From Lachnospiraceae bacterium (GTDB lineage Bacteria > Bacillota > Clostridia > Lachnospirales > Lachnospiraceae), in contig SVDL01000004.1 in NCBI GenBank assembly GCA_015057835.1, positions 1 to 64,000 of the forward strand: a DNA stretch of 64,000 nt, in the 5' to 3' direction. Positions 1 to 64,000 of this stretch are shown in pieces (position 1 is the first letter of the stretch; every line of letters begins with the position of its first letter). The notes beneath the pieces are model-generated. The model saw only the letters and a program-made list of their open reading frames with translations, did not search any database and was not told where the DNA came from. Made by a program: the position numbers and the translations under genes.

Positions 1-97
1 GTGCCAGCATGACGCCGGTGTCAAGGGCGCCGGTGAGGTCGTCGGCGAGGATCAGGAGGCGGACGGCTGCGTTTTTATTTTCCTGATTATGGTTCAT
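1..97 (-). CDS. Four-carbon acid sugar kinase family (DUF1537) protein, N-terminal fragment, truncated by window edge
   Basis: Minus-strand translation from ATG at 97 reads MNHNQENKNAAVRLLILADDLTGALDTGVMLA, with the ADDLTGA-D-TG N-terminal motif of DUF1537 kinases; GAAAGGA RBS upstream. Not in the ORF track because truncated. Confidence 0.8.
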   Translation of the reverse strand, partial: MNHNQENKNAAVRLLILADDLTGALDTGVMLA

Positions 98-260
98 GGC
101 GATTCCTTTCGGGCGGTCTGCCCCGGGACTCTCCCGGAAAGGGAGAGGGGCACATTTTTTACTTGAATTCTCACTCGGAGTCAATCTATCATGAACTAGT
201 ATACAGACAGTATACCATAGTCCTTTTTTGGAAGAAAACGTTAGAGGAAAGAATACGGAA

Positions 261-1325
261 ATGGATCATCGGAAAATAATCGGTATCAGCATGGGCGACC
301 CCGCGGGGATCGGTCCGGAAATAACACTGAAAGCGCTCTCGTCGGGAAAACTGTATGAGAAATGCCGTCCAGTCGTGTACGGCAGCGCGGACGTTCTTGA
401 GATCGTCTCACAATATTCCTGGATGCCTCCGGTCCGGATCCGGAAGATCGCGGATCCTTCGGAAGCGGTTTTTGAGCCCGGCGTCGTCAATGTGGTCCAC
501 GTCACGGATCTTGTGAGAGGAGAGAGAGACGGGGCCGGTCTTCAGGAGGAGGACCTGTGCTTCCGGAGAGGCACGGTCTCCGCGGAGGCGGGAGAGGCGG
601 CATTCCGGTATGTGATGCGCGTGATCGAAGCGGCCTTGCGAGGCGATATTGACGCCACGGTGACCAATCCGATCAACAAGGAAGCGGTCAATCTGGCGGG
701 ACATCATTATTCGGGACACACGGAGATCTACGCGGACGCGACGGGGACGAAGCGCTACACCATGATGCTGGCGCACGGAAATCTGAAAGTGGTCCACGTA
801 TCGACCCACGTCTCTCTCCGGGAAGCCTGCGACCGGGTCAAAAAGGCAAATGTCCTCGAAAAGATCCGGATCGCCGACGAGGCCTGCAGAAAACTCGGGA
901 TCCGGGAGCCGAGGATCGCCGTGGCGGGGCTGAATCCCCACGCCGGTGAGAACGGCATGTTCGGAAGAGAGGAGATCGAGGAGATCGGACCGGCCGTAGA
1001 AGAAGCCCGTGCCCTCGGCATTCAGACGGAGGGGCCGGTGCCGCCGGATACGGTATTTTCCAAAGCGGCGGGCGGCATGTACGATATCGTGGTGGCGATG
1101 TACCATGACCAGGGGCATATCCCGCTGAAGGTCCTCGGTTTCACCTATAATGAAAAAGAAAAGAAGTGGAACACGGTCTCCGGCGTCAACATCACGCTGG
1201 GACTGCCGATCATCCGGACGTCCGTCGATCACGGGACGGCTTTTGACCAGATCCGCAATCCGGACGTCAGCGAGCAGAGCCTTATCAACGCGGTCGAATA
1301 TGCGGTCATGATGGCAGATGAATAG
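261..1325 (+). CDS. pdxA2: PdxA/PdxA2 family 4-hydroxythreonine-4-phosphate (or 4-phosphoerythronate) dehydrogenase
   Basis: IGISMGDPAGIGPEI, VTNPINKEAVNLAGHHYSGHTE and MYHDQGHIPLKVLGF motifs; divergent DUF1537 kinase supports the PdxA2 subtype. ATG at 261 preferred over TTG at 228. Confidence 0.88.
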   Translation: MDHRKIIGISMGDPAGIGPEITLKALSSGKLYEKCRPVVYGSADVLEIVSQYSWMPPVRIRKIADPSEAVFEPGVVNVVHVTDLVRGERDGAGLQEEDLCFRRGTVSAEAGEAAFRYVMRVIEAALRGDIDATVTNPINKEAVNLAGHHYSGHTEIYADATGTKRYTMMLAHGNLKVVHVSTHVSLREACDRVKKANVLEKIRIADEACRKLGIREPRIAVAGLNPHAGENGMFGREEIEEIGPAVEEARALGIQTEGPVPPDTVFSKAAGGMYDIVVAMYHDQGHIPLKVLGFTYNEKEKKWNTVSGVNITLGLPIIRTSVDHGTAFDQIRNPDVSEQSLINAVEYAVMMADE

Positions 1326-2445
1326 TCAGAAGAAGCAATTTCCGTGGAAAATACTGATCCTGTCTCTGCTGGCGGTCCTCGCGGCAGGGATGGTCTGGTA
1401 CGCCGTTCTTCTGTCCGCGGAACAGATCCAGGAAGGGACCGGAAATCCGGTCATGGAGCAGGCCGTCAGTGAACCGTCAGGAGACACCGGCAGCGAGCCG
1501 GCAGAAGACGCCGGCAGCGAGCCGTCAGGAGACACCGGCAGTGAACCGGCAGAAGACGCCGGCAGCGAAGCGTCCGAGGAGAACGAAGAAGATGCCTTCG
1601 GTGCTGACGGATCATATGAAGAATTTTTAAATGCCGGGAATTTTCCCCGGTACGAAAATGAGCCCAACGTCCCGGTCAACGGAAACCGGCCCTTCTTCAC
1701 GGAGGCGGATTACACGACGGAATCCTTTGAAACGTACGGCGATCTGGATGCGCTGGGGCGGTGCACGTACGCATTTGCCTGCGTCGGAGAAGATCTCATG
1801 CCCACGGAGAAGCGGGAGAGGATCAGCCAGATCCGGCCGACGGGCTGGCATTTTACAAAATACGACGGGATCGACGGCAACTATCTCTACAACCGGTGCC
1901 ATCTCATCGCCTACGGTCTGACGGCGGAAAATGCCAACGAGCGCAATCTCATCACCGGGACCCGCTATTTGAATACCCTGGGGATGAATGACCTCGAAAA
2001 TGAGACCATCAGCTATATACGCCGTACCGGAAATCATGTGCTCTACCGGGTGACACCCGTTTTTGAAGGTGAAAACCTGATCGCGTCCGGGGTGCTGATG
2101 GAAGCGCAGTCCGTTGAAAATGATGAATTCTCGTTCTGTGTTTACGCTTTTAACGTGCAGCCGGGCATCACGATCGATTACCGGACGGGAGATAGCAGCG
2201 GCACGCCGTTTACCGGTACGGAAGTCAGGCACCCCGCGCCTTCGGCATCACCGAAACCGGAATGGGAATACGTTCCTCCGGCGGAGAATGTCACCTATAT
2301 CCTGAACACAAAATCCATGAAATTTCACCGCCCGAACTGCGATGCCGTTAAAGAAATGAATCCTAAAAACAGGGAAGACTTTACGGGGACAAGGGAAGAA
2401 GTGCTGGAAATGGGGTATGATCCCTGCGGCGGATGCAAACCTTAA
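1318..2445 (+). CDS. Membrane-anchored DNA/RNA non-specific endonuclease with acidic repeat linker and C-terminal Ada-like Zn-binding motif
   Basis: N-terminal TM segment; SEPSGDTGSEPAEDAG repeats; NRCHLIAYGL...NLITGTRYLN nuclease core; C-terminal FHRPNCDAVKEMN...GYDPCGGCKP. Confidence 0.8.
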   Translation: MNSQKKQFPWKILILSLLAVLAAGMVWYAVLLSAEQIQEGTGNPVMEQAVSEPSGDTGSEPAEDAGSEPSGDTGSEPAEDAGSEASEENEEDAFGADGSYEEFLNAGNFPRYENEPNVPVNGNRPFFTEADYTTESFETYGDLDALGRCTYAFACVGEDLMPTEKRERISQIRPTGWHFTKYDGIDGNYLYNRCHLIAYGLTAENANERNLITGTRYLNTLGMNDLENETISYIRRTGNHVLYRVTPVFEGENLIASGVLMEAQSVENDEFSFCVYAFNVQPGITIDYRTGDSSGTPFTGTEVRHPAPSASPKPEWEYVPPAENVTYILNTKSMKFHRPNCDAVKEMNPKNREDFTGTREEVLEMGYDPCGGCKP

Positions 2446-2505
2446 CGGGAATTATTCATGAAGAGCGGGGAATTTAAATATTTTCCCTGGCATAAGGAGG
2501 AGCAA

Positions 2506-3195
2506 ATGCTCAAAGCGGTAATATTTGATATGGACGGCGTTCTTTTCGACTCCGAGCAGGCGATCATCGACTGCTGGGTCCCTGTGGCGCAAAAACACGG
2601 GATCACGGATGTCGTGCCGCAGTGCCTTCAATGTATAGGAATCACGGAGACCGAGAGCGCCAAAGTATTCCGGAGCGTATACGGACAGGATTTTCCGTAT
2701 GAGGAGATCCGGAAAGAAGTAAATGAGGAATACCGGGAATTCTGTGACGCGGGAAAGCTGCCGGTGAAGCCGGGCGTCACGGAACTGCTGGAATACCTTG
2801 CAGAAGGCGGGGTGAAAATTGCTCTCGCCTCCTCCGGCGACCGGTCCCATGTGGAGAGACTGCTCGGAACAGCGGGTATTCTTCCGTTCTTTCAGGTGAT
2901 CATCGGAGGCGATATGGTCGCGAGGGGAAAACCTGCTCCGGATGTCTTCCTGAAAGCGCTGGAGGAACTGAACCGGACGGGAGACATGGTCATAGAGAGA
3001 CAGGAAGCCCTGATCATAGAGGACTCCTATCAGGGCATCCGGGCGGCACACACCGCGCAGATCCCCGCCATTATGGTGCCGGACCTGCTTCCCGCGACGG
3101 AGGAGTGCTCGCTGAAAACACTCGCTGTTCTCGGGGATCTTTTTGAGGCGAAGGCTTTCATAGAATCCCGGCGGAGCGGAAGAGACGGGGAATGA
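2506..3195 (+). CDS. HAD-superfamily hydrolase (beta-phosphoglucomutase-like)
   Basis: MLKAVIFDMDGVLFDSE, ALASSGDRSHVERLL, GKPAPDVFLKA, IIEDSYQGIRAA motifs; AAGGAGG RBS before ATG 2506. Confidence 0.88.
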   Translation: MLKAVIFDMDGVLFDSEQAIIDCWVPVAQKHGITDVVPQCLQCIGITETESAKVFRSVYGQDFPYEEIRKEVNEEYREFCDAGKLPVKPGVTELLEYLAEGGVKIALASSGDRSHVERLLGTAGILPFFQVIIGGDMVARGKPAPDVFLKALEELNRTGDMVIERQEALIIEDSYQGIRAAHTAQIPAIMVPDLLPATEECSLKTLAVLGDLFEAKAFIESRRSGRDGE

Positions 3196-3257
3196 ATGCA
3201 GAGGTGCGGCGGTGAGCCATGCCTCTTTTTATAGTCTTCCGGGGACGAGGTTTTGTG

Positions 3258-3286
3258 TTGACATATACCCCGTCGGGGTATATAGT
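3258..3286 (+). promoter_or_regulatory. csoR promoter (TTGACA-17-TATAGT) with 21-bp palindrome ATATACCCCG-T-CGGGGTATAT in the spacer
   Basis: -35 TTGACA 3258-3263, -10 TATAGT 3281-3286, perfect 10-bp inverted arms 3263-3272 and 3274-3283. Confidence 0.85.
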
Positions 3287-3320
3287 AACAGAAGAAACAA
3301 ATTTTTCAGGAGCGGCAAAA

Positions 3321-3680
3321 ATGAGTCAGAGTCAGGAAAAAACACAGGATCTTCGGAACGATACTGAGATCCGTCCCTGCCCCCACTGCGCGGCAGAAGC
3401 CGGAAAGACGAAGAAACGGACCGACGATGAGAAAAAGAAGTTGATGAACCGGCTGAAAAGGATCGAAGGCCAGGTCCGCGGCGTGCAGGGCATGCTGGAA
3501 AAAGACGCCTACTGCCCGGACATCCTTGTGCAGGTGTCCGCGATCAACAGCGCGCTGAACAGCTTCAATAAAGAGCTGCTGGCGTCCCATCTCCATTCCT
3601 GCGTGGTGAACGATATCCGGAGCGGAGACGAAGGCGCCATCGACGAACTCGCGGCGCTGCTGCAGAAGCTGATGAAATGA
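3321..3680 (+). CDS. csoR: CsoR-family (DUF156) metal-sensing repressor
   Basis: MNRLKRIEGQVRGVQGMLEKDAYCPDILVQVSAINSALNSFNKELLASHLHSCV; Cys-x24-His-x3-Cys spacing matches the Cu(I)-CsoR C-H-C triad; followed by copA. Confidence 0.88.
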   Translation: MSQSQEKTQDLRNDTEIRPCPHCAAEAGKTKKRTDDEKKKLMNRLKRIEGQVRGVQGMLEKDAYCPDILVQVSAINSALNSFNKELLASHLHSCVVNDIRSGDEGAIDELAALLQKLMK

Positions 3681-3776
3681 CCGGATGAGAGACCGTTTGT
3701 TCCGGGGGAGTGCGGAAAACGATCAGGATAAAAAGTCACAGGAACCAAAGCACAAAAGAGTTTCAGGAGCAGCAGT

Positions 3777-6371
3777 ATGGAACAGTATAATGTCACGGGC
3801 ATGAGCTGCGCGGCGTGTCAGGCGAGAGTCGAGAAAGCTGTCAGCGCGGTGCCCGGCGTGACTTCCTGCTCGGTGAGCCTTCTTACCAACTCGATGGGGG
3901 TGGAAGGGACCGCCGACGCGGGATCGATCATTAAAGCGGTGGAAAATGCCGGCTACGGCGCCTCCCCCAAAAATACGGGAAGCGCAGGAACCGGAGCGGG
4001 GGCCGGTGCGGGACTCTCCGCTAAACTCGCGGCGGAAGAGGAAGCGCTGCGCGACAAAGAGACGCCTGTCCTCAAAAAAAGACTGATCTGGTCGGTAGTA
4101 TTCCTTGCGGTCCTCATGTATTTCTCCATGGGACACATGATGTGGGGCTGGCCTCTGCCGAAGTTCTTTGATAACAATCACGTCGCGATGGGGATCGTAC
4201 AGCTTCTGCTGTCCGGCGTCATCATGGTCATCAACCAGAAATTCTTCATCAGCGGCTATAAGAGCCTCTTCCACGGCTCGCCCAACATGGACACGCTGAT
4301 CGCGCTGGGATCCAGCGCCGCCTTCGGCTACAGCACCGTGATCCTCCTCGCCATGACGCGCGCGCAGGCGGACGGAAATGCCGAGGCGGTCATGCGGTAT
4401 ATGATGGAGTTTTACTTCGAATCCGCCGCCATGATCCTGACCCTGATCACCGTGGGGAAAATGCTGGAAGCCCGCTCCAAAGGGCGCACGACGGACGCCC
4501 TGAAGAGTCTTATGAAAATGGCTCCGAAAACGGCCAATGTCATAAGAAACGGCGAAGAGCAGACGATCGATATCGATCATGTCGTGAAAGGGGATATTTT
4601 TGTGGTCCGCCCGGGCGAGAACATTCCGGTGGACGGCATTGTCCTGGAAGGCAGCAGCGCTGTCAATGAAGCTGCCCTGACGGGCGAGAGCATTCCCGTG
4701 GACAAGGCTCCCGGAGACGGCGTCTCCTCGGCGACGATCAATCAATCCGGATTCCTGAAATGCGAAGCGACGCGCGTCGGGGAGGATACCTCTCTCGCGC
4801 AGATCATACAGATGGTCTCGGACGCGGCCGCGACGAAAGCCCCGATCGCGAAGCTGGCGGACACGATCTCGGGCGTATTTGTCCCGGTCGTGATCGGTAT
4901 CGCCGCGGTGACGATCCTTATGTGGCTGCTCATTTTCCACCGCCCGGTGGGTTACTCGCTCGCGAGAGGCATCTCGGTGCTCGTGGTCAGCTGCCCGTGT
5001 GCGCTCGGACTGGCGACGCCCGTGGCGATCATGGTGGGCAACGGCATGGGCGCGAAGCACGGCACGCTCTTCAAGAGCGCGGAGGCGCTGCAGGAAGCGG
5101 GCAGTGTGCAGATCGTCGCGCTGGACAAGACGGGGACCATCACGAGCGGAGAACCGAAAGTGACGGATGTGATCCCCGCGGAAGGGATTTCCGGGGAGGA
5201 TCTGCTCTACTTCGCCAATGCTCTTGAGACCCAGAGCGAACATCCTCTGGCGAAAGCGGTCACCGCTTACGGGAGCGAAAAACACGTCGGGACCGCTGCG
5301 ATCAGCGATTTCCGTGCGCTTCCCGGCAACGGCCTCACGGCGGTCTGCGACGGCAGGGCGATGGCCGGAGGAAACCTCGCATTTATCAGGACAAATGCGG
5401 AGGTCCCGAAAGAACTCGGGAAGAAGGCGGAAGAACTTGCGGAAGACGGAAAAACGCCGCTGTTCTTCGCGCAGGACGGCAATCTCATGGGAATCATCGC
5501 CGTCGCGGACACCATTAAGGACGACAGCGCCAAGGCAGTGAAAGAACTGCAGAATATGGGCATTCACGTCGTTATGCTGACGGGGGACAATCCGAGGACC
5601 GCGGAGGCGATCGGCAGAGTGGCCGGCGTCAACGAAGTGGTGGCCGGCGTCCTGCCGAGCGGCAAGGAAGACGTCATCCGGAAACTGCAGGAAAAAGGAA
5701 AGGTAGCCATGGTCGGAGACGGCATCAACGACGCCCCCGCCCTTACGAGAGCGGATATCGGCATCGCGATCGGCGCCGGCACGGATGTCGCCATTGACGC
5801 GGCGGATGTCGTCCTCATGAAGAGCCGGCTGACGGACGTGAGCGCGGCGGTCAGGCTCAGCCGGGCTACCTATAAGACCATTATATGGGGACTGTTCTGG
5901 GCGCTGATCTACAACACGATCCTGATCCCGGTGGCAATGGGAATTCTGACGCCTCTCGGCATTACCATGGATCCGATGTTCGGGGCGCTGGCGATGAGCC
6001 TGTCGAGCTTCTGCGTCGTGACCAACGCCCTGCGGCTGAATCTGTTCCCGATGCATGACGCCTCAAGGGATAAAAAACTAAAGAAAACAGTGGAGACCGG
6101 CGCGGACGGAAGACTTCTTCCGGTCAGCGCTGACAAGAAAGAAGAAAAAGGAGAAGAAACCATGACAAAGACAATGAATATCGAAGGCATGATGTGCGGA
6201 CACTGCGAGGCGACCGTAAAGAAAGCGCTGGAAGCGCTGGACGGCGTTGCTTCGGCAGAGGTGAGCCACGAGAAGAACTGCGCGGTCGTCACGCTCAGCG
6301 CGGAAGTGGAAGACGGAGTCCTCAAAAAGGCAGTCGAAGATAAGGATTATAAGGTGATCTCTATCGCCTGA
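3777..6371 (+). CDS. copA: Copper-translocating P-type ATPase with N-terminal and C-terminal HMA domains
   Basis: GMSCAAC HMA, CPCALGLATPVA, DKTGTITSGEP, GDGINDAPAL motifs; C-terminal GMMCGHCEATVKKAL HMA domain. Confidence 0.93.
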   Translation: MEQYNVTGMSCAACQARVEKAVSAVPGVTSCSVSLLTNSMGVEGTADAGSIIKAVENAGYGASPKNTGSAGTGAGAGAGLSAKLAAEEEALRDKETPVLKKRLIWSVVFLAVLMYFSMGHMMWGWPLPKFFDNNHVAMGIVQLLLSGVIMVINQKFFISGYKSLFHGSPNMDTLIALGSSAAFGYSTVILLAMTRAQADGNAEAVMRYMMEFYFESAAMILTLITVGKMLEARSKGRTTDALKSLMKMAPKTANVIRNGEEQTIDIDHVVKGDIFVVRPGENIPVDGIVLEGSSAVNEAALTGESIPVDKAPGDGVSSATINQSGFLKCEATRVGEDTSLAQIIQMVSDAAATKAPIAKLADTISGVFVPVVIGIAAVTILMWLLIFHRPVGYSLARGISVLVVSCPCALGLATPVAIMVGNGMGAKHGTLFKSAEALQEAGSVQIVALDKTGTITSGEPKVTDVIPAEGISGEDLLYFANALETQSEHPLAKAVTAYGSEKHVGTAAISDFRALPGNGLTAVCDGRAMAGGNLAFIRTNAEVPKELGKKAEELAEDGKTPLFFAQDGNLMGIIAVADTIKDDSAKAVKELQNMGIHVVMLTGDNPRTAEAIGRVAGVNEVVAGVLPSGKEDVIRKLQEKGKVAMVGDGINDAPALTRADIGIAIGAGTDVAIDAADVVLMKSRLTDVSAAVRLSRATYKTIIWGLFWALIYNTILIPVAMGILTPLGITMDPMFGALAMSLSSFCVVTNALRLNLFPMHDASRDKKLKKTVETGADGRLLPVSADKKEEKGEETMTKTMNIEGMMCGHCEATVKKALEALDGVASAEVSHEKNCAVVTLSAEVEDGVLKKAVEDKDYKVISIA
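6162..6371 (+). CDS. Putative nested in-frame CopZ-like copper chaperone ORF within copA
   Basis: AAGGAG at 6148-6153, 8 nt upstream of in-frame ATG 6162; product MTKTMNIEGMMCGHCEATVKKALEALDGVASAEVSHEKN... is a complete 69-aa HMA domain. Confidence 0.5.
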   Translation: MTKTMNIEGMMCGHCEATVKKALEALDGVASAEVSHEKNCAVVTLSAEVEDGVLKKAVEDKDYKVISIA

Positions 6372-6394
6372 CGCACGCCGGAAAGGACTGAAAT

Positions 6395-6733
6395 ATGGCT
6401 GATACGCATGAAAAAACGGACCACGCTGATGTGAAAAGGCTGATGGGCCGTGTCACGGAGATCGAACTGAGCGATCTCGCGGAGCTCTTTAAAATGTTCG
6501 GGGACTCCACCAGGATCAAGATCCTCGTCGATCTTGTACAGGGCGAAAAAAACGTCTCGGAACTGAGTGAGGACCTCGAGATGAATCAGTCGGCGGTCTC
6601 CCATCAGCTGAAGATCCTCCGCACGGCGAAGCTCGTGAAGGGGCGCCGCAGCGGAAAGGCGGTATTTTACTCGCTTGCTGACGACCACGTCAAAATGATC
6701 ATCTCGATGGGGATGGAACATATCGAGGAATAA
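6395..6733 (+). CDS. ArsR/SmtB-family metal-responsive transcriptional regulator
   Basis: LAELFKMFGDSTRIKILVDL, NQSAVSHQLKILRTAKLVKGRRSGKAVFYSLADDHV winged helix; alpha5 D-x-H...H-x2-E pattern. Confidence 0.9.
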   Translation: MADTHEKTDHADVKRLMGRVTEIELSDLAELFKMFGDSTRIKILVDLVQGEKNVSELSEDLEMNQSAVSHQLKILRTAKLVKGRRSGKAVFYSLADDHVKMIISMGMEHIEE

Positions 6734-6786
6734 AATACAGTCTGTTGTTTTTAATTCCATAAAAACCATCCTGGAAAGGGACAAAT

Positions 6787-8598
6787 ATGACGGAGACATT
6801 GAAAGAACGGAAAGACATGGATCCGCGGTTTATGTGGGATCTCACAAAACTATACGCGGATGATGAGGCCTGGGAGAAGGCTTTTGCGGAGATCGACCCT
6901 CTGATCGACGCTGTAGCGGAAATGGCGGGGACGCTGAGCGACGCCGGACATATTCTGGAGTATTTCCGCAGATCCACCGCTCTCGAGCGGACGCTGAGCA
7001 ACCTTTTTGAGTACGCATCGCTCCGGCGCAGCGGCGACACCAGGGAGACGGCGGCGCAGAGCATGTACGCGAGGGTTTACGGGAAATACGTAAATGCTGT
7101 CACGGCGTCCTCCTTTGCGGAGCCCGAGTTTCTCGCCCTCCCGGAGGAAGAGATCCGGAAGATCACAGAGGATCCGTCCCTTACGGAATTCTCTTTTGCC
7201 CTGAAACTGATCGCGGAGCGGAAGCCGCACACCCTCTCGGCGGGAGAGGAAATGCTGCTGGCCAGTTTCGGCGAAGTGTTCGCCGCGCCGGGGCAGATCG
7301 CGGAGAACCTGCAGGACGCGGATATGACCTTCTCCCCGGTAAAAGACGCGGAAGGAAAGGAACATGAGCTCACGGACTCCAATTTCATCCTTCTTCAGAA
7401 TTCGGAGGACCGCGTTCTCCGGGAGAACGCTTTCCGCAGCTACTACGCCGGATATAAAGGGCACATCAATACGTTCGGAGCTGCTTACAGCGGCGCGGTC
7501 AAGGCGGCGGCAGTCGAAGCGGCGGCGCGGCACTACGGATCGTCCCGGGAGATGGCGATGGCGGCGGAACACGTTCCGATGGAAGTCTATGACAATCTGA
7601 TCGCCGCCGTGCGGAAATTCATGCCCGCCATGTACCGCTATGTCGCGCTCCGGAAGAAGATCCTCGGCGTCGATGAACTGCACTATTATGATGTCTACAC
7701 GCCGCTTGTACAGGGCAGCACGAAGACGTACACCTACGAAGAGGCGCAGGAGATGATCCTCTCCGCCGTGGAACCTCTCGGAGAGGAGTACGGCAGAGTC
7801 GTCCGGCAGGCATTCGCCGAGCGGTGGATCGACGTCTATCCGAACCGGGGCAAGACCGGCGGCGCGTTTTCTGCAGGCACATATGATTCCGTGCCTTATA
7901 TCCTGACCAATTATACAGGGACGCTCAACAGTGTCTCCGCCCTCGCCCACGAGATGGGGCATTCCATGCACACGTGGCATGCCAACCGTCAGCAGCCGCC
8001 GCAGTATGCGGGGTATACGCTGTTCGTCGCGGAAGTCGCCTCGACGGTAAACGAAAATCTTCTGGTGGAGAAGCTTCTCGAGGGGACGCAGGATCCGAGG
8101 GAAAGACTGCTTTACCTCAATGAGTATATGGAAGGCTTCAAGGGAACCGTCTACCGCCAGACCATGTTCGCGGAATTTGAGAAGGAAGCCCACGCCATGG
8201 CGGAGAGAGGCGAAGCCCTGACGCCGGAAGCGCTCTGCGGGGTCTACCGGCAGCTGGTCTCCGATTATTTCGGACCGGATCTCGTCCCGGATGAGGAAGT
8301 GCAGTACGAGTGGGCGAGAATACCGCATTTCTACAGCCCGTTCTACGTTTTCAAGTATGCCACGAGCTACTGTGCTTCCGCGGCGGTCTCCGAGGCGGTC
8401 CGCACGGAGGGGGACGCGGCGGCGAAGCCCTATCTTGAATTCCTCTCCATGGGCGGCAGCGCGCTTCCGCTCGATGAACTGAAGCACGCCGGCGTGGATC
8501 TTTCAACACCGGCACCGATCGAGCGGGCTCTTTCCAAGTTTGAAAGAATCGTGGAAGAGGCCGAAAAAACGTACGAAATGATTGCGGGAGCGGAATAA
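6787..8598 (+). CDS. pepF: Oligoendopeptidase F (M3 family)
   Basis: SALAHEMGHSMHTWHANRQQP zinc-peptidase motif and full-length M3/PepF-like sequence. Confidence 0.93.
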   Translation: MTETLKERKDMDPRFMWDLTKLYADDEAWEKAFAEIDPLIDAVAEMAGTLSDAGHILEYFRRSTALERTLSNLFEYASLRRSGDTRETAAQSMYARVYGKYVNAVTASSFAEPEFLALPEEEIRKITEDPSLTEFSFALKLIAERKPHTLSAGEEMLLASFGEVFAAPGQIAENLQDADMTFSPVKDAEGKEHELTDSNFILLQNSEDRVLRENAFRSYYAGYKGHINTFGAAYSGAVKAAAVEAAARHYGSSREMAMAAEHVPMEVYDNLIAAVRKFMPAMYRYVALRKKILGVDELHYYDVYTPLVQGSTKTYTYEEAQEMILSAVEPLGEEYGRVVRQAFAERWIDVYPNRGKTGGAFSAGTYDSVPYILTNYTGTLNSVSALAHEMGHSMHTWHANRQQPPQYAGYTLFVAEVASTVNENLLVEKLLEGTQDPRERLLYLNEYMEGFKGTVYRQTMFAEFEKEAHAMAERGEALTPEALCGVYRQLVSDYFGPDLVPDEEVQYEWARIPHFYSPFYVFKYATSYCASAAVSEAVRTEGDAAAKPYLEFLSMGGSALPLDELKHAGVDLSTPAPIERALSKFERIVEEAEKTYEMIAGAE

Positions 8599-8677
8599 TC
8601 TGCTATAATTATTCCGTATGCAGGCTTTTTCAGTCTGCTGTCAGGCGACCAGAAAATGATCAGGAGGAGATACTTAT

Positions 8678-10291
8678 ATGAAGCTGTGCAAGGATGCTCT
8701 GAAAAACCGGAAAGAATGGGAAAATGCGGGATTTACTCTCCCAAAATACGATATTGACGAGATGAGAAAGCAGACGGCGGAGACCCCGGAATGGGTGCAC
8801 CTCGGAGCGGGCAACATTTTCCGCGCGTTTATCTGCAAAAAAGCGCAGATGCTGCTCGACAGCGGCGACGCGAAGACCGGTATCATTGCGGTGGAAGGCT
8901 TTGACTACGATATCGTCACAAAGATCTATAAACCGTTTGACGAACTGTGCGCGGCGGTCACTCTGAAGGTGGACGGAAGCACAGATCAGGACATTATTGC
9001 CTCTGTCGCGAATTCCCTGATCCTTGATCCGGAGACGGAAGCGGACTGGGCGGAACTGCAGCGGATCTTTACGGCACCGACACTGAAGATGGTCAGTTTT
9101 ACCATCACTGAAAAAGGATACAGTCTTCTGGACCGCTCGGGAGCGATCGCGGCTCCGGTCGCGCAGGACATGAAAGAAGGTGCCGGAAAACCGGTAAGCT
9201 ATCTCGGAAAAGTGACGGCTCTTCTTTACGCGAGATATAAAGCCGGGGAGCTTCCGGTCGCGATGGTGAGCATGGACAACTGCTCCCACAACGGCGAGCT
9301 TCTTGAAAAAGCCATAACCGCGTTTGCGAAAGCCTGGGTCGAAAACGGCAAGGCGGAAGAAGGCTTCCTCGACTATGTGACGAAATCCGGAAAAGTATCT
9401 TTCCCGTGGAGCATGATCGACAAGATCACACCGCGCCCCGACGCGAGTGTTCAGAAATCTCTCGAGGACAGAGGACTCGAGGGTATCGCCCCCATTATTA
9501 CGTCCAGAAATACGTACATCGCGCCTTACGTCAATGCGGAAGAGGCGGAGTACCTTGTCATTGAAGACAAGTTCCCGAACGGACGTCCTGCGCTCGATAA
9601 AGTCGGCATCTATTTCACGGACCGCGAGACCGTAAACAAGACGGAAAAGATGAAAGTAGGCACCTGCCTCAATCCGATCCACACTGCTCTTGCGATTTAC
9701 GGATGCCTGCTCGGACACGAGCATATCTGTGACGAGACGCAGGATGCACAGCTGATGAAACTTGCGAAAGAACTGGCGATGACCGAGGGAATGCCCGCTG
9801 TCGTCGATCCGGGGATCCTCTCTCCGGTGGCCTTCGCGACGGAAGTGCTCGAAAAACGTCTTCCGAACCCGTTCATGCCGGATACGCCGCAGCGCATCGT
9901 GACCGACACGAGCCAGAAACTGCCGGTCCGCTTCGGCGAGACGATCAAGACCTACATCGCGAGAGACGATCTCAACGTGGATGATCTGAATCTGATTCCG
10001 CTTGTTTTCGCCGGATGGTGCCGTTACCTCATGGGTATCAATGATGAGGGCGGCGCGATGGAACTGAGTTCCGATCCGCTTCTTGCGGAACTTACGCCGG
10101 TATTTGAAAACGTGAAGCTCGGCGAAGCGTGCGATGTTCATGCACTGCTCGCCCCGGTGTTCTCAAACGCGAGAATTTTCGGCGTCGATCTCTATGAAGT
10201 CGGCATCGCAAAGAAAGCAGAAGAATATTTCGAACAGCTGATCGCCGGACCGGGCGCTGTGAGACAGACGCTTGTGAAGGTTCTCGGCTGA
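8678..10291 (+). CDS. Mannitol dehydrogenase family protein (hexuronate/polyol oxidoreductase)
   Basis: WVHLGAGNIFRAF N-terminal motif, SMDNCSHNGELL, KVGTCLNPIHTALAIYGCLLGH. Confidence 0.85.
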   Translation: MKLCKDALKNRKEWENAGFTLPKYDIDEMRKQTAETPEWVHLGAGNIFRAFICKKAQMLLDSGDAKTGIIAVEGFDYDIVTKIYKPFDELCAAVTLKVDGSTDQDIIASVANSLILDPETEADWAELQRIFTAPTLKMVSFTITEKGYSLLDRSGAIAAPVAQDMKEGAGKPVSYLGKVTALLYARYKAGELPVAMVSMDNCSHNGELLEKAITAFAKAWVENGKAEEGFLDYVTKSGKVSFPWSMIDKITPRPDASVQKSLEDRGLEGIAPIITSRNTYIAPYVNAEEAEYLVIEDKFPNGRPALDKVGIYFTDRETVNKTEKMKVGTCLNPIHTALAIYGCLLGHEHICDETQDAQLMKLAKELAMTEGMPAVVDPGILSPVAFATEVLEKRLPNPFMPDTPQRIVTDTSQKLPVRFGETIKTYIARDDLNVDDLNLIPLVFAGWCRYLMGINDEGGAMELSSDPLLAELTPVFENVKLGEACDVHALLAPVFSNARIFGVDLYEVGIAKKAEEYFEQLIAGPGAVRQTLVKVLG

Positions 10292-10310
10292 TACCGGAAC
10301 ATATTTAAGG

Positions 10311-10345
10311 CATAAGACGACAGCTTGCGGAGCTGTCGTTTTATG
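10311..10345 (+). terminator. Rho-independent terminator-like hairpin after the mannitol dehydrogenase gene
   Basis: CATAAGACGACAGCT-TGCGG-AGCTGTCGTTTTATG, 15-bp stem with one G-U pair; U-run lies within the right arm. Confidence 0.7.
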
Positions 10346-10375
10346 CAAAATAAAGAACACATTGAAAAGGCATTG

Positions 10376-11530
10376 ATGATGGCAAAAAAAGTAAAAAAGA
10401 AAAGCAAATGGAAAGCGCCGCTCATCGTTATGGTGATCATTCTCGTGCTCTTCGGGGGTGCCTGGGCGGTCTTTGCGAGATACTACAATCTGAGCAATTT
10501 TGTGAAAGATGAGGAAGTCAGCAAACAGGCTGAGGAGAACAGCGAGGAAGTCGAGGCGGAGGACAACGGTCTTACCTCCGAGGAAGAGGAAGTGATGCGG
10601 ATCGAGGCGGAGAGCGCTCTCGAGGATACCGCGCTTCCCGAGAACGAGAATGTTTACAATATCCTTCTCATCGGCGTTGACCGGAGAGACCGCAGCTGGT
10701 CCGGCAACTCGGATTCCATGATTCTTCTTTCCATCAACCATAATACAAAATCGATGCACATGATCTCCTTTATGCGCGATCTCTACGCGGATATTCCGGG
10801 CAAGGGCGTCCACAAGCTGAACGCGGCCTGCGCGTACGGCGGAGGACCGCTTCTTGTGCAGACGATCGAGCAGAACTATAAAGTCAATATCGACAATTAC
10901 GCGAGCGTCGATTTCCCGGCGATGATCAAGATCATCGACTACGCCGGAGGCGTGGAGCTCACCCTCTCCGAGAGAGAAGTGCAGGTCGCCAACGACTATA
11001 TCCGCGTCATGTGCGAGGAACAGCACGAAGATTTCTCGAAGCATAAACTGCCGGGCCCGGGCACCTATAACTGTGACGGATTCCAGGCCGTCGGCCACGC
11101 GAGAAACCGCTTCATCGGCAATTCCGACTATCAGCGCACCGAGAGACAGCGCACGGTCCTCACGAAGATCATGGAGCGCGTCAAGGCGATGAGCGTCACG
11201 GAAATGAACAGGTTCGTCGAAAACGTCCTGCCGCTCGTGACTCACAATGTGGAGAGCTCGACAATGCTGGATCTCATTTCCAAAGCACCCTCGATCCTGA
11301 AGGAGTATTCCCTCGGAACGAGCCGCGTGCCCTATGACGGGATGTTCTCCTCGAGAGGGGAGATCCTGTATCCGGATATGAAGGAAACGATCCAGCGGCT
11401 CCAGGATACGATCAATGCGGACGGCCTCGCGGAGTGGGAGAAGAAATCGGGGGATGCCGAGGAAGGCTCCAACGACGATATCCAGCCGGATATCGGAGAT
11501 CTGAAAGAAGACGACGGAAAGCCCGACTGA
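10376..11530 (+). CDS. LytR-CpsA-Psr (LCP) family cell-wall ligase/attenuator
   Basis: Basic N-terminus plus TM; NILLIGVDRRDRSWSGNSDSMILLSINHNTKSMHMISFMRDLYADIPG, NYASVDFPAMIKIIDYAGGVEL, VGHARNRFIGNSDYQRTERQR. Confidence 0.92.
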   Translation: MMAKKVKKKSKWKAPLIVMVIILVLFGGAWAVFARYYNLSNFVKDEEVSKQAEENSEEVEAEDNGLTSEEEEVMRIEAESALEDTALPENENVYNILLIGVDRRDRSWSGNSDSMILLSINHNTKSMHMISFMRDLYADIPGKGVHKLNAACAYGGGPLLVQTIEQNYKVNIDNYASVDFPAMIKIIDYAGGVELTLSEREVQVANDYIRVMCEEQHEDFSKHKLPGPGTYNCDGFQAVGHARNRFIGNSDYQRTERQRTVLTKIMERVKAMSVTEMNRFVENVLPLVTHNVESSTMLDLISKAPSILKEYSLGTSRVPYDGMFSSRGEILYPDMKETIQRLQDTINADGLAEWEKKSGDAEEGSNDDIQPDIGDLKEDDGKPD

Positions 11531-11543
11531 CGGAAGGAAGCGC

Positions 11544-14045
11544 ATGATCTGGTTTCAGAGATTTTATCTTGATAAGGAAAAAGATATGATCGTCGATCTC
11601 TATAAAGAGACCGACGGTCTTTCTTACATTTTAAGGACCCCCAATCACAATACGGGGAACCTCATCACGAACCTCGCGAAGCTGTGCGGACTGCCTCTGT
11701 CCTATGACGGGAACGGTCTCAAGATCATCTGCGGCGAGGTTCCCTGCTATGTCGACGGATACAACCGGGAGATCTGGATCTTCCGCCTCGGGGGAACGAA
11801 AGTCGCCAACATTTATCCCGACGGCACGGTGGAGATGAAGGCGCAGATCCCCTCCATTTCCAAGACGCTCATGAGCCAGACGAAGGATTACCGGCTCCCG
11901 GAGGAGAAGACCATCGTCAAGACCTACATCCGCTCAGAGTGCAAGTTCCGGACGGACCTCCACACGCATATGAACGCCAATCTGCCGCCGGATGTCCTGA
12001 TCGCGCTCGGGATCGCCCATGAGATCCGCTATCCTCTTTACTACATCAAAAAGCTGAAACTGCGCTGCACGGAGGAACAGAAAGAGAAGCTTGCCGCGCG
12101 GAGGCTCGCGGCGGAGGAAAAATACCGGGACTACGCCCTGACGGGAAAATACATGACCCGCCGCGTCGATGACAATACTTTCATCAATTTTGCGGACCTC
12201 ATTCTGAAAAATCCGGGGGACGCCGCCTATAATATCGCGAAGATCAGGAATTCCCTGGCAATCATGAAAGACGGGCAGGCGGTCTTTACGAATCTGGAGA
12301 AGGTCTATCTGTACCGCTATGTCTTTACAAAAGGGGTGCCCGCCGATGATCGGATCGGCGTGTGCCCGGGAGAAGAGGACAGAGGAAGGCTGTTGTCCGC
12401 CGCGGACGCTTTCCAGGCGATGTCCGCGGTCCGCGCGATCCCGGATGAGGATATCCGGCGCACGGTGCTGCAGATCCTGAGGGACCGGGAAACGCCGGAG
12501 TATCGGGACAATACCGTTTTCCAGGATAAGCTCCTCTGGATCGCCAGAGGATACGCCTCCCGCGGGATCACTTACGCGGAGATCTCGGACACATCCCTTG
12601 TCAAAAAAGACGCCGCTCCGGATGTTCTCGCCCAGATCCATGCCGTCATGCCCGCAATTTACCGCGAGACGGGCGTCCTTCTGCGGTTCCTCGCCGGGAT
12701 CCGGCGCATTCCGCTCACCATCATCAAACATAAAGCATCCGGAAGCGATTATTTCCGGGAGAATCTGCAGGTCCTGGCCGCCGTCGCACAGGATCCGTAC
12801 GTGGCCGGCAGCGATATTATCGGCGAGGAGATCAACGACATCCGGGATCTTCGGCCGGTGATCAAAGAGATCGTGAGGATCGCGGCGGAAGAGACGGATT
12901 TTACGGTCCGGATCCACGCCGGTGAAAACGACAGTCTTCGGGATAATGTGATCAACAGCGTCCGCTGCGTAAAAGACTCTCTCGCCCCGGGGCAGCCCAT
13001 GCCGCAGCTGCGCATCGGCCACGGGCTCTATACGGCAAATCTCAGTTCCGCCAAGGGCAGGACTCTGATCCGGGAACTGACGGAATCCGGCGCCGTGCTG
13101 GAATTCCAGATCTCATCCAATGTCCGCCTCAATAACTTAAGCGGCATGGAGAAACATCCTCTCCGATCCTACCTCCGGGCGGGCGTCCGCTGCGTGCAGG
13201 GGACGGACGGGGCCGCTCTTTACGGAACGGATTCCATCGATGAACAGCTCTCCCTCGAGAAAATGCTCGGGCTCTCTTTCGATGAGCTTTGCGCCATGCG
13301 GAAATGCGAAGAAGAAGTGCGCGCCGCAGGGGTGCGCGCGTTTGAGCGCAAAAGCATGAAGTTGCGGGAGAGGCTTGTACAGGAAGATATGGAAGGTTCG
13401 CCGGAGACCTATTACCGGAAGCTCATTCTGGAAAAGGCGGGATGGACAGGAATCGGCCTTGTCCGCGACAGAAGGAAAAATGCAGCCGCAGCGCTTGCCG
13501 ACCGGATCGAGGAACTTCCGGACGGCTTGCGGCCGGTGGTCCTGTGCGGAGGAAGCTTTAATAACGACGCCAGAACGACAAAAGTGACGGAAGAGGGCAG
13601 AAAGCTGATACGGAAGATCATTGAAAAATGCGATCCGTCAGAACATTACTTTGTAATCGGACACAGGATCAGCGGCTACGAGCGGTGCCTCATCGAAGAA
13701 TGCGCCGGCCGTTTTCCGATCTACGCGTTTGTTCCGACTCTGCTCTCTGATCAGCGGATCCGCCGGATCCGGGAGAGCGGCGTGAAGGTGCGCGTCTCCA
13801 TCGAACCGGTGGACATGGGGATCTATAAGAGCATCGCCTATGAGATCTTCAAGCGTCGGGAATCCACCCTTATAGCGCTGGACGGAAACAGCGCCGGCGC
13901 CAATCTCATTCAGGAGGCGAAGAACGCGAAATACCGCTGCCGCATTTTTGTGAGCAGAAGTTCCCGCACGCTGAGAGAGAAGGCGGATTCCCTGGAAGGG
14001 TATGTCACCCTGATCGGTGACGGCGGTGAGATCGATGGCATCTGA
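11544..14045 (+). CDS. Adenosine deaminase-like metal hydrolase with C-terminal Rossmann/SLOG-like domain
   Basis: FRTDLHTHMNANL, VRIHAGEND, LRIGHGLYT, EFQISSNVRLNNL, GTDGAALYG correspond in order to ADA-family metal/catalytic motifs; C-terminal VVLCGGSFNND...HYFVIGHRISGYERCLIEE resembles SLOG/LOG folds. Confidence 0.7.
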   Translation: MIWFQRFYLDKEKDMIVDLYKETDGLSYILRTPNHNTGNLITNLAKLCGLPLSYDGNGLKIICGEVPCYVDGYNREIWIFRLGGTKVANIYPDGTVEMKAQIPSISKTLMSQTKDYRLPEEKTIVKTYIRSECKFRTDLHTHMNANLPPDVLIALGIAHEIRYPLYYIKKLKLRCTEEQKEKLAARRLAAEEKYRDYALTGKYMTRRVDDNTFINFADLILKNPGDAAYNIAKIRNSLAIMKDGQAVFTNLEKVYLYRYVFTKGVPADDRIGVCPGEEDRGRLLSAADAFQAMSAVRAIPDEDIRRTVLQILRDRETPEYRDNTVFQDKLLWIARGYASRGITYAEISDTSLVKKDAAPDVLAQIHAVMPAIYRETGVLLRFLAGIRRIPLTIIKHKASGSDYFRENLQVLAAVAQDPYVAGSDIIGEEINDIRDLRPVIKEIVRIAAEETDFTVRIHAGENDSLRDNVINSVRCVKDSLAPGQPMPQLRIGHGLYTANLSSAKGRTLIRELTESGAVLEFQISSNVRLNNLSGMEKHPLRSYLRAGVRCVQGTDGAALYGTDSIDEQLSLEKMLGLSFDELCAMRKCEEEVRAAGVRAFERKSMKLRERLVQEDMEGSPETYYRKLILEKAGWTGIGLVRDRRKNAAAALADRIEELPDGLRPVVLCGGSFNNDARTTKVTEEGRKLIRKIIEKCDPSEHYFVIGHRISGYERCLIEECAGRFPIYAFVPTLLSDQRIRRIRESGVKVRVSIEPVDMGIYKSIAYEIFKRRESTLIALDGNSAGANLIQEAKNAKYRCRIFVSRSSRTLREKADSLEGYVTLIGDGGEIDGI

Positions 14046-14685
14046 GCTTGTGAGAGGGCCGGACGGCCTTGCTCTGACCGACGGAAATCTGTCGGTGCGG
14101 GGTGATTTTACACAGCTTCTTCCGAGGATCCGCCGGGGCGGCCTCTCAGGAGAGATGCTGGTCAAAGCCGCGCGGATCAAAAAGATGGAGGGAACGCAGA
14201 CTGTGCTCGACGCGACAGCGGGACTCGGGGAGGACTCGCTGATCCTCGCCGCGGCCGGGTTCCGCGTTCTCCTTTATGAGAAGGATCCGGTTATTGCCGC
14301 GCTTCTTGCGGACGCCATGGAGAGAGCTTCGAAGGAGCCGGAACTGCAGGAGGTCCTGTCCAGAATGCATTTTACCGAGGGCGACAGCGTGGGAGCCATG
14401 AAAGCGATCGCAGCGGGAGAGGCCGTCGCCCCGGAAGTGATCCTTCTCGACCCGATGTTTCCGAAGAGAGAGAAAAGCGCGCTGGTTAAGAAAAAATTCC
14501 AGCTTCTTCATCTGCTGGAAAAACCATGTGAAAACGAAGAAGAACTGCTTGCGGCAGCACTCTCCGCGCATCCGCGCAAGATCGTGATCAAGCGCCCGCT
14601 GAAAGGCGCGTATCTTGCGGGACGCCGTCCGGATTACTCCCTTAAGGGGAAAGCGATCCGATATGACTGCATTGTGCTGGCCTGA
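14035..14685 (+). CDS. rsmJ: 16S rRNA (guanine-N2)-methyltransferase RsmJ-like
   Basis: LDATAGLGEDSLILAAAGFRVLLYEKDPVIAALLADAM and LLDPMFPKREKSALVKKKFQLL closely resemble RsmJ signatures; start overlaps previous stop. Confidence 0.8.
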   Translation: MASELVRGPDGLALTDGNLSVRGDFTQLLPRIRRGGLSGEMLVKAARIKKMEGTQTVLDATAGLGEDSLILAAAGFRVLLYEKDPVIAALLADAMERASKEPELQEVLSRMHFTEGDSVGAMKAIAAGEAVAPEVILLDPMFPKREKSALVKKKFQLLHLLEKPCENEEELLAAALSAHPRKIVIKRPLKGAYLAGRRPDYSLKGKAIRYDCIVLA

Positions 14686-14783
14686 GTTTTATTGTACAAT
14701 CTATTGTACATTCAGAATATTTTACAAGACCCCTGCAAAATATCCACTGCTGATTATACCTGTTGAAAGGCAGCCAAAATACC

Positions 14784-15464
14784 ATGCCAGATACTCATCT
14801 GAATTTCCATTCCATGAACGGCAAAAGGCGTATCCTGATCGTCGAGGACGAACTGATCAATCAGGAGATCCTCCGCATGATCCTGCAGGATACCTATGAG
14901 ATCGTTTTCGCCTCAAACGGCAGCGAAGCTATGGAAGCAGCCCGCACAGGGAGTGATACCCTGAGCCTCATTCTCCTGGATCTCAACCTTCCCGACATGC
15001 ATGGCCTTGAAGTTCTTCGTGTACTGAAATCGGATCTTGCGATCTCCCGTGTTCCTGTTATCGTCATGACGGCGGAGAAAGACGCGGAGGTGGAGAGCCT
15101 TACTCTTGGCGCGATCGATTTTATTCCGAAACCCTACCCGCAGCCCGGCGTCATACTTGCCCGCATCCTGCGGACAATCGAGCTGTCCGAGGACCGGGAC
15201 ATTATCCGATGGACGGAAAGGGATCAGCTGACCGGACTCTACAACAGGGAATATTTCTACCACTATGCGGAGCAGTACGACATTTACCATAAGGAGCTGC
15301 CGACGGACGCGATCGTACTCGATGTTAATCATTTCCATATGATCAATGAGAGACACGGCCGCCACCACGGGGATAAAGTGCTCCGGCAGATCGGGGAGAT
15401 CGTCCGTGAGCTCGTACGGGACAGCGGCGGAAGTACTCCGGGCCAATTTCCGTTCGGCGGATGA
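14784..15464 (+). pseudogene. Response regulator receiver + GGDEF-like domain, 5' part, frame lost near 15415-15445
   Basis: REC domain ILIVEDELINQEILRMIL...LILLDLNLPDM...VIVMTAEK...IDFIPKPY, then LTGLYNREYFYHYAEQY...LDVNHFHMINERHGRHHGDKVLRQIGE; ends in non-homologous tail SGGSTPGQFPFGG. Confidence 0.75.
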
Positions 15465-15723
15465 TATCTGCCGCCTCAAAGAAGATGAGTTTGTCGTGAT
15501 CATGACGAGAATGTCCGGTAAGATGAAAACGCTGGTCTTTGAAAAAGTGGAGATGATCAACGACGTCCTCCGGAATCCGGACGAGGATGCGGTGCCGATC
15601 TCCCTGAGCGTGGGCATTGCTTTTTCGGACAGGGAAAACCCGCAGGGAGATATTTTCCAGGATGCGGATACTGCCCTGCAGCGCATGAAAGAAGTGCGGG
15701 ACTGCGGATGCGCTGTTTTCTGA
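15346..15723 (+). pseudogene. GGDEF-like domain, 3' part in a different frame
   Basis: From ~15430: ANFRSADDICRLKEDEFVVIMTRM...SLSVGIAFSDREN...ADTALQRMKE completes the GGDEF fold; catalytic motif degenerate (KEDEF). Confidence 0.7.
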
Positions 15724-15747
15724 GCCGCGGTCTGAGAAATAAGAAAT

Positions 15748-16515
15748 ATGGGAAAACATTTTGATATTAACGAAGCGGGATGCAGCATCCGGTGCGGTAT
15801 TTACGCCAATCAGATCCGGGGGGTGCGGAGCGCCGTCATTTTCGGGCACGGCTTCGGAGGACACAAAGATAACCGGGCGGCGGAGAAATTTGCCGGAAAA
15901 TACCTCGCAAAGCACAAAGACGGCGCTGTAATCACGTTCGACTGGCCATGCCACGGAGAGGACGGCAGAAAGAATCTCGTCCTCGGCGACTGTGACACCT
16001 ATCTTACGGAAGTCCTCCGGTATGCGAAAGAGACGCTCGGAGCGGACCCGGTCTATGGATACGCCACCAGTTTCGGCGGCTTTCTGTTCCTGAAATATAT
16101 CGCGGAGCACGGGATGCCCTTCCGGAAGATGGTGCTGCGCTGCCCGGCGGTCAATATGTACGACTCGCTCCGCACCCGTATCATGAAAGAGGACGAGCAC
16201 GAAAAGATCGCGAAAGGAAAACCGGTACTGGTCGGATTCGACCGGAAAGTCAGAATAACGCAGACTTTTCTGGAGGAACTGAAGGACGCGGATATCACGA
16301 AAAATGAATATTTTGACTGCGCAGACGATATTCTGATCCTCCACGGCACAAAGGATGAGGTGATTCCTTTTGAGGCTGTCAGGCAGTTCGCGGAGGACAA
16401 TGTCATAGAGTTTATGCCGGTGGAAAACGCGGATCACCGGTTCACGGACCCGAAGACCATGGACCTGGCAATTCACGCAATGATCGAATTTCTGGATCAG
16501 TCCGGACCCTCTTAA
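15748..16515 (+). CDS. Alpha/beta hydrolase
   Basis: VIFGHGFGGHKDNRAAEKFA, VITFDWPCHGED, YGYATSFGGFLFL nucleophile elbow, ILHGTKDEVIPFE, ADHRF. Confidence 0.85.
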   Translation: MGKHFDINEAGCSIRCGIYANQIRGVRSAVIFGHGFGGHKDNRAAEKFAGKYLAKHKDGAVITFDWPCHGEDGRKNLVLGDCDTYLTEVLRYAKETLGADPVYGYATSFGGFLFLKYIAEHGMPFRKMVLRCPAVNMYDSLRTRIMKEDEHEKIAKGKPVLVGFDRKVRITQTFLEELKDADITKNEYFDCADDILILHGTKDEVIPFEAVRQFAEDNVIEFMPVENADHRFTDPKTMDLAIHAMIEFLDQSGPS

Positions 16516-16596
16516 ACTTTTTTGAGGGAATCATCAACGGATGGTTGATTCTGTTCCGATAGAAGCGGCGGTAAGATAGGCACAGGAGGAACAATT

Positions 16597-17460
16597 ATGG
16601 ATATGGTCAGAATAGGAACCTGTATAGCGAACGCGAGACGGAGAGCGGGTTTTACACAGGAGGAGCTGGCGGAAAAATGCGGCGTCAGCGTGCAGGCCGT
16701 CAGTAAGTGGGAAAACGGGCACAATCTGCCGGATATCGAGAACCTCATGCATATCGCCGAGCTCACGAATACGACCTACTCGATGCTGCTGGGGAGGGAT
16801 ATCAGCGGAGAGGACGCGGGACTTCTCAATATCCGGAACCGGCTGTTCCGGGAAAACAATATGTTCACCCGCATGCGGACCGTCGCTTCCGGAGAAGGCC
16901 TTGAAGAGACTTATAAAGCGCTGCAGTACATGAGACAGCAGCATGCCGGACAGTTCCGGAAGAGAAGCAAGTATTCCGTGGAGAAAGTGCTCTACATCAA
17001 TCACCCCCTGCTTATGGCGTGTCAGGCGCATGCCCTCGGGATCCGGGACGACGTCCTGCTTGCGGCGATCCTTCTGCACGACGTCGTGGAAGACACGGGA
17101 GTCCTCGCGGAAGAACTGCCTTTCAGCGAGGAAGTGAGGGAGATCGTGAGGCTCGTCAGCTTCTCCGTTCCGGAAGGCATGACAAGAAAGCAGGCGAAGG
17201 AAGCGTACTACGCGGGGATCGCGGAAAACGGCAAGGCATGCGTCGTCAAACTGATCGACCGGTGCAACAATGTCTCCACGATGGCAGGCAGCTTTACGAG
17301 GAGAAGAATGCTGCAGTATATTAAGGAGACGGAGCAGTACGTGCTTCCCCTCGCGGATGTCCTGAAGAACGGATACGCGGAATACAGCGATCTGTCCTTC
17401 CTTGTCAAATATCATATCCTGAGTGTGATCGAGACGATCAAATATATGATCGCTGACTGA
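16597..17460 (+). CDS. XRE-family HTH protein fused to RelA/SpoT-type HD domain
   Basis: IANARRRAGFTQEELAEKCGVSVQAVSKWENGHNLPD; then HPLLMACQAHALGIRDDVLLAAILLHDVVEDTGV and VVKLIDRCNNVSTM. Confidence 0.82.
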   Translation: MDMVRIGTCIANARRRAGFTQEELAEKCGVSVQAVSKWENGHNLPDIENLMHIAELTNTTYSMLLGRDISGEDAGLLNIRNRLFRENNMFTRMRTVASGEGLEETYKALQYMRQQHAGQFRKRSKYSVEKVLYINHPLLMACQAHALGIRDDVLLAAILLHDVVEDTGVLAEELPFSEEVREIVRLVSFSVPEGMTRKQAKEAYYAGIAENGKACVVKLIDRCNNVSTMAGSFTRRRMLQYIKETEQYVLPLADVLKNGYAEYSDLSFLVKYHILSVIETIKYMIAD

Positions 17461-17466
17461 TTATTT

Positions 17467-18507
17467 ATGAGAAGAAACATCCTGATCTGGCTTCTCGCTG
17501 CCGCGCTGTTTCTGGCGGGCTGCGGCGGAGCCGCGGGCAACAGAACAGAGAAAGCAGATTCCGGGGAGGAGAGCGCCTCCCGGGATTTTTTTGCCATGGA
17601 TACCTATATGTCCGTGCTCGCCTATGGGGAAAACGCGGGGAAAGCAGTAGAGAAGGCCGTACAGGAAGTGAACCGCCTGGACAGCCTGCTGTCCGCGGGG
17701 GATCCCGACAGCGAGGTGGGCATGATCAACGGGAACGGAGGCGGTGTGCTCTCCGAGGATGGCAGAGTGCTTATGGAGAGGTCGCTCTCTCTGGCGGCGG
17801 AGACAGATGGACGGTTTGACGTGTGCATCTACCCGCTGGTGGAGCTCTGGGGGTTTACGGGCCAGCATTACCGGCTTCCCGGAAGCGGAGAGATCAGCGC
17901 GGTTCTGCCGCTGACCGATCCGGCGGGGATGACATTTGACCGCAATACCGGAGAAGTCTCTTTTTCAAAGGAAGGGATGATGATCGATTTCGGGGGGATC
18001 GCCAAGGGATACACCTCCTCAAGGATCATTGATATTTTCCGGGAAAACGGGATCGGGAGCGGTCTTGTCAGCCTCGGGGGCAATATTCAGGCGCTGGGAC
18101 GCAAACCGGACGGATCGATGTGGAAGATCGGAATTCAGGATCCGGAGGACAGCGCTGCCATGATCGGCGTGCTGGAAATCTCCGACAAGGCGGTGATCAC
18201 CTCCGGAGGGTATGAGCGGTTTTTTGAGGAAAACGGGAACGTTTACCACCATATACTGGATCCGGAGACCGGTTATCCCGCGGACAGCGGACTGCTTTCT
18301 GTCACGATCGTGTGCACGGACGGAACGGAAGCAGACGGCTTATCCACATCTCTCTTTATCATGGGAAAAGAGGAAGCTCTGCGGTTCTGGAGAGAGCGGA
18401 GTGAGACATTTGACGTGATTCTGGTCACGGATCAGAGGGAAATTATCGTGACGGAGGGACTTCGGGACAGCTTCTCGTCTTCCCTGCCTTTTGAAATCGT
18501 TCAATGA
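17467..18507 (+). CDS. apbE: FAD:protein FMN transferase (ApbE), lipoprotein
   Basis: Lipobox LAAALFLAGCGG; FFAMDTYMSVLAYG; IDFGGIAKGYTSSRI; SLGGNIQALG; DPETGYPADSGLLSVTIVCTDGTEADGLSTSLFIMG. Confidence 0.93.
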   Translation: MRRNILIWLLAAALFLAGCGGAAGNRTEKADSGEESASRDFFAMDTYMSVLAYGENAGKAVEKAVQEVNRLDSLLSAGDPDSEVGMINGNGGGVLSEDGRVLMERSLSLAAETDGRFDVCIYPLVELWGFTGQHYRLPGSGEISAVLPLTDPAGMTFDRNTGEVSFSKEGMMIDFGGIAKGYTSSRIIDIFRENGIGSGLVSLGGNIQALGRKPDGSMWKIGIQDPEDSAAMIGVLEISDKAVITSGGYERFFEENGNVYHHILDPETGYPADSGLLSVTIVCTDGTEADGLSTSLFIMGKEEALRFWRERSETFDVILVTDQREIIVTEGLRDSFSSSLPFEIVQ

Positions 18508-18887
18508 GAAAAAAAGACATTCTGCTGATCCTGATTCTGCTTGGTGCGGCAGGCCTTTTGTGGGCTGCTCTTTCCTTTGCGCCGAAAACCTCCGGCGATA
18601 CTCTGTACGCCGTGGCGAAGATCGACGGGAAAGAAGCCGGAAGGTGGCTGCTTGGGGAAGATGCGGAAGCGGATATTGATTCCGCTTACGGACATAATCA
18701 TCTGTCCGTGCGCGGAGGAGAGGCAGTTATGACCGAAGCGGACTGTCCTGACGGTTACTGCATGGAACAGCATGCCATCGGTCTAAATGGCGGTTCGATC
18801 ATCTGCCTTCCCCATCATCTGGTCATCGAGATCCGGACGGAAGACGGCAGAAAAACGGATGGAGGAGTGGACGGCGTAGCAAAATGA
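18504..18887 (+). CDS. NusG domain II-containing membrane-anchored protein
   Basis: Single N-terminal TM; VRGGEAVMTEADCPDGYCMEQHAI...GGSIICLPHHLVIEI typical of the NusG_II small proteins next to Gx transporters. Confidence 0.8.
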   Translation: MRKKDILLILILLGAAGLLWAALSFAPKTSGDTLYAVAKIDGKEAGRWLLGEDAEADIDSAYGHNHLSVRGGEAVMTEADCPDGYCMEQHAIGLNGGSIICLPHHLVIEIRTEDGRKTDGGVDGVAK

Positions 18888-19453
18888 GAACGGAATCAAC
18901 GGCAAAAATAGTTGCATACTGCGGCATGCTCACTGCGCTGGCGATGATCTTCAGCTATGTGGAATCTCTTATTCCCATCAGCTTCGGCGTCCCGGGAATC
19001 AAACTCGGGCTCGCCAATCTGATCGTTCTCTCCGCGCTCTGGTATTTGAAACCGGGAGAAGTTCTCATGATCTCAACTGCAAGGATCCTTCTCCTCGGAT
19101 TTCTGTTCGGCAGCGGCATGTCGATCCTCTATTCCCTCGCCGGAGGGCTCCTCAGCTTTGTGGTTATGGTATCGCTAAAGCGGACCGGCGGGTTTTCGGA
19201 GACCGGGATCAGCACCGCCGGCGCTGTCTCTCATAATATCGGACAGATCCTGGTCGCCGCCGCGGTGCTCAGATCGGCAAAACTGTTTTATTATCTGCCT
19301 GTTCTGATCCTGTCGGGCGTGATCACGGGAATTCTGATCGGGATCCTGGCGGGGCGTGTCCAGGCGATCCTTTCCGGAACAGCATTTGCGGGCATATCAG
19401 AAAAACAGAAAAAACTCTCTGACGGAAACAGAGAGGAGCGAAAAAAAAGATAA
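18884..19453 (+). CDS. Gx transporter family membrane protein (heptaprenyl diphosphate synthase component I-like)
   Basis: VESLIPISFGVPGIKLGLANLIVLSALWYL, FGSGMSILYSLAGGLLSF, SHNIGQILVAAAVL. Confidence 0.85.
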   Translation: MRTESTAKIVAYCGMLTALAMIFSYVESLIPISFGVPGIKLGLANLIVLSALWYLKPGEVLMISTARILLLGFLFGSGMSILYSLAGGLLSFVVMVSLKRTGGFSETGISTAGAVSHNIGQILVAAAVLRSAKLFYYLPVLILSGVITGILIGILAGRVQAILSGTAFAGISEKQKKLSDGNREERKKR

Positions 19454-19462
19454 AGACGAAAA

Positions 19463-19500
19463 ACAGAACTGCCGGACTCTTCGGAGCCCGGCAGTTCTGT
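19463..19500. terminator. Strong hairpin between convergent Gx gene and hsp20
   Basis: ACAGAACTGCCGG...CCGGCAGTTCTGT perfect 13-bp stem with an extra CTC/GAG inner pairing. Confidence 0.75.
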
Positions 19501-19563
19501 GGTTTGATGGTGCTGTTTTAAGATGCTTTATATATGAAGCGGAGAGCACTCCGCAGTGGGCGA

Positions 19564-20016
19564 TCAGCCTTCGATCATGATGGTCTTCTTCTCCGGGATC
19601 TGCTCCTTGACTTCCTTCTTCGGAACGCCCAGTTTCAGGATGCCGTCCTCGAATCTCGCCTTGATATCCTCTTCTGTGATATCCTTGCCGACAAAGAAGC
19701 TTCTCTTCATGGAGCCAATATATCTCTCTTTGCGGATCACGCGGCCTTCGGTATCTTTTTCTTCGTTATCAGTGTTCTTTGAGGCACTGATGGTAAGATA
19801 GCCGTTGGTAAGTTCCAGGTTCAGATCTTCTTTCTTATAGCCGGGAAGCTCGACGTCCAGCTCATAGCCGTTTTCCGTCTCGCGGATATCGGTCTTCATA
19901 AGATCCGTGCGCTCTGTGCGGAGAACCGGTCTCGCGGGCTTGAAGAAGCTTCTGTCAAAGTCGTCGAAGAAATCGTCCATAAGGTTATCTCCAAAAATAC
20001 TCGGTAAATACATCAT
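19564..20016 (-). CDS. hsp20: Hsp20/alpha-crystallin small heat shock protein
   Basis: DIRETENGYELDVELPGYKKEDLNLELTNGYLTISASK...FEDGILKLGVPK alpha-crystallin domain. Confidence 0.93.
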   Translation of the reverse strand: MMYLPSIFGDNLMDDFFDDFDRSFFKPARPVLRTERTDLMKTDIRETENGYELDVELPGYKKEDLNLELTNGYLTISASKNTDNEEKDTEGRVIRKERYIGSMKRSFFVGKDITEEDIKARFEDGILKLGVPKKEVKEQIPEKKTIMIEG

Positions 20017-20105
20017 AATAAATACCTCCTTATCATCTATTCATCTCTGAATGGAATTTTAAAATTTCTATTTTGGAAAGCTTTTCTTTTCTCTTTCTGA
20101 ATGCC

Positions 20106-20133
20106 ATTATAGCACGGTTGTTAGCACTGTCAA
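20106..20133 (-). promoter_or_regulatory. hsp20 promoter, consensus -35 and -10
   Basis: Minus strand TTGACA (20133-20128), 16-bp spacer, TATAAT (20111-20106). Confidence 0.85.
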
Positions 20134-20147
20134 GAGGTGAGTGCTAA
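20121..20147. promoter_or_regulatory. CIRCE element (HrcA operator)
   Basis: TTAGCACTG-N9-GAGTGCTAA, one mismatch to TTAGCACTC-N9-GAGTGCTAA; overlaps the -35 of hsp20. Confidence 0.93.
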
Positions 20148-20192
20148 TTATTCTGTGAAGAATTTGTGAAATGAAAACCATATTCTTTTCTG

Positions 20193-20232
20193 AAAAAAAG
20201 GCCGGACTCCCCTGTTTAACGGGAAGTCCGGC
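20193..20232 (-). terminator. Rho-independent terminator of the Ldh-family gene
   Basis: Minus strand GCCGGACT..loop..AGTCCGGC followed by a T-run (plus strand AAAAAAA at 20193-20199). Confidence 0.75.
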
Positions 20233-20256
20233 TGCTGCCGGTTCTTAAAATGGTTT

Positions 20257-21381
20257 CTAGTAGAAGTTTCCTCCAAACCCCGTATCCCGGAGTTCATAAC
20301 CGCTGAAATATCTGCCGAAGTCGAGCGAGAGACCGTCGCACACTTCTTTGAACTCCGCCATCGTATTATCGTTGACGGGGATGCCCTCCCGGAGGATCCG
20401 TTTCTCCGCCTCGTACTCTTTTTCACCGTGTGTATAGATCCGCTCCGCACCGGCCGCTTTCGGGGACCTGCGGATATCTTCGAGATAATCGGAAAGATGC
20501 TCCCTGATAGCAACGGCATCCCCGAAAATGGCCGGATCAATCGCGGCAAAACCGTGACAGATAAGGGCACGGCCGTCCCTGCCGGTCCTGCTGGAAGGCG
20601 TTCCGAGAGAGAAGATTGAAGAAAAAAGCTCACAGAGCATCGCGTATCCGTAGCCTTTGTGCCCGCCGGTCTCCTCGGAAGCACCGCCGAGGGGCATGAT
20701 CCCGCCGCCGCCATGGTGGGCGATATTTCCGAGAACGACGGAAGCATCGACGGTCGGAATACCGTCTCCGTCGAGGGCCCATCCTTCATGAAGAGGCTTT
20801 CCCTCCTTATTGTATACTTCCAGTTTGCCGCGGGTCACTACAGAGGTGCCTGCGTCAAAATAGAAATCGAACGGATCCGCAGGAACGGCAATGGCGATCG
20901 GATTGGTGCCGAGCATGGCCGTCCGCCCGTACGTGGGGACGGTGATGGGATTTGTATTTGTGCAGGACAGACCGATGAAACCTTTCTCACATGCCATTTT
21001 TGCGTAGTAACCGGCTATGCCGTAATGGTTGGAGTTGCGGACGGTCACGATCCCGATGCCGGAGGTCTGCGCCTTTTCGATTGCTTTGTTCATGGCGAGG
21101 CGCCCGACGAGCTGCCCCATGGCATCATTTCCGTCAATGACGGCGGAGACCGGTGTCTCAAAAAGGATCTCCGGAACCGCGTCTTTTCGGATCATGCCGC
21201 TCAGCAGACCTTTGTAGTAGCGGTAGAGACGCTGGACGCCGTGACTTTCGATACCATAGAGATCGCTCTTGAGAAGAACGTCCGTGATAAAAGCGGCGTC
21301 CTCCCCGGAAAAACCGAATTTCTCAAATACATCCAGGCAGAATGTTTCCAGTGTTTCTGTCTTCCAGAACTGATAACCCAT
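20257..21381 (-). CDS. Ldh family (type 2 malate/L-lactate) NAD(P)-dependent oxidoreductase
   Basis: KSDLYGIESHGVQRLYRYYKGL, VTVRNSNHYGIAGYYA, LGTNPIAIAVPA, GGHKGYGYAMLCELFSS. Confidence 0.9.
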   Translation of the reverse strand: MGYQFWKTETLETFCLDVFEKFGFSGEDAAFITDVLLKSDLYGIESHGVQRLYRYYKGLLSGMIRKDAVPEILFETPVSAVIDGNDAMGQLVGRLAMNKAIEKAQTSGIGIVTVRNSNHYGIAGYYAKMACEKGFIGLSCTNTNPITVPTYGRTAMLGTNPIAIAVPADPFDFYFDAGTSVVTRGKLEVYNKEGKPLHEGWALDGDGIPTVDASVVLGNIAHHGGGGIMPLGGASEETGGHKGYGYAMLCELFSSIFSLGTPSSRTGRDGRALICHGFAAIDPAIFGDAVAIREHLSDYLEDIRRSPKAAGAERIYTHGEKEYEAEKRILREGIPVNDNTMAEFKEVCDGLSLDFGRYFSGYELRDTGFGGNFY

Positions 21382-21518
21382 TTTTTAAATGCACCTGTCC
21401 GGGCAGGAGGAGGCGGACCGGCTCTCCCTTCTTTCTTTCCTTGTACTTCCTGCTTCGTGTTTCTGCGGATCTCTCCGTAACCGCAGGAAGCGGCAGTATG
21501 TCTGTCAGTAAGTCTATT

Positions 21519-21650
21519 ATACATCAATTCCCGGATCTACAGGCATCAATTCGAGGGGATGTCAGCACCGATTCGGGGAGGGGTCAGCATGAATATGGGG
21601 GCGGGGCAGCGTCGATCCGGGGAGGCGTAAGCATCCATACGGGGAAATGC
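21519..21650. repeat. Degenerate 22-bp tandem repeat, about 6 units
   Basis: Units at 21519, 21541, 21563, 21585, 21607, 21629; consensus about CAGCATCGATTCGGGGAGGGGT, e.g. CAGCACCGATTCGGGGAGGGGT, CAGCATGAATATGGGGGCGGGG, CAGCGTCGATCCGGGGAGGCGT. Confidence 0.8.
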
Positions 21651-21681
21651 AGGAAGAAAGGTCTGCGAAAATGATTTGTCA

Positions 21682-21709
21682 TTGACTTCAAAAAAGTATA
21701 TCTTATAGT
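21682..21709 (+). promoter_or_regulatory. Putative promoter of MATE gene
   Basis: TTGACT-16-TATAGT upstream of 21744 ATG. Confidence 0.6.
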
Positions 21710-21743
21710 ATAGAGGAATGCTTTGGGAAGAAACGGCAGCGAT

Positions 21744-23105
21744 ATGGAAAGTAGAGACGGAAAAATCATACGGGACCTGACGACGGGAAGTGTACCGGCA
21801 ACACTTCTGAAGTTCGCGACCCCGCTGTTTTTATCGGGCCTTCTGCAGATGGTCTACAACATGGTGGATATGGTGGTCGTCGGCCGGTTTGAGGGAACAC
21901 TGGGGCTGTCCGCGGTTGCGATCGGCGGTGAGCTTCTGCAGCTGATCACGTTTGTCGCGATGGGGCTGTCCAATGCAGGGCAGATCCTGATCTCGCGGTT
22001 TGTGGGAGCGGGCCGGAGAGATAAGGTGGGCTTCATGGTAGGCACACTGTTTACGCTCCTCATGAGCCTTGCGGTAGTGATCACCGTGATCCTTCTGTTT
22101 TTCTACAAAGGAATCTTAACACTTCTCAACACGCCGGCGGATATATGGGAATATACCTGCCAGTACAGTGTCTGCTGCGTGTGCGGGATCATTTTTATCT
22201 ACGGCTACAACCTTGTCTCTGCGATCCTGCGCGGCATGGGAGATTCAAGACACCCGTTCCAGTTCATTGCGACGGCGTCCATCATCAACATCGTGCTGGA
22301 TATCATTTTTGTAGGACCGATGCACATGGGACCTTTTGGCGCCGCGCTTGCGACGGTAATAGGACAGGCGGTCAGCTTCCTGTTTGCCCTGCGGCTCCTG
22401 TACAGGAACCGGGAGCAGATCCATTTCGATTTTAAACCATCTCATTTCAAGATCTATCCGGAGGTCTCCGGACAGCTGATCTCCCTCGGGATCCCTATGG
22501 TGATCCAGTCCGCGGCAGTGACGCTCTCCATGCTTTTCGTCAATTCCTTTGTCAACAGTTACGGATCTGTCGCCGTAGCGGTCACCGGCGTCGCCCGGAA
22601 GCTGGAGAGCATGATCGGCGTTGTCTCCCAGGCCATCTCCTCCGCCGGCGGCGCGATGGTCTCCCAGGCGCTGGGGGCGAAAAAAACAGAGAGGGTGCCG
22701 AAAATCGTGCTGACAGCCCTCTGGGTCGTCGCGATCCCGGCCAGCATTTTTGCCGTTATTATCTTTTTCCGGCCGGAATGGCTCTTCGGACTGTTCTCGG
22801 ATGATCCCGCCGTTCTCGCGATGGCGGTCACTTACGTGCCGGTCGCCCTGGTGCAGTTCACCGGCGCGACGCTCCGTCCCGCCAATTTCGCGCTGATCAA
22901 CGGCTCCGGCAATTCCAAACTGAACCTTATGGTGGCGCTGCTCGACGGTATTATCGCCCGGATCGGTCTCGCGCTTCTTCTGGGGATCGCGCTCGGCATG
23001 GGCATTCGCGGATTCTGGTACGGAAATGCTCTCGCCGGCCTCGTGCCCTTCCTGATCGGAGGAACGTATCTTCTGTCCGGCAGATGGAAAACGTACGGAA
23101 TGTGA
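21744..23105 (+). CDS. MATE family efflux transporter
   Basis: Polytopic; LTTGSVPATLLKFATPLFLSGLLQMVYNMVDMVVVGRFEG and paired MATE repeats. Confidence 0.92.
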   Translation: MESRDGKIIRDLTTGSVPATLLKFATPLFLSGLLQMVYNMVDMVVVGRFEGTLGLSAVAIGGELLQLITFVAMGLSNAGQILISRFVGAGRRDKVGFMVGTLFTLLMSLAVVITVILLFFYKGILTLLNTPADIWEYTCQYSVCCVCGIIFIYGYNLVSAILRGMGDSRHPFQFIATASIINIVLDIIFVGPMHMGPFGAALATVIGQAVSFLFALRLLYRNREQIHFDFKPSHFKIYPEVSGQLISLGIPMVIQSAAVTLSMLFVNSFVNSYGSVAVAVTGVARKLESMIGVVSQAISSAGGAMVSQALGAKKTERVPKIVLTALWVVAIPASIFAVIIFFRPEWLFGLFSDDPAVLAMAVTYVPVALVQFTGATLRPANFALINGSGNSKLNLMVALLDGIIARIGLALLLGIALGMGIRGFWYGNALAGLVPFLIGGTYLLSGRWKTYGM

Positions 23106-23112
23106 AAAATGC

Positions 23113-23141
23113 AAATGCGGGCTGTCCGGCAGCCCGCATTT
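23113..23141 (+). terminator. Rho-independent terminator of MATE gene
   Basis: AAATGCGGGCTG-TCCGG-CAGCCCGCATTT, perfect 12-bp stem directly after the stop. Confidence 0.8.
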
Positions 23142-23242
23142 CTGATATAATGGCGGTTGCACTGTGAAAAATATTGTGATCAGTGCAGCATACTGTTTTA
23201 AAATAATCTGCCGCTGAGGTATTTTTTAAGGAGAATTCTTAC

Positions 23243-24094
23243 ATGAAGATCGCAGTTACCTATGAAAACGGAACTATTTTCCAGCATTTCGGAAGAACAG
23301 AGAATTTCAGGATCTACGACGTGGAAGACGGCGCTGTCGTCTCCAGTGAAGTGATGAATGCCGGCGGCGTCGGCCATGAAGCGCTGGCGGAGCTCCTTGC
23401 GCAGCACGATATCAGCGTGCTGATCTGCGGCGGCATGGGAGCCGGGGCGCAGGCGGCCCTCGCGGAGGCGGGCATCGAAGTCTATGCCGGCGCGGAAGGC
23501 AGTGCGGACGAGGCGGTGGAGAAGTATCTCAAAGGAGAGCTGGAGTCCACCGGCGTAAACTGTGACCATCACAGCCACGGGGAAGATCATGATCACGGCT
23601 GCGGAGAAGGCGGATGCGGTTCCGGCGGCTGCAGCAGCTGCAGCGGATGCGGCGGAAGTATGATCGAGGGGAAAAACGTCGGCAGGACCTGCCGCGTTCA
23701 TTACAGGGGAACCTTTGACGACGGCACGCAGTTCGATTCTTCCTATGACAGGGGAGAACCGCTGGAATTTGTCTGCGGCGCGGGCATGATGATCCGCGGT
23801 TTTGACTCCGCAGTCGCGCAGATGGATCCGGGAGAGATCGTGGACGTTCACCTTATGCCGGAAGAGGCGTACGGCCCCGTGGACCCGAGGGCGGTCTTCA
23901 GCGTTGTCATCCGGGAGCTTCCCGGATCGGAAGGACTGGAGGTCGGCCAGAAGGCCTATCTCACCAATGACTACGGCCAGCCGTTCATCGTCCGCGTTGT
24001 CGCGAAAGACGATACGCTGATCACGTTTGACGCCAATCATGAGATGGCCGGAAAGAAACTGAATTTCAGGATTGAGCTTGTTGAAGTATTATGA
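23243..24094 (+). CDS. DiNase/NifX-like domain + His/Cys-rich linker + FKBP-type (SlyD-like) peptidyl-prolyl isomerase fusion
   Basis: MKIAVTYENGTIFQHFGRTENFRIYD...ICGGMGAGAQAALAEAGIEVY (DiNase); CDHHSHGEDHDHGCGEGGCGSGGCSSCSGCGGS; VHYRGTFDDGTQFDSSYDRGEPLEFVCGAGMMIRGFDSAV (FKBP). Confidence 0.9.
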   Translation: MKIAVTYENGTIFQHFGRTENFRIYDVEDGAVVSSEVMNAGGVGHEALAELLAQHDISVLICGGMGAGAQAALAEAGIEVYAGAEGSADEAVEKYLKGELESTGVNCDHHSHGEDHDHGCGEGGCGSGGCSSCSGCGGSMIEGKNVGRTCRVHYRGTFDDGTQFDSSYDRGEPLEFVCGAGMMIRGFDSAVAQMDPGEIVDVHLMPEEAYGPVDPRAVFSVVIRELPGSEGLEVGQKAYLTNDYGQPFIVRVVAKDDTLITFDANHEMAGKKLNFRIELVEVL

Positions 24095-24133
24095 GGAGGG
24101 GCCTGCCTGAGGGAGAATTCTTTTGACAGAAAT

Positions 24134-25603
24134 CTAATCGCAGAGGATCTCCGCAAGCGTCGCCATCATATCGCTGATCTCAAGCGGTTTCGAGATGTGG
24201 GCATTCATGCCGGCATCTTTTTCTTTCTCGATATCCTCCCGGAAAGCGTTGGCGGTCATCGCAATGACGGGAACGGAAGCGCGGACCGGATCGGGGAGCG
24301 CGCGGATCAGCCGGGTGGCTTCGAGACCGCCCATGACCGGCATCTGCACGTCCATGAGAACAGCGTCGTAATAACCGGGCTCGTTCTGCTTCACCATATC
24401 CAGCGCGATCTGTCCGTTTTCGGCGGTCTCCAGCATGAAACCGGTGTCCGTGAGGATCATCGAGGCGATCTCACGGTTGATCGGATTATCCTCCGCAAGG
24501 AGCAGCCGGATCGATCCAGGATCGCCGGAGGGGTGATCCCTGCAGGGGAGAGAAGTCGTGGCTTCCGGCAGGCTGTCCGTGATCCGGAAGGGGAGCGTGA
24601 CCGTAAATTCCGTCCCTTTTCCCTGCTCCGTGTCAAGGCTGATCGAACCGCCCATGAGATCCGTGAATTTTTTGGTGATGGCCATGCCGAGGCCCGTTCC
24701 CTGAATGCCGCTGACGGTCGAAGTGCGCTCTCTCTCAAAGCTGTCGAAGACTTTTTCCGCGAATTCGGGACTCATGCCGATGCCGTTGTCTTTCACGCGG
24801 ATCTCATAGATCCCCTGACCCTCCCTGCGTCCGGTCTGGGCCAGGCGGACAGAGATCTCGCCGCCCTCCGGCGTGAATTTGCAGGCGTTGCTCATAAGAT
24901 TCAGGAGGATCCTGTTGAGGCGCTTCCGGTCACAGATCACAAAAGGATCCGAAAGACCGGAGGTGTCCGCCGTATAGCGGATATGTTTCTTCTCGATCTG
25001 GGAAGCGAACAGATCGCTGACGCCGGTGAGAACGGTGCGCAGATCCGTCGGGATCTCCTCGGTCTCGAGGTTCCCGCTCTCGATGCGGCTCATCTCCAGC
25101 ACGTCGTTGATGAGCCCCAGAAGATGCTCACTGGACGCGTCGATCTTGCCGAGATATTCCCTCATCTGCTCTTCGGAGACACCGTCCCGGAGCGCCAGCT
25201 GCGTGTAGCCGATGATCGCGTTCATCGGCGTGCGGATATCATGGGACATGTTGGAGAGGAAAATGCTCTTGGCCTCGGATGCCTGTCTCGTGCTGCTGAG
25301 TTCCCGCTCGTTTTCGCGGATGCGGTCCGTGATATAGATGAGCATCGTCAGCATAATAAATACGAAAATACTGCCGCCAAACAGAATGGAGGCAATCACG
25401 AGATCGGGCTTTCCGAAAATACCGACGGTAAGGTAGCCCGCAAAGAACAGGATCATAAAGACCTGAGGCGTAAACAGCGCCGTTCGGTTTCTGCGCCCGA
25501 TGGCCATCCAGGCCATTTTTTTTGTGAACCGATGGTACTGGATGATATTGTACAGCATGAGGGCGCTGCCCAGATAGATCATTCCGTATATGAGATAACG
25601 CAT
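24134..25603 (-). CDS. Hybrid sensor histidine kinase with C-terminal receiver domain
   Basis: FLSNMSHDIRTPMNAIIGYTQLAL H-box; NACKFTPEGGEISV; GTGLGMAITKKFTDLMGG; IRLLLAEDNPINREIASMIL...LMDVQMPVMGGLEA receiver. Confidence 0.93.
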   Translation of the reverse strand: MRYLIYGMIYLGSALMLYNIIQYHRFTKKMAWMAIGRRNRTALFTPQVFMILFFAGYLTVGIFGKPDLVIASILFGGSIFVFIMLTMLIYITDRIRENERELSSTRQASEAKSIFLSNMSHDIRTPMNAIIGYTQLALRDGVSEEQMREYLGKIDASSEHLLGLINDVLEMSRIESGNLETEEIPTDLRTVLTGVSDLFASQIEKKHIRYTADTSGLSDPFVICDRKRLNRILLNLMSNACKFTPEGGEISVRLAQTGRREGQGIYEIRVKDNGIGMSPEFAEKVFDSFERERTSTVSGIQGTGLGMAITKKFTDLMGGSISLDTEQGKGTEFTVTLPFRITDSLPEATTSLPCRDHPSGDPGSIRLLLAEDNPINREIASMILTDTGFMLETAENGQIALDMVKQNEPGYYDAVLMDVQMPVMGGLEATRLIRALPDPVRASVPVIAMTANAFREDIEKEKDAGMNAHISKPLEISDMMATLAEILCD

Positions 25604-25762
25604 TGCAGTCCTCCCGGCAGGGATAACGATGATGGTATTTTTTGTAAAGTCATTTTACCACACCGGAAAAAGAAAATGAACGTCGGCTTAACGGTTCCGG
25701 AATTCTGTGTTAAACTGCATACAGATTCTGAGTGAGATTCCGACAGGAAGGACGGCCGTGTG

Positions 25763-26008
25763 ATGAGACTTCTGAAAATACAGGCTTTTTTAAAAGAAAA
25801 GAATATCACCTACGATTATGTGGAGGAAAACGAGTGCGGAAGCATTGACTTTCAGTTCCGCGGCGTGCCTTATCACGTCTGGGAATTTCCGCCGGAAGAA
25901 CCGGGGTGCGAGAGCAATATACGCACCGGCGGGAGAGTGGAGGAGTTCTCCGGGGACTATGAGGAGGCGATCCTGGAGGTTCTGCGGGACTGGGACGCGA
26001 TGAAATAG
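25763..26008 (+). CDS. Small conserved acidic protein of unknown function
   Basis: 81-aa ORF MRLLKIQAFLKEKNITYDYVEENECGSIDFQFRGVPYHVWEF... followed by a terminator. Confidence 0.6.
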   Translation: MRLLKIQAFLKEKNITYDYVEENECGSIDFQFRGVPYHVWEFPPEEPGCESNIRTGGRVEEFSGDYEEAILEVLRDWDAMK

Positions 26009-26020
26009 AGAGAATAAGCG

Positions 26021-26055
26021 AAAGAGCGGAGACCTTTCGGGGGCCTCCGCTCTTT
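26021..26055. terminator. Hairpin terminator after the small acidic ORF
   Basis: AAAGAGCGGAGaCC...GGcCTCCGCTCTTT; the symmetric A/T flanks allow bidirectional function. Confidence 0.8.
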
Positions 26056-26128
26056 TACGCGTATCGGGGAGGATCGGATCCTTTACTCACGCGCTTTATA
26101 CGCGTATCGGGGAGGATCGGATCCTTTT
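26056..26128. repeat. Tandem direct duplication, 43-bp period
   Basis: TACGCGTATCGGGGAGGATCGGATCCTTT occurs at 26056 and 26099. Confidence 0.85.
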
Positions 26129-26153
26129 ATTTACGCGATTTTTGGCGATCGGC

Positions 26154-27137
26154 TCAGGCGAGATCGACTTCCGGCACTTCGACGCCGTTTTCCTCAATGT
26201 GTTGGAGCACCAGGGCTGCGACGGCGGCATCCGGAGCCCCCATCCCGACCAGCTGGCAGAGGATCCGCTCTTTCGGATCTGTTCTCCCGGCCTTTTTCCC
26301 GGCGATGACTTCCGGAAGGGTCGCGGAGAAAGAATCCTCATTGACGAGCCCTTTTTTCGCGGGCTCATACAGATTGCCGCGGTGGAGCGTCTGCCCGATA
26401 TGATCGGTGAGAAGCCGGTCGCAGTGAAGGACGATCTCCTCGTCGGTCTCCGTATAGGAGCCCATCGTGAGAAGCAGCGCGCCTTCCCCTACCCAGGCGT
26501 CCCTGACAAGAGGCGCGTCGGCCGTGGTCAGCGTGATGATTACATCGCTTCCCGGGCAGGCGTCTTCGATGCTGTCACAGTCTTTCAGCTCAAAAGGCAC
26601 ACCGGGGAATTTTGCGATAAAATTCTTACGGGCTTCCGGGAAAATATCGCAGATCCGGACTTCTTTTAAGGGGAGTGTGCGGCGCATGCATTCCAGGGCG
26701 GCGTACGCCTGCGCGCCCGCCCCGATAATGGTCACGATATCCGTCTTTGCGGCCAGATATTTACAGGCGATGGCGGGCTGGGCGCCCGTGCGGAACTGGG
26801 AGATCCAGTCCCCGCCCATCAGGGCTTTCATGGATCCGGTCCGCGGGTCGCACAGAAATACTTTTGCCCGGATAAAAGGCAGCCCGATCTTGCGGTTGTC
26901 GATAAAGCCGCCGACGAATTTGAGACCGGCAAGATCCGTGTCCTGAATGTAGGACGGCATGGAGTTGAACCAGCCGTGGACCCCGAGCTCATTCATGTCC
27001 AGAGTGATCTTGGACGGCATGATGACTTTTCCCTCGCCGTACCATCGCCAGGTGTTCTCCACCTGCTCGATCACTTCTTCGATCGTGATGTTTTCTTTTA
27101 CGAGGGAATCACTGATGATTTTGACAGGTTCTTTCAT
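26154..27137 (-). CDS. Ornithine cyclodeaminase/mu-crystallin family protein
   Basis: GKVIMPSKITLDM, GGDWISQFRTGAQPAIACKYLA, VTIIGAGAQAYAALECM, LTTADAPLV. Confidence 0.9.
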   Translation of the reverse strand: MKEPVKIISDSLVKENITIEEVIEQVENTWRWYGEGKVIMPSKITLDMNELGVHGWFNSMPSYIQDTDLAGLKFVGGFIDNRKIGLPFIRAKVFLCDPRTGSMKALMGGDWISQFRTGAQPAIACKYLAAKTDIVTIIGAGAQAYAALECMRRTLPLKEVRICDIFPEARKNFIAKFPGVPFELKDCDSIEDACPGSDVIITLTTADAPLVRDAWVGEGALLLTMGSYTETDEEIVLHCDRLLTDHIGQTLHRGNLYEPAKKGLVNEDSFSATLPEVIAGKKAGRTDPKERILCQLVGMGAPDAAVAALVLQHIEENGVEVPEVDLA

Positions 27138-27173
27138 GACCTCTGCCTCCTGTAATTCGTTTGTGCGAAGAGA

Positions 27174-28331
27174 TCAGCCTTCCGCGGGACTGCTCTCCGT
27201 GCTGTCAGCCGGGGAAGGTTCTCCTCCCGCGGCGGGTTTCTGCTTGAAAAAGATATTCACTCCGGCGACGATGCCGTCCGCAAGGGTGTTCAGGGTCTCC
27301 TCCGAGCGGTCCGAGGTTTTGTCTCCGACTTCAAGGTCTATAGAGGGAACAGTCGAGTAGGATGTCTGTGTAAGATCCATCTCAATGGAACCCTCGCCCA
27401 TGACTTTGGCGCCGGCGGAACGGAGTCCTTCTATGATGGAATGTCCGAGCCGGTCGTGTTCTTCCCAGTGGGACGCCACCGGTTCCATCGCGCGGTAGGA
27501 GGAGACATTCGGCACGCTCATGAAATAGGCTCCCTTATCGGAGGAAGTGCTGTCGTAGTGGATCGCGATGTGGCAGTCCGCGTATTCATTTGCAATGAGC
27601 GTGCGGGCGATGTTATCCAGCTGAACGTCATCCGTCTCCCGGATCATGAGGACGTTGTAGCCGTCCTCCAGAAGCTTGTCTTTTACGATGAGGGCGAGGG
27701 CCAGATTGCCGGCTCTCTCCGGCGTGCCGTCAGCGAAATCCATTCCGGTGGAGACAGCGACCGCTCTGGTCTCTCCGGCAGCGGTGGTGCCGCCCGTGAC
27801 TTTCGGCGTCCCGTCCGGATGGCACTGGGTCTTGACGTTCGATCCTCCCTGTGTGCCGTGGCCGGCATTGATGCAGACCGTGATGTCTTTCGGTGCAGCT
27901 GCGTGGGAATAATACAGCTTTGCCGTGCCGGAATTGATGACGGAGAATTCCCCGTAGGTCCATGAAGGATCAAATGTGATCTCCATATCCTCTCTGACGG
28001 TAAATGATTCCGGAGCGATGACCGGTATTTCTTTCTCTTCTTCGGATTCTTCCGGGACGGGATCACTGTTCTCCGGTCCCGCTTCGGAACCGGAACTGTC
28101 CTCCTGACCGCCGGCCTCCGGCAGTGCGTCTTCCTCCGAAGAAGTTCCTTCGTTATCCTCATTACCGGTATCTTCTATGGAAACACTCTCCTCGGCTTCA
28201 CTGTTTCCGGAAACGCCCTCCGCCGCGTCGCTGCCGCTTTCAAGCAGCAGACTGCCGCCGCAGCCGGTAAGGAACAGAGTGAGTGAGAGAACAGCAGCGA
28301 GGATCGTTTTTGTGAAATGTCTGTAAATCAT
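27174..28331 (-). CDS. N-acetylmuramoyl-L-alanine amidase (Amidase_3), lipoprotein
   Basis: Lipobox LTLFLTGCGG; acidic linker; VCINAGHGTQGG, NLALALIVKDKLLEDGYNVLMIRETDD, YADCHIAIHYDSTSSD. Confidence 0.88.
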   Translation of the reverse strand: MIYRHFTKTILAAVLSLTLFLTGCGGSLLLESGSDAAEGVSGNSEAEESVSIEDTGNEDNEGTSSEEDALPEAGGQEDSSGSEAGPENSDPVPEESEEEKEIPVIAPESFTVREDMEITFDPSWTYGEFSVINSGTAKLYYSHAAAPKDITVCINAGHGTQGGSNVKTQCHPDGTPKVTGGTTAAGETRAVAVSTGMDFADGTPERAGNLALALIVKDKLLEDGYNVLMIRETDDVQLDNIARTLIANEYADCHIAIHYDSTSSDKGAYFMSVPNVSSYRAMEPVASHWEEHDRLGHSIIEGLRSAGAKVMGEGSIEMDLTQTSYSTVPSIDLEVGDKTSDRSEETLNTLADGIVAGVNIFFKQKPAAGGEPSPADSTESSPAEG

Positions 28332-28475
28332 AAGTATAAAACCTCCCGTGGCAGAATCATTGTCGCACAATCGGAAACAATTTGCCATAGGCAGTTGCGG
28401 GTTTGCCAAAAACATCTTTTCCGTGTATGATGAATTTTATAAATGACCGGATAAAATGCCGGAAGGAGGAAGCAT

Positions 28476-29264
28476 ATGGATCTTGGTCTTGCTGGAAAAG
28501 TAGTTGTTGTAACGGGCGGCTCCAAGGGGATCGGCAGCGCGATCGTCAGGGAATTTCTGAAGGAAGGCGCTTCTGTGGCGACGTTCGGCCGGAACAAAGA
28601 GGCGGTCAAAGCATTCGCTGACGAACTCGCGCAGGAGGGATACGATCTTTATTACGAGGCACTGGATGCGTCAAAAGAAAGTGAAGTCAGCGCGTTCGCG
28701 GCGCGTGTGAAGGAAAAATACGGCACTCTTGACGTCTGGGTCAACAACGCCGGGACAAATCGTCTCGGACGTTTTCTCGATTATTCCGAAGAGGATTATG
28801 ACTATATCATGAACGTCAACACCAAATCCGTATTCCTCGGGACCCAGATCGCGGGCAGAATCATGAAGGAGCAGGGCGGCGGCGTCATCATCAACGCCTC
28901 CAGCTTCGCGACGCACATGGCGCAGGCCAACAGCACGATCTACGCGGCGTCCAAGTGTGCTGTCGCGTCATTTACGAAATCCACCGCAGGCGCGCTCGCG
29001 CCGTTCGGCATCCGGGTCGTCGGATATATGCCGGGCGTTATCCTGACACCCCTCGCCTATGAGATGATCAAATCCGATCCGGAGAAATATTATAAAGATA
29101 TCGCGATGCACCGCACGGGCACGCCGGAGGAGATCGCAAAGCCGGTGGTCTTTCTCGCCTCACCCTGCGCGTCGTTTATCACCGGCGTCGACCTTGAGAT
29201 CGGCGGCGGCAAATTCGCGGTGCAGGACTGCATGATGGCTTACAACATGGAGAATGAAAAATAA
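28476..29264 (+). CDS. SDR family oxidoreductase
   Basis: VVVTGGSKGIGSAIV, WVNNAGTNRLG, YAASKCAVASFTKSTAGALAPFGIRV. Confidence 0.92.
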   Translation: MDLGLAGKVVVVTGGSKGIGSAIVREFLKEGASVATFGRNKEAVKAFADELAQEGYDLYYEALDASKESEVSAFAARVKEKYGTLDVWVNNAGTNRLGRFLDYSEEDYDYIMNVNTKSVFLGTQIAGRIMKEQGGGVIINASSFATHMAQANSTIYAASKCAVASFTKSTAGALAPFGIRVVGYMPGVILTPLAYEMIKSDPEKYYKDIAMHRTGTPEEIAKPVVFLASPCASFITGVDLEIGGGKFAVQDCMMAYNMENEK

Positions 29265-29267
29265 CCC

Positions 29268-29969
29268 ATGGCATATGTTGTTTTTGAGGATGTCAAAAAA
29301 ATATACAGGAGCGGCGAGGTGGATATCCCGGCGCTCTCCGGAGCGAGCTTTTCCATTGAAAAGGGGGAGTTCTGCGTCATCGTCGGTGCCTCGGGCGCCG
29401 GAAAAACGACGATCCTCAATATTCTGGGAGGCATGGATTCCCTGACGGAGGGCAGGGTGTTTCTTGACGGGCGCGAAATTTCCGCCTTCGACAAGAAACA
29501 GCTCACGACCTACCGGCGGTACGATATCGGATTTGTCTTCCAGTTCTATAATCTCGTTCAGAACCTGACCGCTCTCGAAAATGTGGAACTTGCGGCACAG
29601 CTGTCGCAGGATCCTCTCGTGCCGGGGGAGGTCCTGGAACATGTGGGCCTCCGCGACAGAATGTCCAATTTTCCTGCCCAGCTTTCCGGTGGAGAACAGC
29701 AGCGGGTAGCGATCGCGAGAGCACTCGTGAAAAACCCGAAACTGCTTCTTTGTGATGAGCCTACCGGGGCGCTGGATTACAACACCGGCAAAGCCGTTCT
29801 GAAGCTTCTTTACGACACCTGCAGGGAAAAAGACATGACAGTCGTCGTGATCACCCACAACTCCGCCATCACCGCCATTGCCGACCGGGTCATCCGGGTC
29901 AGGAGCGGGAGAGTGGAGGAAATTTACTGCAACGCGGATCCCGCCGATATCTCGGAGATCGAATGGTAG
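29268..29969 (+). CDS. ABC transporter ATP-binding protein (MacB/LolD-like)
   Basis: [52 protein letters not shown]. Confidence 0.95.
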
Positions 29970-32900
29970 GAAAAAAGAAGAGAACTCTCAGCCTGATGAC
30001 GCTCCGGGAGATCCGGGGCTCTTTCGGGCGCTTTTTTGCCATCTTTGCGATCATCGCGCTGGGGGTCGGCTTCTTCTCCGGACTCCGGATCACGACGCCC
30101 GTCATGATCCATACCGTTGACAGTTTCTATAAAGAGCATCACTTCTATGATTACCGCGTTTTGTCCACTCTCGGATTTGAGGAGGAGGACATCGCTTCGC
30201 TGCGCCTTGAGGAGGATGCCGCCGCCGTGGAGGGCGGATGGCAGTACGATGTCCTGGTCGACAGAGAGGACGGCGGCACGTCAGTCTGCAAAATCTATTC
30301 CATTACGGAAAATATAAACACACTTCGTCTCGATGAGGGAAGGATGCCTGCATCGGCGGACGAATGTGTCGTTGACGCCGAAAACAGGATGTCACTGGTT
30401 CTCGGCGACACGCTGGTTCTGTCCTCTTCCAATGAGAAAGATACTTTGGAGGCATTTAAAAACCGCCGCTATACCGTCGTCGGATTTGCTGACACTCCTC
30501 TCTATATCAACTTTGAGAGAGGGACGACGACCATCGGCAACGGTTCTGTGACGGGATTCGCCTATTTTCCGAGGAAAGCGTTTTCCGAGGATTACTATAC
30601 CGAGGCCTACGTTCTTCTGAAGGATCAGGAGGAACTGTTCTCCGACGCATATGAAGAGCGTCTTGACGAGGGCAGGGACCGCTGGGAAGATGCCGTCCGG
30701 AAGGCGGCGGACGCCCGTTACGAAAGGCTTCTTGCCGATGCGGAAAAAGAGCTTGCGGACGCGAAGGATGAGTTTGAGGAGAAGAAAACGGACGGAGAGG
30801 CCGAACTTGATGATGCTGAAAAAGAACTCCGGGACGGAAAGGCGGAACTGGATGACGCATCTTCCGAACTGAAAGACGGCAGGGAACAGCTTTCGGACGC
30901 TCAGGCGGAACTTGCGGACGCGAAAACAGAACTGGACGATGCGAAAACAAAGCTGGACAGCGCCCACAGGGAACTTGCGGACGCCAAAAAAGAGCTGGAC
31001 AGCGGAAGGACGCAGCTTGACGCCTCCAAAAAAGAGTTGGAGGACGGAAAAAAACAGCTGGACGCCTCCCAGAAGGAGCTGGCAGACGGCAAAAAACAGC
31101 TGGACGAGACGCAGAAGGAACTGACAGCCGGAAAGGCGCAGCTGGACGAGACGAAAAAACAGCTGGACGAGGGCAAAAAACAGCTGGATGACACTCTTTC
31201 ACGGCTGAATGCGGCCAAAGAAGGGCTCGACAGTGCCCGGTCGGAACTGGAAACGAAAGGGCAGGAACTTGCTGCCGCCAGGGAACAGCTTGATGAGGCG
31301 CAGCAGGGAATCCGGGCGATGGAGGAACAGCTGGCGCACAAAGAACTCCTGCCTCCCGAACAGGCGGCGGCACTTGAGGAAACGTATCGCGCGTCCCTTG
31401 AGGCCTATGAGGCGGGAAAAGCACAGTATGATACGGGTCTTGCGGCCTATAACGAAGGAAAGACGCAGTACGAGGCGGGACTTGCCGGATACAATGAAGG
31501 GAAGGTACAGTACGAAGCTGCTCTGCAGCAGTATAATGAAGGACTGGCCCGGTATGAGGCAGGTCTTGCGGCCTATAACGAAGGAAAGACGCAGTACGAG
31601 ACGGGCCTCGCCGGATATAATGAAGGGAAAGCACAGTACGAAGCCGCCCTGCAGCAGTACAACGAAGGCCTTGCGAAGTATGAGAAAGGCGAGGAAGAGT
31701 ACCGGAAGGGCGTCGCCAGATACCAGTCCGGTGTCTCGGAGTACAACAGCGGTCTTGCGGAGTACGAGAGCGGCAGGAAGAAATATGAGGATGGTCTTGC
31801 GGAATACGAATCCGCAAAAGCGGATTATGAAGAGGGCGTGCTCGAATATGAGGACGGCCTGAAAGACTATGAGGACGGCCTTGCGGAGTACCGGGACGGG
31901 AAGGAAACCTACGATCGGGAGATCCGGGACGCGGAGAAGAAGATCGCGGACGCGGAGAAAGAACTGGCTGATTTTGAGGAGCCGGATACCTACCTTCTCG
32001 AAAGAAATACAAATATCGCTTATGAGTGTTTTAAGAGTGATTCTTCCATTGTGCGTCAGGTCGCGAAGGTATTTCCGGTGTTCTTTATCCTGGTAGCGGT
32101 GCTTGTCTGCATGACGACGATGACCCGCATGGTGGAAGAGCAGCGCAGTCAGATCGGTGTGCTGAAAGGGCTTGGATACTCGGAAGGAGATATTTTCAGG
32201 ACTTTCGCGGTCTACTCCGGCAGCGCGGCGATGTCGGGCTGTATTTTCGGATACGTCGCGGGCATTTTCCTGTTCCCTTCGGTGATCTGGATGGCCTACG
32301 ACATCATGTATATCTCCATTCCGCTCGAATGGATACCGGAATGGAAGCTCGCGGCCGTCGTCTTCGCGGTCTCCGCGGTATGCTCCCTCGGCACGACATA
32401 TGCAAGCGTCCGCCATGAACTCCGGGAGCCGGCGGCATCTCTTCTGCGGCCCAAGGCCCCGAAAGCGGGAAAACGGGTCTTTCTCGAGCGCATTCCGGGG
32501 ATCTGGAACCGCATGAGATTTATGCATAAGATCTCTGCGAGAAATATCCTCCGGTACAAAAAAAGGTTCTTTATGATGATCATCGGCATCAGCGGGTGCA
32601 CAGCGCTCCTACTGACCGGGTTCGGAATCAAGGATTCCATCGCGTCCTTTGCCGAGATCCAGTACGAGACGATCCAGGTCGCGGACGCGGATATGGTCTT
32701 CCGGAACGGGAAGGAAGACCGGATGCCGGAAAAACTGGAGAACGCGGTGCGGGACAGGAACGCGTCTGTCATGCTCTACAAAGGCGCTTCCTGGGATCTT
32801 CTCTCCGGCGGAAATGTCAAGAGTGTTCAGGTCATCGCTCCCTTCGGGGAGGAGATCGGTGACTTTTTCCGCCTGCACACCCGCGAGGGGGAGAGCCTTT

Positions 32901-33640
32901 CACTGCCGGAAAACGGGGAGGCGCTGATCTCCTGCAGCCTCGCGGAGCGGTATCATATCGCGGAAGGGGACACGATCCGTCTCCGGGACGAGGATATGAA
33001 CATGATCACTGTCCGGGTCGCCGGCGTATTCGAAAATCACGTCTACAATTATGTGATCCTCGCGCCGGAAATGCTGAAAGAGGCGGTCGGAGAGGCCGAC
33101 GCCAACGGCGCTTATGTCAATTTTGAGGAAGGCGCGGATATTTACGAGGCGCAGGCCGCTCTGGCGTCGAACAGCGACGTCGCGAGCGTCACGCTTTTTG
33201 AGGATTTCAAGATAAGGCTCACGAAAATGATGTCGAGCCTCAATTATATCGTCCTTCTCGTGATCGTGAGCGCAGCGGGTCTTGCTTTTGTCGTCCTTTA
33301 CAATCTGACAAATATCAACATCCTGGAGCGGATCCGGGAGATCGCGACGATCAAAGTACTGGGGTTTTACAGAAAAGAGACCTCAGATTACGTATTCCGG
33401 GAAAATCTTGTGCTGACAGCATTCGGCGCAGCGCTCGGCCTGCTTCTGGGCGTCGCGCTGCACCGCTTTGTGATCAGACAGATCGTGGTCGATCTGGTTT
33501 ATTTTAATATTACGATCCGCCCGGTCAGCTTCGTGCTGTCCGTCGTGCTGACATTTGTCTTCACTATCCTCATCAATCAGTTCATGAGTTTCCGGATCGA
33601 GAAGATCAATATGGCGGAGTCGCTCAAATCCGTTGAGTAA
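29963..33640 (+). CDS. FtsX-like ABC permease with large extracytoplasmic heptad-repeat coiled coil
   Basis: N-terminal TM; about 400 residues of ELADAKKELD... and YNEGKTQYEAGLAGYNEGK... repeats; two FtsX-like TM blocks at the C-terminal half. Confidence 0.92.
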   Translation: MVGKKKRTLSLMTLREIRGSFGRFFAIFAIIALGVGFFSGLRITTPVMIHTVDSFYKEHHFYDYRVLSTLGFEEEDIASLRLEEDAAAVEGGWQYDVLVDREDGGTSVCKIYSITENINTLRLDEGRMPASADECVVDAENRMSLVLGDTLVLSSSNEKDTLEAFKNRRYTVVGFADTPLYINFERGTTTIGNGSVTGFAYFPRKAFSEDYYTEAYVLLKDQEELFSDAYEERLDEGRDRWEDAVRKAADARYERLLADAEKELADAKDEFEEKKTDGEAELDDAEKELRDGKAELDDASSELKDGREQLSDAQAELADAKTELDDAKTKLDSAHRELADAKKELDSGRTQLDASKKELEDGKKQLDASQKELADGKKQLDETQKELTAGKAQLDETKKQLDEGKKQLDDTLSRLNAAKEGLDSARSELETKGQELAAAREQLDEAQQGIRAMEEQLAHKELLPPEQAAALEETYRASLEAYEAGKAQYDTGLAAYNEGKTQYEAGLAGYNEGKVQYEAALQQYNEGLARYEAGLAAYNEGKTQYETGLAGYNEGKAQYEAALQQYNEGLAKYEKGEEEYRKGVARYQSGVSEYNSGLAEYESGRKKYEDGLAEYESAKADYEEGVLEYEDGLKDYEDGLAEYRDGKETYDREIRDAEKKIADAEKELADFEEPDTYLLERNTNIAYECFKSDSSIVRQVAKVFPVFFILVAVLVCMTTMTRMVEEQRSQIGVLKGLGYSEGDIFRTFAVYSGSAAMSGCIFGYVAGIFLFPSVIWMAYDIMYISIPLEWIPEWKLAAVVFAVSAVCSLGTTYASVRHELREPAASLLRPKAPKAGKRVFLERIPGIWNRMRFMHKISARNILRYKKRFFMMIIGISGCTALLLTGFGIKDSIASFAEIQYETIQVADADMVFRNGKEDRMPEKLENAVRDRNASVMLYKGASWDLLSGGNVKSVQVIAPFGEEIGDFFRLHTREGESLSLPENGEALISCSLAERYHIAEGDTIRLRDEDMNMITVRVAGVFENHVYNYVILAPEMLKEAVGEADANGAYVNFEEGADIYEAQAALASNSDVASVTLFEDFKIRLTKMMSSLNYIVLLVIVSAAGLAFVVLYNLTNINILERIREIATIKVLGFYRKETSDYVFRENLVLTAFGAALGLLLGVALHRFVIRQIVVDLVYFNITIRPVSFVLSVVLTFVFTILINQFMSFRIEKINMAESLKSVE

Positions 33641-33646
33641 AGAAGG

Positions 33647-36082
33647 TTATCCCATGATCACGGATACTTCGACGGATGTCCCTGCCGCCGCCTGCGGAAG
33701 GATATTTCCGCGGACCGGATCCCCGTCAGCAGTGAGGAGGAGAACGCCTTTCTCGACGCTGTCCGGATTTTCCACCGTGATATGGTAAATGGCTCCGCGG
33801 TAACGGCGGGTAACCGTAAAACGCTTCACGTATTTCGGAATGCACGGATCGATCTTTAAGCCGTCCAGCGTCGGAGTAATGCCGAGGATCGCCTGGGAAA
33901 TGCTTAAAAATGTCCATGCGGCGGTTCCGGTAAGCCAGCTGTTCTTTGCCTCGCCAAAACCGGGCGCATCCCTTCCGGCGATCATCTGGGAGTAGACGTA
34001 GGGCTCGGTCCGGTGGATCTCGCTGATCTCCTCGATATAGGCCGGCGCCGTGCGGCGATAGACCTCAAAAGCCCGGCTGCCGTGGCCGATCTCCGTCTCG
34101 GCGCAGACGATCCACGGATTGTTGTGGCAGAAAATACCGGCGTTCTCTTTATATCCGGGCGGATAGCTCGAGATCTCCCCGAGTTCCAGGTGATACCGGG
34201 TATAGGCCGGTGTGAGCAGTACGATGCCGTACTTCGTATCCAGCTTTTCTTCGACGCTTTTCAGCGCTTTTTCCGCTTCTCCGGTCTTCACGCCGATCCC
34301 CGCCATGACGCACATTCCCTGGGGCTCAATGAAGATCTGTCCTTCTTCGCATTCTTTTCCGCCTACTACATTGCCGAACGCGTCGTAAGCGCGGCGGAAC
34401 CATTCGCCGTCCCATCCGGCATCCAGCACCGCTTCTTCCATTTTCCGGACTTCTTCAAGACACTGCGCGGCTTCTTCGGTAAGACCGGTGTGCTCGCAGA
34501 TATTCGCGTAAGCGCGTCCGTATTTTACAAACATGCCCGCGATGAAAACGCTCTCCGCCACAGGTCCTTCGGAAGGTCCCGTGATCTGGAAGCTCTCGCC
34601 CGGATGCTTTGAAAAACAGTTCAGATTCAGGCAGTCATTCCAGTCCGCGCGGCCGATCAGAGGCAGGCGGTGCGGGCCGAGATGCGTCACGGTATAACGG
34701 AAGCTCCGGCGGAGATGCTCCATGAGAGGTTCCGCAAGGGAGGCGTCATTGTCGAACGGCGTCATCTCGTCCAGGATCGAGTAATCGCCGGTCTCCCGGA
34801 GATACGCGTCCGTTCCGGCGATGAGCCAGAGCGGGTCGTCGTTGAAACCGGATCCGATATCGCTGTTCCCTTTCTTTGTGAGAGGCTGGTACTGGTGGTA
34901 AGCGCTGCCGTCCGGGAACTGGGTCGCCGCGATATCCAGGATCCTCTCTCTCGCCCGGTCCGGGATCATATGCACAAAGCCGAGAAGGTCCTGACAGGAG
35001 TCGCGGAATCCCATGCCGCGGCCGGTACCGCTCTCATAATAGCTCGCGGAACGGCTCATGTTGAATGTCACCATGCACTGGTATTGATTCCAGATGTTGA
35101 CCATGCGGTCGAGCTTCTCATAGCCGGAGGAGACGCGGTAGCCGGACAGGAGATCCTCCCAGAAGAGGCGCAGGGCTTCCTTCGCGCCGTCAAATTTCTC
35201 ATCCGTATCATATTTTGCCGCCATCGCGTCCGCCCGGGTCTTATTAATGATTCCGGGCGCTTCCCATTTCTCCTCTTCCGGGTTTTCGACATAACCGAGC
35301 ATGAAAATGACAGACTGCTCCTCGCCGGGCGCAAGTTCCATATTGAACTGCTGGGCCGCGCAGGGCTGCCACCCGTGCGCGTGCGAACCGGTGCAGGCGC
35401 CGTCCAGTACGGCCTGCGGGGCGGCGGGAGAGTTGTACATCCCGATAAAGGCGTCCCTCACGGTGTCGAATCCGTCAAATTTTCTGTTGGCAAACAAAAC
35501 AGCGTAATGATCCCGTCTCTCACGGTACTCTGTCTTGTGGTAGATGGCCTGATCAGACACTTCTACTTCACCGGTACTGTAATTCCGCTGGAAATTGGAG
35601 CCGTCTTCCACGGCGTCCCAGAGACAGAACTCAAGAAAGGAGAAGAGAGAGATTTTCTTTTCCGCACTGCCCGTGTTCCGGAGCCTGATCCGGGTCAGAA
35701 GGCAGTTGTCCCCGCGCGGAACAAACATTTCCTGAGAAGCGGCTATGCCGTCCTTTTCCGCCTCGAAGACGGTGTACCCGAGTCCGTGGCGGCAGACGCA
35801 GCGGTCGGTCTCCGCCTGGGAGGGCTTCCAGGCGATGTTCCAGACGGAACCGCCGTCCTTAATATAGTAATGGAAGCCGTCCATGTCGAGCGGGTTGGCG
35901 TTGTAGCGGTATCTCGTGAGGCGGCGGAGGCGCGCGTCTTTATAGAAGCAGTAGCCTCCGGCGGTGTTGGAAACCAGCGCGAAGAAATCTTCGGATCCGA
36001 GATAGTTGATCCACGGAAGCGGAGTGCGGGGCGTTTCAATAATATATTCCCGGTTCACGTCGTCGAAATGTCCGTATTGCAT
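33647..36082 (-). CDS. GH94 glycoside phosphorylase (cellobiose phosphorylase-like)
   Basis: [93 protein letters not shown]. Confidence 0.92.
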
Positions 36083-36126
36083 AATCAGGAAGCTCCTTTC
36101 GGAATGAATTCGTTCTGAACCAAATA

Positions 36127-36361
36127 CTAAATCGATTAAGATGCCGTATTTTCAAGCAAAATTCATATTTTACAGTAGACGATTTCCATTTGAATTGCAA
36201 GAGCTTTTTTCTGGATTTCGAAAATGAAGGCATTCTTTGTCGAAAACACACAAAAGTGCCCATAAACGCCTGTTGAAAAGTTACAAAAATGAGAAAAATG
36301 ACGAAAAGCCCTTGCATTTTCCAAAATGATGAGCTAATTTGGAGTTACGAAAACGATTAAG
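36127..36361. promoter_or_regulatory. Two related operator-like 14-mers in divergent GH94/lacI-family intergenic region
   Basis: CTAAATCGATTAAG (36127-36140) and CGAAAACGATTAAG (36348-36361), 12/14 identical; the first is near-palindromic. Confidence 0.5.
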
Positions 36362-36409
36362 CAAAACGGACTGAAACAGTTCCCGGGCAAGTTGAGAAGG
36401 GGGCAGCCG

Positions 36410-37438
36410 ATGGTTTCAATGAAGGATATAGCAAAGAAGTGCGGCGTTTCTGTGGCGACTGTAAGCAAGGCGCTGAACGGACAGCAGGACATCGGAGAAG
36501 CCACCCGAGAGAAGATCGCAAAGGTCGCGGATGAGATGGGTTATCTCACCAACGCCTCCGCGAGAGCGCTGAAGACAAACCGTACCTATAATATCGGAGT
36601 CCTGTTTGTGGATGAACGAAGCAGCGGTCTCGCCCATGAGTATTTCTCCTCCGTCCTCGAGAACCTGAAAGCCGAAGCGGAGAGCCACGGATACGACATA
36701 ACCTTTATCAACCGGTTTGTCGGCGGCAGAACAACGACATATCTGCAGCACTGCAGATACAGAGGCGTCGACGGCGTGGTGATCGCCTCCGTCAATTTCG
36801 AAGATCCCCAGGTGCGGGAGCTGGTGGAATCTGACCTCCCGGTGGTCACGATCGACCACATTTTCAATAACAGGGCGGCGGTCATTTCCGATAATGTAAA
36901 GGGCATGGAGGAACTGACCCGGTACATTCTCTCAAAAGGACACCGGAAGATCGCATTTATCCACGGAGAACAGACGGCGGTCACGGCAAACCGGCTGACC
37001 GGTTTCTACAGAGCCCTGGAGAGCGAGGGGATCACGCCGGATGAGGAACTGATTATCGACGGCGCCTACCACGATTCCGAGAAGAGCTACCTTATAACAA
37101 AAGAACTTCTCGCCGGAAAGAAAGAGATCGACTGCATTCTTTATCCCGATGATTTCTCCTATCTGGGCGGCCTTCGGGCGCTGCAGGAGGCGGAGATCCG
37201 GATCCCGGAAGAGATCTCCACAGCCGGATACGACGGCATCCCGATCGCGGGGATCATCAGCCCGAAGCTGACGACCCTCCGGCAGGATACGAAGACACTG
37301 GGCAGGTCTGCAGCGGCAAAACTGATCGAGCTGATCGAACATCCGAAGACGGCATTGCTGGACCGCATCATCGTCCCCGGAAAGCTGATCGAAGGAGAGT
37401 CCGTTCTGGACAAAAACGGTTCTTCGGAAAATGAATAG
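36410..37438 (+). CDS. LacI family transcriptional regulator
   Basis: SMKDIAKKCGVSVATVSKALNGQQDIGEATREKI HTH; periplasmic-binding-like C-terminal domain. Confidence 0.94.
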   Translation: MVSMKDIAKKCGVSVATVSKALNGQQDIGEATREKIAKVADEMGYLTNASARALKTNRTYNIGVLFVDERSSGLAHEYFSSVLENLKAEAESHGYDITFINRFVGGRTTTYLQHCRYRGVDGVVIASVNFEDPQVRELVESDLPVVTIDHIFNNRAAVISDNVKGMEELTRYILSKGHRKIAFIHGEQTAVTANRLTGFYRALESEGITPDEELIIDGAYHDSEKSYLITKELLAGKKEIDCILYPDDFSYLGGLRALQEAEIRIPEEISTAGYDGIPIAGIISPKLTTLRQDTKTLGRSAAAKLIELIEHPKTALLDRIIVPGKLIEGESVLDKNGSSENE

Positions 37439-37540
37439 ATCATTTTCCTTTGAATAAATAAAACAGTTTTTAAAAGAGAAACCTGTGGCAGGCGGCGCGG
37501 CCGCGAAAACTGCCACACAATAAAAGGAGGAAAAGAAAAA

Positions 37541-38950
37541 ATGAAAAAAGTGATCGCACTTGCACTCACAGCAGTAATGACACTTTCCCTCGCGGCATGC
37601 GGCGGCGGAGCAGCGTCTTCTGCAGCGGAAACAGCTGAAAGCGCAGCGGAAGAGGTAAAGGTAGAGGAAGCTGCGGAAGAGCCGGCAGAAGAGACCACGG
37701 AAGAAGTGGCAGAAGCACCGGCGGAAGAACCGGCGGCATCGGATGACAGCAAGATCATCAACATCTATGCATGGAACGAAGAGTTCAAGGGCTTCTTTGA
37801 GAAATATTACACCGTACCGGAAGGCTACACAGTAAACTGGGTCATCACTCCTTCTGACAACGGCGCATACCAGCAGAAACTCGACGAGGCGCTCCTCAAC
37901 CAGGAAAGCGCTGCGGCCAAGGACAAAGTCGACATGTTCCTCGCGGAAGCCGACTACATCCTGAAATATACGAATTCTGATTTTACTCAGGATGTCGAGG
38001 CAATGGGCGTTACGGATTTCTCCAATGCTTATGAATATACTGTACAGGCCGCATCGGATGCCAACGGCGTCGTCAAGGGCGTTTCCTTCCAGTGCTGCCC
38101 GTCCGCTCTGATCTATCGCCGTTCCATCGCGAAAGATGTTCTCGGAACCGACGATCCGGCGGAAGTGCAGGAACTTCTCTCCGACTGGAGCAAATTTGAA
38201 GCGGTTGCTGACACTGCGAAAGAAAAGGGCTATTACATGACAGCTTCCTTCGCTGAGACCTACCGTGTTTTCTCCAACAACGCGACTTCTCCGTGGGTCG
38301 ACGCTGACGGCAACCTTCAGTTTGATCCGCAGATCGAAGCATGGATCGCTCAGACTGAAAAGTTTATCGAAAAAGACGAAACTCTGACAGCCGGTATCTG
38401 GGATGAAGAAAAGAACGTCCAGATGTTCGCTGACGGCAAGACGATGTGCTTCTTCGGCCCGGCATGGTACTTCAACTTCTGCATGGGCAACGCACAGGAT
38501 CCGGAAAAAGGCTGCATGGGCGACTGGGCGATCTGCCAGGGACCGCAGGCTCACTTCTGGGGCGGCACATGGCTTCTTGCACCGACAGGCACAGACAACG
38601 CTGACGTCGTTGCGGATATCATGAACACATTCATCAACGACGAAGAAGTCTGCTCGAACCTCGTTCAGAATGAAGCACAGTTCTCCAACAACCAGGCGGT
38701 CAACGCCAAATTCGCGGAAGATCCGGACTACGGTTCAGAATTCCTCGGCGGACAGAATGACACCGCTGTATTCGTAGAACTTGCCAAGAACATCCGTTTC
38801 GAAAACCAGACCATCTATGATCAGCTCCTCAACGAAGGCCTCCAGAGCAACCTTCAGGAATACTTCAAGGGCAATGTTGACAAAGAGACGGCACTGAACA
38901 ACTTCTACAGCTACGTCAATGAGACTTACCCGGCGATCGTTACCCCGTAA
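37541..38950 (+). CDS. Carbohydrate ABC transporter substrate-binding lipoprotein
   Basis: Lipobox LSLAACGGG, acidic linker, INIYAWNEEFKGFFEKYY...; followed by two permeases. Confidence 0.93.
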   Translation: MKKVIALALTAVMTLSLAACGGGAASSAAETAESAAEEVKVEEAAEEPAEETTEEVAEAPAEEPAASDDSKIINIYAWNEEFKGFFEKYYTVPEGYTVNWVITPSDNGAYQQKLDEALLNQESAAAKDKVDMFLAEADYILKYTNSDFTQDVEAMGVTDFSNAYEYTVQAASDANGVVKGVSFQCCPSALIYRRSIAKDVLGTDDPAEVQELLSDWSKFEAVADTAKEKGYYMTASFAETYRVFSNNATSPWVDADGNLQFDPQIEAWIAQTEKFIEKDETLTAGIWDEEKNVQMFADGKTMCFFGPAWYFNFCMGNAQDPEKGCMGDWAICQGPQAHFWGGTWLLAPTGTDNADVVADIMNTFINDEEVCSNLVQNEAQFSNNQAVNAKFAEDPDYGSEFLGGQNDTAVFVELAKNIRFENQTIYDQLLNEGLQSNLQEYFKGNVDKETALNNFYSYVNETYPAIVTP

Positions 38951-39063
38951 CGAATCATCCGGAACAGCTTGGGGAGGCAAGGTGATAAACCTTGCCTCTC
39001 ACAGTATAGAGGCTGCAGCCCGATGCAGGGCGGACAGGCAGCTAAGGCAAGGAGGGAACCCGA

Positions 39064-40020
39064 GTGGACAGAAAGAAAAGCGGAATCAGCTACGCGAAGT
39101 GGGGATATATTTTTGTAGCGCCATTTTTCATCGCGTACATTATCTTTACACTGACTCCGCAGCTGATGACATTTTATAACAGCTTATTTATGAATTACCG
39201 GGACGGGCTCATGCAGGTCGGACCGAAATTCGTCGGACTGAAGAATTTCATCTCGCTCTTTACACCTGATAAATCCGGCTCGATCGGCATGCTGAAGTAT
39301 TTCGGCAATACAATGATCCTCTGGGTCATGGGCGCGGTGCCGCAGGTCGCTGTCGCGCTGCTCCTTGCGGTGTTCTTCACCAGCACGAGACTGAATATCA
39401 AAGGACAGCAGTTCTTCAAGACCGTTATTTATATGCCTAACCTGATCATGGCAGCGGCATTTTCCATGCTGTTCTTTACCCTGTTCTCCCCGGTCGGCCC
39501 GATCAATAAGATCCTGGTCTCCTCCGGAATGGCGAAGGCTTCCATCGATTTCCTGAACCTGAAAGTACCGGTCAGGGTCCTGATCTCCCTCATGAACTTC
39601 CTCATGTGGTTCGGCAATACGACGATCCTCCTTATGGCAGGCATCATGGGAATCGATCAGGGGCTGTTCGAGGCCGCCTATATCGACGGAGCGTCCTCCC
39701 TGCAGGTGTTTAAAAACGTGACGCTTCCTCTTCTGAAGCCGATCCTCGTATACGTTATCATCACTGCAATGATCGGAGGCATTCAGATGTTCGATGTCCC
39801 GCAGGTCCTGACAAATGCGAAGGGCACGCCGGACCGGGCGTCGATGACCATGGTCATGTATCTCAACAATTACCTGCAGACTTCCAAAAACTACGGTATG
39901 GCGGGAGCGATCAGCGTGATCCTCTTCATCATCTCCGCAGCGCTCAGCCTGATAGTCTACAGATCCATGTCGGCAACATACAGACAGAACAGGGGGAGAC
40001 ACCGTGACAGAGATAAATAA
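39064..40020 (+). CDS. Sugar ABC transporter permease (MalF-type)
   Basis: EAAYIDGASSLQVFKNVTLPLLKPILVYVII EAA motif; 6 TM pattern. Confidence 0.94.
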   Translation: MDRKKSGISYAKWGYIFVAPFFIAYIIFTLTPQLMTFYNSLFMNYRDGLMQVGPKFVGLKNFISLFTPDKSGSIGMLKYFGNTMILWVMGAVPQVAVALLLAVFFTSTRLNIKGQQFFKTVIYMPNLIMAAAFSMLFFTLFSPVGPINKILVSSGMAKASIDFLNLKVPVRVLISLMNFLMWFGNTTILLMAGIMGIDQGLFEAAYIDGASSLQVFKNVTLPLLKPILVYVIITAMIGGIQMFDVPQVLTNAKGTPDRASMTMVMYLNNYLQTSKNYGMAGAISVILFIISAALSLIVYRSMSATYRQNRGRHRDRDK

Positions 40021-40867
40021 TAAGAAAGCTGCCAGACAGCTCCTCATATGCCGGATCGTCGTTTATGCGATTCTTATTTTCCTGACGGTCCTGTGCCTCT
40101 TCTCCTTCGTGATGATGATCGTGAATTCCAGCCGGTCCAACGCGCAGCTCCAGGGCGGCTTCACGCTGAAGTGGGGAGGACATTTCCTGGATAATCTGAG
40201 GAACGCGTGGACGGACGCCTCCATCAATATCCCAAGAGGAATGCTGAACAGCTTTATCATCGCGGCCTGCTGCGCGGTCCTGACCACTTATTTTTCCGCG
40301 CTGACGGCATACGGCATTCACGTTTACGATTTTAAGCTGAAAAATACGATGTTCATGTTCATCATGGCTGTCATGATGATCCCGACCCAGGTGTCGGCGG
40401 TCGGATTTATCCAGCTGGTCAACAAATTTCACCTGACCAATAATTATCTGCCGCTGATCCTTCCCTCGATCGCTGCTCCGGTGGTGTTCTTCTACATGAA
40501 GCAGTATCTTGAGAGCGTTCTGCCGATCGGCATGGTGGAGGCGGCAAGAATTGACGGATCCAGTGAATTCCGCACATTTAACCAGATTGTTCTGCCGATC
40601 ATGAAGCCGGCGATCGCGGTCCAGATGGTTTTCGCGTTCGTCGCATCCTGGAACAATTACTTCATTCCTGCCCTCCTTCTTGATAAAGCGGAACTGAAGA
40701 CTGTCCCGATCATGATCGCCCAGCTTCGCTCGGCGGACTACTCGAAATTCGACATGGGAAAAGTATATATGTTCATTCTCCTGGCGATCCTGCCTGTTAT
40801 GGTCGTATATATTATTCTCAGCAAATCCATTATTCGCGGCGCGACGGACGGCGCGGTCAAGGGTTGA
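40004..40867 (+). CDS. Carbohydrate ABC transporter permease (MalG-type)
   Basis: EAARIDGSSEFRTFNQIVLPIMKPAIAVQMVF EAA motif; 17-bp overlap with the preceding permease gene. Confidence 0.94.
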   Translation: MTEINNKKAARQLLICRIVVYAILIFLTVLCLFSFVMMIVNSSRSNAQLQGGFTLKWGGHFLDNLRNAWTDASINIPRGMLNSFIIAACCAVLTTYFSALTAYGIHVYDFKLKNTMFMFIMAVMMIPTQVSAVGFIQLVNKFHLTNNYLPLILPSIAAPVVFFYMKQYLESVLPIGMVEAARIDGSSEFRTFNQIVLPIMKPAIAVQMVFAFVASWNNYFIPALLLDKAELKTVPIMIAQLRSADYSKFDMGKVYMFILLAILPVMVVYIILSKSIIRGATDGAVKG

Positions 40868-40868
40868 T

Positions 40869-41822
40869 ATGACACTGAAAGATAAAGGTTTTTACAAAGG
40901 AATGAACCTGGGCGGCTGGATGTCCCAGTGCGACTACAGCGAGGAACGTCTGAACGGTTTTATTACAGAGAAGGATTTTGAGACGATCGCTTCCTGGGGA
41001 TTCGATCATGTGAGGATCCCGGTTGACTACAACGTGCTGTGCACGGAAGAGGGAGAGATCAGCGCCAAAGGAATCTCGAGGATCCAAAATGCCCTGGAGA
41101 ACTGCGGCGAATACGGACTCCGCGCGGTCCTTGACCTGCATAAGACAGCGGGCTTCTCCTTTGACCAGAATGAGGGGGAGAGCGGTTTCTTTGAAAATGA
41201 GAAATACCAGGAACAGTTCTACCGGATCTGGGAAGCGCTGGCGGGACATTTCGGTGCGATGAGCGGCAGCGTTGCCTTCGAGCTTTTAAATGAGGTGACC
41301 GAGAAAGAATATCTTCCCGCGTGGAAAAGGATCTCCTCGGAATGCATCCGCAGGATCCGCCTTGCGGCACCGGACTCTCTGATCCTTCTGGGCAGCTATC
41401 ACCACAACAATGTGGGAGCAGTCCCGGATCTGGACAGCCCGCAGGATAAGAATGTGATCTACAATTTCCACTGCTATGATCCGATCCGGTTCACGCATCA
41501 GGGCGCTCACTGGATGCCGGAGCTGATTGACCGCACGGGCTTCTCCTATGAGGAGAGCGGCGCGTCGGAAGCGTATTTTGAAGAGCTGTTTGCCCCGGCA
41601 ATCAGGAAAGCGGAAGAAGAGGGAACCGCCCTTTACTGCGGCGAGTACGGGGTGATCGATCAGGTTCCTCCGGAAACCGCTCTGAAATGGTTCCGCGCGC
41701 TGCACGCAGTGTTTGAGAAACATCAGATCGCGAGAAGCGTCTGGTCCTTCAGAGAAATGGATTTCGGTATCGCGGACGCGAGATGGGACGGTCTCCGCAA
41801 GGAGCTTCTGACCCTGCTGTAA
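40869..41822 (+). CDS. GH5 family glycoside hydrolase (cytoplasmic)
   Basis: KGMNLGGWMSQCDYS, WGFDHVRIPVDYNVL, VLDLHKTAGFSFDQN, FELLNEVTEK, ALYCGEYGVID; no signal peptide. Confidence 0.9.
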   Translation: MTLKDKGFYKGMNLGGWMSQCDYSEERLNGFITEKDFETIASWGFDHVRIPVDYNVLCTEEGEISAKGISRIQNALENCGEYGLRAVLDLHKTAGFSFDQNEGESGFFENEKYQEQFYRIWEALAGHFGAMSGSVAFELLNEVTEKEYLPAWKRISSECIRRIRLAAPDSLILLGSYHHNNVGAVPDLDSPQDKNVIYNFHCYDPIRFTHQGAHWMPELIDRTGFSYEESGASEAYFEELFAPAIRKAEEEGTALYCGEYGVIDQVPPETALKWFRALHAVFEKHQIARSVWSFREMDFGIADARWDGLRKELLTLL

Positions 41823-41844
41823 ATAAGAAGTATATAGATAGTGA

Positions 41845-41879
41845 ATAGTAAATACTAGATAGTAAATACTAAATAGTAA
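41845..41879. repeat. AT-rich 14-bp direct repeat
   Basis: ATAGTAAATACT at 41845 and 41859, partial third copy ATAGTAA at 41873. Confidence 0.75.
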
Positions 41880-41975
41880 GAGACATACCCGCTGCTACGC
41901 TCGGTCGTCGTCCCCCTCAGCCTGAGGTCTTCGGGCTCCTTTGGACAATGTCGCTCAGCAGCGGGTATGTCTCTT
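41878..41975. repeat. 19-bp perfect inverted repeat enclosing a 60-nt structured loop (terminator or MITE/REP-like element)
   Basis: AAGAGACATACCCGCTGCT (41878-41896) and AGCAGCGGGTATGTCTCTT (41957-41975); followed by TTT. Confidence 0.85.
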
Positions 41976-42004
41976 TTTGCGTGCGGAACTTCAAAGGTTA
42001 TTAT

Positions 42005-42610
42005 TTAAAGCGGCTTGAAGTCGGAAGCGGGATGCTTGCAGAGCGGGCAGATGAAGTCCGCCGGAAGCTCCTCCCCTTCGTAAATATATCCGCAGATCGT
42101 GCAGACCCACCCTTTTTTCTTCTCGGGGGCAGGCTGCGGTTTCGGCTTGATATTGGCGAAATAGTAGGCGTAGGTTGCCGAAGCGGTCTTGTCAAAGACA
42201 TCCCCGTCCGCTACGTCCGCGAGGAACAGCGTGTGGGAACCGACGTCGATGGCGTCATACACATCTCCGGAAATAAAGCCGTTGCATCCGTTCGTGATGT
42301 AAACGATGCCGTTTTCCGAGCGGCTGAACTCGATGCCCGCCATCTTGTCCACGTCGCGTCCGCTCTGGAAGCCGAAGTGCTGGAAAGTGCTGAACTGTGC
42401 GGCTTCACTGAGGATGGAAACGTTGAATTTCCGTGTCTTCAGGATCATGTCGTGCGTATAATTGGCTTTATTGACGGCTATGGAGATGCGGTTAGGGGTG
42501 CTGGCGACCTGTGTGACCGTATTGATAATGCATCCGTTGTCTTTTTCTCCGTCGCGGGCGGTGCATACAAACAGACCGTAGCTGAGATTTCTCATTACCA
42601 GATCATTCAT
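42005..42610 (-). CDS. Flavin reductase-like (flavoredoxin) domain + C-terminal rubredoxin (high-molecular-weight rubredoxin type)
   Basis: MRNLSYGLFVCTARDGEKDNGCIINTVTQVASTPNRISIAVNK; C-terminal WVCTICGYIYEGEELPADFICPLCKHPASDFKPL. Start set at ATG 42610 rather than the longer ORF. Confidence 0.92.
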   Translation of the reverse strand: MNDLVMRNLSYGLFVCTARDGEKDNGCIINTVTQVASTPNRISIAVNKANYTHDMILKTRKFNVSILSEAAQFSTFQHFGFQSGRDVDKMAGIEFSRSENGIVYITNGCNGFISGDVYDAIDVGSHTLFLADVADGDVFDKTASATYAYYFANIKPKPQPAPEKKKGWVCTICGYIYEGEELPADFICPLCKHPASDFKPL

Positions 42611-42741
42611 TGGGAATCCCTCCTTCGTTCCGGGTATCCTTTTTAAGGAACGGTCCGCGGCGCGGACGGCGTTCCTGCTCTTACAGGTGTTCCCATTATA
42701 CCATGAAGCGGTGTGAGAAGAAAACAGTCGGGACGCAGATG

Positions 42742-43836
42742 TCAGATATTTATGCCATGCTGGGAGAGCTCGGCGGCGGCTTCCGCTTCTTCCGCGGTGC
42801 GGGTGATCTTCTCCACATAGAGGTCCCCGTCTTCCGTGTATTTGACGCGGATGCGCCCGTAGGCAAAGCCGTGCGTGCGGCACTGGCCGATGGCAATATA
42901 GTGACGGTTTCCCTTCGCGGTCCAGCGGAGAAGACGCTTGACGTTCTTTCCGCAGACGACGCAGCGCAGTGCGGTGACTTCTTTGTCCCGCATGGCGGAC
43001 TCTTTGGAGGGAAACTCTCTGGAAATGTATTTTTCATAGCGGTCATAGAAGAGACGGATCTCTTCTTCCGCGAACATCGGGTGCTGATAGCAGTCGATGG
43101 AATAATCGTAATGAAGGACTTTCAGCGGAAGCTTCTGCACGACCAGCGCGGTATAGGCGGCGTCATCATAGGCCCGGTGGTATTCCCGGGTCTGTTCGAT
43201 CGCAAGATACTCCGCGGCATAGGACAGGGAGCGGCGCTTCTGGCGCTCCTCAAAGGCGATGGCGAAAAGCTTCTGGGCGTCCTCAAAAAAGACAGGGCCC
43301 GGAAGGAGGTCCAGAAGACCGTAAAATGCGAGATTCCGCTGCAGCTCCAGAAGATCCTGGTCGCCCCAGGTGCAGAAAATATAATCGCGCCCGCACCAGC
43401 GGAGAAAAGCGCGCACGGCATCCGGAAAGAGCATGCCGCTGTCGAGCTCGCGGCGGGAAATGCCGATGACGTCCCGGGTGCGGAAATGCAGTGTGCGGTA
43501 GACGGTCGGCTTTACGAACTGGTGGAAAATATCCACGACATTCAGATCCCGGTCCAGTTTGACCGCGCCGATGTCAATGATCTCGAACGGCAGGGATTTG
43601 TTCTCACGGCCTTTTCCGTAGGGACACTGATTCCACTCGAGATCGAACACTATATAATAGGAAGGATCGATTTTTCTGTCGGGAAGATTGGAGCGGATCC
43701 CTTTGGGAGGAGTCCGTCTTTTGGTGACCAGAGGCTCCCCGGAGAGAGAATACGCGGGAATCAAAACATCCCCGGACGGGGTGCCCGGGGCGGAAGCGGC
43801 GTTGCTGCTGAGCGCGTTGGTATCGGTATTATTCAT
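42742..43836 (-). CDS. DEDDh 3'-5' exonuclease family protein with C-terminal CxxC region
   Basis: YIVFDLEWNQCPYG...FEIIDIGAVKLD; CTWGDQDLLELQRN; EYHRAYDDAAYTALV; CVVCGKNVKRLLRW. Confidence 0.85.
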   Translation of the reverse strand: MNNTDTNALSSNAASAPGTPSGDVLIPAYSLSGEPLVTKRRTPPKGIRSNLPDRKIDPSYYIVFDLEWNQCPYGKGRENKSLPFEIIDIGAVKLDRDLNVVDIFHQFVKPTVYRTLHFRTRDVIGISRRELDSGMLFPDAVRAFLRWCGRDYIFCTWGDQDLLELQRNLAFYGLLDLLPGPVFFEDAQKLFAIAFEERQKRRSLSYAAEYLAIEQTREYHRAYDDAAYTALVVQKLPLKVLHYDYSIDCYQHPMFAEEEIRLFYDRYEKYISREFPSKESAMRDKEVTALRCVVCGKNVKRLLRWTAKGNRHYIAIGQCRTHGFAYGRIRVKYTEDGDLYVEKITRTAEEAEAAAELSQHGINI

Positions 43837-44446
43837 GTTCTTCGCTTATGTGAAACAGGATCATACCGCCTTTTTTTTGAAAACCGGTATTCCACAGATG
43901 CTCAAAATCCAGCCAGACATATTCCCCGTAACTGGCGGCCTTTACAAACAGGCCGTTTTCATCCGAGCGGTATCCGTTGAGGAGAAACCAGTGCCAGATA
44001 AAATCATACAGGGCGTTATCCGTGTGGCCGAGAAGCAGGAAAGGCACGGGAATTCCTCTGTCGATCCGGTCCGTCAGTGTCTTCACAGCCTCATCATAGG
44101 GGGCGTTTCCGGAATATCCTTCCATGGTGACGCCTTTCACGCCGGCGTCCTGAAAATACCGGTTCAGGCCTTCCATATAATAGGACAGACGGTCCACGCC
44201 GGTCAGCCGGGGGTGGAGATAAGGCTTCATCGTCAGCGCAAAGCTGTTGAAGTCGGCAAAGGTCACGTGTTCCGTATCATACGGATACAGACCGGAAATC
44301 CCGGAATACTTCTGCAGGAGAAGGCACATTTCCGCCGCTGTCGTTGCGGCGCACCCTCCCTTGTTCATGGTGAAATCCCGGTACCACTCCTGATTAAATC
44401 CGTAATAATTTCCTATGCTGTAGTGGGGAAGTTCCTTGATCAACAT
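43829..44446 (-). CDS. C39-like/papain-like cysteine peptidase domain protein
   Basis: NKGGCAATTAAEMCLLLQKY and FIWHWFLLNGYRSDENGLFVKAASYGEYVWLDFEHLW. Confidence 0.6.
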   Translation of the reverse strand: MLIKELPHYSIGNYYGFNQEWYRDFTMNKGGCAATTAAEMCLLLQKYSGISGLYPYDTEHVTFADFNSFALTMKPYLHPRLTGVDRLSYYMEGLNRYFQDAGVKGVTMEGYSGNAPYDEAVKTLTDRIDRGIPVPFLLLGHTDNALYDFIWHWFLLNGYRSDENGLFVKAASYGEYVWLDFEHLWNTGFQKKGGMILFHISEEHE

Positions 44447-44560
44447 ATATTCCTTCAGCTCATCCGGCTGCGGAAAACCGCGCAGAAACGCCGGATCTTT
44501 CCTGTTTTTCCTACTTTGTTAGGATACCGCTTGAATCCATTCTTGTAAAGTGCTGTTTTC

Positions 44561-44590
44561 TTGACAAAAGAGAAGGAATCCATCTATAAT
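44561..44590 (+). promoter_or_regulatory. ileS promoter
   Basis: TTGACA (44561-44566), 18 bp, TATAAT (44585-44590). Confidence 0.8.
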
Positions 44591-44717
44591 AAACTAACTA
44601 TGCTGAGAGGACTGTGCCCATCCGGCACAGATCTCTTCATGCGCAGACTTTTACCGGAGACAGCGCCGCTGTCCCGATAAGATAATTATCACAGAAACTG
44701 AAGGAGACTGCTTAAGT

Positions 44718-47870
<3,153 letters not shown>

Positions 47871-47974
47871 TCCGTCAGAAGTGCTTCATGGAAACGGTTC
47901 CGGGCTTCCGGCAGCCGTATAGAAGAATGCACGGATTCCGACACTGTGCAGAAAGAATCGGAGAATAATACTAA

Positions 47975-50440
47975 ATGAAAAGAGAACTGGATAAACAAGA
48001 ATTCATCAAAGAAGTCAAAGAAAATCTTAGAAGACTGTATAGAGTAGATCTGGAGGAGGCGACACAGCAGCAGAAATTTGTGGCAGTCGCCGAAGAAGTG
48101 GAAGATATTATCATCGGGGACTGGATGGCTTCGCAGAGAACAAATCTCAAGAAACATCCCAAAACCGTCATTTATCTCTCGATGGAGTTCCTGATCGGCA
48201 GAGCCCTCGGAAATAACCTTCTGAATCTCGGAATTTACGACGCCGTCAGGGAAGCACTGGACGAGATCGGCCTTGATCTCAACGCGATCGAGGACGAGGA
48301 ACCGGAGCCGGCTCTCGGCAACGGCGGTCTCGGACGTCTTGCGGCCTGCTTCCTCGATTCGCTGGCGACGGGCGGCTACAGCGCTTACGGATGCGGTATT
48401 CGCTATCATTACGGTATGTTCAAGCAGAAGATCAAAGACGGTTTCCAGGTCGAAGCGCCGGACAACTGGCTGAAGAATCTCTATCCGTTTGAGCTGAAGC
48501 GTCCGGAATATGCCAAAGAGATCCGCTTCGGCGGCAATACCCGCACCGAGTACGATGAAAAGCTCGGCAAAAACCGCTATCTGTATGAAAATTATTCCTC
48601 GGTGCGTGCCGTGCCCTATGACATGCCGATCGTCGGCTACGGCAATCACGCCGTTGATACGCTGCGTCTCTGGGATGCGGAGGCAATCAACGATTTCGAG
48701 CTGGAAGCATTTGATAAGGGCGATTATCAGAAAGCGGTCGAGCAGGAAAACCTTGCCAGAACCATCACGGAAGTGCTCTATCCCAACGATAACCATGAGT
48801 CCGGCAAGGAACTGCGCCTGAAACAGCAGTATTTCTTCATTTCTGCTTCTCTTCAGGTCGTCCTTGACAAATATGTCAGAGCGTTTGGAACGGATTTCAG
48901 CCGTTTCCCGGAAAGATATGTCTTCCAGATGAATGATACGCATCCGTCAGTGGCAGTCGCGGAACTCATGAGACTGTTCATGGATGAATATCACCTTGAA
49001 TGGGATGAAGCGTGGGAGATCGTTACCTCTTCCTGCGCTTACACGAACCATACAATCATGCAGGAAGCTCTTGAAAAATGGCCGACCGGTCTCTTTTCGA
49101 GGCTTCTGCCGAGAGTCTACCAGATCATTGAGGAGATCAACCGCCGCTTCCTCCTTGAAGTGGAGGCGAAATTCCCGAATGATCAGGCGAGAAAGGACCG
49201 TATGTCCATCATCGGAGACGGACAGGTGCGCATGGCTTACCTCGCCATGGTCGGCAGCTATTCCGTCAACGGCGTTGCGGCGTTGCACACAGAGATCCTC
49301 AAAAACAACGTGCTGAAAGACTTCTATGAGATGTGGCCGGAGAAGTTCTCCAACAAGACGAACGGCATCACGCAGAGAAGGTTCCTCGGACACGGAAATC
49401 CGCTGCTCGCGGCATATGTCACGGAGAAAGTCGGCGACGGATGGCAGACGGATCTCTCAAAGATCGCCGGCCTGAAGAAATATATCGACGATCCGGCAGA
49501 GCGCAAAGCATTCATGGATATCAAGCGTGCCAATAAGGTGCGTCTTGCCGCCTATATCAAAGAGAACAACGGGATCGACGTGGATCCGGATTCGATCTTT
49601 GACGTACAGGTCAAGCGCCTGCACGAATACAAGAGACAGCTGCTCAACATCCTTCACGTGATGTATCTGTACAATCAGATCAAGGAGAACCCGCAAATCG
49701 ACATCTATCCGCGCACTTACATTTTCGGCGCGAAGGCTTCGGCGGGCTACCAGATCGCGAAGCTGATCATCAAGCTGATCAATTCGGTGGCGGATGTCGT
49801 CAATAACGATCCGGACGTCGCGGGCAGGATCAAAGTAGTGTTTATCGAAAACTACCGCGTATCGAACGGCGAGATCATATTTGCCGCCGCGGACGTCTCC
49901 GAGCAGATCTCTACGGCGAGCCGCGAAGCTTCCGGCACCGGCAATATGAAATTCATGCTGAACGGAGCACCGACCCTCGGAACGATGGACGGCGCGAACG
50001 TGGAGATCGTAGAGGAAGTCGGCGCGGAAAATGCCTTTATTTTCGGGCTCTCCGCGGATGAAGTTCTCCGTCTTGAGCGGACAAGGGAGTACAATCCCCG
50101 CGCGATCTATGATTTCGATAAAGACATTCACCGGATTCTTGACCAGCTGGTCGACGGGACGTATTCCCGGGACAAGGAACTGTTCCGTCCGATCTACCAG
50201 TCGCTCTTAGACGGCTGGAACGGTTCCTGCGCGGATCCGTACTTCATTCTGGCGGATTTCCGCTCCTATGCGGATGCGCAGAAGAGAGTGGAGGAAGCTT
50301 ACAGGGATAAAGACCGCTGGGCAAGAATGGCTATGATGAACACCGCCTGCAGCGGAAAGTTCTCCTCGGACCGCACGATCAAAGATTATGTGGATGATAT
50401 CTGGGGACTGCAGTCGGTTACAGTAGATTTAGAAGGGTGA
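47975..50440 (+). CDS. glgP: Glycogen/starch/alpha-glucan phosphorylase (GT35)
   Basis: LGNGGLGRLAACFLDSLATGGYSAYGCGIRYHYGMF; EASGTGNMKFMLNGAPTLGTMDGANVEI PLP-site region. Confidence 0.96.
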   Translation: MKRELDKQEFIKEVKENLRRLYRVDLEEATQQQKFVAVAEEVEDIIIGDWMASQRTNLKKHPKTVIYLSMEFLIGRALGNNLLNLGIYDAVREALDEIGLDLNAIEDEEPEPALGNGGLGRLAACFLDSLATGGYSAYGCGIRYHYGMFKQKIKDGFQVEAPDNWLKNLYPFELKRPEYAKEIRFGGNTRTEYDEKLGKNRYLYENYSSVRAVPYDMPIVGYGNHAVDTLRLWDAEAINDFELEAFDKGDYQKAVEQENLARTITEVLYPNDNHESGKELRLKQQYFFISASLQVVLDKYVRAFGTDFSRFPERYVFQMNDTHPSVAVAELMRLFMDEYHLEWDEAWEIVTSSCAYTNHTIMQEALEKWPTGLFSRLLPRVYQIIEEINRRFLLEVEAKFPNDQARKDRMSIIGDGQVRMAYLAMVGSYSVNGVAALHTEILKNNVLKDFYEMWPEKFSNKTNGITQRRFLGHGNPLLAAYVTEKVGDGWQTDLSKIAGLKKYIDDPAERKAFMDIKRANKVRLAAYIKENNGIDVDPDSIFDVQVKRLHEYKRQLLNILHVMYLYNQIKENPQIDIYPRTYIFGAKASAGYQIAKLIIKLINSVADVVNNDPDVAGRIKVVFIENYRVSNGEIIFAAADVSEQISTASREASGTGNMKFMLNGAPTLGTMDGANVEIVEEVGAENAFIFGLSADEVLRLERTREYNPRAIYDFDKDIHRILDQLVDGTYSRDKELFRPIYQSLLDGWNGSCADPYFILADFRSYADAQKRVEEAYRDKDRWARMAMMNTACSGKFSSDRTIKDYVDDIWGLQSVTVDLEG

Positions 50441-50467
50441 TCACAGATTGGCATATCATTTTGAGAG

Positions 50468-53400
50468 GTGATTGCGTTGGATAAGGAAGAGTACAGGATA
50501 CGTCTGGAAAGCATACGGACACTGGCTGCGCAGCAGGATTTTTCCGCCGCTGCGCAGGTAGCGGATACGGTTGACTGGAAAAGAGTCAAAAGCGTCCGCA
50601 CGCTCTGTATGATCGCAGAGATCTATGAGGCGGCGGAACAGCCGGAGGACGCGAAAAAGGTCCTTCAGTTCGCTTACTGGCGCGCTCATGACAGCAAGAC
50701 GGTTCTTTACAGGCTGACCGAGATCAATATCAAAACAGGAGATTTTCAGGAAGCGCTGAAATACTGTGATGAATTTGAGCTTCTGTCGCCGAAGGACGAG
50801 ACACGTTATCTGCTTCGTTACAGACTTCTCACCGCGCGCCGCGATCCGCTCGAATCCAGGATCCGGCTCCTCGAAAACTATCGTGAAACGCGTTTTACGG
50901 AAAAATGGGCGTATGAACTCGCACTGCTGTACAGGGAAAACGGACAGGAAGAAAAGTGCGTGCAGCTCCTTGACGATATGATCGTCTGGTTCCCGGACGG
51001 AAAATACCAGGACAAAGCAAGAGCACTGCGGGATCAGGTCAGGAAGAATGCGCCGGAAGAAAAGCCGGCTCCGGAAGCCCGCATCACGGATACGGTGGAG
51101 ATCAAGCCGGAAATGCTGAGAAGGCGGCCGGAAAAGCCGATCGCGGAAGACGCTTTCCGCCGCACGGAAGACAGCGCGGTGAAGACACAGCTGGCAGACA
51201 GCTGGAGGACCCTCGTCTCCGGGATCCGGACCGGGGAGATCCAGATCGAAGTCCCGGAGAACGTACTGACTTTCCCGGAAGATGATGAACCGGAGACCGG
51301 CTACGTAAGACCGGATCCGAAAAATGTGAAAGCTCTTGAGCCGGAGACTATCGGCCGCACGACGATAGCGCCGCCGACGCCGGATGCGAGAGCGGAAGAC
51401 GGCGTCCAGATCACGATCGATGATTATATGAACGGTTCTGCTCCGTCCAAATCCGGCAATGAGCTGGATGAGCTTCTGAGCGAGACCAGCGCGCACCTCG
51501 CGAGCGCGGTCGCGTCGGGACGATATGACAGGATCAGGACAGAGGATACTGCCGGGGAAGAGGAGGCTCTTCCGTACGGACAGATGTCCTTTGAGGATTT
51601 CATGCCGGAACTCCAGGATGAGACAGCGGATGAGAGCGGCGAAAAAGACGCTGCAGGCGATATGGATCCGCTCACGAAACTGTACGGCAAAGAGACGGAT
51701 GAGACGCTGGGACTTACGAAATCCTACAGCCTCGAGAGAGACGTCGTCAAAGAGATCGCCAATCAGGAAAAGAAAAAAGCGAGCGATGAAGAAGAAAAAC
51801 GGCGCCGCAAGGCAGTCGCGCAGACGCTCCGCTCGGCAGGCGTGATCACGGAGGAGATTCCGGAAACGGAGCAGCAGACGCAGGATCACTGGAATCAGGA
51901 CGCGGAGGCAGTTTCGGAAGCCGATGAGACCGCGGAGAAGTCTGCCGCGGAGGAAATTGTCGCGGAAGCGGATGACGCCGGGGAGTCTGTCTCCGAAGCA
52001 AAACAGAGCATTGAAGAGATGCTCCGGGAAGCGGAAGAAGACGACGAGCCTGTTGTCCGTGTGCCCAGAAAGAAAAAGAGGGCCGATTTCGGAGGATGGC
52101 TCGGGAAGATCCTTCGCGGGGACGCGGAAGATGATGATGATTTCCGGGAAGAAGAGGATACGGATGCCGCTGAGACAGATCAGGAAATGTCCCTTCCGGA
52201 AGAGAAAGAAATAGGCATCCCGGAAGAATTCCCCGTGAAGCCTGTAATCGATACGGGATTCCTTGAGGAAGCAGCCGAAGAAGTGACCGGAGAGAGTCCG
52301 GAAGAAGCGGAAGATACCGCCGGCCAAGAAGAGACCGGCGCAGAGGACGCCGCTGTTCTGAACGAATCCGCGGAAGAAGAAACCGCCGGTCCGGAAGAGA
52401 CTGCGGCGGAAGAGGAAACAGAGGTTCAGGCGGCTCTTCAGGAAGAAGAGAACACCGACGGAGAGGACTTCTCCGAAGAAGAACCTGTCAGACCCGCAAA
52501 GAAAACAAAGAAAAAAGGCGGACTGTTCGCATTCCTGAATGCGCTGCGGCTGAACGACGAGGACGATTTCGAGGAAGAAGAGGAAGAAGACGTTCCCGCG
52601 GCTGAAACGGTCAGCGAAGAAGCCGGAGAGGACGAAGCTTCGGTGCAGACAGCGGAAATCACGCCGGACGAAGAAGAAAAAGAGGCAGAAGGCGCATCGG
52701 AGGCGGAGGCTGCGGATGACCTCACCTGGATCGACGAGTGGAAAGCGGCGGCGGAAGAAAGCGCTCAGGAAACGGAGCGCGCGATGGCTGCGGAAGAGGA
52801 AGAAACGCCCGCGGAGCCGTCGGAAACGGAAGCTGCGGCCGCGGAAGAAGCTTCTTCGGAAGTCTTCCCGGAGGAGACGGAAGAAGAGACCGATTCCACC
52901 CAGACGCTGATCGAGGCGATCGCTTCCTCACCGGAAGTCATGAAACGGCTTCCCGTCGAGCCGAGGCCTTTCGACGATACGGAAAAAGAGATCTTCTCCT
53001 ATTTCACGAGAGTCCCCGGAATGAGCGAGCAGATCACCATGGCGCTGAGCGATGTCCACAACAACGCCGGCGACAAGACCTCCCGCTCCGGAAATATTAT
53101 GGTCATCGGACGGCAGGGAGCCGGAAAGACACATCTCACGGACGCGATCATGACGGCGGTCTGCAGGGACCTCGGCATTCACGCCACACGCTGCGCCAAG
53201 ATCATCGCCTCGGAATTCAATGAGAAGAATCCCGCGGAGGTCGTGTCGAAGCTCATGGGCGGTTTCCTCGTGATCGAGGGCGCCGGAGAACTGAACGACG
53301 ACGCGGTGGAAAAACTTCTCCGCGCGATGGAATTCAGGACAGACCACCTGGTGGTGATGCTCGAGGACGAGAAGGCGGACCTCAAGGCGCTTCTGCTCCG

Positions 53401-53722
53401 TCACCCCGAGATCGAAGACAAATTTACGTCGACCATCGTTATACCGGTCTTTACCAATGACGAACTTGTCACGTTTGCCAAGGCGTACGCAAAGGAAAAA
53501 GGATACCGGATGGATGAGATGGGCATTCTCGCCCTCTACACCATGATCGGCGACAACCAGAGCGCTACGGAACCGGTGACGGTAGGAAAAGTCAGGGAAA
53601 TGATGGATGCCGCCATCGAGAAAGCGGACAGCGGCGCAAGAAGGATCGGACGGCGCTTCTCAAAGAAGTCCGTTGACAAAGACGGAAGGATCCTTCTCAG
53701 AGAAAAAGATTTTGACATCTGA
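50468..53722 (+). CDS. TPR-like N-terminus + long acidic low-complexity linker + CbxX/EccA-like AAA domain
   Basis: Helical-repeat N-terminus; about 600-residue E/A/D-rich middle; GNIMVIGRQGAGKTHLTDAIM Walker A; FTSTIVIPVFTNDELVTFAKAYAKEKGYRMDE CbxX-like C-terminal part. Confidence 0.75.
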   Translation: MIALDKEEYRIRLESIRTLAAQQDFSAAAQVADTVDWKRVKSVRTLCMIAEIYEAAEQPEDAKKVLQFAYWRAHDSKTVLYRLTEINIKTGDFQEALKYCDEFELLSPKDETRYLLRYRLLTARRDPLESRIRLLENYRETRFTEKWAYELALLYRENGQEEKCVQLLDDMIVWFPDGKYQDKARALRDQVRKNAPEEKPAPEARITDTVEIKPEMLRRRPEKPIAEDAFRRTEDSAVKTQLADSWRTLVSGIRTGEIQIEVPENVLTFPEDDEPETGYVRPDPKNVKALEPETIGRTTIAPPTPDARAEDGVQITIDDYMNGSAPSKSGNELDELLSETSAHLASAVASGRYDRIRTEDTAGEEEALPYGQMSFEDFMPELQDETADESGEKDAAGDMDPLTKLYGKETDETLGLTKSYSLERDVVKEIANQEKKKASDEEEKRRRKAVAQTLRSAGVITEEIPETEQQTQDHWNQDAEAVSEADETAEKSAAEEIVAEADDAGESVSEAKQSIEEMLREAEEDDEPVVRVPRKKKRADFGGWLGKILRGDAEDDDDFREEEDTDAAETDQEMSLPEEKEIGIPEEFPVKPVIDTGFLEEAAEEVTGESPEEAEDTAGQEETGAEDAAVLNESAEEETAGPEETAAEEETEVQAALQEEENTDGEDFSEEEPVRPAKKTKKKGGLFAFLNALRLNDEDDFEEEEEEDVPAAETVSEEAGEDEASVQTAEITPDEEEKEAEGASEAEAADDLTWIDEWKAAAEESAQETERAMAAEEEETPAEPSETEAAAAEEASSEVFPEETEEETDSTQTLIEAIASSPEVMKRLPVEPRPFDDTEKEIFSYFTRVPGMSEQITMALSDVHNNAGDKTSRSGNIMVIGRQGAGKTHLTDAIMTAVCRDLGIHATRCAKIIASEFNEKNPAEVVSKLMGGFLVIEGAGELNDDAVEKLLRAMEFRTDHLVVMLEDEKADLKALLLRHPEIEDKFTSTIVIPVFTNDELVTFAKAYAKEKGYRMDEMGILALYTMIGDNQSATEPVTVGKVREMMDAAIEKADSGARRIGRRFSKKSVDKDGRILLREKDFDI

Positions 53723-53733
53723 TGATGAACAGC

Positions 53734-53768
53734 CCCGGGCGGAGGCACATTCGCCCGGGACTTTTTTT
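53734..53768 (+). terminator. Rho-independent terminator
   Basis: CCCGGGCG-loop-CGCCCGGG followed by ACTTTTTTT. Confidence 0.88.
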
Positions 53769-53806
53769 GAGTGACCGTACGCACCCCCATAAGAGGATAT
53801 ACGGAA

Positions 53807-54763
53807 ATGGAATATATCGGCAATTTCACACAGACGGAACAGATTCTGAAGAGGCACGGGTTCACGATCCGGAAGAAATACGGACAGAATTTCCTGATCG
53901 ATCCGGGCACTCTCACAAAGATCGTGGACACGGCGGAAGTCGGCCCCTCGGACATCGTGCTGGAGATCGGTCCGGGACTCGGCACGCTGACGCAGTATCT
54001 CGCGTCCCGCGCGAAAAAAGTGATCGCGGTCGAGATCGACAGTCACCTGATCCCGATCCTTGCGGAGACGCTGGCGGATTATCCCAACGCGGAAGTGGTT
54101 CACGCGGATATTCTGAAATTCGATATTGACGCCTGTTTTGACAGGGTCAGGGAAGAAAATGAAAAGATCCGCCGTCCGGAAGAAGACGGTGAAGGATCCG
54201 GACAGGTCTTCGGAGATGAAGCAGAAGAGGAAGTGCGGTATAAAGTAGTCGCAAATCTCCCTTATTACATCACGACACCGGTTCTCATGAAGCTTCTGGA
54301 AGGGAAGACGCATTTTGACACCATGCTTTTCATGGTGCAGAAAGAAGTGGCGGAGCGCATGTGCGCCGCGCCGGGGAGCAAGGATTACGGAGCGCTCACA
54401 TTGGCTGCGGCGTATTACACGGAGATCCGGATCGCGGGCACGGTTTCCCCGTCCTGCTTTATTCCGAGGCCCGGAGTCGACAGCGCGCTTCTTCTCATGC
54501 ATGTGTGGAAAGAAAGACCGGTCGGGGTCATCGACGAAAAACAGATGTTTGCCCTGATCAGGGGATCTTTTAATCAGCGCAGAAAAACGCTGGTCAACGG
54601 GATCGCGGGATTTGAGGGTCTGCCATTCACAAAAGATGAGGTAAAAAAAGCCCTGGAAGAAATGGAACTGCCCGCGAACGTCAGAGGAGAAGCCCTTACA
54701 CTCGCCCAGTTTGCGGCGCTGTCGGACCAGCTGACACACCTGTCCCGTCAAAGGCCGGAATAA
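53807..54763 (+). CDS. rsmA: 16S rRNA (adenine1518-N6/adenine1519-N6)-dimethyltransferase
   Basis: KKYGQNFLIDPGTLTKIV, VLEIGPGLGTLTQYL, VVANLPYYITTPVLMKLL, FIPRPGVDSALL. Confidence 0.95.
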   Translation: MEYIGNFTQTEQILKRHGFTIRKKYGQNFLIDPGTLTKIVDTAEVGPSDIVLEIGPGLGTLTQYLASRAKKVIAVEIDSHLIPILAETLADYPNAEVVHADILKFDIDACFDRVREENEKIRRPEEDGEGSGQVFGDEAEEEVRYKVVANLPYYITTPVLMKLLEGKTHFDTMLFMVQKEVAERMCAAPGSKDYGALTLAAAYYTEIRIAGTVSPSCFIPRPGVDSALLLMHVWKERPVGVIDEKQMFALIRGSFNQRRKTLVNGIAGFEGLPFTKDEVKKALEEMELPANVRGEALTLAQFAALSDQLTHLSRQRPE

Positions 54764-55673
54764 AGCTCTCAGAGACGGTCCCGCCCTCCTGGATAAATGC
54801 GTTCGTGATCCCGAGGGAGAGCGCGTAATCAACGACGCGTTTATACTCGCGCCGGGTGATGGGACGGCAGAGCTCCGGGGCAGGCCCCTGAAGACGGGGA
54901 TCCGGCGTAAACTGATTCATGAGACTGAACCAGAGCTGATCCCCGAAGGATTCATAGAGTTTCCGGATCAGTTCCATGGAGTCGCGGGTGTGGCCGGGCA
55001 GGATCAGATGGCGGACCAGGACTCCTCTCTTCATAAGGCTCCCGTCCTCTGAAAAGACCGGCACGGGCTGCTGGCGGACCATCTCCCGGACGGCGGAGAA
55101 TGCCTGCTCCGGGTAATCCGGCGCTGCGGAATATCTTCCTGCGAGGCCGCTGTCCGCGTATTTGAAATCGGTGAGATAGATATCCACGATCCCGTCAAGA
55201 AGGGAGATCGCGGAAGGCGTCTCATATCCGCTGCAGTTGTAAACGGCAGGAACAGAAAGCCCCATTGCGCGGGCTTTTTTTAGAGCGTATACAATATGCG
55301 GGAGAAAATGATCCGGCGTCACGAGGTCGATGCAGGAAGCACCCTGCGCCTCGAGCGCAAGAAAGATGTCCGCAAGGCGGTCGGCGGAAACCGCCGTTCC
55401 CTGTTTGCCGTGCGCGAGAGAATAATTCTGACAGTAAATGCAGCGGAGCTGACAGCCGCTGAAAAAGACCGCTCCCGCTCCGTAAGGACCCGCAAGGCAG
55501 GGTTCTTCCCATTTGTGAAGCGCGGCGCGGCCGATCCGAAGGTCGGCGGTTTCCCCGCAGAACCCCGTGGATCCGGCCAGCCGGTCCGCCCCGCACCTGC
55601 GCGGGCACAGACGGCAGCGGCGGTACTGTTCAAATATAGCCGTATCCGGCATTTTCCCGGTTGTGTGTATCAT
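54696..55673 (-). CDS. Radical SAM protein (AmrS/PflA-like family)
   Basis: CRLCPRRCGADRLAGSTGFCGE; FFSGCQLRCIYCQNYSLAHGKQG CxxxCxxC; VPAVYNCSGYE. Confidence 0.88.
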   Translation of the reverse strand: MIHTTGKMPDTAIFEQYRRCRLCPRRCGADRLAGSTGFCGETADLRIGRAALHKWEEPCLAGPYGAGAVFFSGCQLRCIYCQNYSLAHGKQGTAVSADRLADIFLALEAQGASCIDLVTPDHFLPHIVYALKKARAMGLSVPAVYNCSGYETPSAISLLDGIVDIYLTDFKYADSGLAGRYSAAPDYPEQAFSAVREMVRQQPVPVFSEDGSLMKRGVLVRHLILPGHTRDSMELIRKLYESFGDQLWFSLMNQFTPDPRLQGPAPELCRPITRREYKRVVDYALSLGITNAFIQEGGTVSESFIPAFDGTGVSAGPTAPQTGRV

Positions 55674-55748
55674 AGTGAGTATTTTACAATAGAAGAAATT
55701 TCAGGTCAAAGTGTGCCTTCGAGAAAGTGTAAAAAAAGGGATATATTT

Positions 55749-56660
55749 ATGTCGTATGATAAGGTAAACAGAAAATCATTCCCCGGCACGGGAATACAGG
55801 CGCGGGGAGGAGAGCACTTTCCGATCAGGGAAGTAAATGCCGATGGCTCCGTGCTCCCGGTTTTCGTGAGCCCGATGCTCGCGGAGCTGCCGGGCGTTTC
55901 CCACTGTTTCACGACCAGGGAAGGCGGCGTGAGCGAAGGTATTTTCCGAAGCCTGAACCTGAGCTTCCGAAGAGGAGATGAGACGGAGCGGGTGGAAGAA
56001 AATTACCGGCGGGTCGCATCCGCGTTCGGTGCCGCGCCGGACCGGATCGTATGCACGGATCAGACGCACACGGCAAATATCCGCGTCGCGACGGAAGCGG
56101 ACGCGGGAAAAGGAGTCACAAAACCCCGGGACTATACGGACGTGGACGGCCTTGTGACCAACGTGCCGGGACTGATCCTGGGCGTTTTTGTGGCGGACTG
56201 TGTTCCGGTTCTGCTTGCGGATCCCGCGACGGGCGCTGTCGGTGCGGTTCACTCCGGCTGGAGAGGAACTGCCGCACAGATCGGAGCAGGTGCCGTGAGA
56301 CTGATGGAAGAGCAGTACGGGACGAGAGCGGAAGACCTTATATGCGCCGTCGGACCCTCGATCTGCAGGGATTGTTATGAGGTGAGCGAAGACGTCGCGG
56401 TTCAGTTTGAGGATGTCTTTGCGGAGCGTTCCGGAGAGGCGGTATTTTACAAAGGGAAATCGCCGGAAGGCGAACCCAAATATCTCGTGGACCTGTGGCA
56501 GGCGAACCGGATCGTCCTGGAAGAGGCAGGCGTGCTTCCCGAACATATTTCGGTGACGGATGTCTGCACGGCCTGCAACTGCAGACTCCTTTTTTCGCAT
56601 CGCGCAAGCCATGGGAGAAGAGGAAACCTCGGGGCTTTTATTATGCGTGAACATAAATAA
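55749..56660 (+). CDS. pgeF: Peptidoglycan editing factor PgeF / YfiH-LACC1 family
   Basis: SHCFTTREGGVSEG, DQTHTANI, FVADCVPVLLADPATGAVGAVHSGWRGT, GPSICRDCYEV. Confidence 0.92.
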   Translation: MSYDKVNRKSFPGTGIQARGGEHFPIREVNADGSVLPVFVSPMLAELPGVSHCFTTREGGVSEGIFRSLNLSFRRGDETERVEENYRRVASAFGAAPDRIVCTDQTHTANIRVATEADAGKGVTKPRDYTDVDGLVTNVPGLILGVFVADCVPVLLADPATGAVGAVHSGWRGTAAQIGAGAVRLMEEQYGTRAEDLICAVGPSICRDCYEVSEDVAVQFEDVFAERSGEAVFYKGKSPEGEPKYLVDLWQANRIVLEEAGVLPEHISVTDVCTACNCRLLFSHRASHGRRGNLGAFIMREHK

Positions 56661-56732
56661 TTCATACACTTATCACAGGTTCTATGATAAGATAAAAATG
56701 ATCTTTCCCATGGATCATAAAGGAGGAAAACG

Positions 56733-57527
56733 ATGTATTACATTCAGAAAAGAAATATTGCTGTCTGCATTATTCTCTCGATCGTGACCTGCGGCATTTA
56801 CGGCCTCTACTGGATCTATAAGATGGCGGAGGATATCAATACGATCCGTCAGGATCCGAACGCGACATCGCCGGGTATGGTGCTGGTCCTCTCGATCGTT
56901 ACATGTGATATTTATCTGCTCTTCTGGCTTTATAAAGCCGGCGAGACGATTGACAATACCCTGGTGATGCAGGGAAGACAGGCAGGAAACAAGGGTATCC
57001 TTTACCTTCTGCTCGCGGTCTTCGGCCTCGGCATCGTCTCTTACGGCCTGCTGCAGAATGATATTAATGATCAGGCGGATATGGGACAGGGCGGCGACCG
57101 CTTCGGCGGCTACGGCAACCCCTACGGCGGCCCGTATTACGGACAGCAGGGCGGCTACGGCAACCCCTACGGCGGCCAGAACTACGGACAGCAGGGCGGC
57201 TACGGAAATCCTTACGGCGGCCAGAATTACGGTCAGCAGGGAGGATATGACAGCCAGAATCCGTACGGGACCCCCGGCAGACAGGACAATGCCCCTCAGT
57301 ACGGAAATCCGCAGAATTCCTACGGCAGCCAGCAGTATGTGAGCCCGCAGGATTCCTACGGCCAGTACGGCAGTACCCAGGGACAGGATCCTTTTGCGGG
57401 ACAGCAGCCGTCCGGCAGCAGCTTCGGCAGCGGGGATCAGCAGCCGTTCGGAAATTATCCGCAGAATACATCCGCAGCTCCGGAAGATAACAGCATTAAC
57501 AGCGACACGGATCCTTTTTCGAAATAA
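56733..57527 (+). CDS. DUF4234-like membrane protein with Gly/Tyr/Gln/Asn-rich low-complexity tail
   Basis: Three TM segments in residues 1-110 (SIVTCGIYGLYWIYKMAEDIN, VLSIVTCDIYLLFWLYK); GGYGNPYGGQNYGQQ repeats. Confidence 0.8.
   Translation: MYYIQKRNIAVCIILSIVTCGIYGLYWIYKMAEDINTIRQDPNATSPGMVLVLSIVTCDIYLLFWLYKAGETIDNTLVMQGRQAGNKGILYLLLAVFGLGIVSYGLLQNDINDQADMGQGGDRFGGYGNPYGGPYYGQQGGYGNPYGGQNYGQQGGYGNPYGGQNYGQQGGYDSQNPYGTPGRQDNAPQYGNPQNSYGSQQYVSPQDSYGQYGSTQGQDPFAGQQPSGSSFGSGDQQPFGNYPQNTSAAPEDNSINSDTDPFSK
57105..57254 (+). repeat. In-frame 45-bp tandem repeat (3 full + 1 partial)
   Basis: GGCGGCTACGGCAACCCCTACGGCGGCCAGAACTACGGACAGCAG units at 57105, 57150, 57195; degenerate at 57240. Confidence 0.92.
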
Positions 57528-57571
57528 GATCTGAAAGCCGCACAGCAGGACGAAGCTGACAGAGGCACGCG

Positions 57572-58099
57572 GTGGAAGCATTTGACATTTACGATATCAA
57601 CAGGATCAGAACAGGGCGGACCGCTGTGCGCGGAGATGCCCTGAAGAACGGCGAGTTCCGGCTCGTCGTTCACGTCTGTATATTCAATTCCCGGGGAGAA
57701 CTTCTGATCCAGAGGCGCCAGAGCACCAAAAATACCTGGGCTGATCTGTGGGATGTGAGCGTCGGGGGAGGCGCGCTCGCCGGCGAGTGCAGCACGGAAG
57801 CCGCAGAGCGGGAGACGGAAGAAGAGATCGGACTGAAGATCGATCTTCACGGGCAGCGGCCCAGAATGACCGTTAATTTCCGTGAGGGATTCAATGACGT
57901 ATATATCGTTCGAAAAGACGTCCGTCTTGAGGATCTTATTCTTCAGGAGGATGAGGTATCGGACGTGAAATGGGCTGATCAGGAGACGATCCTGCAGATG
58001 ATAGACCGGAAGGAGTTCATTCCGTATTACAAGGGCTTCATTCAATGGATATTCGAGGCACAGGTGCCGAGAGCTCTGTTTGACGCGAACCGGTCGTAA
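57572..58099 (+). CDS. NUDIX hydrolase
   Basis: SVGGGALAGECSTEAAERETEEEIGLKI Nudix box-like; QRRQSTKNTWADLWDVS. Confidence 0.92.
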   Translation: MEAFDIYDINRIRTGRTAVRGDALKNGEFRLVVHVCIFNSRGELLIQRRQSTKNTWADLWDVSVGGGALAGECSTEAAERETEEEIGLKIDLHGQRPRMTVNFREGFNDVYIVRKDVRLEDLILQEDEVSDVKWADQETILQMIDRKEFIPYYKGFIQWIFEAQVPRALFDANRS

Positions 58100-58277
58100 T
58101 AGGAAGCGGGACAGGATATTCCGGACGCTGTATCTGAGAAACGGTAAAGCAGAGAAACCTGAAACAGAAAAAAACGAAAACAGAAGTAACGGAAATAAAA
58201 AGCGGAGATGGACAGTCTCCGCTTTCTTAACGTCAAAATGTCAGGTCATATATAAATGCCGCATCCCGACGGAACAG

Positions 58278-58790
58278 TCATGCTTTTTTCAGCATTAGAG
58301 CGGTTTTTCTCGCGGAATTCTCAAGTTCCGGCGTAAGACCTCCCTCGAGCCATGTGAGCAGAAAACCGGTCAGCGACGCGGAATAGAACTGCGCGAGGAC
58401 GTCGGAATCGGGGCTGTCGGCACGGTCCGTGATAACAAGATATTGATGGACGGCATGCTGCGCAGCTTTGGGAAACTCACGCATCAGAGTGTCGCGGGAG
58501 AGAGCCCGGTATATGTGCAGGACTGTTTTTTTGTCCTTCAGCAGTGCCTGCGCGATGGAGGGAAGGTAATCCTCCGGCTTTTTCGGTGTCGGATCTTCAA
58601 AAAGAACGGCGTCGAGCTGCCTGCAGAGCATGTGCCCGATCAGTCCGGAAATGCTGTTGAAGTGATAGTAAAAAGTGTTTCGGTTAATGTGGCAGAGATC
58701 CGTGATTTCCCGCACGGTGACAGACTGCGGCGTTTTTTCCTGGATCAAAGTCAGAAATGAGTTAACAATAAGGTCCTCTGTATTGGTCAT
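58278..58790 (-). CDS. TetR/AcrR family transcriptional regulator
   Basis: IVNSFLTLIQEKTPQSVTVREITDLCHINRNTFYYHFNSISGLI HTH. Confidence 0.9.
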   Translation of the reverse strand: MTNTEDLIVNSFLTLIQEKTPQSVTVREITDLCHINRNTFYYHFNSISGLIGHMLCRQLDAVLFEDPTPKKPEDYLPSIAQALLKDKKTVLHIYRALSRDTLMREFPKAAQHAVHQYLVITDRADSPDSDVLAQFYSASLTGFLLTWLEGGLTPELENSARKTALMLKKA

Positions 58791-58924
58791 GTCTACCCCC
58801 GGTGTCTTCTAAGATTACTTATTGTAAATATTATACAACGTAATTAGACTTTTAAGATCAGACAATTGGAATATACTGTTGAAAAAAGTAATATATTTTA
58901 AAAATTGAGAGCAGGAGAATTGTT

Positions 58925-59692
58925 TTAAGCGTCCGATTTCCCGTTTTCTCTCGCGGCAAACAGGTACCGCAGCGTATTGTCAGAGGGTTCTTCAAGGGTA
59001 TCCGCGTCGTATTCTTCAAGGAGGATGAGTCCGGCCGCGGACAGACATTCCCGGATGGTCTCCGGCGTGTAGGCGCGGTGGGTGTGCAGTTCTTCGAATC
59101 GATGGAACATTTCCTTTTCCGGAAATTCGGCGTCCCTTATGAAAAATGTCATGCGGTATTCGTTGACGGCGGATTCGGGATCGTAATCATTTTCCCAGAT
59201 AAAGCTCGCGTCGTCCCGGTTTTCGGCGATGGTCGAATTTCCGATCTCTTCATAAAACGCCGGCGTATTGACGTCGAAAATAAAGAGGCCGCCGGGATCC
59301 AGATAATTGTTGACGAGACGGAAGACCCGGGTGAGGTCCTCTTCATCGGGAAGGTAATTGATCGTGTCGCAGATGCAGATGAAGGCGCGCACCGTCCCGT
59401 AAAGCTCCATTTCGCGAAGGTCCTGATTGAGATACAGAATGCCGTCCTGAGGACTCCCTTCCATGCATGCGGTATCGAGCATTTCCGGGGACAGATCGAT
59501 GCCGATCATATCAAATCCCGCTTTTGCAAGGCGCCGTGTCATCTGGCCGGTGCCGCAGCCGAGATCGGCGGCGATGCCGTCCGTGATGCCGTATTTCCCA
59601 AGAAGACGAAGGATGGTCTCCGCCCATTCGTCGTAGGGAATATTGTCCATAAAGAGGTCATAGACCTGTGCAAAGCCGGTGTACGCGTCCAA
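58925..59692 (-). CDS. Class I SAM-dependent methyltransferase
   Basis: GIAADLGCGTGQMTRRLAKAGFDMIGIDLSPEMLDTA; DTINYLPDEEDLTRVFRLVNNYLDPGGLFIFDVNTP. Confidence 0.9.
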   Translation of the reverse strand: MDAYTGFAQVYDLFMDNIPYDEWAETILRLLGKYGITDGIAADLGCGTGQMTRRLAKAGFDMIGIDLSPEMLDTACMEGSPQDGILYLNQDLREMELYGTVRAFICICDTINYLPDEEDLTRVFRLVNNYLDPGGLFIFDVNTPAFYEEIGNSTIAENRDDASFIWENDYDPESAVNEYRMTFFIRDAEFPEKEMFHRFEELHTHRAYTPETIRECLSAAGLILLEEYDADTLEEPSDNTLRYLFAARENGKSDA

Positions 59693-59710
59693 AGAAAACA
59701 GCTCCTTCGA

Positions 59711-60904
59711 TCAGAACTTCTCGTGCCGTCTGTGTTTTTCCAGAATCTTCTGGATCCGATCCTGAGGATTCAGAAGGTCGCTGATGGAACAGTCGTGATT
59801 AAGTGTATCGATGACGAGAGCGATAAACTTTCGCATATCGCAGTTGACATAATATTTCTTTTTCAGAAGCTCCGGCTTCTGATAGATCAGGTTCGTGGTG
59901 AGGAGCTTGTTGAATGTGCCGGCCTTGTACGCTTTGTCGAATGCGTCGAGGCCGCGGGTGAACATACCGAAGGTGGCGCAGATGTAGATATTGCGCGCAC
60001 CCCGTTCCTTCAGCCATTTGGCGGTCATGAGGACCGTCTCTCCGGAGGAGATCATGTCGTCCAGAATGATCATATCCTTTCCGGTAACATCAGAGCCGAG
60101 GAACTCATGAGCGACGATAGGGCTCTTGCCGCCTTCTCTCTTTGAATAGTCGTGGCGGTGATAGAACGTGCCCATGTTGACGCCCAGCACGGTAGCCATG
60201 TAGATCGCACGGCTCATGCCGCCTTCATCCGGACTGATGATCATAAGATGGTCGCTGTCAACGGTAAGATCCGGATCCTGCCGGAGAATATTCTTAATGA
60301 ACTGGTACGTCGGCTGCAGCGTCTCAAAGCCGCACATCGGAATAGAGTTCTGCACACGCGCGTCGTGAGCATCGTATGTGATGATCGTATGGACGCCCAT
60401 GGCCTCCAGTTCCTGCAGGGCGCTGGAGCAATCGAGGGAATCTCTGCTGTCACGCTTCATCCGCCTGCCTTCATAGAGGTAGGGCATAATGACGTTGATC
60501 CTTTTGGCGGCACCGCTGCAGGCCGCGATGACTCTCTTCAGATCCTGAAAATGATCATCCGGGGATTTGACGTTGGTATATCCGCCGATCCGGTAGGTCT
60601 TGGAGTAATTGCAGACATCCACGAGAATATAGACATCATCGCCGCGGACAGAGCCCGTGACAGTTCCCTTTGCTTCACCGGAGCCGAAACGCGGCGTGGT
60701 CGGGGGAACAATGTAGGTTTCCTTGAGATAGGAATCACCGAGGGTGTGAAGGGTGAGACTCTGGCTCATCCTTTCTTTTCTCCAGTCATGGATATACCGG
60801 TCGATCTGGACCGCGAACTCATCCATGCTTTCGAGCGGAATGATGCAGAGTTTTCCGTCGGGAATCGAGGTCAAGAGAGTAGTTTCTGTGTTCTGTCTGT
60901 TCAC
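59711..60904 (-). CDS. prs: Ribose-phosphate pyrophosphokinase (long form)
   Basis: VIMPYLYEGRRMKRDSRDSLDC, TYDAHDARVQNSIP, DMIILDDMISSGETVLMTAKWLKERGA PRPP motif. Confidence 0.88.
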   Translation of the reverse strand: MNRQNTETTLLTSIPDGKLCIIPLESMDEFAVQIDRYIHDWRKERMSQSLTLHTLGDSYLKETYIVPPTTPRFGSGEAKGTVTGSVRGDDVYILVDVCNYSKTYRIGGYTNVKSPDDHFQDLKRVIAACSGAAKRINVIMPYLYEGRRMKRDSRDSLDCSSALQELEAMGVHTIITYDAHDARVQNSIPMCGFETLQPTYQFIKNILRQDPDLTVDSDHLMIISPDEGGMSRAIYMATVLGVNMGTFYHRHDYSKREGGKSPIVAHEFLGSDVTGKDMIILDDMISSGETVLMTAKWLKERGARNIYICATFGMFTRGLDAFDKAYKAGTFNKLLTTNLIYQKPELLKKKYYVNCDMRKFIALVIDTLNHDCSISDLLNPQDRIQKILEKHRRHEKF

Positions 60905-60915
60905 GTTGCGCCTCC

Positions 60916-61896
60916 TTAGGTCCTTTTTTTACGAAGCCGGATATCATCCCCGACCAGTTTGACGATACTGTAGTGACTGGCGATCCGCGAGAAGACACGC
61001 TCGGAGTAGGTCTCGCGGAATTCCTCCAGAGAGAGATTAGTCGATATTACGGTAGTGCGGTTCCCGAGGATCCGCTCATTGACACAGCGGAAAAGCCGGG
61101 ATGCCACAAATGAATTGGTGAGTTCGGTTCCGAGGTCATCGATGATCAGAAGATCGCATTCGAGAATGATGCGGTCTGAGAAAGAGGAATCCCCCGTGCG
61201 CCCGAACGCCGCGCTCTCCATGACGGACACAAATTCTCCGGCGGTAAAATATACAGCCGTATAACCGCTGTCCAGTGCTTCTTTTGCGATACAGTGCGTA
61301 AGAAAGGTCTTGCCGAGGCCGGTCCTGCCGTAAAGGAAAAGACTGCTTCCTTCCTCGCCGATGTGGCCGGCCGTATAGCGGGCCCGGTCATAAGCGATCT
61401 GCGCGTACTGCCGCGGCGTAAGACCGGTCTTCCCATCCGTGATTGTATCAGAGTACCAGTCAAAAGAGAAGTGAGCAAAGTTTTCTTTTTGCAAAATGCT
61501 TCCGAGGCGGTAGCGGTCATAGAGCAGGCGGGACTGCGCGTCGAGAAAGCAGCGGCACTTCTGCCCGTTCACAAACCCGGTATCGCGGCAGTAGGGGCAT
61601 TCATAGCGCATCTCGAGAGCATCGGCTTCATAGCCGGCCGCAAGGAGCAGTTCCGCGCGTTTTGCGGAAAGCCGGTCCAGCCGTTCTTTTAACGCGGAAC
61701 GGTCAAAATCTCCGCCGAGGATCCTCTCTTTTGCCGCGCGGATCCCGGCGTCCGCGATCTCCCGGTCGATGTCGCGCACTGCAGGAAGAGAGCGGTAGAT
61801 CTCTTCCCGGCGGCGCGCCAGCGCTTCCCGGGCATTCTGCTGCTTCATGTCGTAAGCGCGGAGCAGTTCGTCATACTGTGCGTTTGTAAGGGGCAT
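60916..61896 (-). CDS. dnaI: DnaC/DnaI-like helicase loader ATPase
   Basis: CPYCRDTGFVNGQKCRC; FLYGRTGLGKTFLTHCIA; LLIIDDLGTELTNSFVASRLFRCVNERI. Confidence 0.88.
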   Translation of the reverse strand: MPLTNAQYDELLRAYDMKQQNAREALARRREEIYRSLPAVRDIDREIADAGIRAAKERILGGDFDRSALKERLDRLSAKRAELLLAAGYEADALEMRYECPYCRDTGFVNGQKCRCFLDAQSRLLYDRYRLGSILQKENFAHFSFDWYSDTITDGKTGLTPRQYAQIAYDRARYTAGHIGEEGSSLFLYGRTGLGKTFLTHCIAKEALDSGYTAVYFTAGEFVSVMESAAFGRTGDSSFSDRIILECDLLIIDDLGTELTNSFVASRLFRCVNERILGNRTTVISTNLSLEEFRETYSERVFSRIASHYSIVKLVGDDIRLRKKRT

Positions 61897-61916
61897 CCTT
61901 TATTCTCCCTTCGGTG

Positions 61917-62990
61917 TCAGGACAGCGCGAGCAGGTTCTTTTCCAGCTCGTCCTCGGAATAACTGCGCTGGTCAAAGCGGTTAAATGCATGAGAAGTATT
62001 CTTCTTTGCGGAAGAGGACTCCTGACGGTCTTTTTCGTGCGCCTCGTCAAGAGCCGCAATGTCGTCAGCTGTCTGCACACCTTCACTGAACCAGCGGGAG
62101 AGGATCCCGTCCGTGTATTTCAAAGAGGGCTGCTTGGTGTTCATGACCGTTCTCGTGCAGGCCTCCCGGATGATGTCCATCGGAAAACGATACGTCTCGA
62201 TCCATTTCTTCATCAGCGCGATCTCGGCGTCGATGGGGTGTCTGCCCCCCTGCCCGATGGCCTTTAAGATCTCGTAATAATCCCGGTGATAGGAACTCAC
62301 GGACTGCCTTGCCGCTTTTACCGTGGTGATCCCTTCTTCGTACCAGGCAAGGGCAACTTTTTCGATATAGCGGATGCTTTTGTGCTCTTTGCTCGCGCAG
62401 TATTCGATCAGGTATTCGATGAGATCCGTGGTGAAATGCAGCTCATCATAGAAATAGAGCAGTTTGCCCGCTTCCGAGGGCGAGAGCATTTTCCCGAGAT
62501 ACCGCTGCGCAATGAACAGGAGCTCCTTGATGTCGTCGTTCTCTTTCAGTTCCCGCATGCGCTGCGGGGAGATCTTTCTGTCAGAGGAGGAGAGAGAGGA
62601 GGGTCCTGCCGGATCTTTCACGGGCTCTTTTTCTTCAGGGGTATCCTCAAAGGCGTCCGCATAACCGGCTGCTCCCCGGGCGGGAGCCGCGGGACAGATC
62701 CCGGCAACGGTGATCCCGGACAGCTGGCCGTCGCTGTCATAAGACAGAGAGAGCAGATTCTCAGTCTCCCAGTAGCGAAGTGCGCGCAGAACATCCTGCT
62801 CCGTGTAATTGAGCCGGTCGGCGATCCCGCACAGGGACACCGCGGGCGATCCCGCTCCCGTCATACGGACAAGATAAAGGTACACCTTGACAAATTCCCC
62901 GTTCGCGCGGGGCATATACTCATCAAAGAAAATATTGGAAATGGTCGTGACTTCACACGGCCTGACTGATTTTATCTCTAAAGACTTCAT
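61917..62990 (-). CDS. dnaD: DnaD-domain replication initiation protein
   Basis: FFDEYMPRANGEFVKVYLYLVRM N-terminal domain; LIEYCASKEHKSIRYIEKVALAWYEEGITT and WFSEGVQTADDI DnaD domains. Confidence 0.85.
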   Translation of the reverse strand: MKSLEIKSVRPCEVTTISNIFFDEYMPRANGEFVKVYLYLVRMTGAGSPAVSLCGIADRLNYTEQDVLRALRYWETENLLSLSYDSDGQLSGITVAGICPAAPARGAAGYADAFEDTPEEKEPVKDPAGPSSLSSSDRKISPQRMRELKENDDIKELLFIAQRYLGKMLSPSEAGKLLYFYDELHFTTDLIEYLIEYCASKEHKSIRYIEKVALAWYEEGITTVKAARQSVSSYHRDYYEILKAIGQGGRHPIDAEIALMKKWIETYRFPMDIIREACTRTVMNTKQPSLKYTDGILSRWFSEGVQTADDIAALDEAHEKDRQESSSAKKNTSHAFNRFDQRSYSEDELEKNLLALS

Positions 62991-63069
62991 GAATCCGTCC
63001 TTCTCGTTCCTTTTTGATCAAAAGAGCATAAAACGCTTATTATTAATAATAGCATGAAAATGGATTCGT

Positions 63070-63156
63070 GCATCCACAAAGTAATCCACAAAAAATCCAC
63101 ACAGGCCGGAAATCCGGATCCGATGCCTGTGTGGACAGATGTGGATATGTGGATAA
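63070..63156. promoter_or_regulatory. Cluster of six DnaA-box-like 9-mers in opposing orientation
   Basis: Plus: GCATCCACA 63070, TAATCCACA 63082, AAATCCACA 63093; minus: CTGTCCACA 63130-63138, ATATCCACA 63140-63148, TTATCCACA 63148-63156 (perfect consensus). Confidence 0.65.
63090..63135 (-). terminator. Rho-independent terminator of murC (minus strand)
   Basis: Minus strand TCCACACAGGC-loop-GCCTGTGTGGA followed by TTTTTT. Confidence 0.8.
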
Positions 63157-63160
63157 AAGC

Positions 63161-64000
63161 TCAGGACTTTCCGAGAAGGGCTTCGCCGATCTCAAAGACG
63201 TTTCCGGCGCCCATTGTCATGAGCAGATCATTTTCGGCGCAGTGCTCCAGCAGATAATCTTCGATCTCGCCGAAATCAGGGAAGTAGACCGCGTCTTTTC
63301 CTTTTTCCGCAAGCAGCGCCCGCAGGTCATCGGAGGAGATGCCGATCGTATTTTTCTCTCTGGCGGCGTAAATATCGGCCAGGACGATATGATCGGCCAG
63401 GGAGAGCGCGTCCGCGAATTCGCCGAGAAGCGCCTGGGTCCTCGTATAGGTGTGCGGCTGAAATACGAGCCAGAGATCACGGTGAGGATACATTTTTGCC
63501 GCTTCCAGCGTGGCGCGGATCTCCGAGGGGTGATGCGCGTAATCGTCCACCACCGTAATGTCGCCGAGCTTTCCCTTGATCTCAAAACGGCGGTTGGTTC
63601 CCGTGAAGGAGCCGATGCCCTTGAACGCGATGCTGTCCGGGATCCCCAGAGTCCTGCCGCATGCCGCCGCCGCGAGAGCATTCAGGATATTGTGACGGCC
63701 GGGGACGGAAAGGGAGATGCGACCGGCTTTTTCGCCCCGGATGACACAGTCGAAGGAAGCGTGTCCGAGCTCGTCGAAGGTAATGTTTTCCGCGGTGTAG
63801 TCAGAGGCGGGATCAAAGCCGAACGTGACGACCCGGCAGGTCAGATCCCTGACGACATCTTCGTATTTTTTGGAATCCTTTCCTATAATAAGAGTTCCGT
63901 CCTCCGGAAGAAGTCCTGCGAAGCGGTGGAAGGAAGAAGCAATGTCGTCGAGATCTTTGAAGAAATCGAGATGATCGGCGTCCACATTAAGGATCAGGGC
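63161..64000 (-). CDS. murC: UDP-N-acetylmuramate--L-alanine ligase, C-terminal part (5' end outside window)
   Basis: ALILNVDADHLDFFKDLDDI (reading past 63985 to window edge), DDYAHHPSEIRATLEAAK, LVFQPHTYTRTQALLGEFADAL. Confidence 0.93.
   Translation of the reverse strand, partial: ALILNVDADHLDFFKDLDDIASSFHRFAGLLPEDGTLIIGKDSKKYEDVVRDLTCRVVTFGFDPASDYTAENITFDELGHASFDCVIRGEKAGRISLSVPGRHNILNALAAAACGRTLGIPDSIAFKGIGSFTGTNRRFEIKGKLGDITVVDDYAHHPSEIRATLEAAKMYPHRDLWLVFQPHTYTRTQALLGEFADALSLADHIVLADIYAAREKNTIGISSDDLRALLAEKGKDAVYFPDFGEIEDYLLEHCAENDLLMTMGAGNVFEIGEALLGKS

What the first reader, a model, noticed from the sequence alone, without database searches (positions are those of the whole stretch)
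11544..14045. 833-aa ADA-like deaminase fused to a SLOG-like nucleotide-binding domain
Seen: in order, HTH (DLHTHMN), HAGE, IGHG, E-x3-SN and TD motifs, covering the zinc ligands and catalytic Glu/His of the adenosine deaminase family, but the usual TDDP is TDG, so the substrate may differ. A ~140-residue N-terminal region has no family I recognise. The last ~190 residues (VVLCGGSFNND...YFVIGHRISGYERCLIEE...STLIALDGNSAGANLIQEA) look like a Rossmann/SLOG fold. Established: SLOG domains bind or sense nucleotide-derived ligands, and large ADA-like proteins (RdrB of RADAR) act in anti-phage defence. Inference: a ligand-gated nucleotide deaminase for nucleotide-pool, stress or defence control. No rdrA-like AAA partner is adjacent, so it is not a canonical RADAR.
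Basis: partly seen in the sequence, partly recalled or inferred. Interest (0 to 1): 0.8.

Follow-up and report, generated by a model that had tools for sequence, protein, structure and literature searches.

The report
Deaminase fused to nucleotide-sensor-like domain
Rumen Clostridia carry a stand-alone 830-residue enzyme that joins an altered adenosine-deaminase barrel to a SLOG-type nucleotide-binding domain, a build that recalls the ligand-switched CRISPR deaminase Cad1, but nothing in its surroundings yet ties it to phage defence.

Summary
ORF 11544-14045 encodes an 833-aa protein with a genuine ADA-type barrel (Pfam E 4e-15; AlphaFold/Foldseek) and a C-terminal domain whose high-confidence model (pLDDT 92) has SLOG folds as its best matches (ShosA/DprA, TRPM, MoCo carrier, LOG). 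The beta-rich N-terminal ~134 residues match no family, yet are the most conserved part. At least 80 full-length relatives (56-84% identical) plus 20 further loci, mostly from rumen Clostridia, keep all three parts together under purifying selection. All catalytic residues are invariant, but the two aspartates that hold adenosine in mouse ADA are replaced: Asp19 by Asn (106/109), Asp296 by Gly (109/109). The same two positions are changed in Cad1, which deaminates ATP. I therefore favour a SLOG-regulated deaminase of a phosphorylated adenine nucleotide. There is no conserved neighbour, no defence island, no obligatory TIR partner and no phage or plasmid copy, so a defence role is possible but unsupported. 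Purine salvage is also poorly supported: half of the genus lacks the gene and none has any other ADA. It is neither RADAR nor Cad1: a new domain architecture of a known kind, ligand and substrate unknown.

The parts
11544..14045 (+). whole gene, 833 aa: N-terminal beta domain + ADA-like barrel + SLOG-like domain
11544..11945 (+). N-terminal beta-rich domain (res 1-134), no known family, most conserved part; invariant TPNH..GNLI and K/R-rich segments
   Evidence: no Pfam; invariant columns; strands 2-98; lowest dN/dS
11946..13382 (+). ADA-like TIM barrel (res 135-613) with a large helical insert between the HTH strand and the next core strands
   Evidence: Pfam PF00962; Foldseek to 2pgf, 6ii7, Cad1 8z3k, AMPD 9nte
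11961..11975 (+). HTHMN (res 140-144): two metal ligands; Asn144 replaces mouse ADA Asp19
   Evidence: PMC12669630 for the mouse ADA/Cad1 numbering
12915..12926 (+). HAGE (res 458-461): metal ligand and catalytic Glu
   Evidence: invariant
13017..13025 (+). GHG (res 492-494): catalytic His493
   Evidence: invariant
13203..13211 (+). TDG (res 554-556): metal ligand Asp555; Gly556 replaces mouse ADA Asp296
   Evidence: 109 of 109 relatives
13383..13508 (+). variable linker (res 614-655)
   Evidence: lowest identity
13509..14045 (+). SLOG-like Rossmannoid domain (res 656-833)
   Evidence: model pLDDT 91.9 of res 650-833; Foldseek ShosA 8zva E 1.7e-4, DprA 3uqz 5.2e-4, TRPM, MoCo carrier, LOG
13548..13562 (+). 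GGSFN (res 669-673), loop after SLOG strand 1, predicted ligand site
   Evidence: G, S, F invariant in 84 sequences
13881..13919 (+). DGNSAGANLIQEA (res 780-792), loop where LOG enzymes carry PGGxGTxxE; predicted ligand site
   Evidence: G, N, N, Q invariant; LOG motif seen in own-genome LOG

Best explanation
A stand-alone cytoplasmic metal-dependent deaminase whose substrate is a 5'-phosphorylated adenine nucleotide (or a close analogue) rather than adenosine. A nucleotide-type ligand bound in the C-terminal SLOG domain switches or tunes the barrel, as the CARF domain does in Cad1; the N-terminal beta domain, rich in invariant basic residues, probably helps to bind substrate phosphates or to build the oligomer. 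Shown: the fold of the barrel and of the SLOG domain (models), intact catalytic residues, loss of both adenosine-holding aspartates, joint conservation of the three parts. Inferred: deaminase activity, nucleotide substrate, ligand gating, role of the N-terminal domain.
For: H140, H142, H458, E461, H493 and D555 are invariant. Asp19 position is Asn in 106/109 and Asp296 position Gly in 109/109, whereas 19 ordinary ADAs of the same order all keep the Asp19 residue and have Asp or Asn at 296. Cad1 has Gly and Asn at these two positions and deaminates ATP, with hardly any action on adenosine (PMC12669630; PMC11645235). RdrB, which takes ATP/dATP and neither AMP nor adenosine (PMC9994260), also lacks the Asp19 residue (Gly in L188 and L189, sequences). 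SLOG fold by Foldseek, with invariant residues clustered in the loops that bind ligand in this fold; a LOG-type hydrolase motif is absent, which fits sensing better than catalysis. No separate copy of the SLOG domain was found and all domains are under purifying selection.
Against: No ligand, substrate or activity is known. In TaqCad1, restoring the two aspartates did not restore adenosine deamination (PMC12669630), so these positions are not a full specificity code. RdrB keeps Asp at 296, and some ordinary ADAs of the order have Asn there. The SLOG match is by fold only, with no sequence-level match to any SLOG family. No neighbouring gene hints at who makes a ligand.
Confidence: 0.42

Rival explanations
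1. A housekeeping nucleotide deaminase: constitutive handling of AMP, N6-modified AMP or a similar metabolite, with the SLOG domain giving allosteric feedback by a metabolite or only structural support.
For: Found in 8 of 8 listed genomes of one genus and 6 of 7 of another (g26, g34). Neighbours are ordinary metabolic genes. No other A_deaminase in any of 42 genomes of the window's genus, so it could fill that place. AMPD and N6-methyl-AMP deaminases are among the fold matches.
Against: Absent from about half of the window's genus (20 of 42 have it), so it is dispensable. The gene tree breaks the genus (AU p 3e-72), as for an accessory gene. Not linked to purine genes.
Confidence: 0.27
2. An anti-phage effector: infection produces a nucleotide signal, the SLOG domain binds it, and the barrel depletes (d)ATP or another nucleotide.
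For: Design parallels Cad1 (Rossmann sensor + ADA) and ThsA (SLOG sensor + NADase; PMC7272460 and PMC11204291, abstracts). Patchy in the window's genus with strong conflict between gene and genus. Own genome has 7 TIR_2 matches; one relative (L061) has a TIR-Sel1 gene 128 bp downstream.
Against: No defence-island neighbourhood. No association with TIR in the genus (12/20 vs 8/22, p 0.22), and near-complete genomes with the gene lack TIR_2 (G154, G170, G266). Near-universal in two genera. No copy in viral contigs, phages or plasmids.
Confidence: 0.2
3. A two-step enzyme: the barrel deaminates and the SLOG domain, like LOG enzymes, splits the base from the nucleotide.
For: LOG phosphoribohydrolases share the SLOG fold; the two activities would act on the same class of molecules.
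Against: The PGGxGTxxE motif of LOG, present in the genome's own LOG, is replaced by DGNSAGANxIQE, and the ERxxKM segment by YKS.
Confidence: 0.1

Closest known systems
Cad1 / CAAD, the CARF-fused adenosine deaminase of type III CRISPR (PADLOC CARF_ADA)
   Same: ADA barrel joined to a Rossmann-type nucleotide-sensor domain; both adenosine-holding aspartates replaced; intact metal site
   Different: Sensor is SLOG at the C-terminus, not CARF at the N-terminus; extra N-terminal beta domain; no CRISPR genes among the neighbours scanned; PADLOC model matches the barrel only
RdrB of RADAR
   Same: Large ADA-like protein with helical inserts; Asp19 residue lost
   Different: No RdrA partner and no RdrB model match in PADLOC; Gly instead of the Asp that RdrB keeps at the 296 position; carries a SLOG domain
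ThsA of Thoeris (SIR2-SLOG)
   Same: C-terminal SLOG domain behind a nucleotide-acting enzyme
   Different: Enzyme is an ADA barrel, not SIR2; no ThsB-type TIR partner next to it
Canonical adenosine deaminase (PF00962)
   Same: Barrel, metal ligands, catalytic Glu and His
   Different: 833 aa instead of about 330; two extra domains; substrate-holding aspartates replaced
ShosA/DprA, TRPM SLOG, MoCo carrier, LOG
   Same: SLOG fold of the C-terminal domain (Foldseek E 1e-4 to 1e-2)
   Different: 7-16% identity only; characteristic LOG catalytic motif absent

Membership tests
Adenosine deaminase superfamily (PF00962) | HxH, HAGE, GHG and D metal/catalytic residues in a TIM barrel | tested here: met
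Canonical adenosine deaminase (EC 3.5.4.4) | Asp19- and Asp296-equivalents that hold adenosine | tested here: not met
   Asn in 106/109 and Gly in 109/109
Canonical adenosine deaminase (EC 3.5.4.4) | deaminates adenosine | not testable with these tools
   needs an assay
RADAR (RdrB) | match to RdrB models | tested here: not met
   no RdrB match at E up to 1, while RdrB proteins of the same order match at 1e-31 or better
RADAR (RdrB) | adjacent RdrA AAA+ gene | tested here: not met
Cad1 (CARF-ADA) | N-terminal CARF domain fused to ADA | tested here: not met
   PADLOC match covers profile 408-570 of 605, barrel only; N-terminal 134 residues match no family
Cad1 (CARF-ADA) | type III CRISPR locus nearby | tested here: not met
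   no cas10-type gene among the immediate neighbours scanned; not searched genome-wide
SLOG superfamily | Rossmannoid SLOG fold with ligand loops at strand ends | tested here: met
   fold level only
LOG phosphoribohydrolase | PGGxGTxxE catalytic motif | tested here: not met
Thoeris | SLOG effector with TIR partner gene | tested here: not met
   TIR next to the gene in 1 of about 100 loci (motif scan); near-complete carriers without TIR_2

The most novel reading that the evidence does not exclude
A third kind of sensor-gated ADA effector besides Cad1 and RADAR: a single protein in which a SLOG domain senses a nucleotide second messenger of unknown origin and switches on deamination of (d)ATP or of another nucleotide, as an innate stress or anti-phage response in rumen Clostridia.
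Probability: 0.2. Interest if true: 0.8.

Novelty: new variant of a known kind. Interest (0 to 1): 0.52.

Why it matters
Converting ATP to ITP is a recently found way to stop a cell from supporting a phage; so far the switches known are CRISPR signals (Cad1) and RdrA. A SLOG-fused relative, kept as one unit in many rumen bacteria, would extend this design to another class of signal, or reveal an unknown regulated step of purine metabolism. Neither its N-terminal nor its C-terminal domain matches a described sequence family, so it is also a clear target for structure work.

Tried and rejected
RADAR: rejected, no RdrB model match and no RdrA. Cad1: rejected as membership, no CARF domain. Conserved operon partner: looked for in 80 loci plus 20 further loci, none; the LCP gene upstream and RsmJ-like gene downstream in the window are not conserved neighbours. 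TIR partner: a TIR-Sel1 gene follows the gene in L061, but only there, and the genus-wide association is not significant. Duplicate copies in G018: flanks are colinear at about 88-90% identity, so a mixture of two strains in the MAG is likelier than duplication. Sequence-level link of the C-terminal domain to LOG by hhalign: none (only two LOG sequences used, so weak). Weak Toprim and other Pfam hits of the C-terminal domain are below cut-off and scattered. Literature: no paper in the held library describes an ADA-SLOG fusion; the 2015 SLOG survey of Burroughs and colleagues was not read here, so an earlier listing there cannot be excluded.

Full report
The ORF at 11544-14045 on the + strand is real and complete: 833 codons, ATG start, a plausible ribosome-binding site, and about 14 bases after the end of an LCP-family gene. 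The genome holds one copy. Pfam finds an adenosine-deaminase domain at residues 335-586 (E 3.9e-15) and nothing significant in the first 144 or last 190 residues. NCBIfam gives only sub-threshold ADA matches. PADLOC gives only a weak match of the barrel to the CARF-ADA model and none to RdrB.

Relatives. In 42 genomes of the same genus, 20 carry the gene. A scan of species-representative genomes returned 80 kept loci, all covering nearly the whole protein at 56-84% identity, mostly rumen and gut metagenome assemblies labelled Lachnospiraceae, Ruminococcaceae/Oscillospiraceae or unclassified Clostridia. In a sample of the order, 8 of 130 genera match, including 8 of 8 listed genomes of genus g26 and 6 of 7 of g34; a few of the order's matches are ordinary ADAs. 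In a spread of 399 genomes of the phylum only the window's own genome and one g26 genome match. No copy was found in viral contigs, phages or plasmids; plasmid hits are partial, ADA-only matches.

Structure. A full-length AlphaFold model from 64 relatives has pLDDT 84.6 and pTM 0.81; it shows a beta-rich domain (residues 2-98), a TIM barrel, a long helix and a C-terminal alternating alpha/beta domain. Foldseek against the PDB gives ADA, AMP deaminase and Cad1 barrels. The C-terminal part modelled alone has pLDDT 91.9; its best PDB matches are ShosA, TRPM N-terminal SLOG regions, DprA, the MoCo carrier protein and LOG, all SLOG folds, with probabilities near 1 and E from 1.7e-4. The viral library, with nothing below E 0.001, also lists DprA-like and YspA/YpsA-type SLOG proteins near its top. 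Sequence profiles of this domain match nothing convincing, so the assignment rests on fold.

Active site. H140, H142, H458, E461, H493 and D555 are invariant. The residue two after the second HxH histidine, Asp19 in mouse ADA, is Asn in 106 of 109 relatives; the residue after the metal-binding Asp, Asp296 in mouse ADA, is Gly in all 109. Nineteen ordinary ADAs from the same order all keep the first and have Asp or Asn at the second. In TaqCad1 the same positions are Gly and Asn; it barely acts on adenosine but turns ATP into ITP when a cyclic oligoadenylate binds its CARF domain (PMC12669630; for Cad1 in general PMC11645235). RdrB, which deaminates ATP and dATP but not AMP or adenosine (PMC9994260), has Gly at the first position in two copies read here (L188, L189). 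This points to a phosphorylated substrate. It is an inference: putting both aspartates back into TaqCad1 did not restore adenosine activity.

SLOG ligand site. Invariant residues of the C-terminal domain lie in GGSFN, GHxxxYE, YKS and DGNSxxxNxxQE, the loops at strand ends where this fold holds ligands (general knowledge of Rossmannoid folds; SLOG domains as enzymes or sensors of nucleotides: PMC9503650). The LOG hydrolase signature seen in the genome's own LOG protein (PGGAGTLDE) is not there. Sensing therefore seems likelier than base release.

Context. Clustering of flanking genes in 80 loci finds no recurrent neighbour beyond generic transporters and local synteny; the g26, g34 and f8 loci agree. 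Of 118 immediate neighbours scanned, the commonest Pfam families occur four times (ABC transporter, TrmO), and PADLOC matches are scattered, mostly single and generic. TIR genes, the makers of ADP-ribose-type signals for SLOG sensors, do not track the gene: 12 of 20 carriers and 8 of 22 non-carriers have one, p 0.22, and three near-complete carriers lack TIR_2 altogether. Holding the window's genus together on the gene tree is rejected (AU p 3e-72; full tree), which means transfer between lineages or old duplicates with loss. No genome of the genus has any other clear PF00962 protein, so the gene is neither a second ADA beside a normal one nor indispensable.

Selection. dN/dS between close relatives is 0.04-0.13 for the N-terminal part, 0.09-0.19 for the barrel and 0.12-0.24 for the SLOG part where not saturated; synonymous divergence is above 1 in most pairs, so these are rough. 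All three parts look functional, and the unnamed N-terminal domain is the most constrained.

Verdict. The most likely working is a SLOG-regulated deaminase of a phosphorylated adenine nucleotide. A defence role rests on analogy alone; a metabolic role rests on near-universal presence in two genera and on ordinary neighbours. The decisive tests are biochemical.

Noticed in passing
L187:8274-13982: A 1038-aa RdrB-like ADA protein (PADLOC RdrB E 5e-33) lies beside a 364-aa protein that matches only part of RdrA and a 502-aa protein with no family: possibly a RADAR variant with a split or unusual partner.
   Followed up: partly
L188:7429-13242 and L189:2312-7875: Ordinary-looking RADAR pairs (RdrB 889-899 aa next to RdrA-like AAA proteins) in the same order; useful comparison for the active site.
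   Followed up: partly
L191:5616-7169 and L192:5755-7266: ADA-like proteins with N-terminal lipoprotein-type signals and degraded metal motifs (SDKARY, SEMARY), perhaps non-enzymatic.
   Followed up: no
L061:4363-5781: TIR-Sel1 protein (ThsB-like TIR match) 128 bp downstream of the gene in one relative; the region downstream differs between two similar copies in the same MAG.
   Followed up: partly
window 6734-11494: PepF, mannitol-dehydrogenase-like and LCP genes lie here but are missing from the otherwise colinear relative L027, where the deaminase directly follows the ArsR-type regulator.
   Followed up: no
G033:C229:1489-3774 (L018, L022, L026): The gene is spread over three consecutive reading frames: either a decayed copy or assembly errors.
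   Followed up: no
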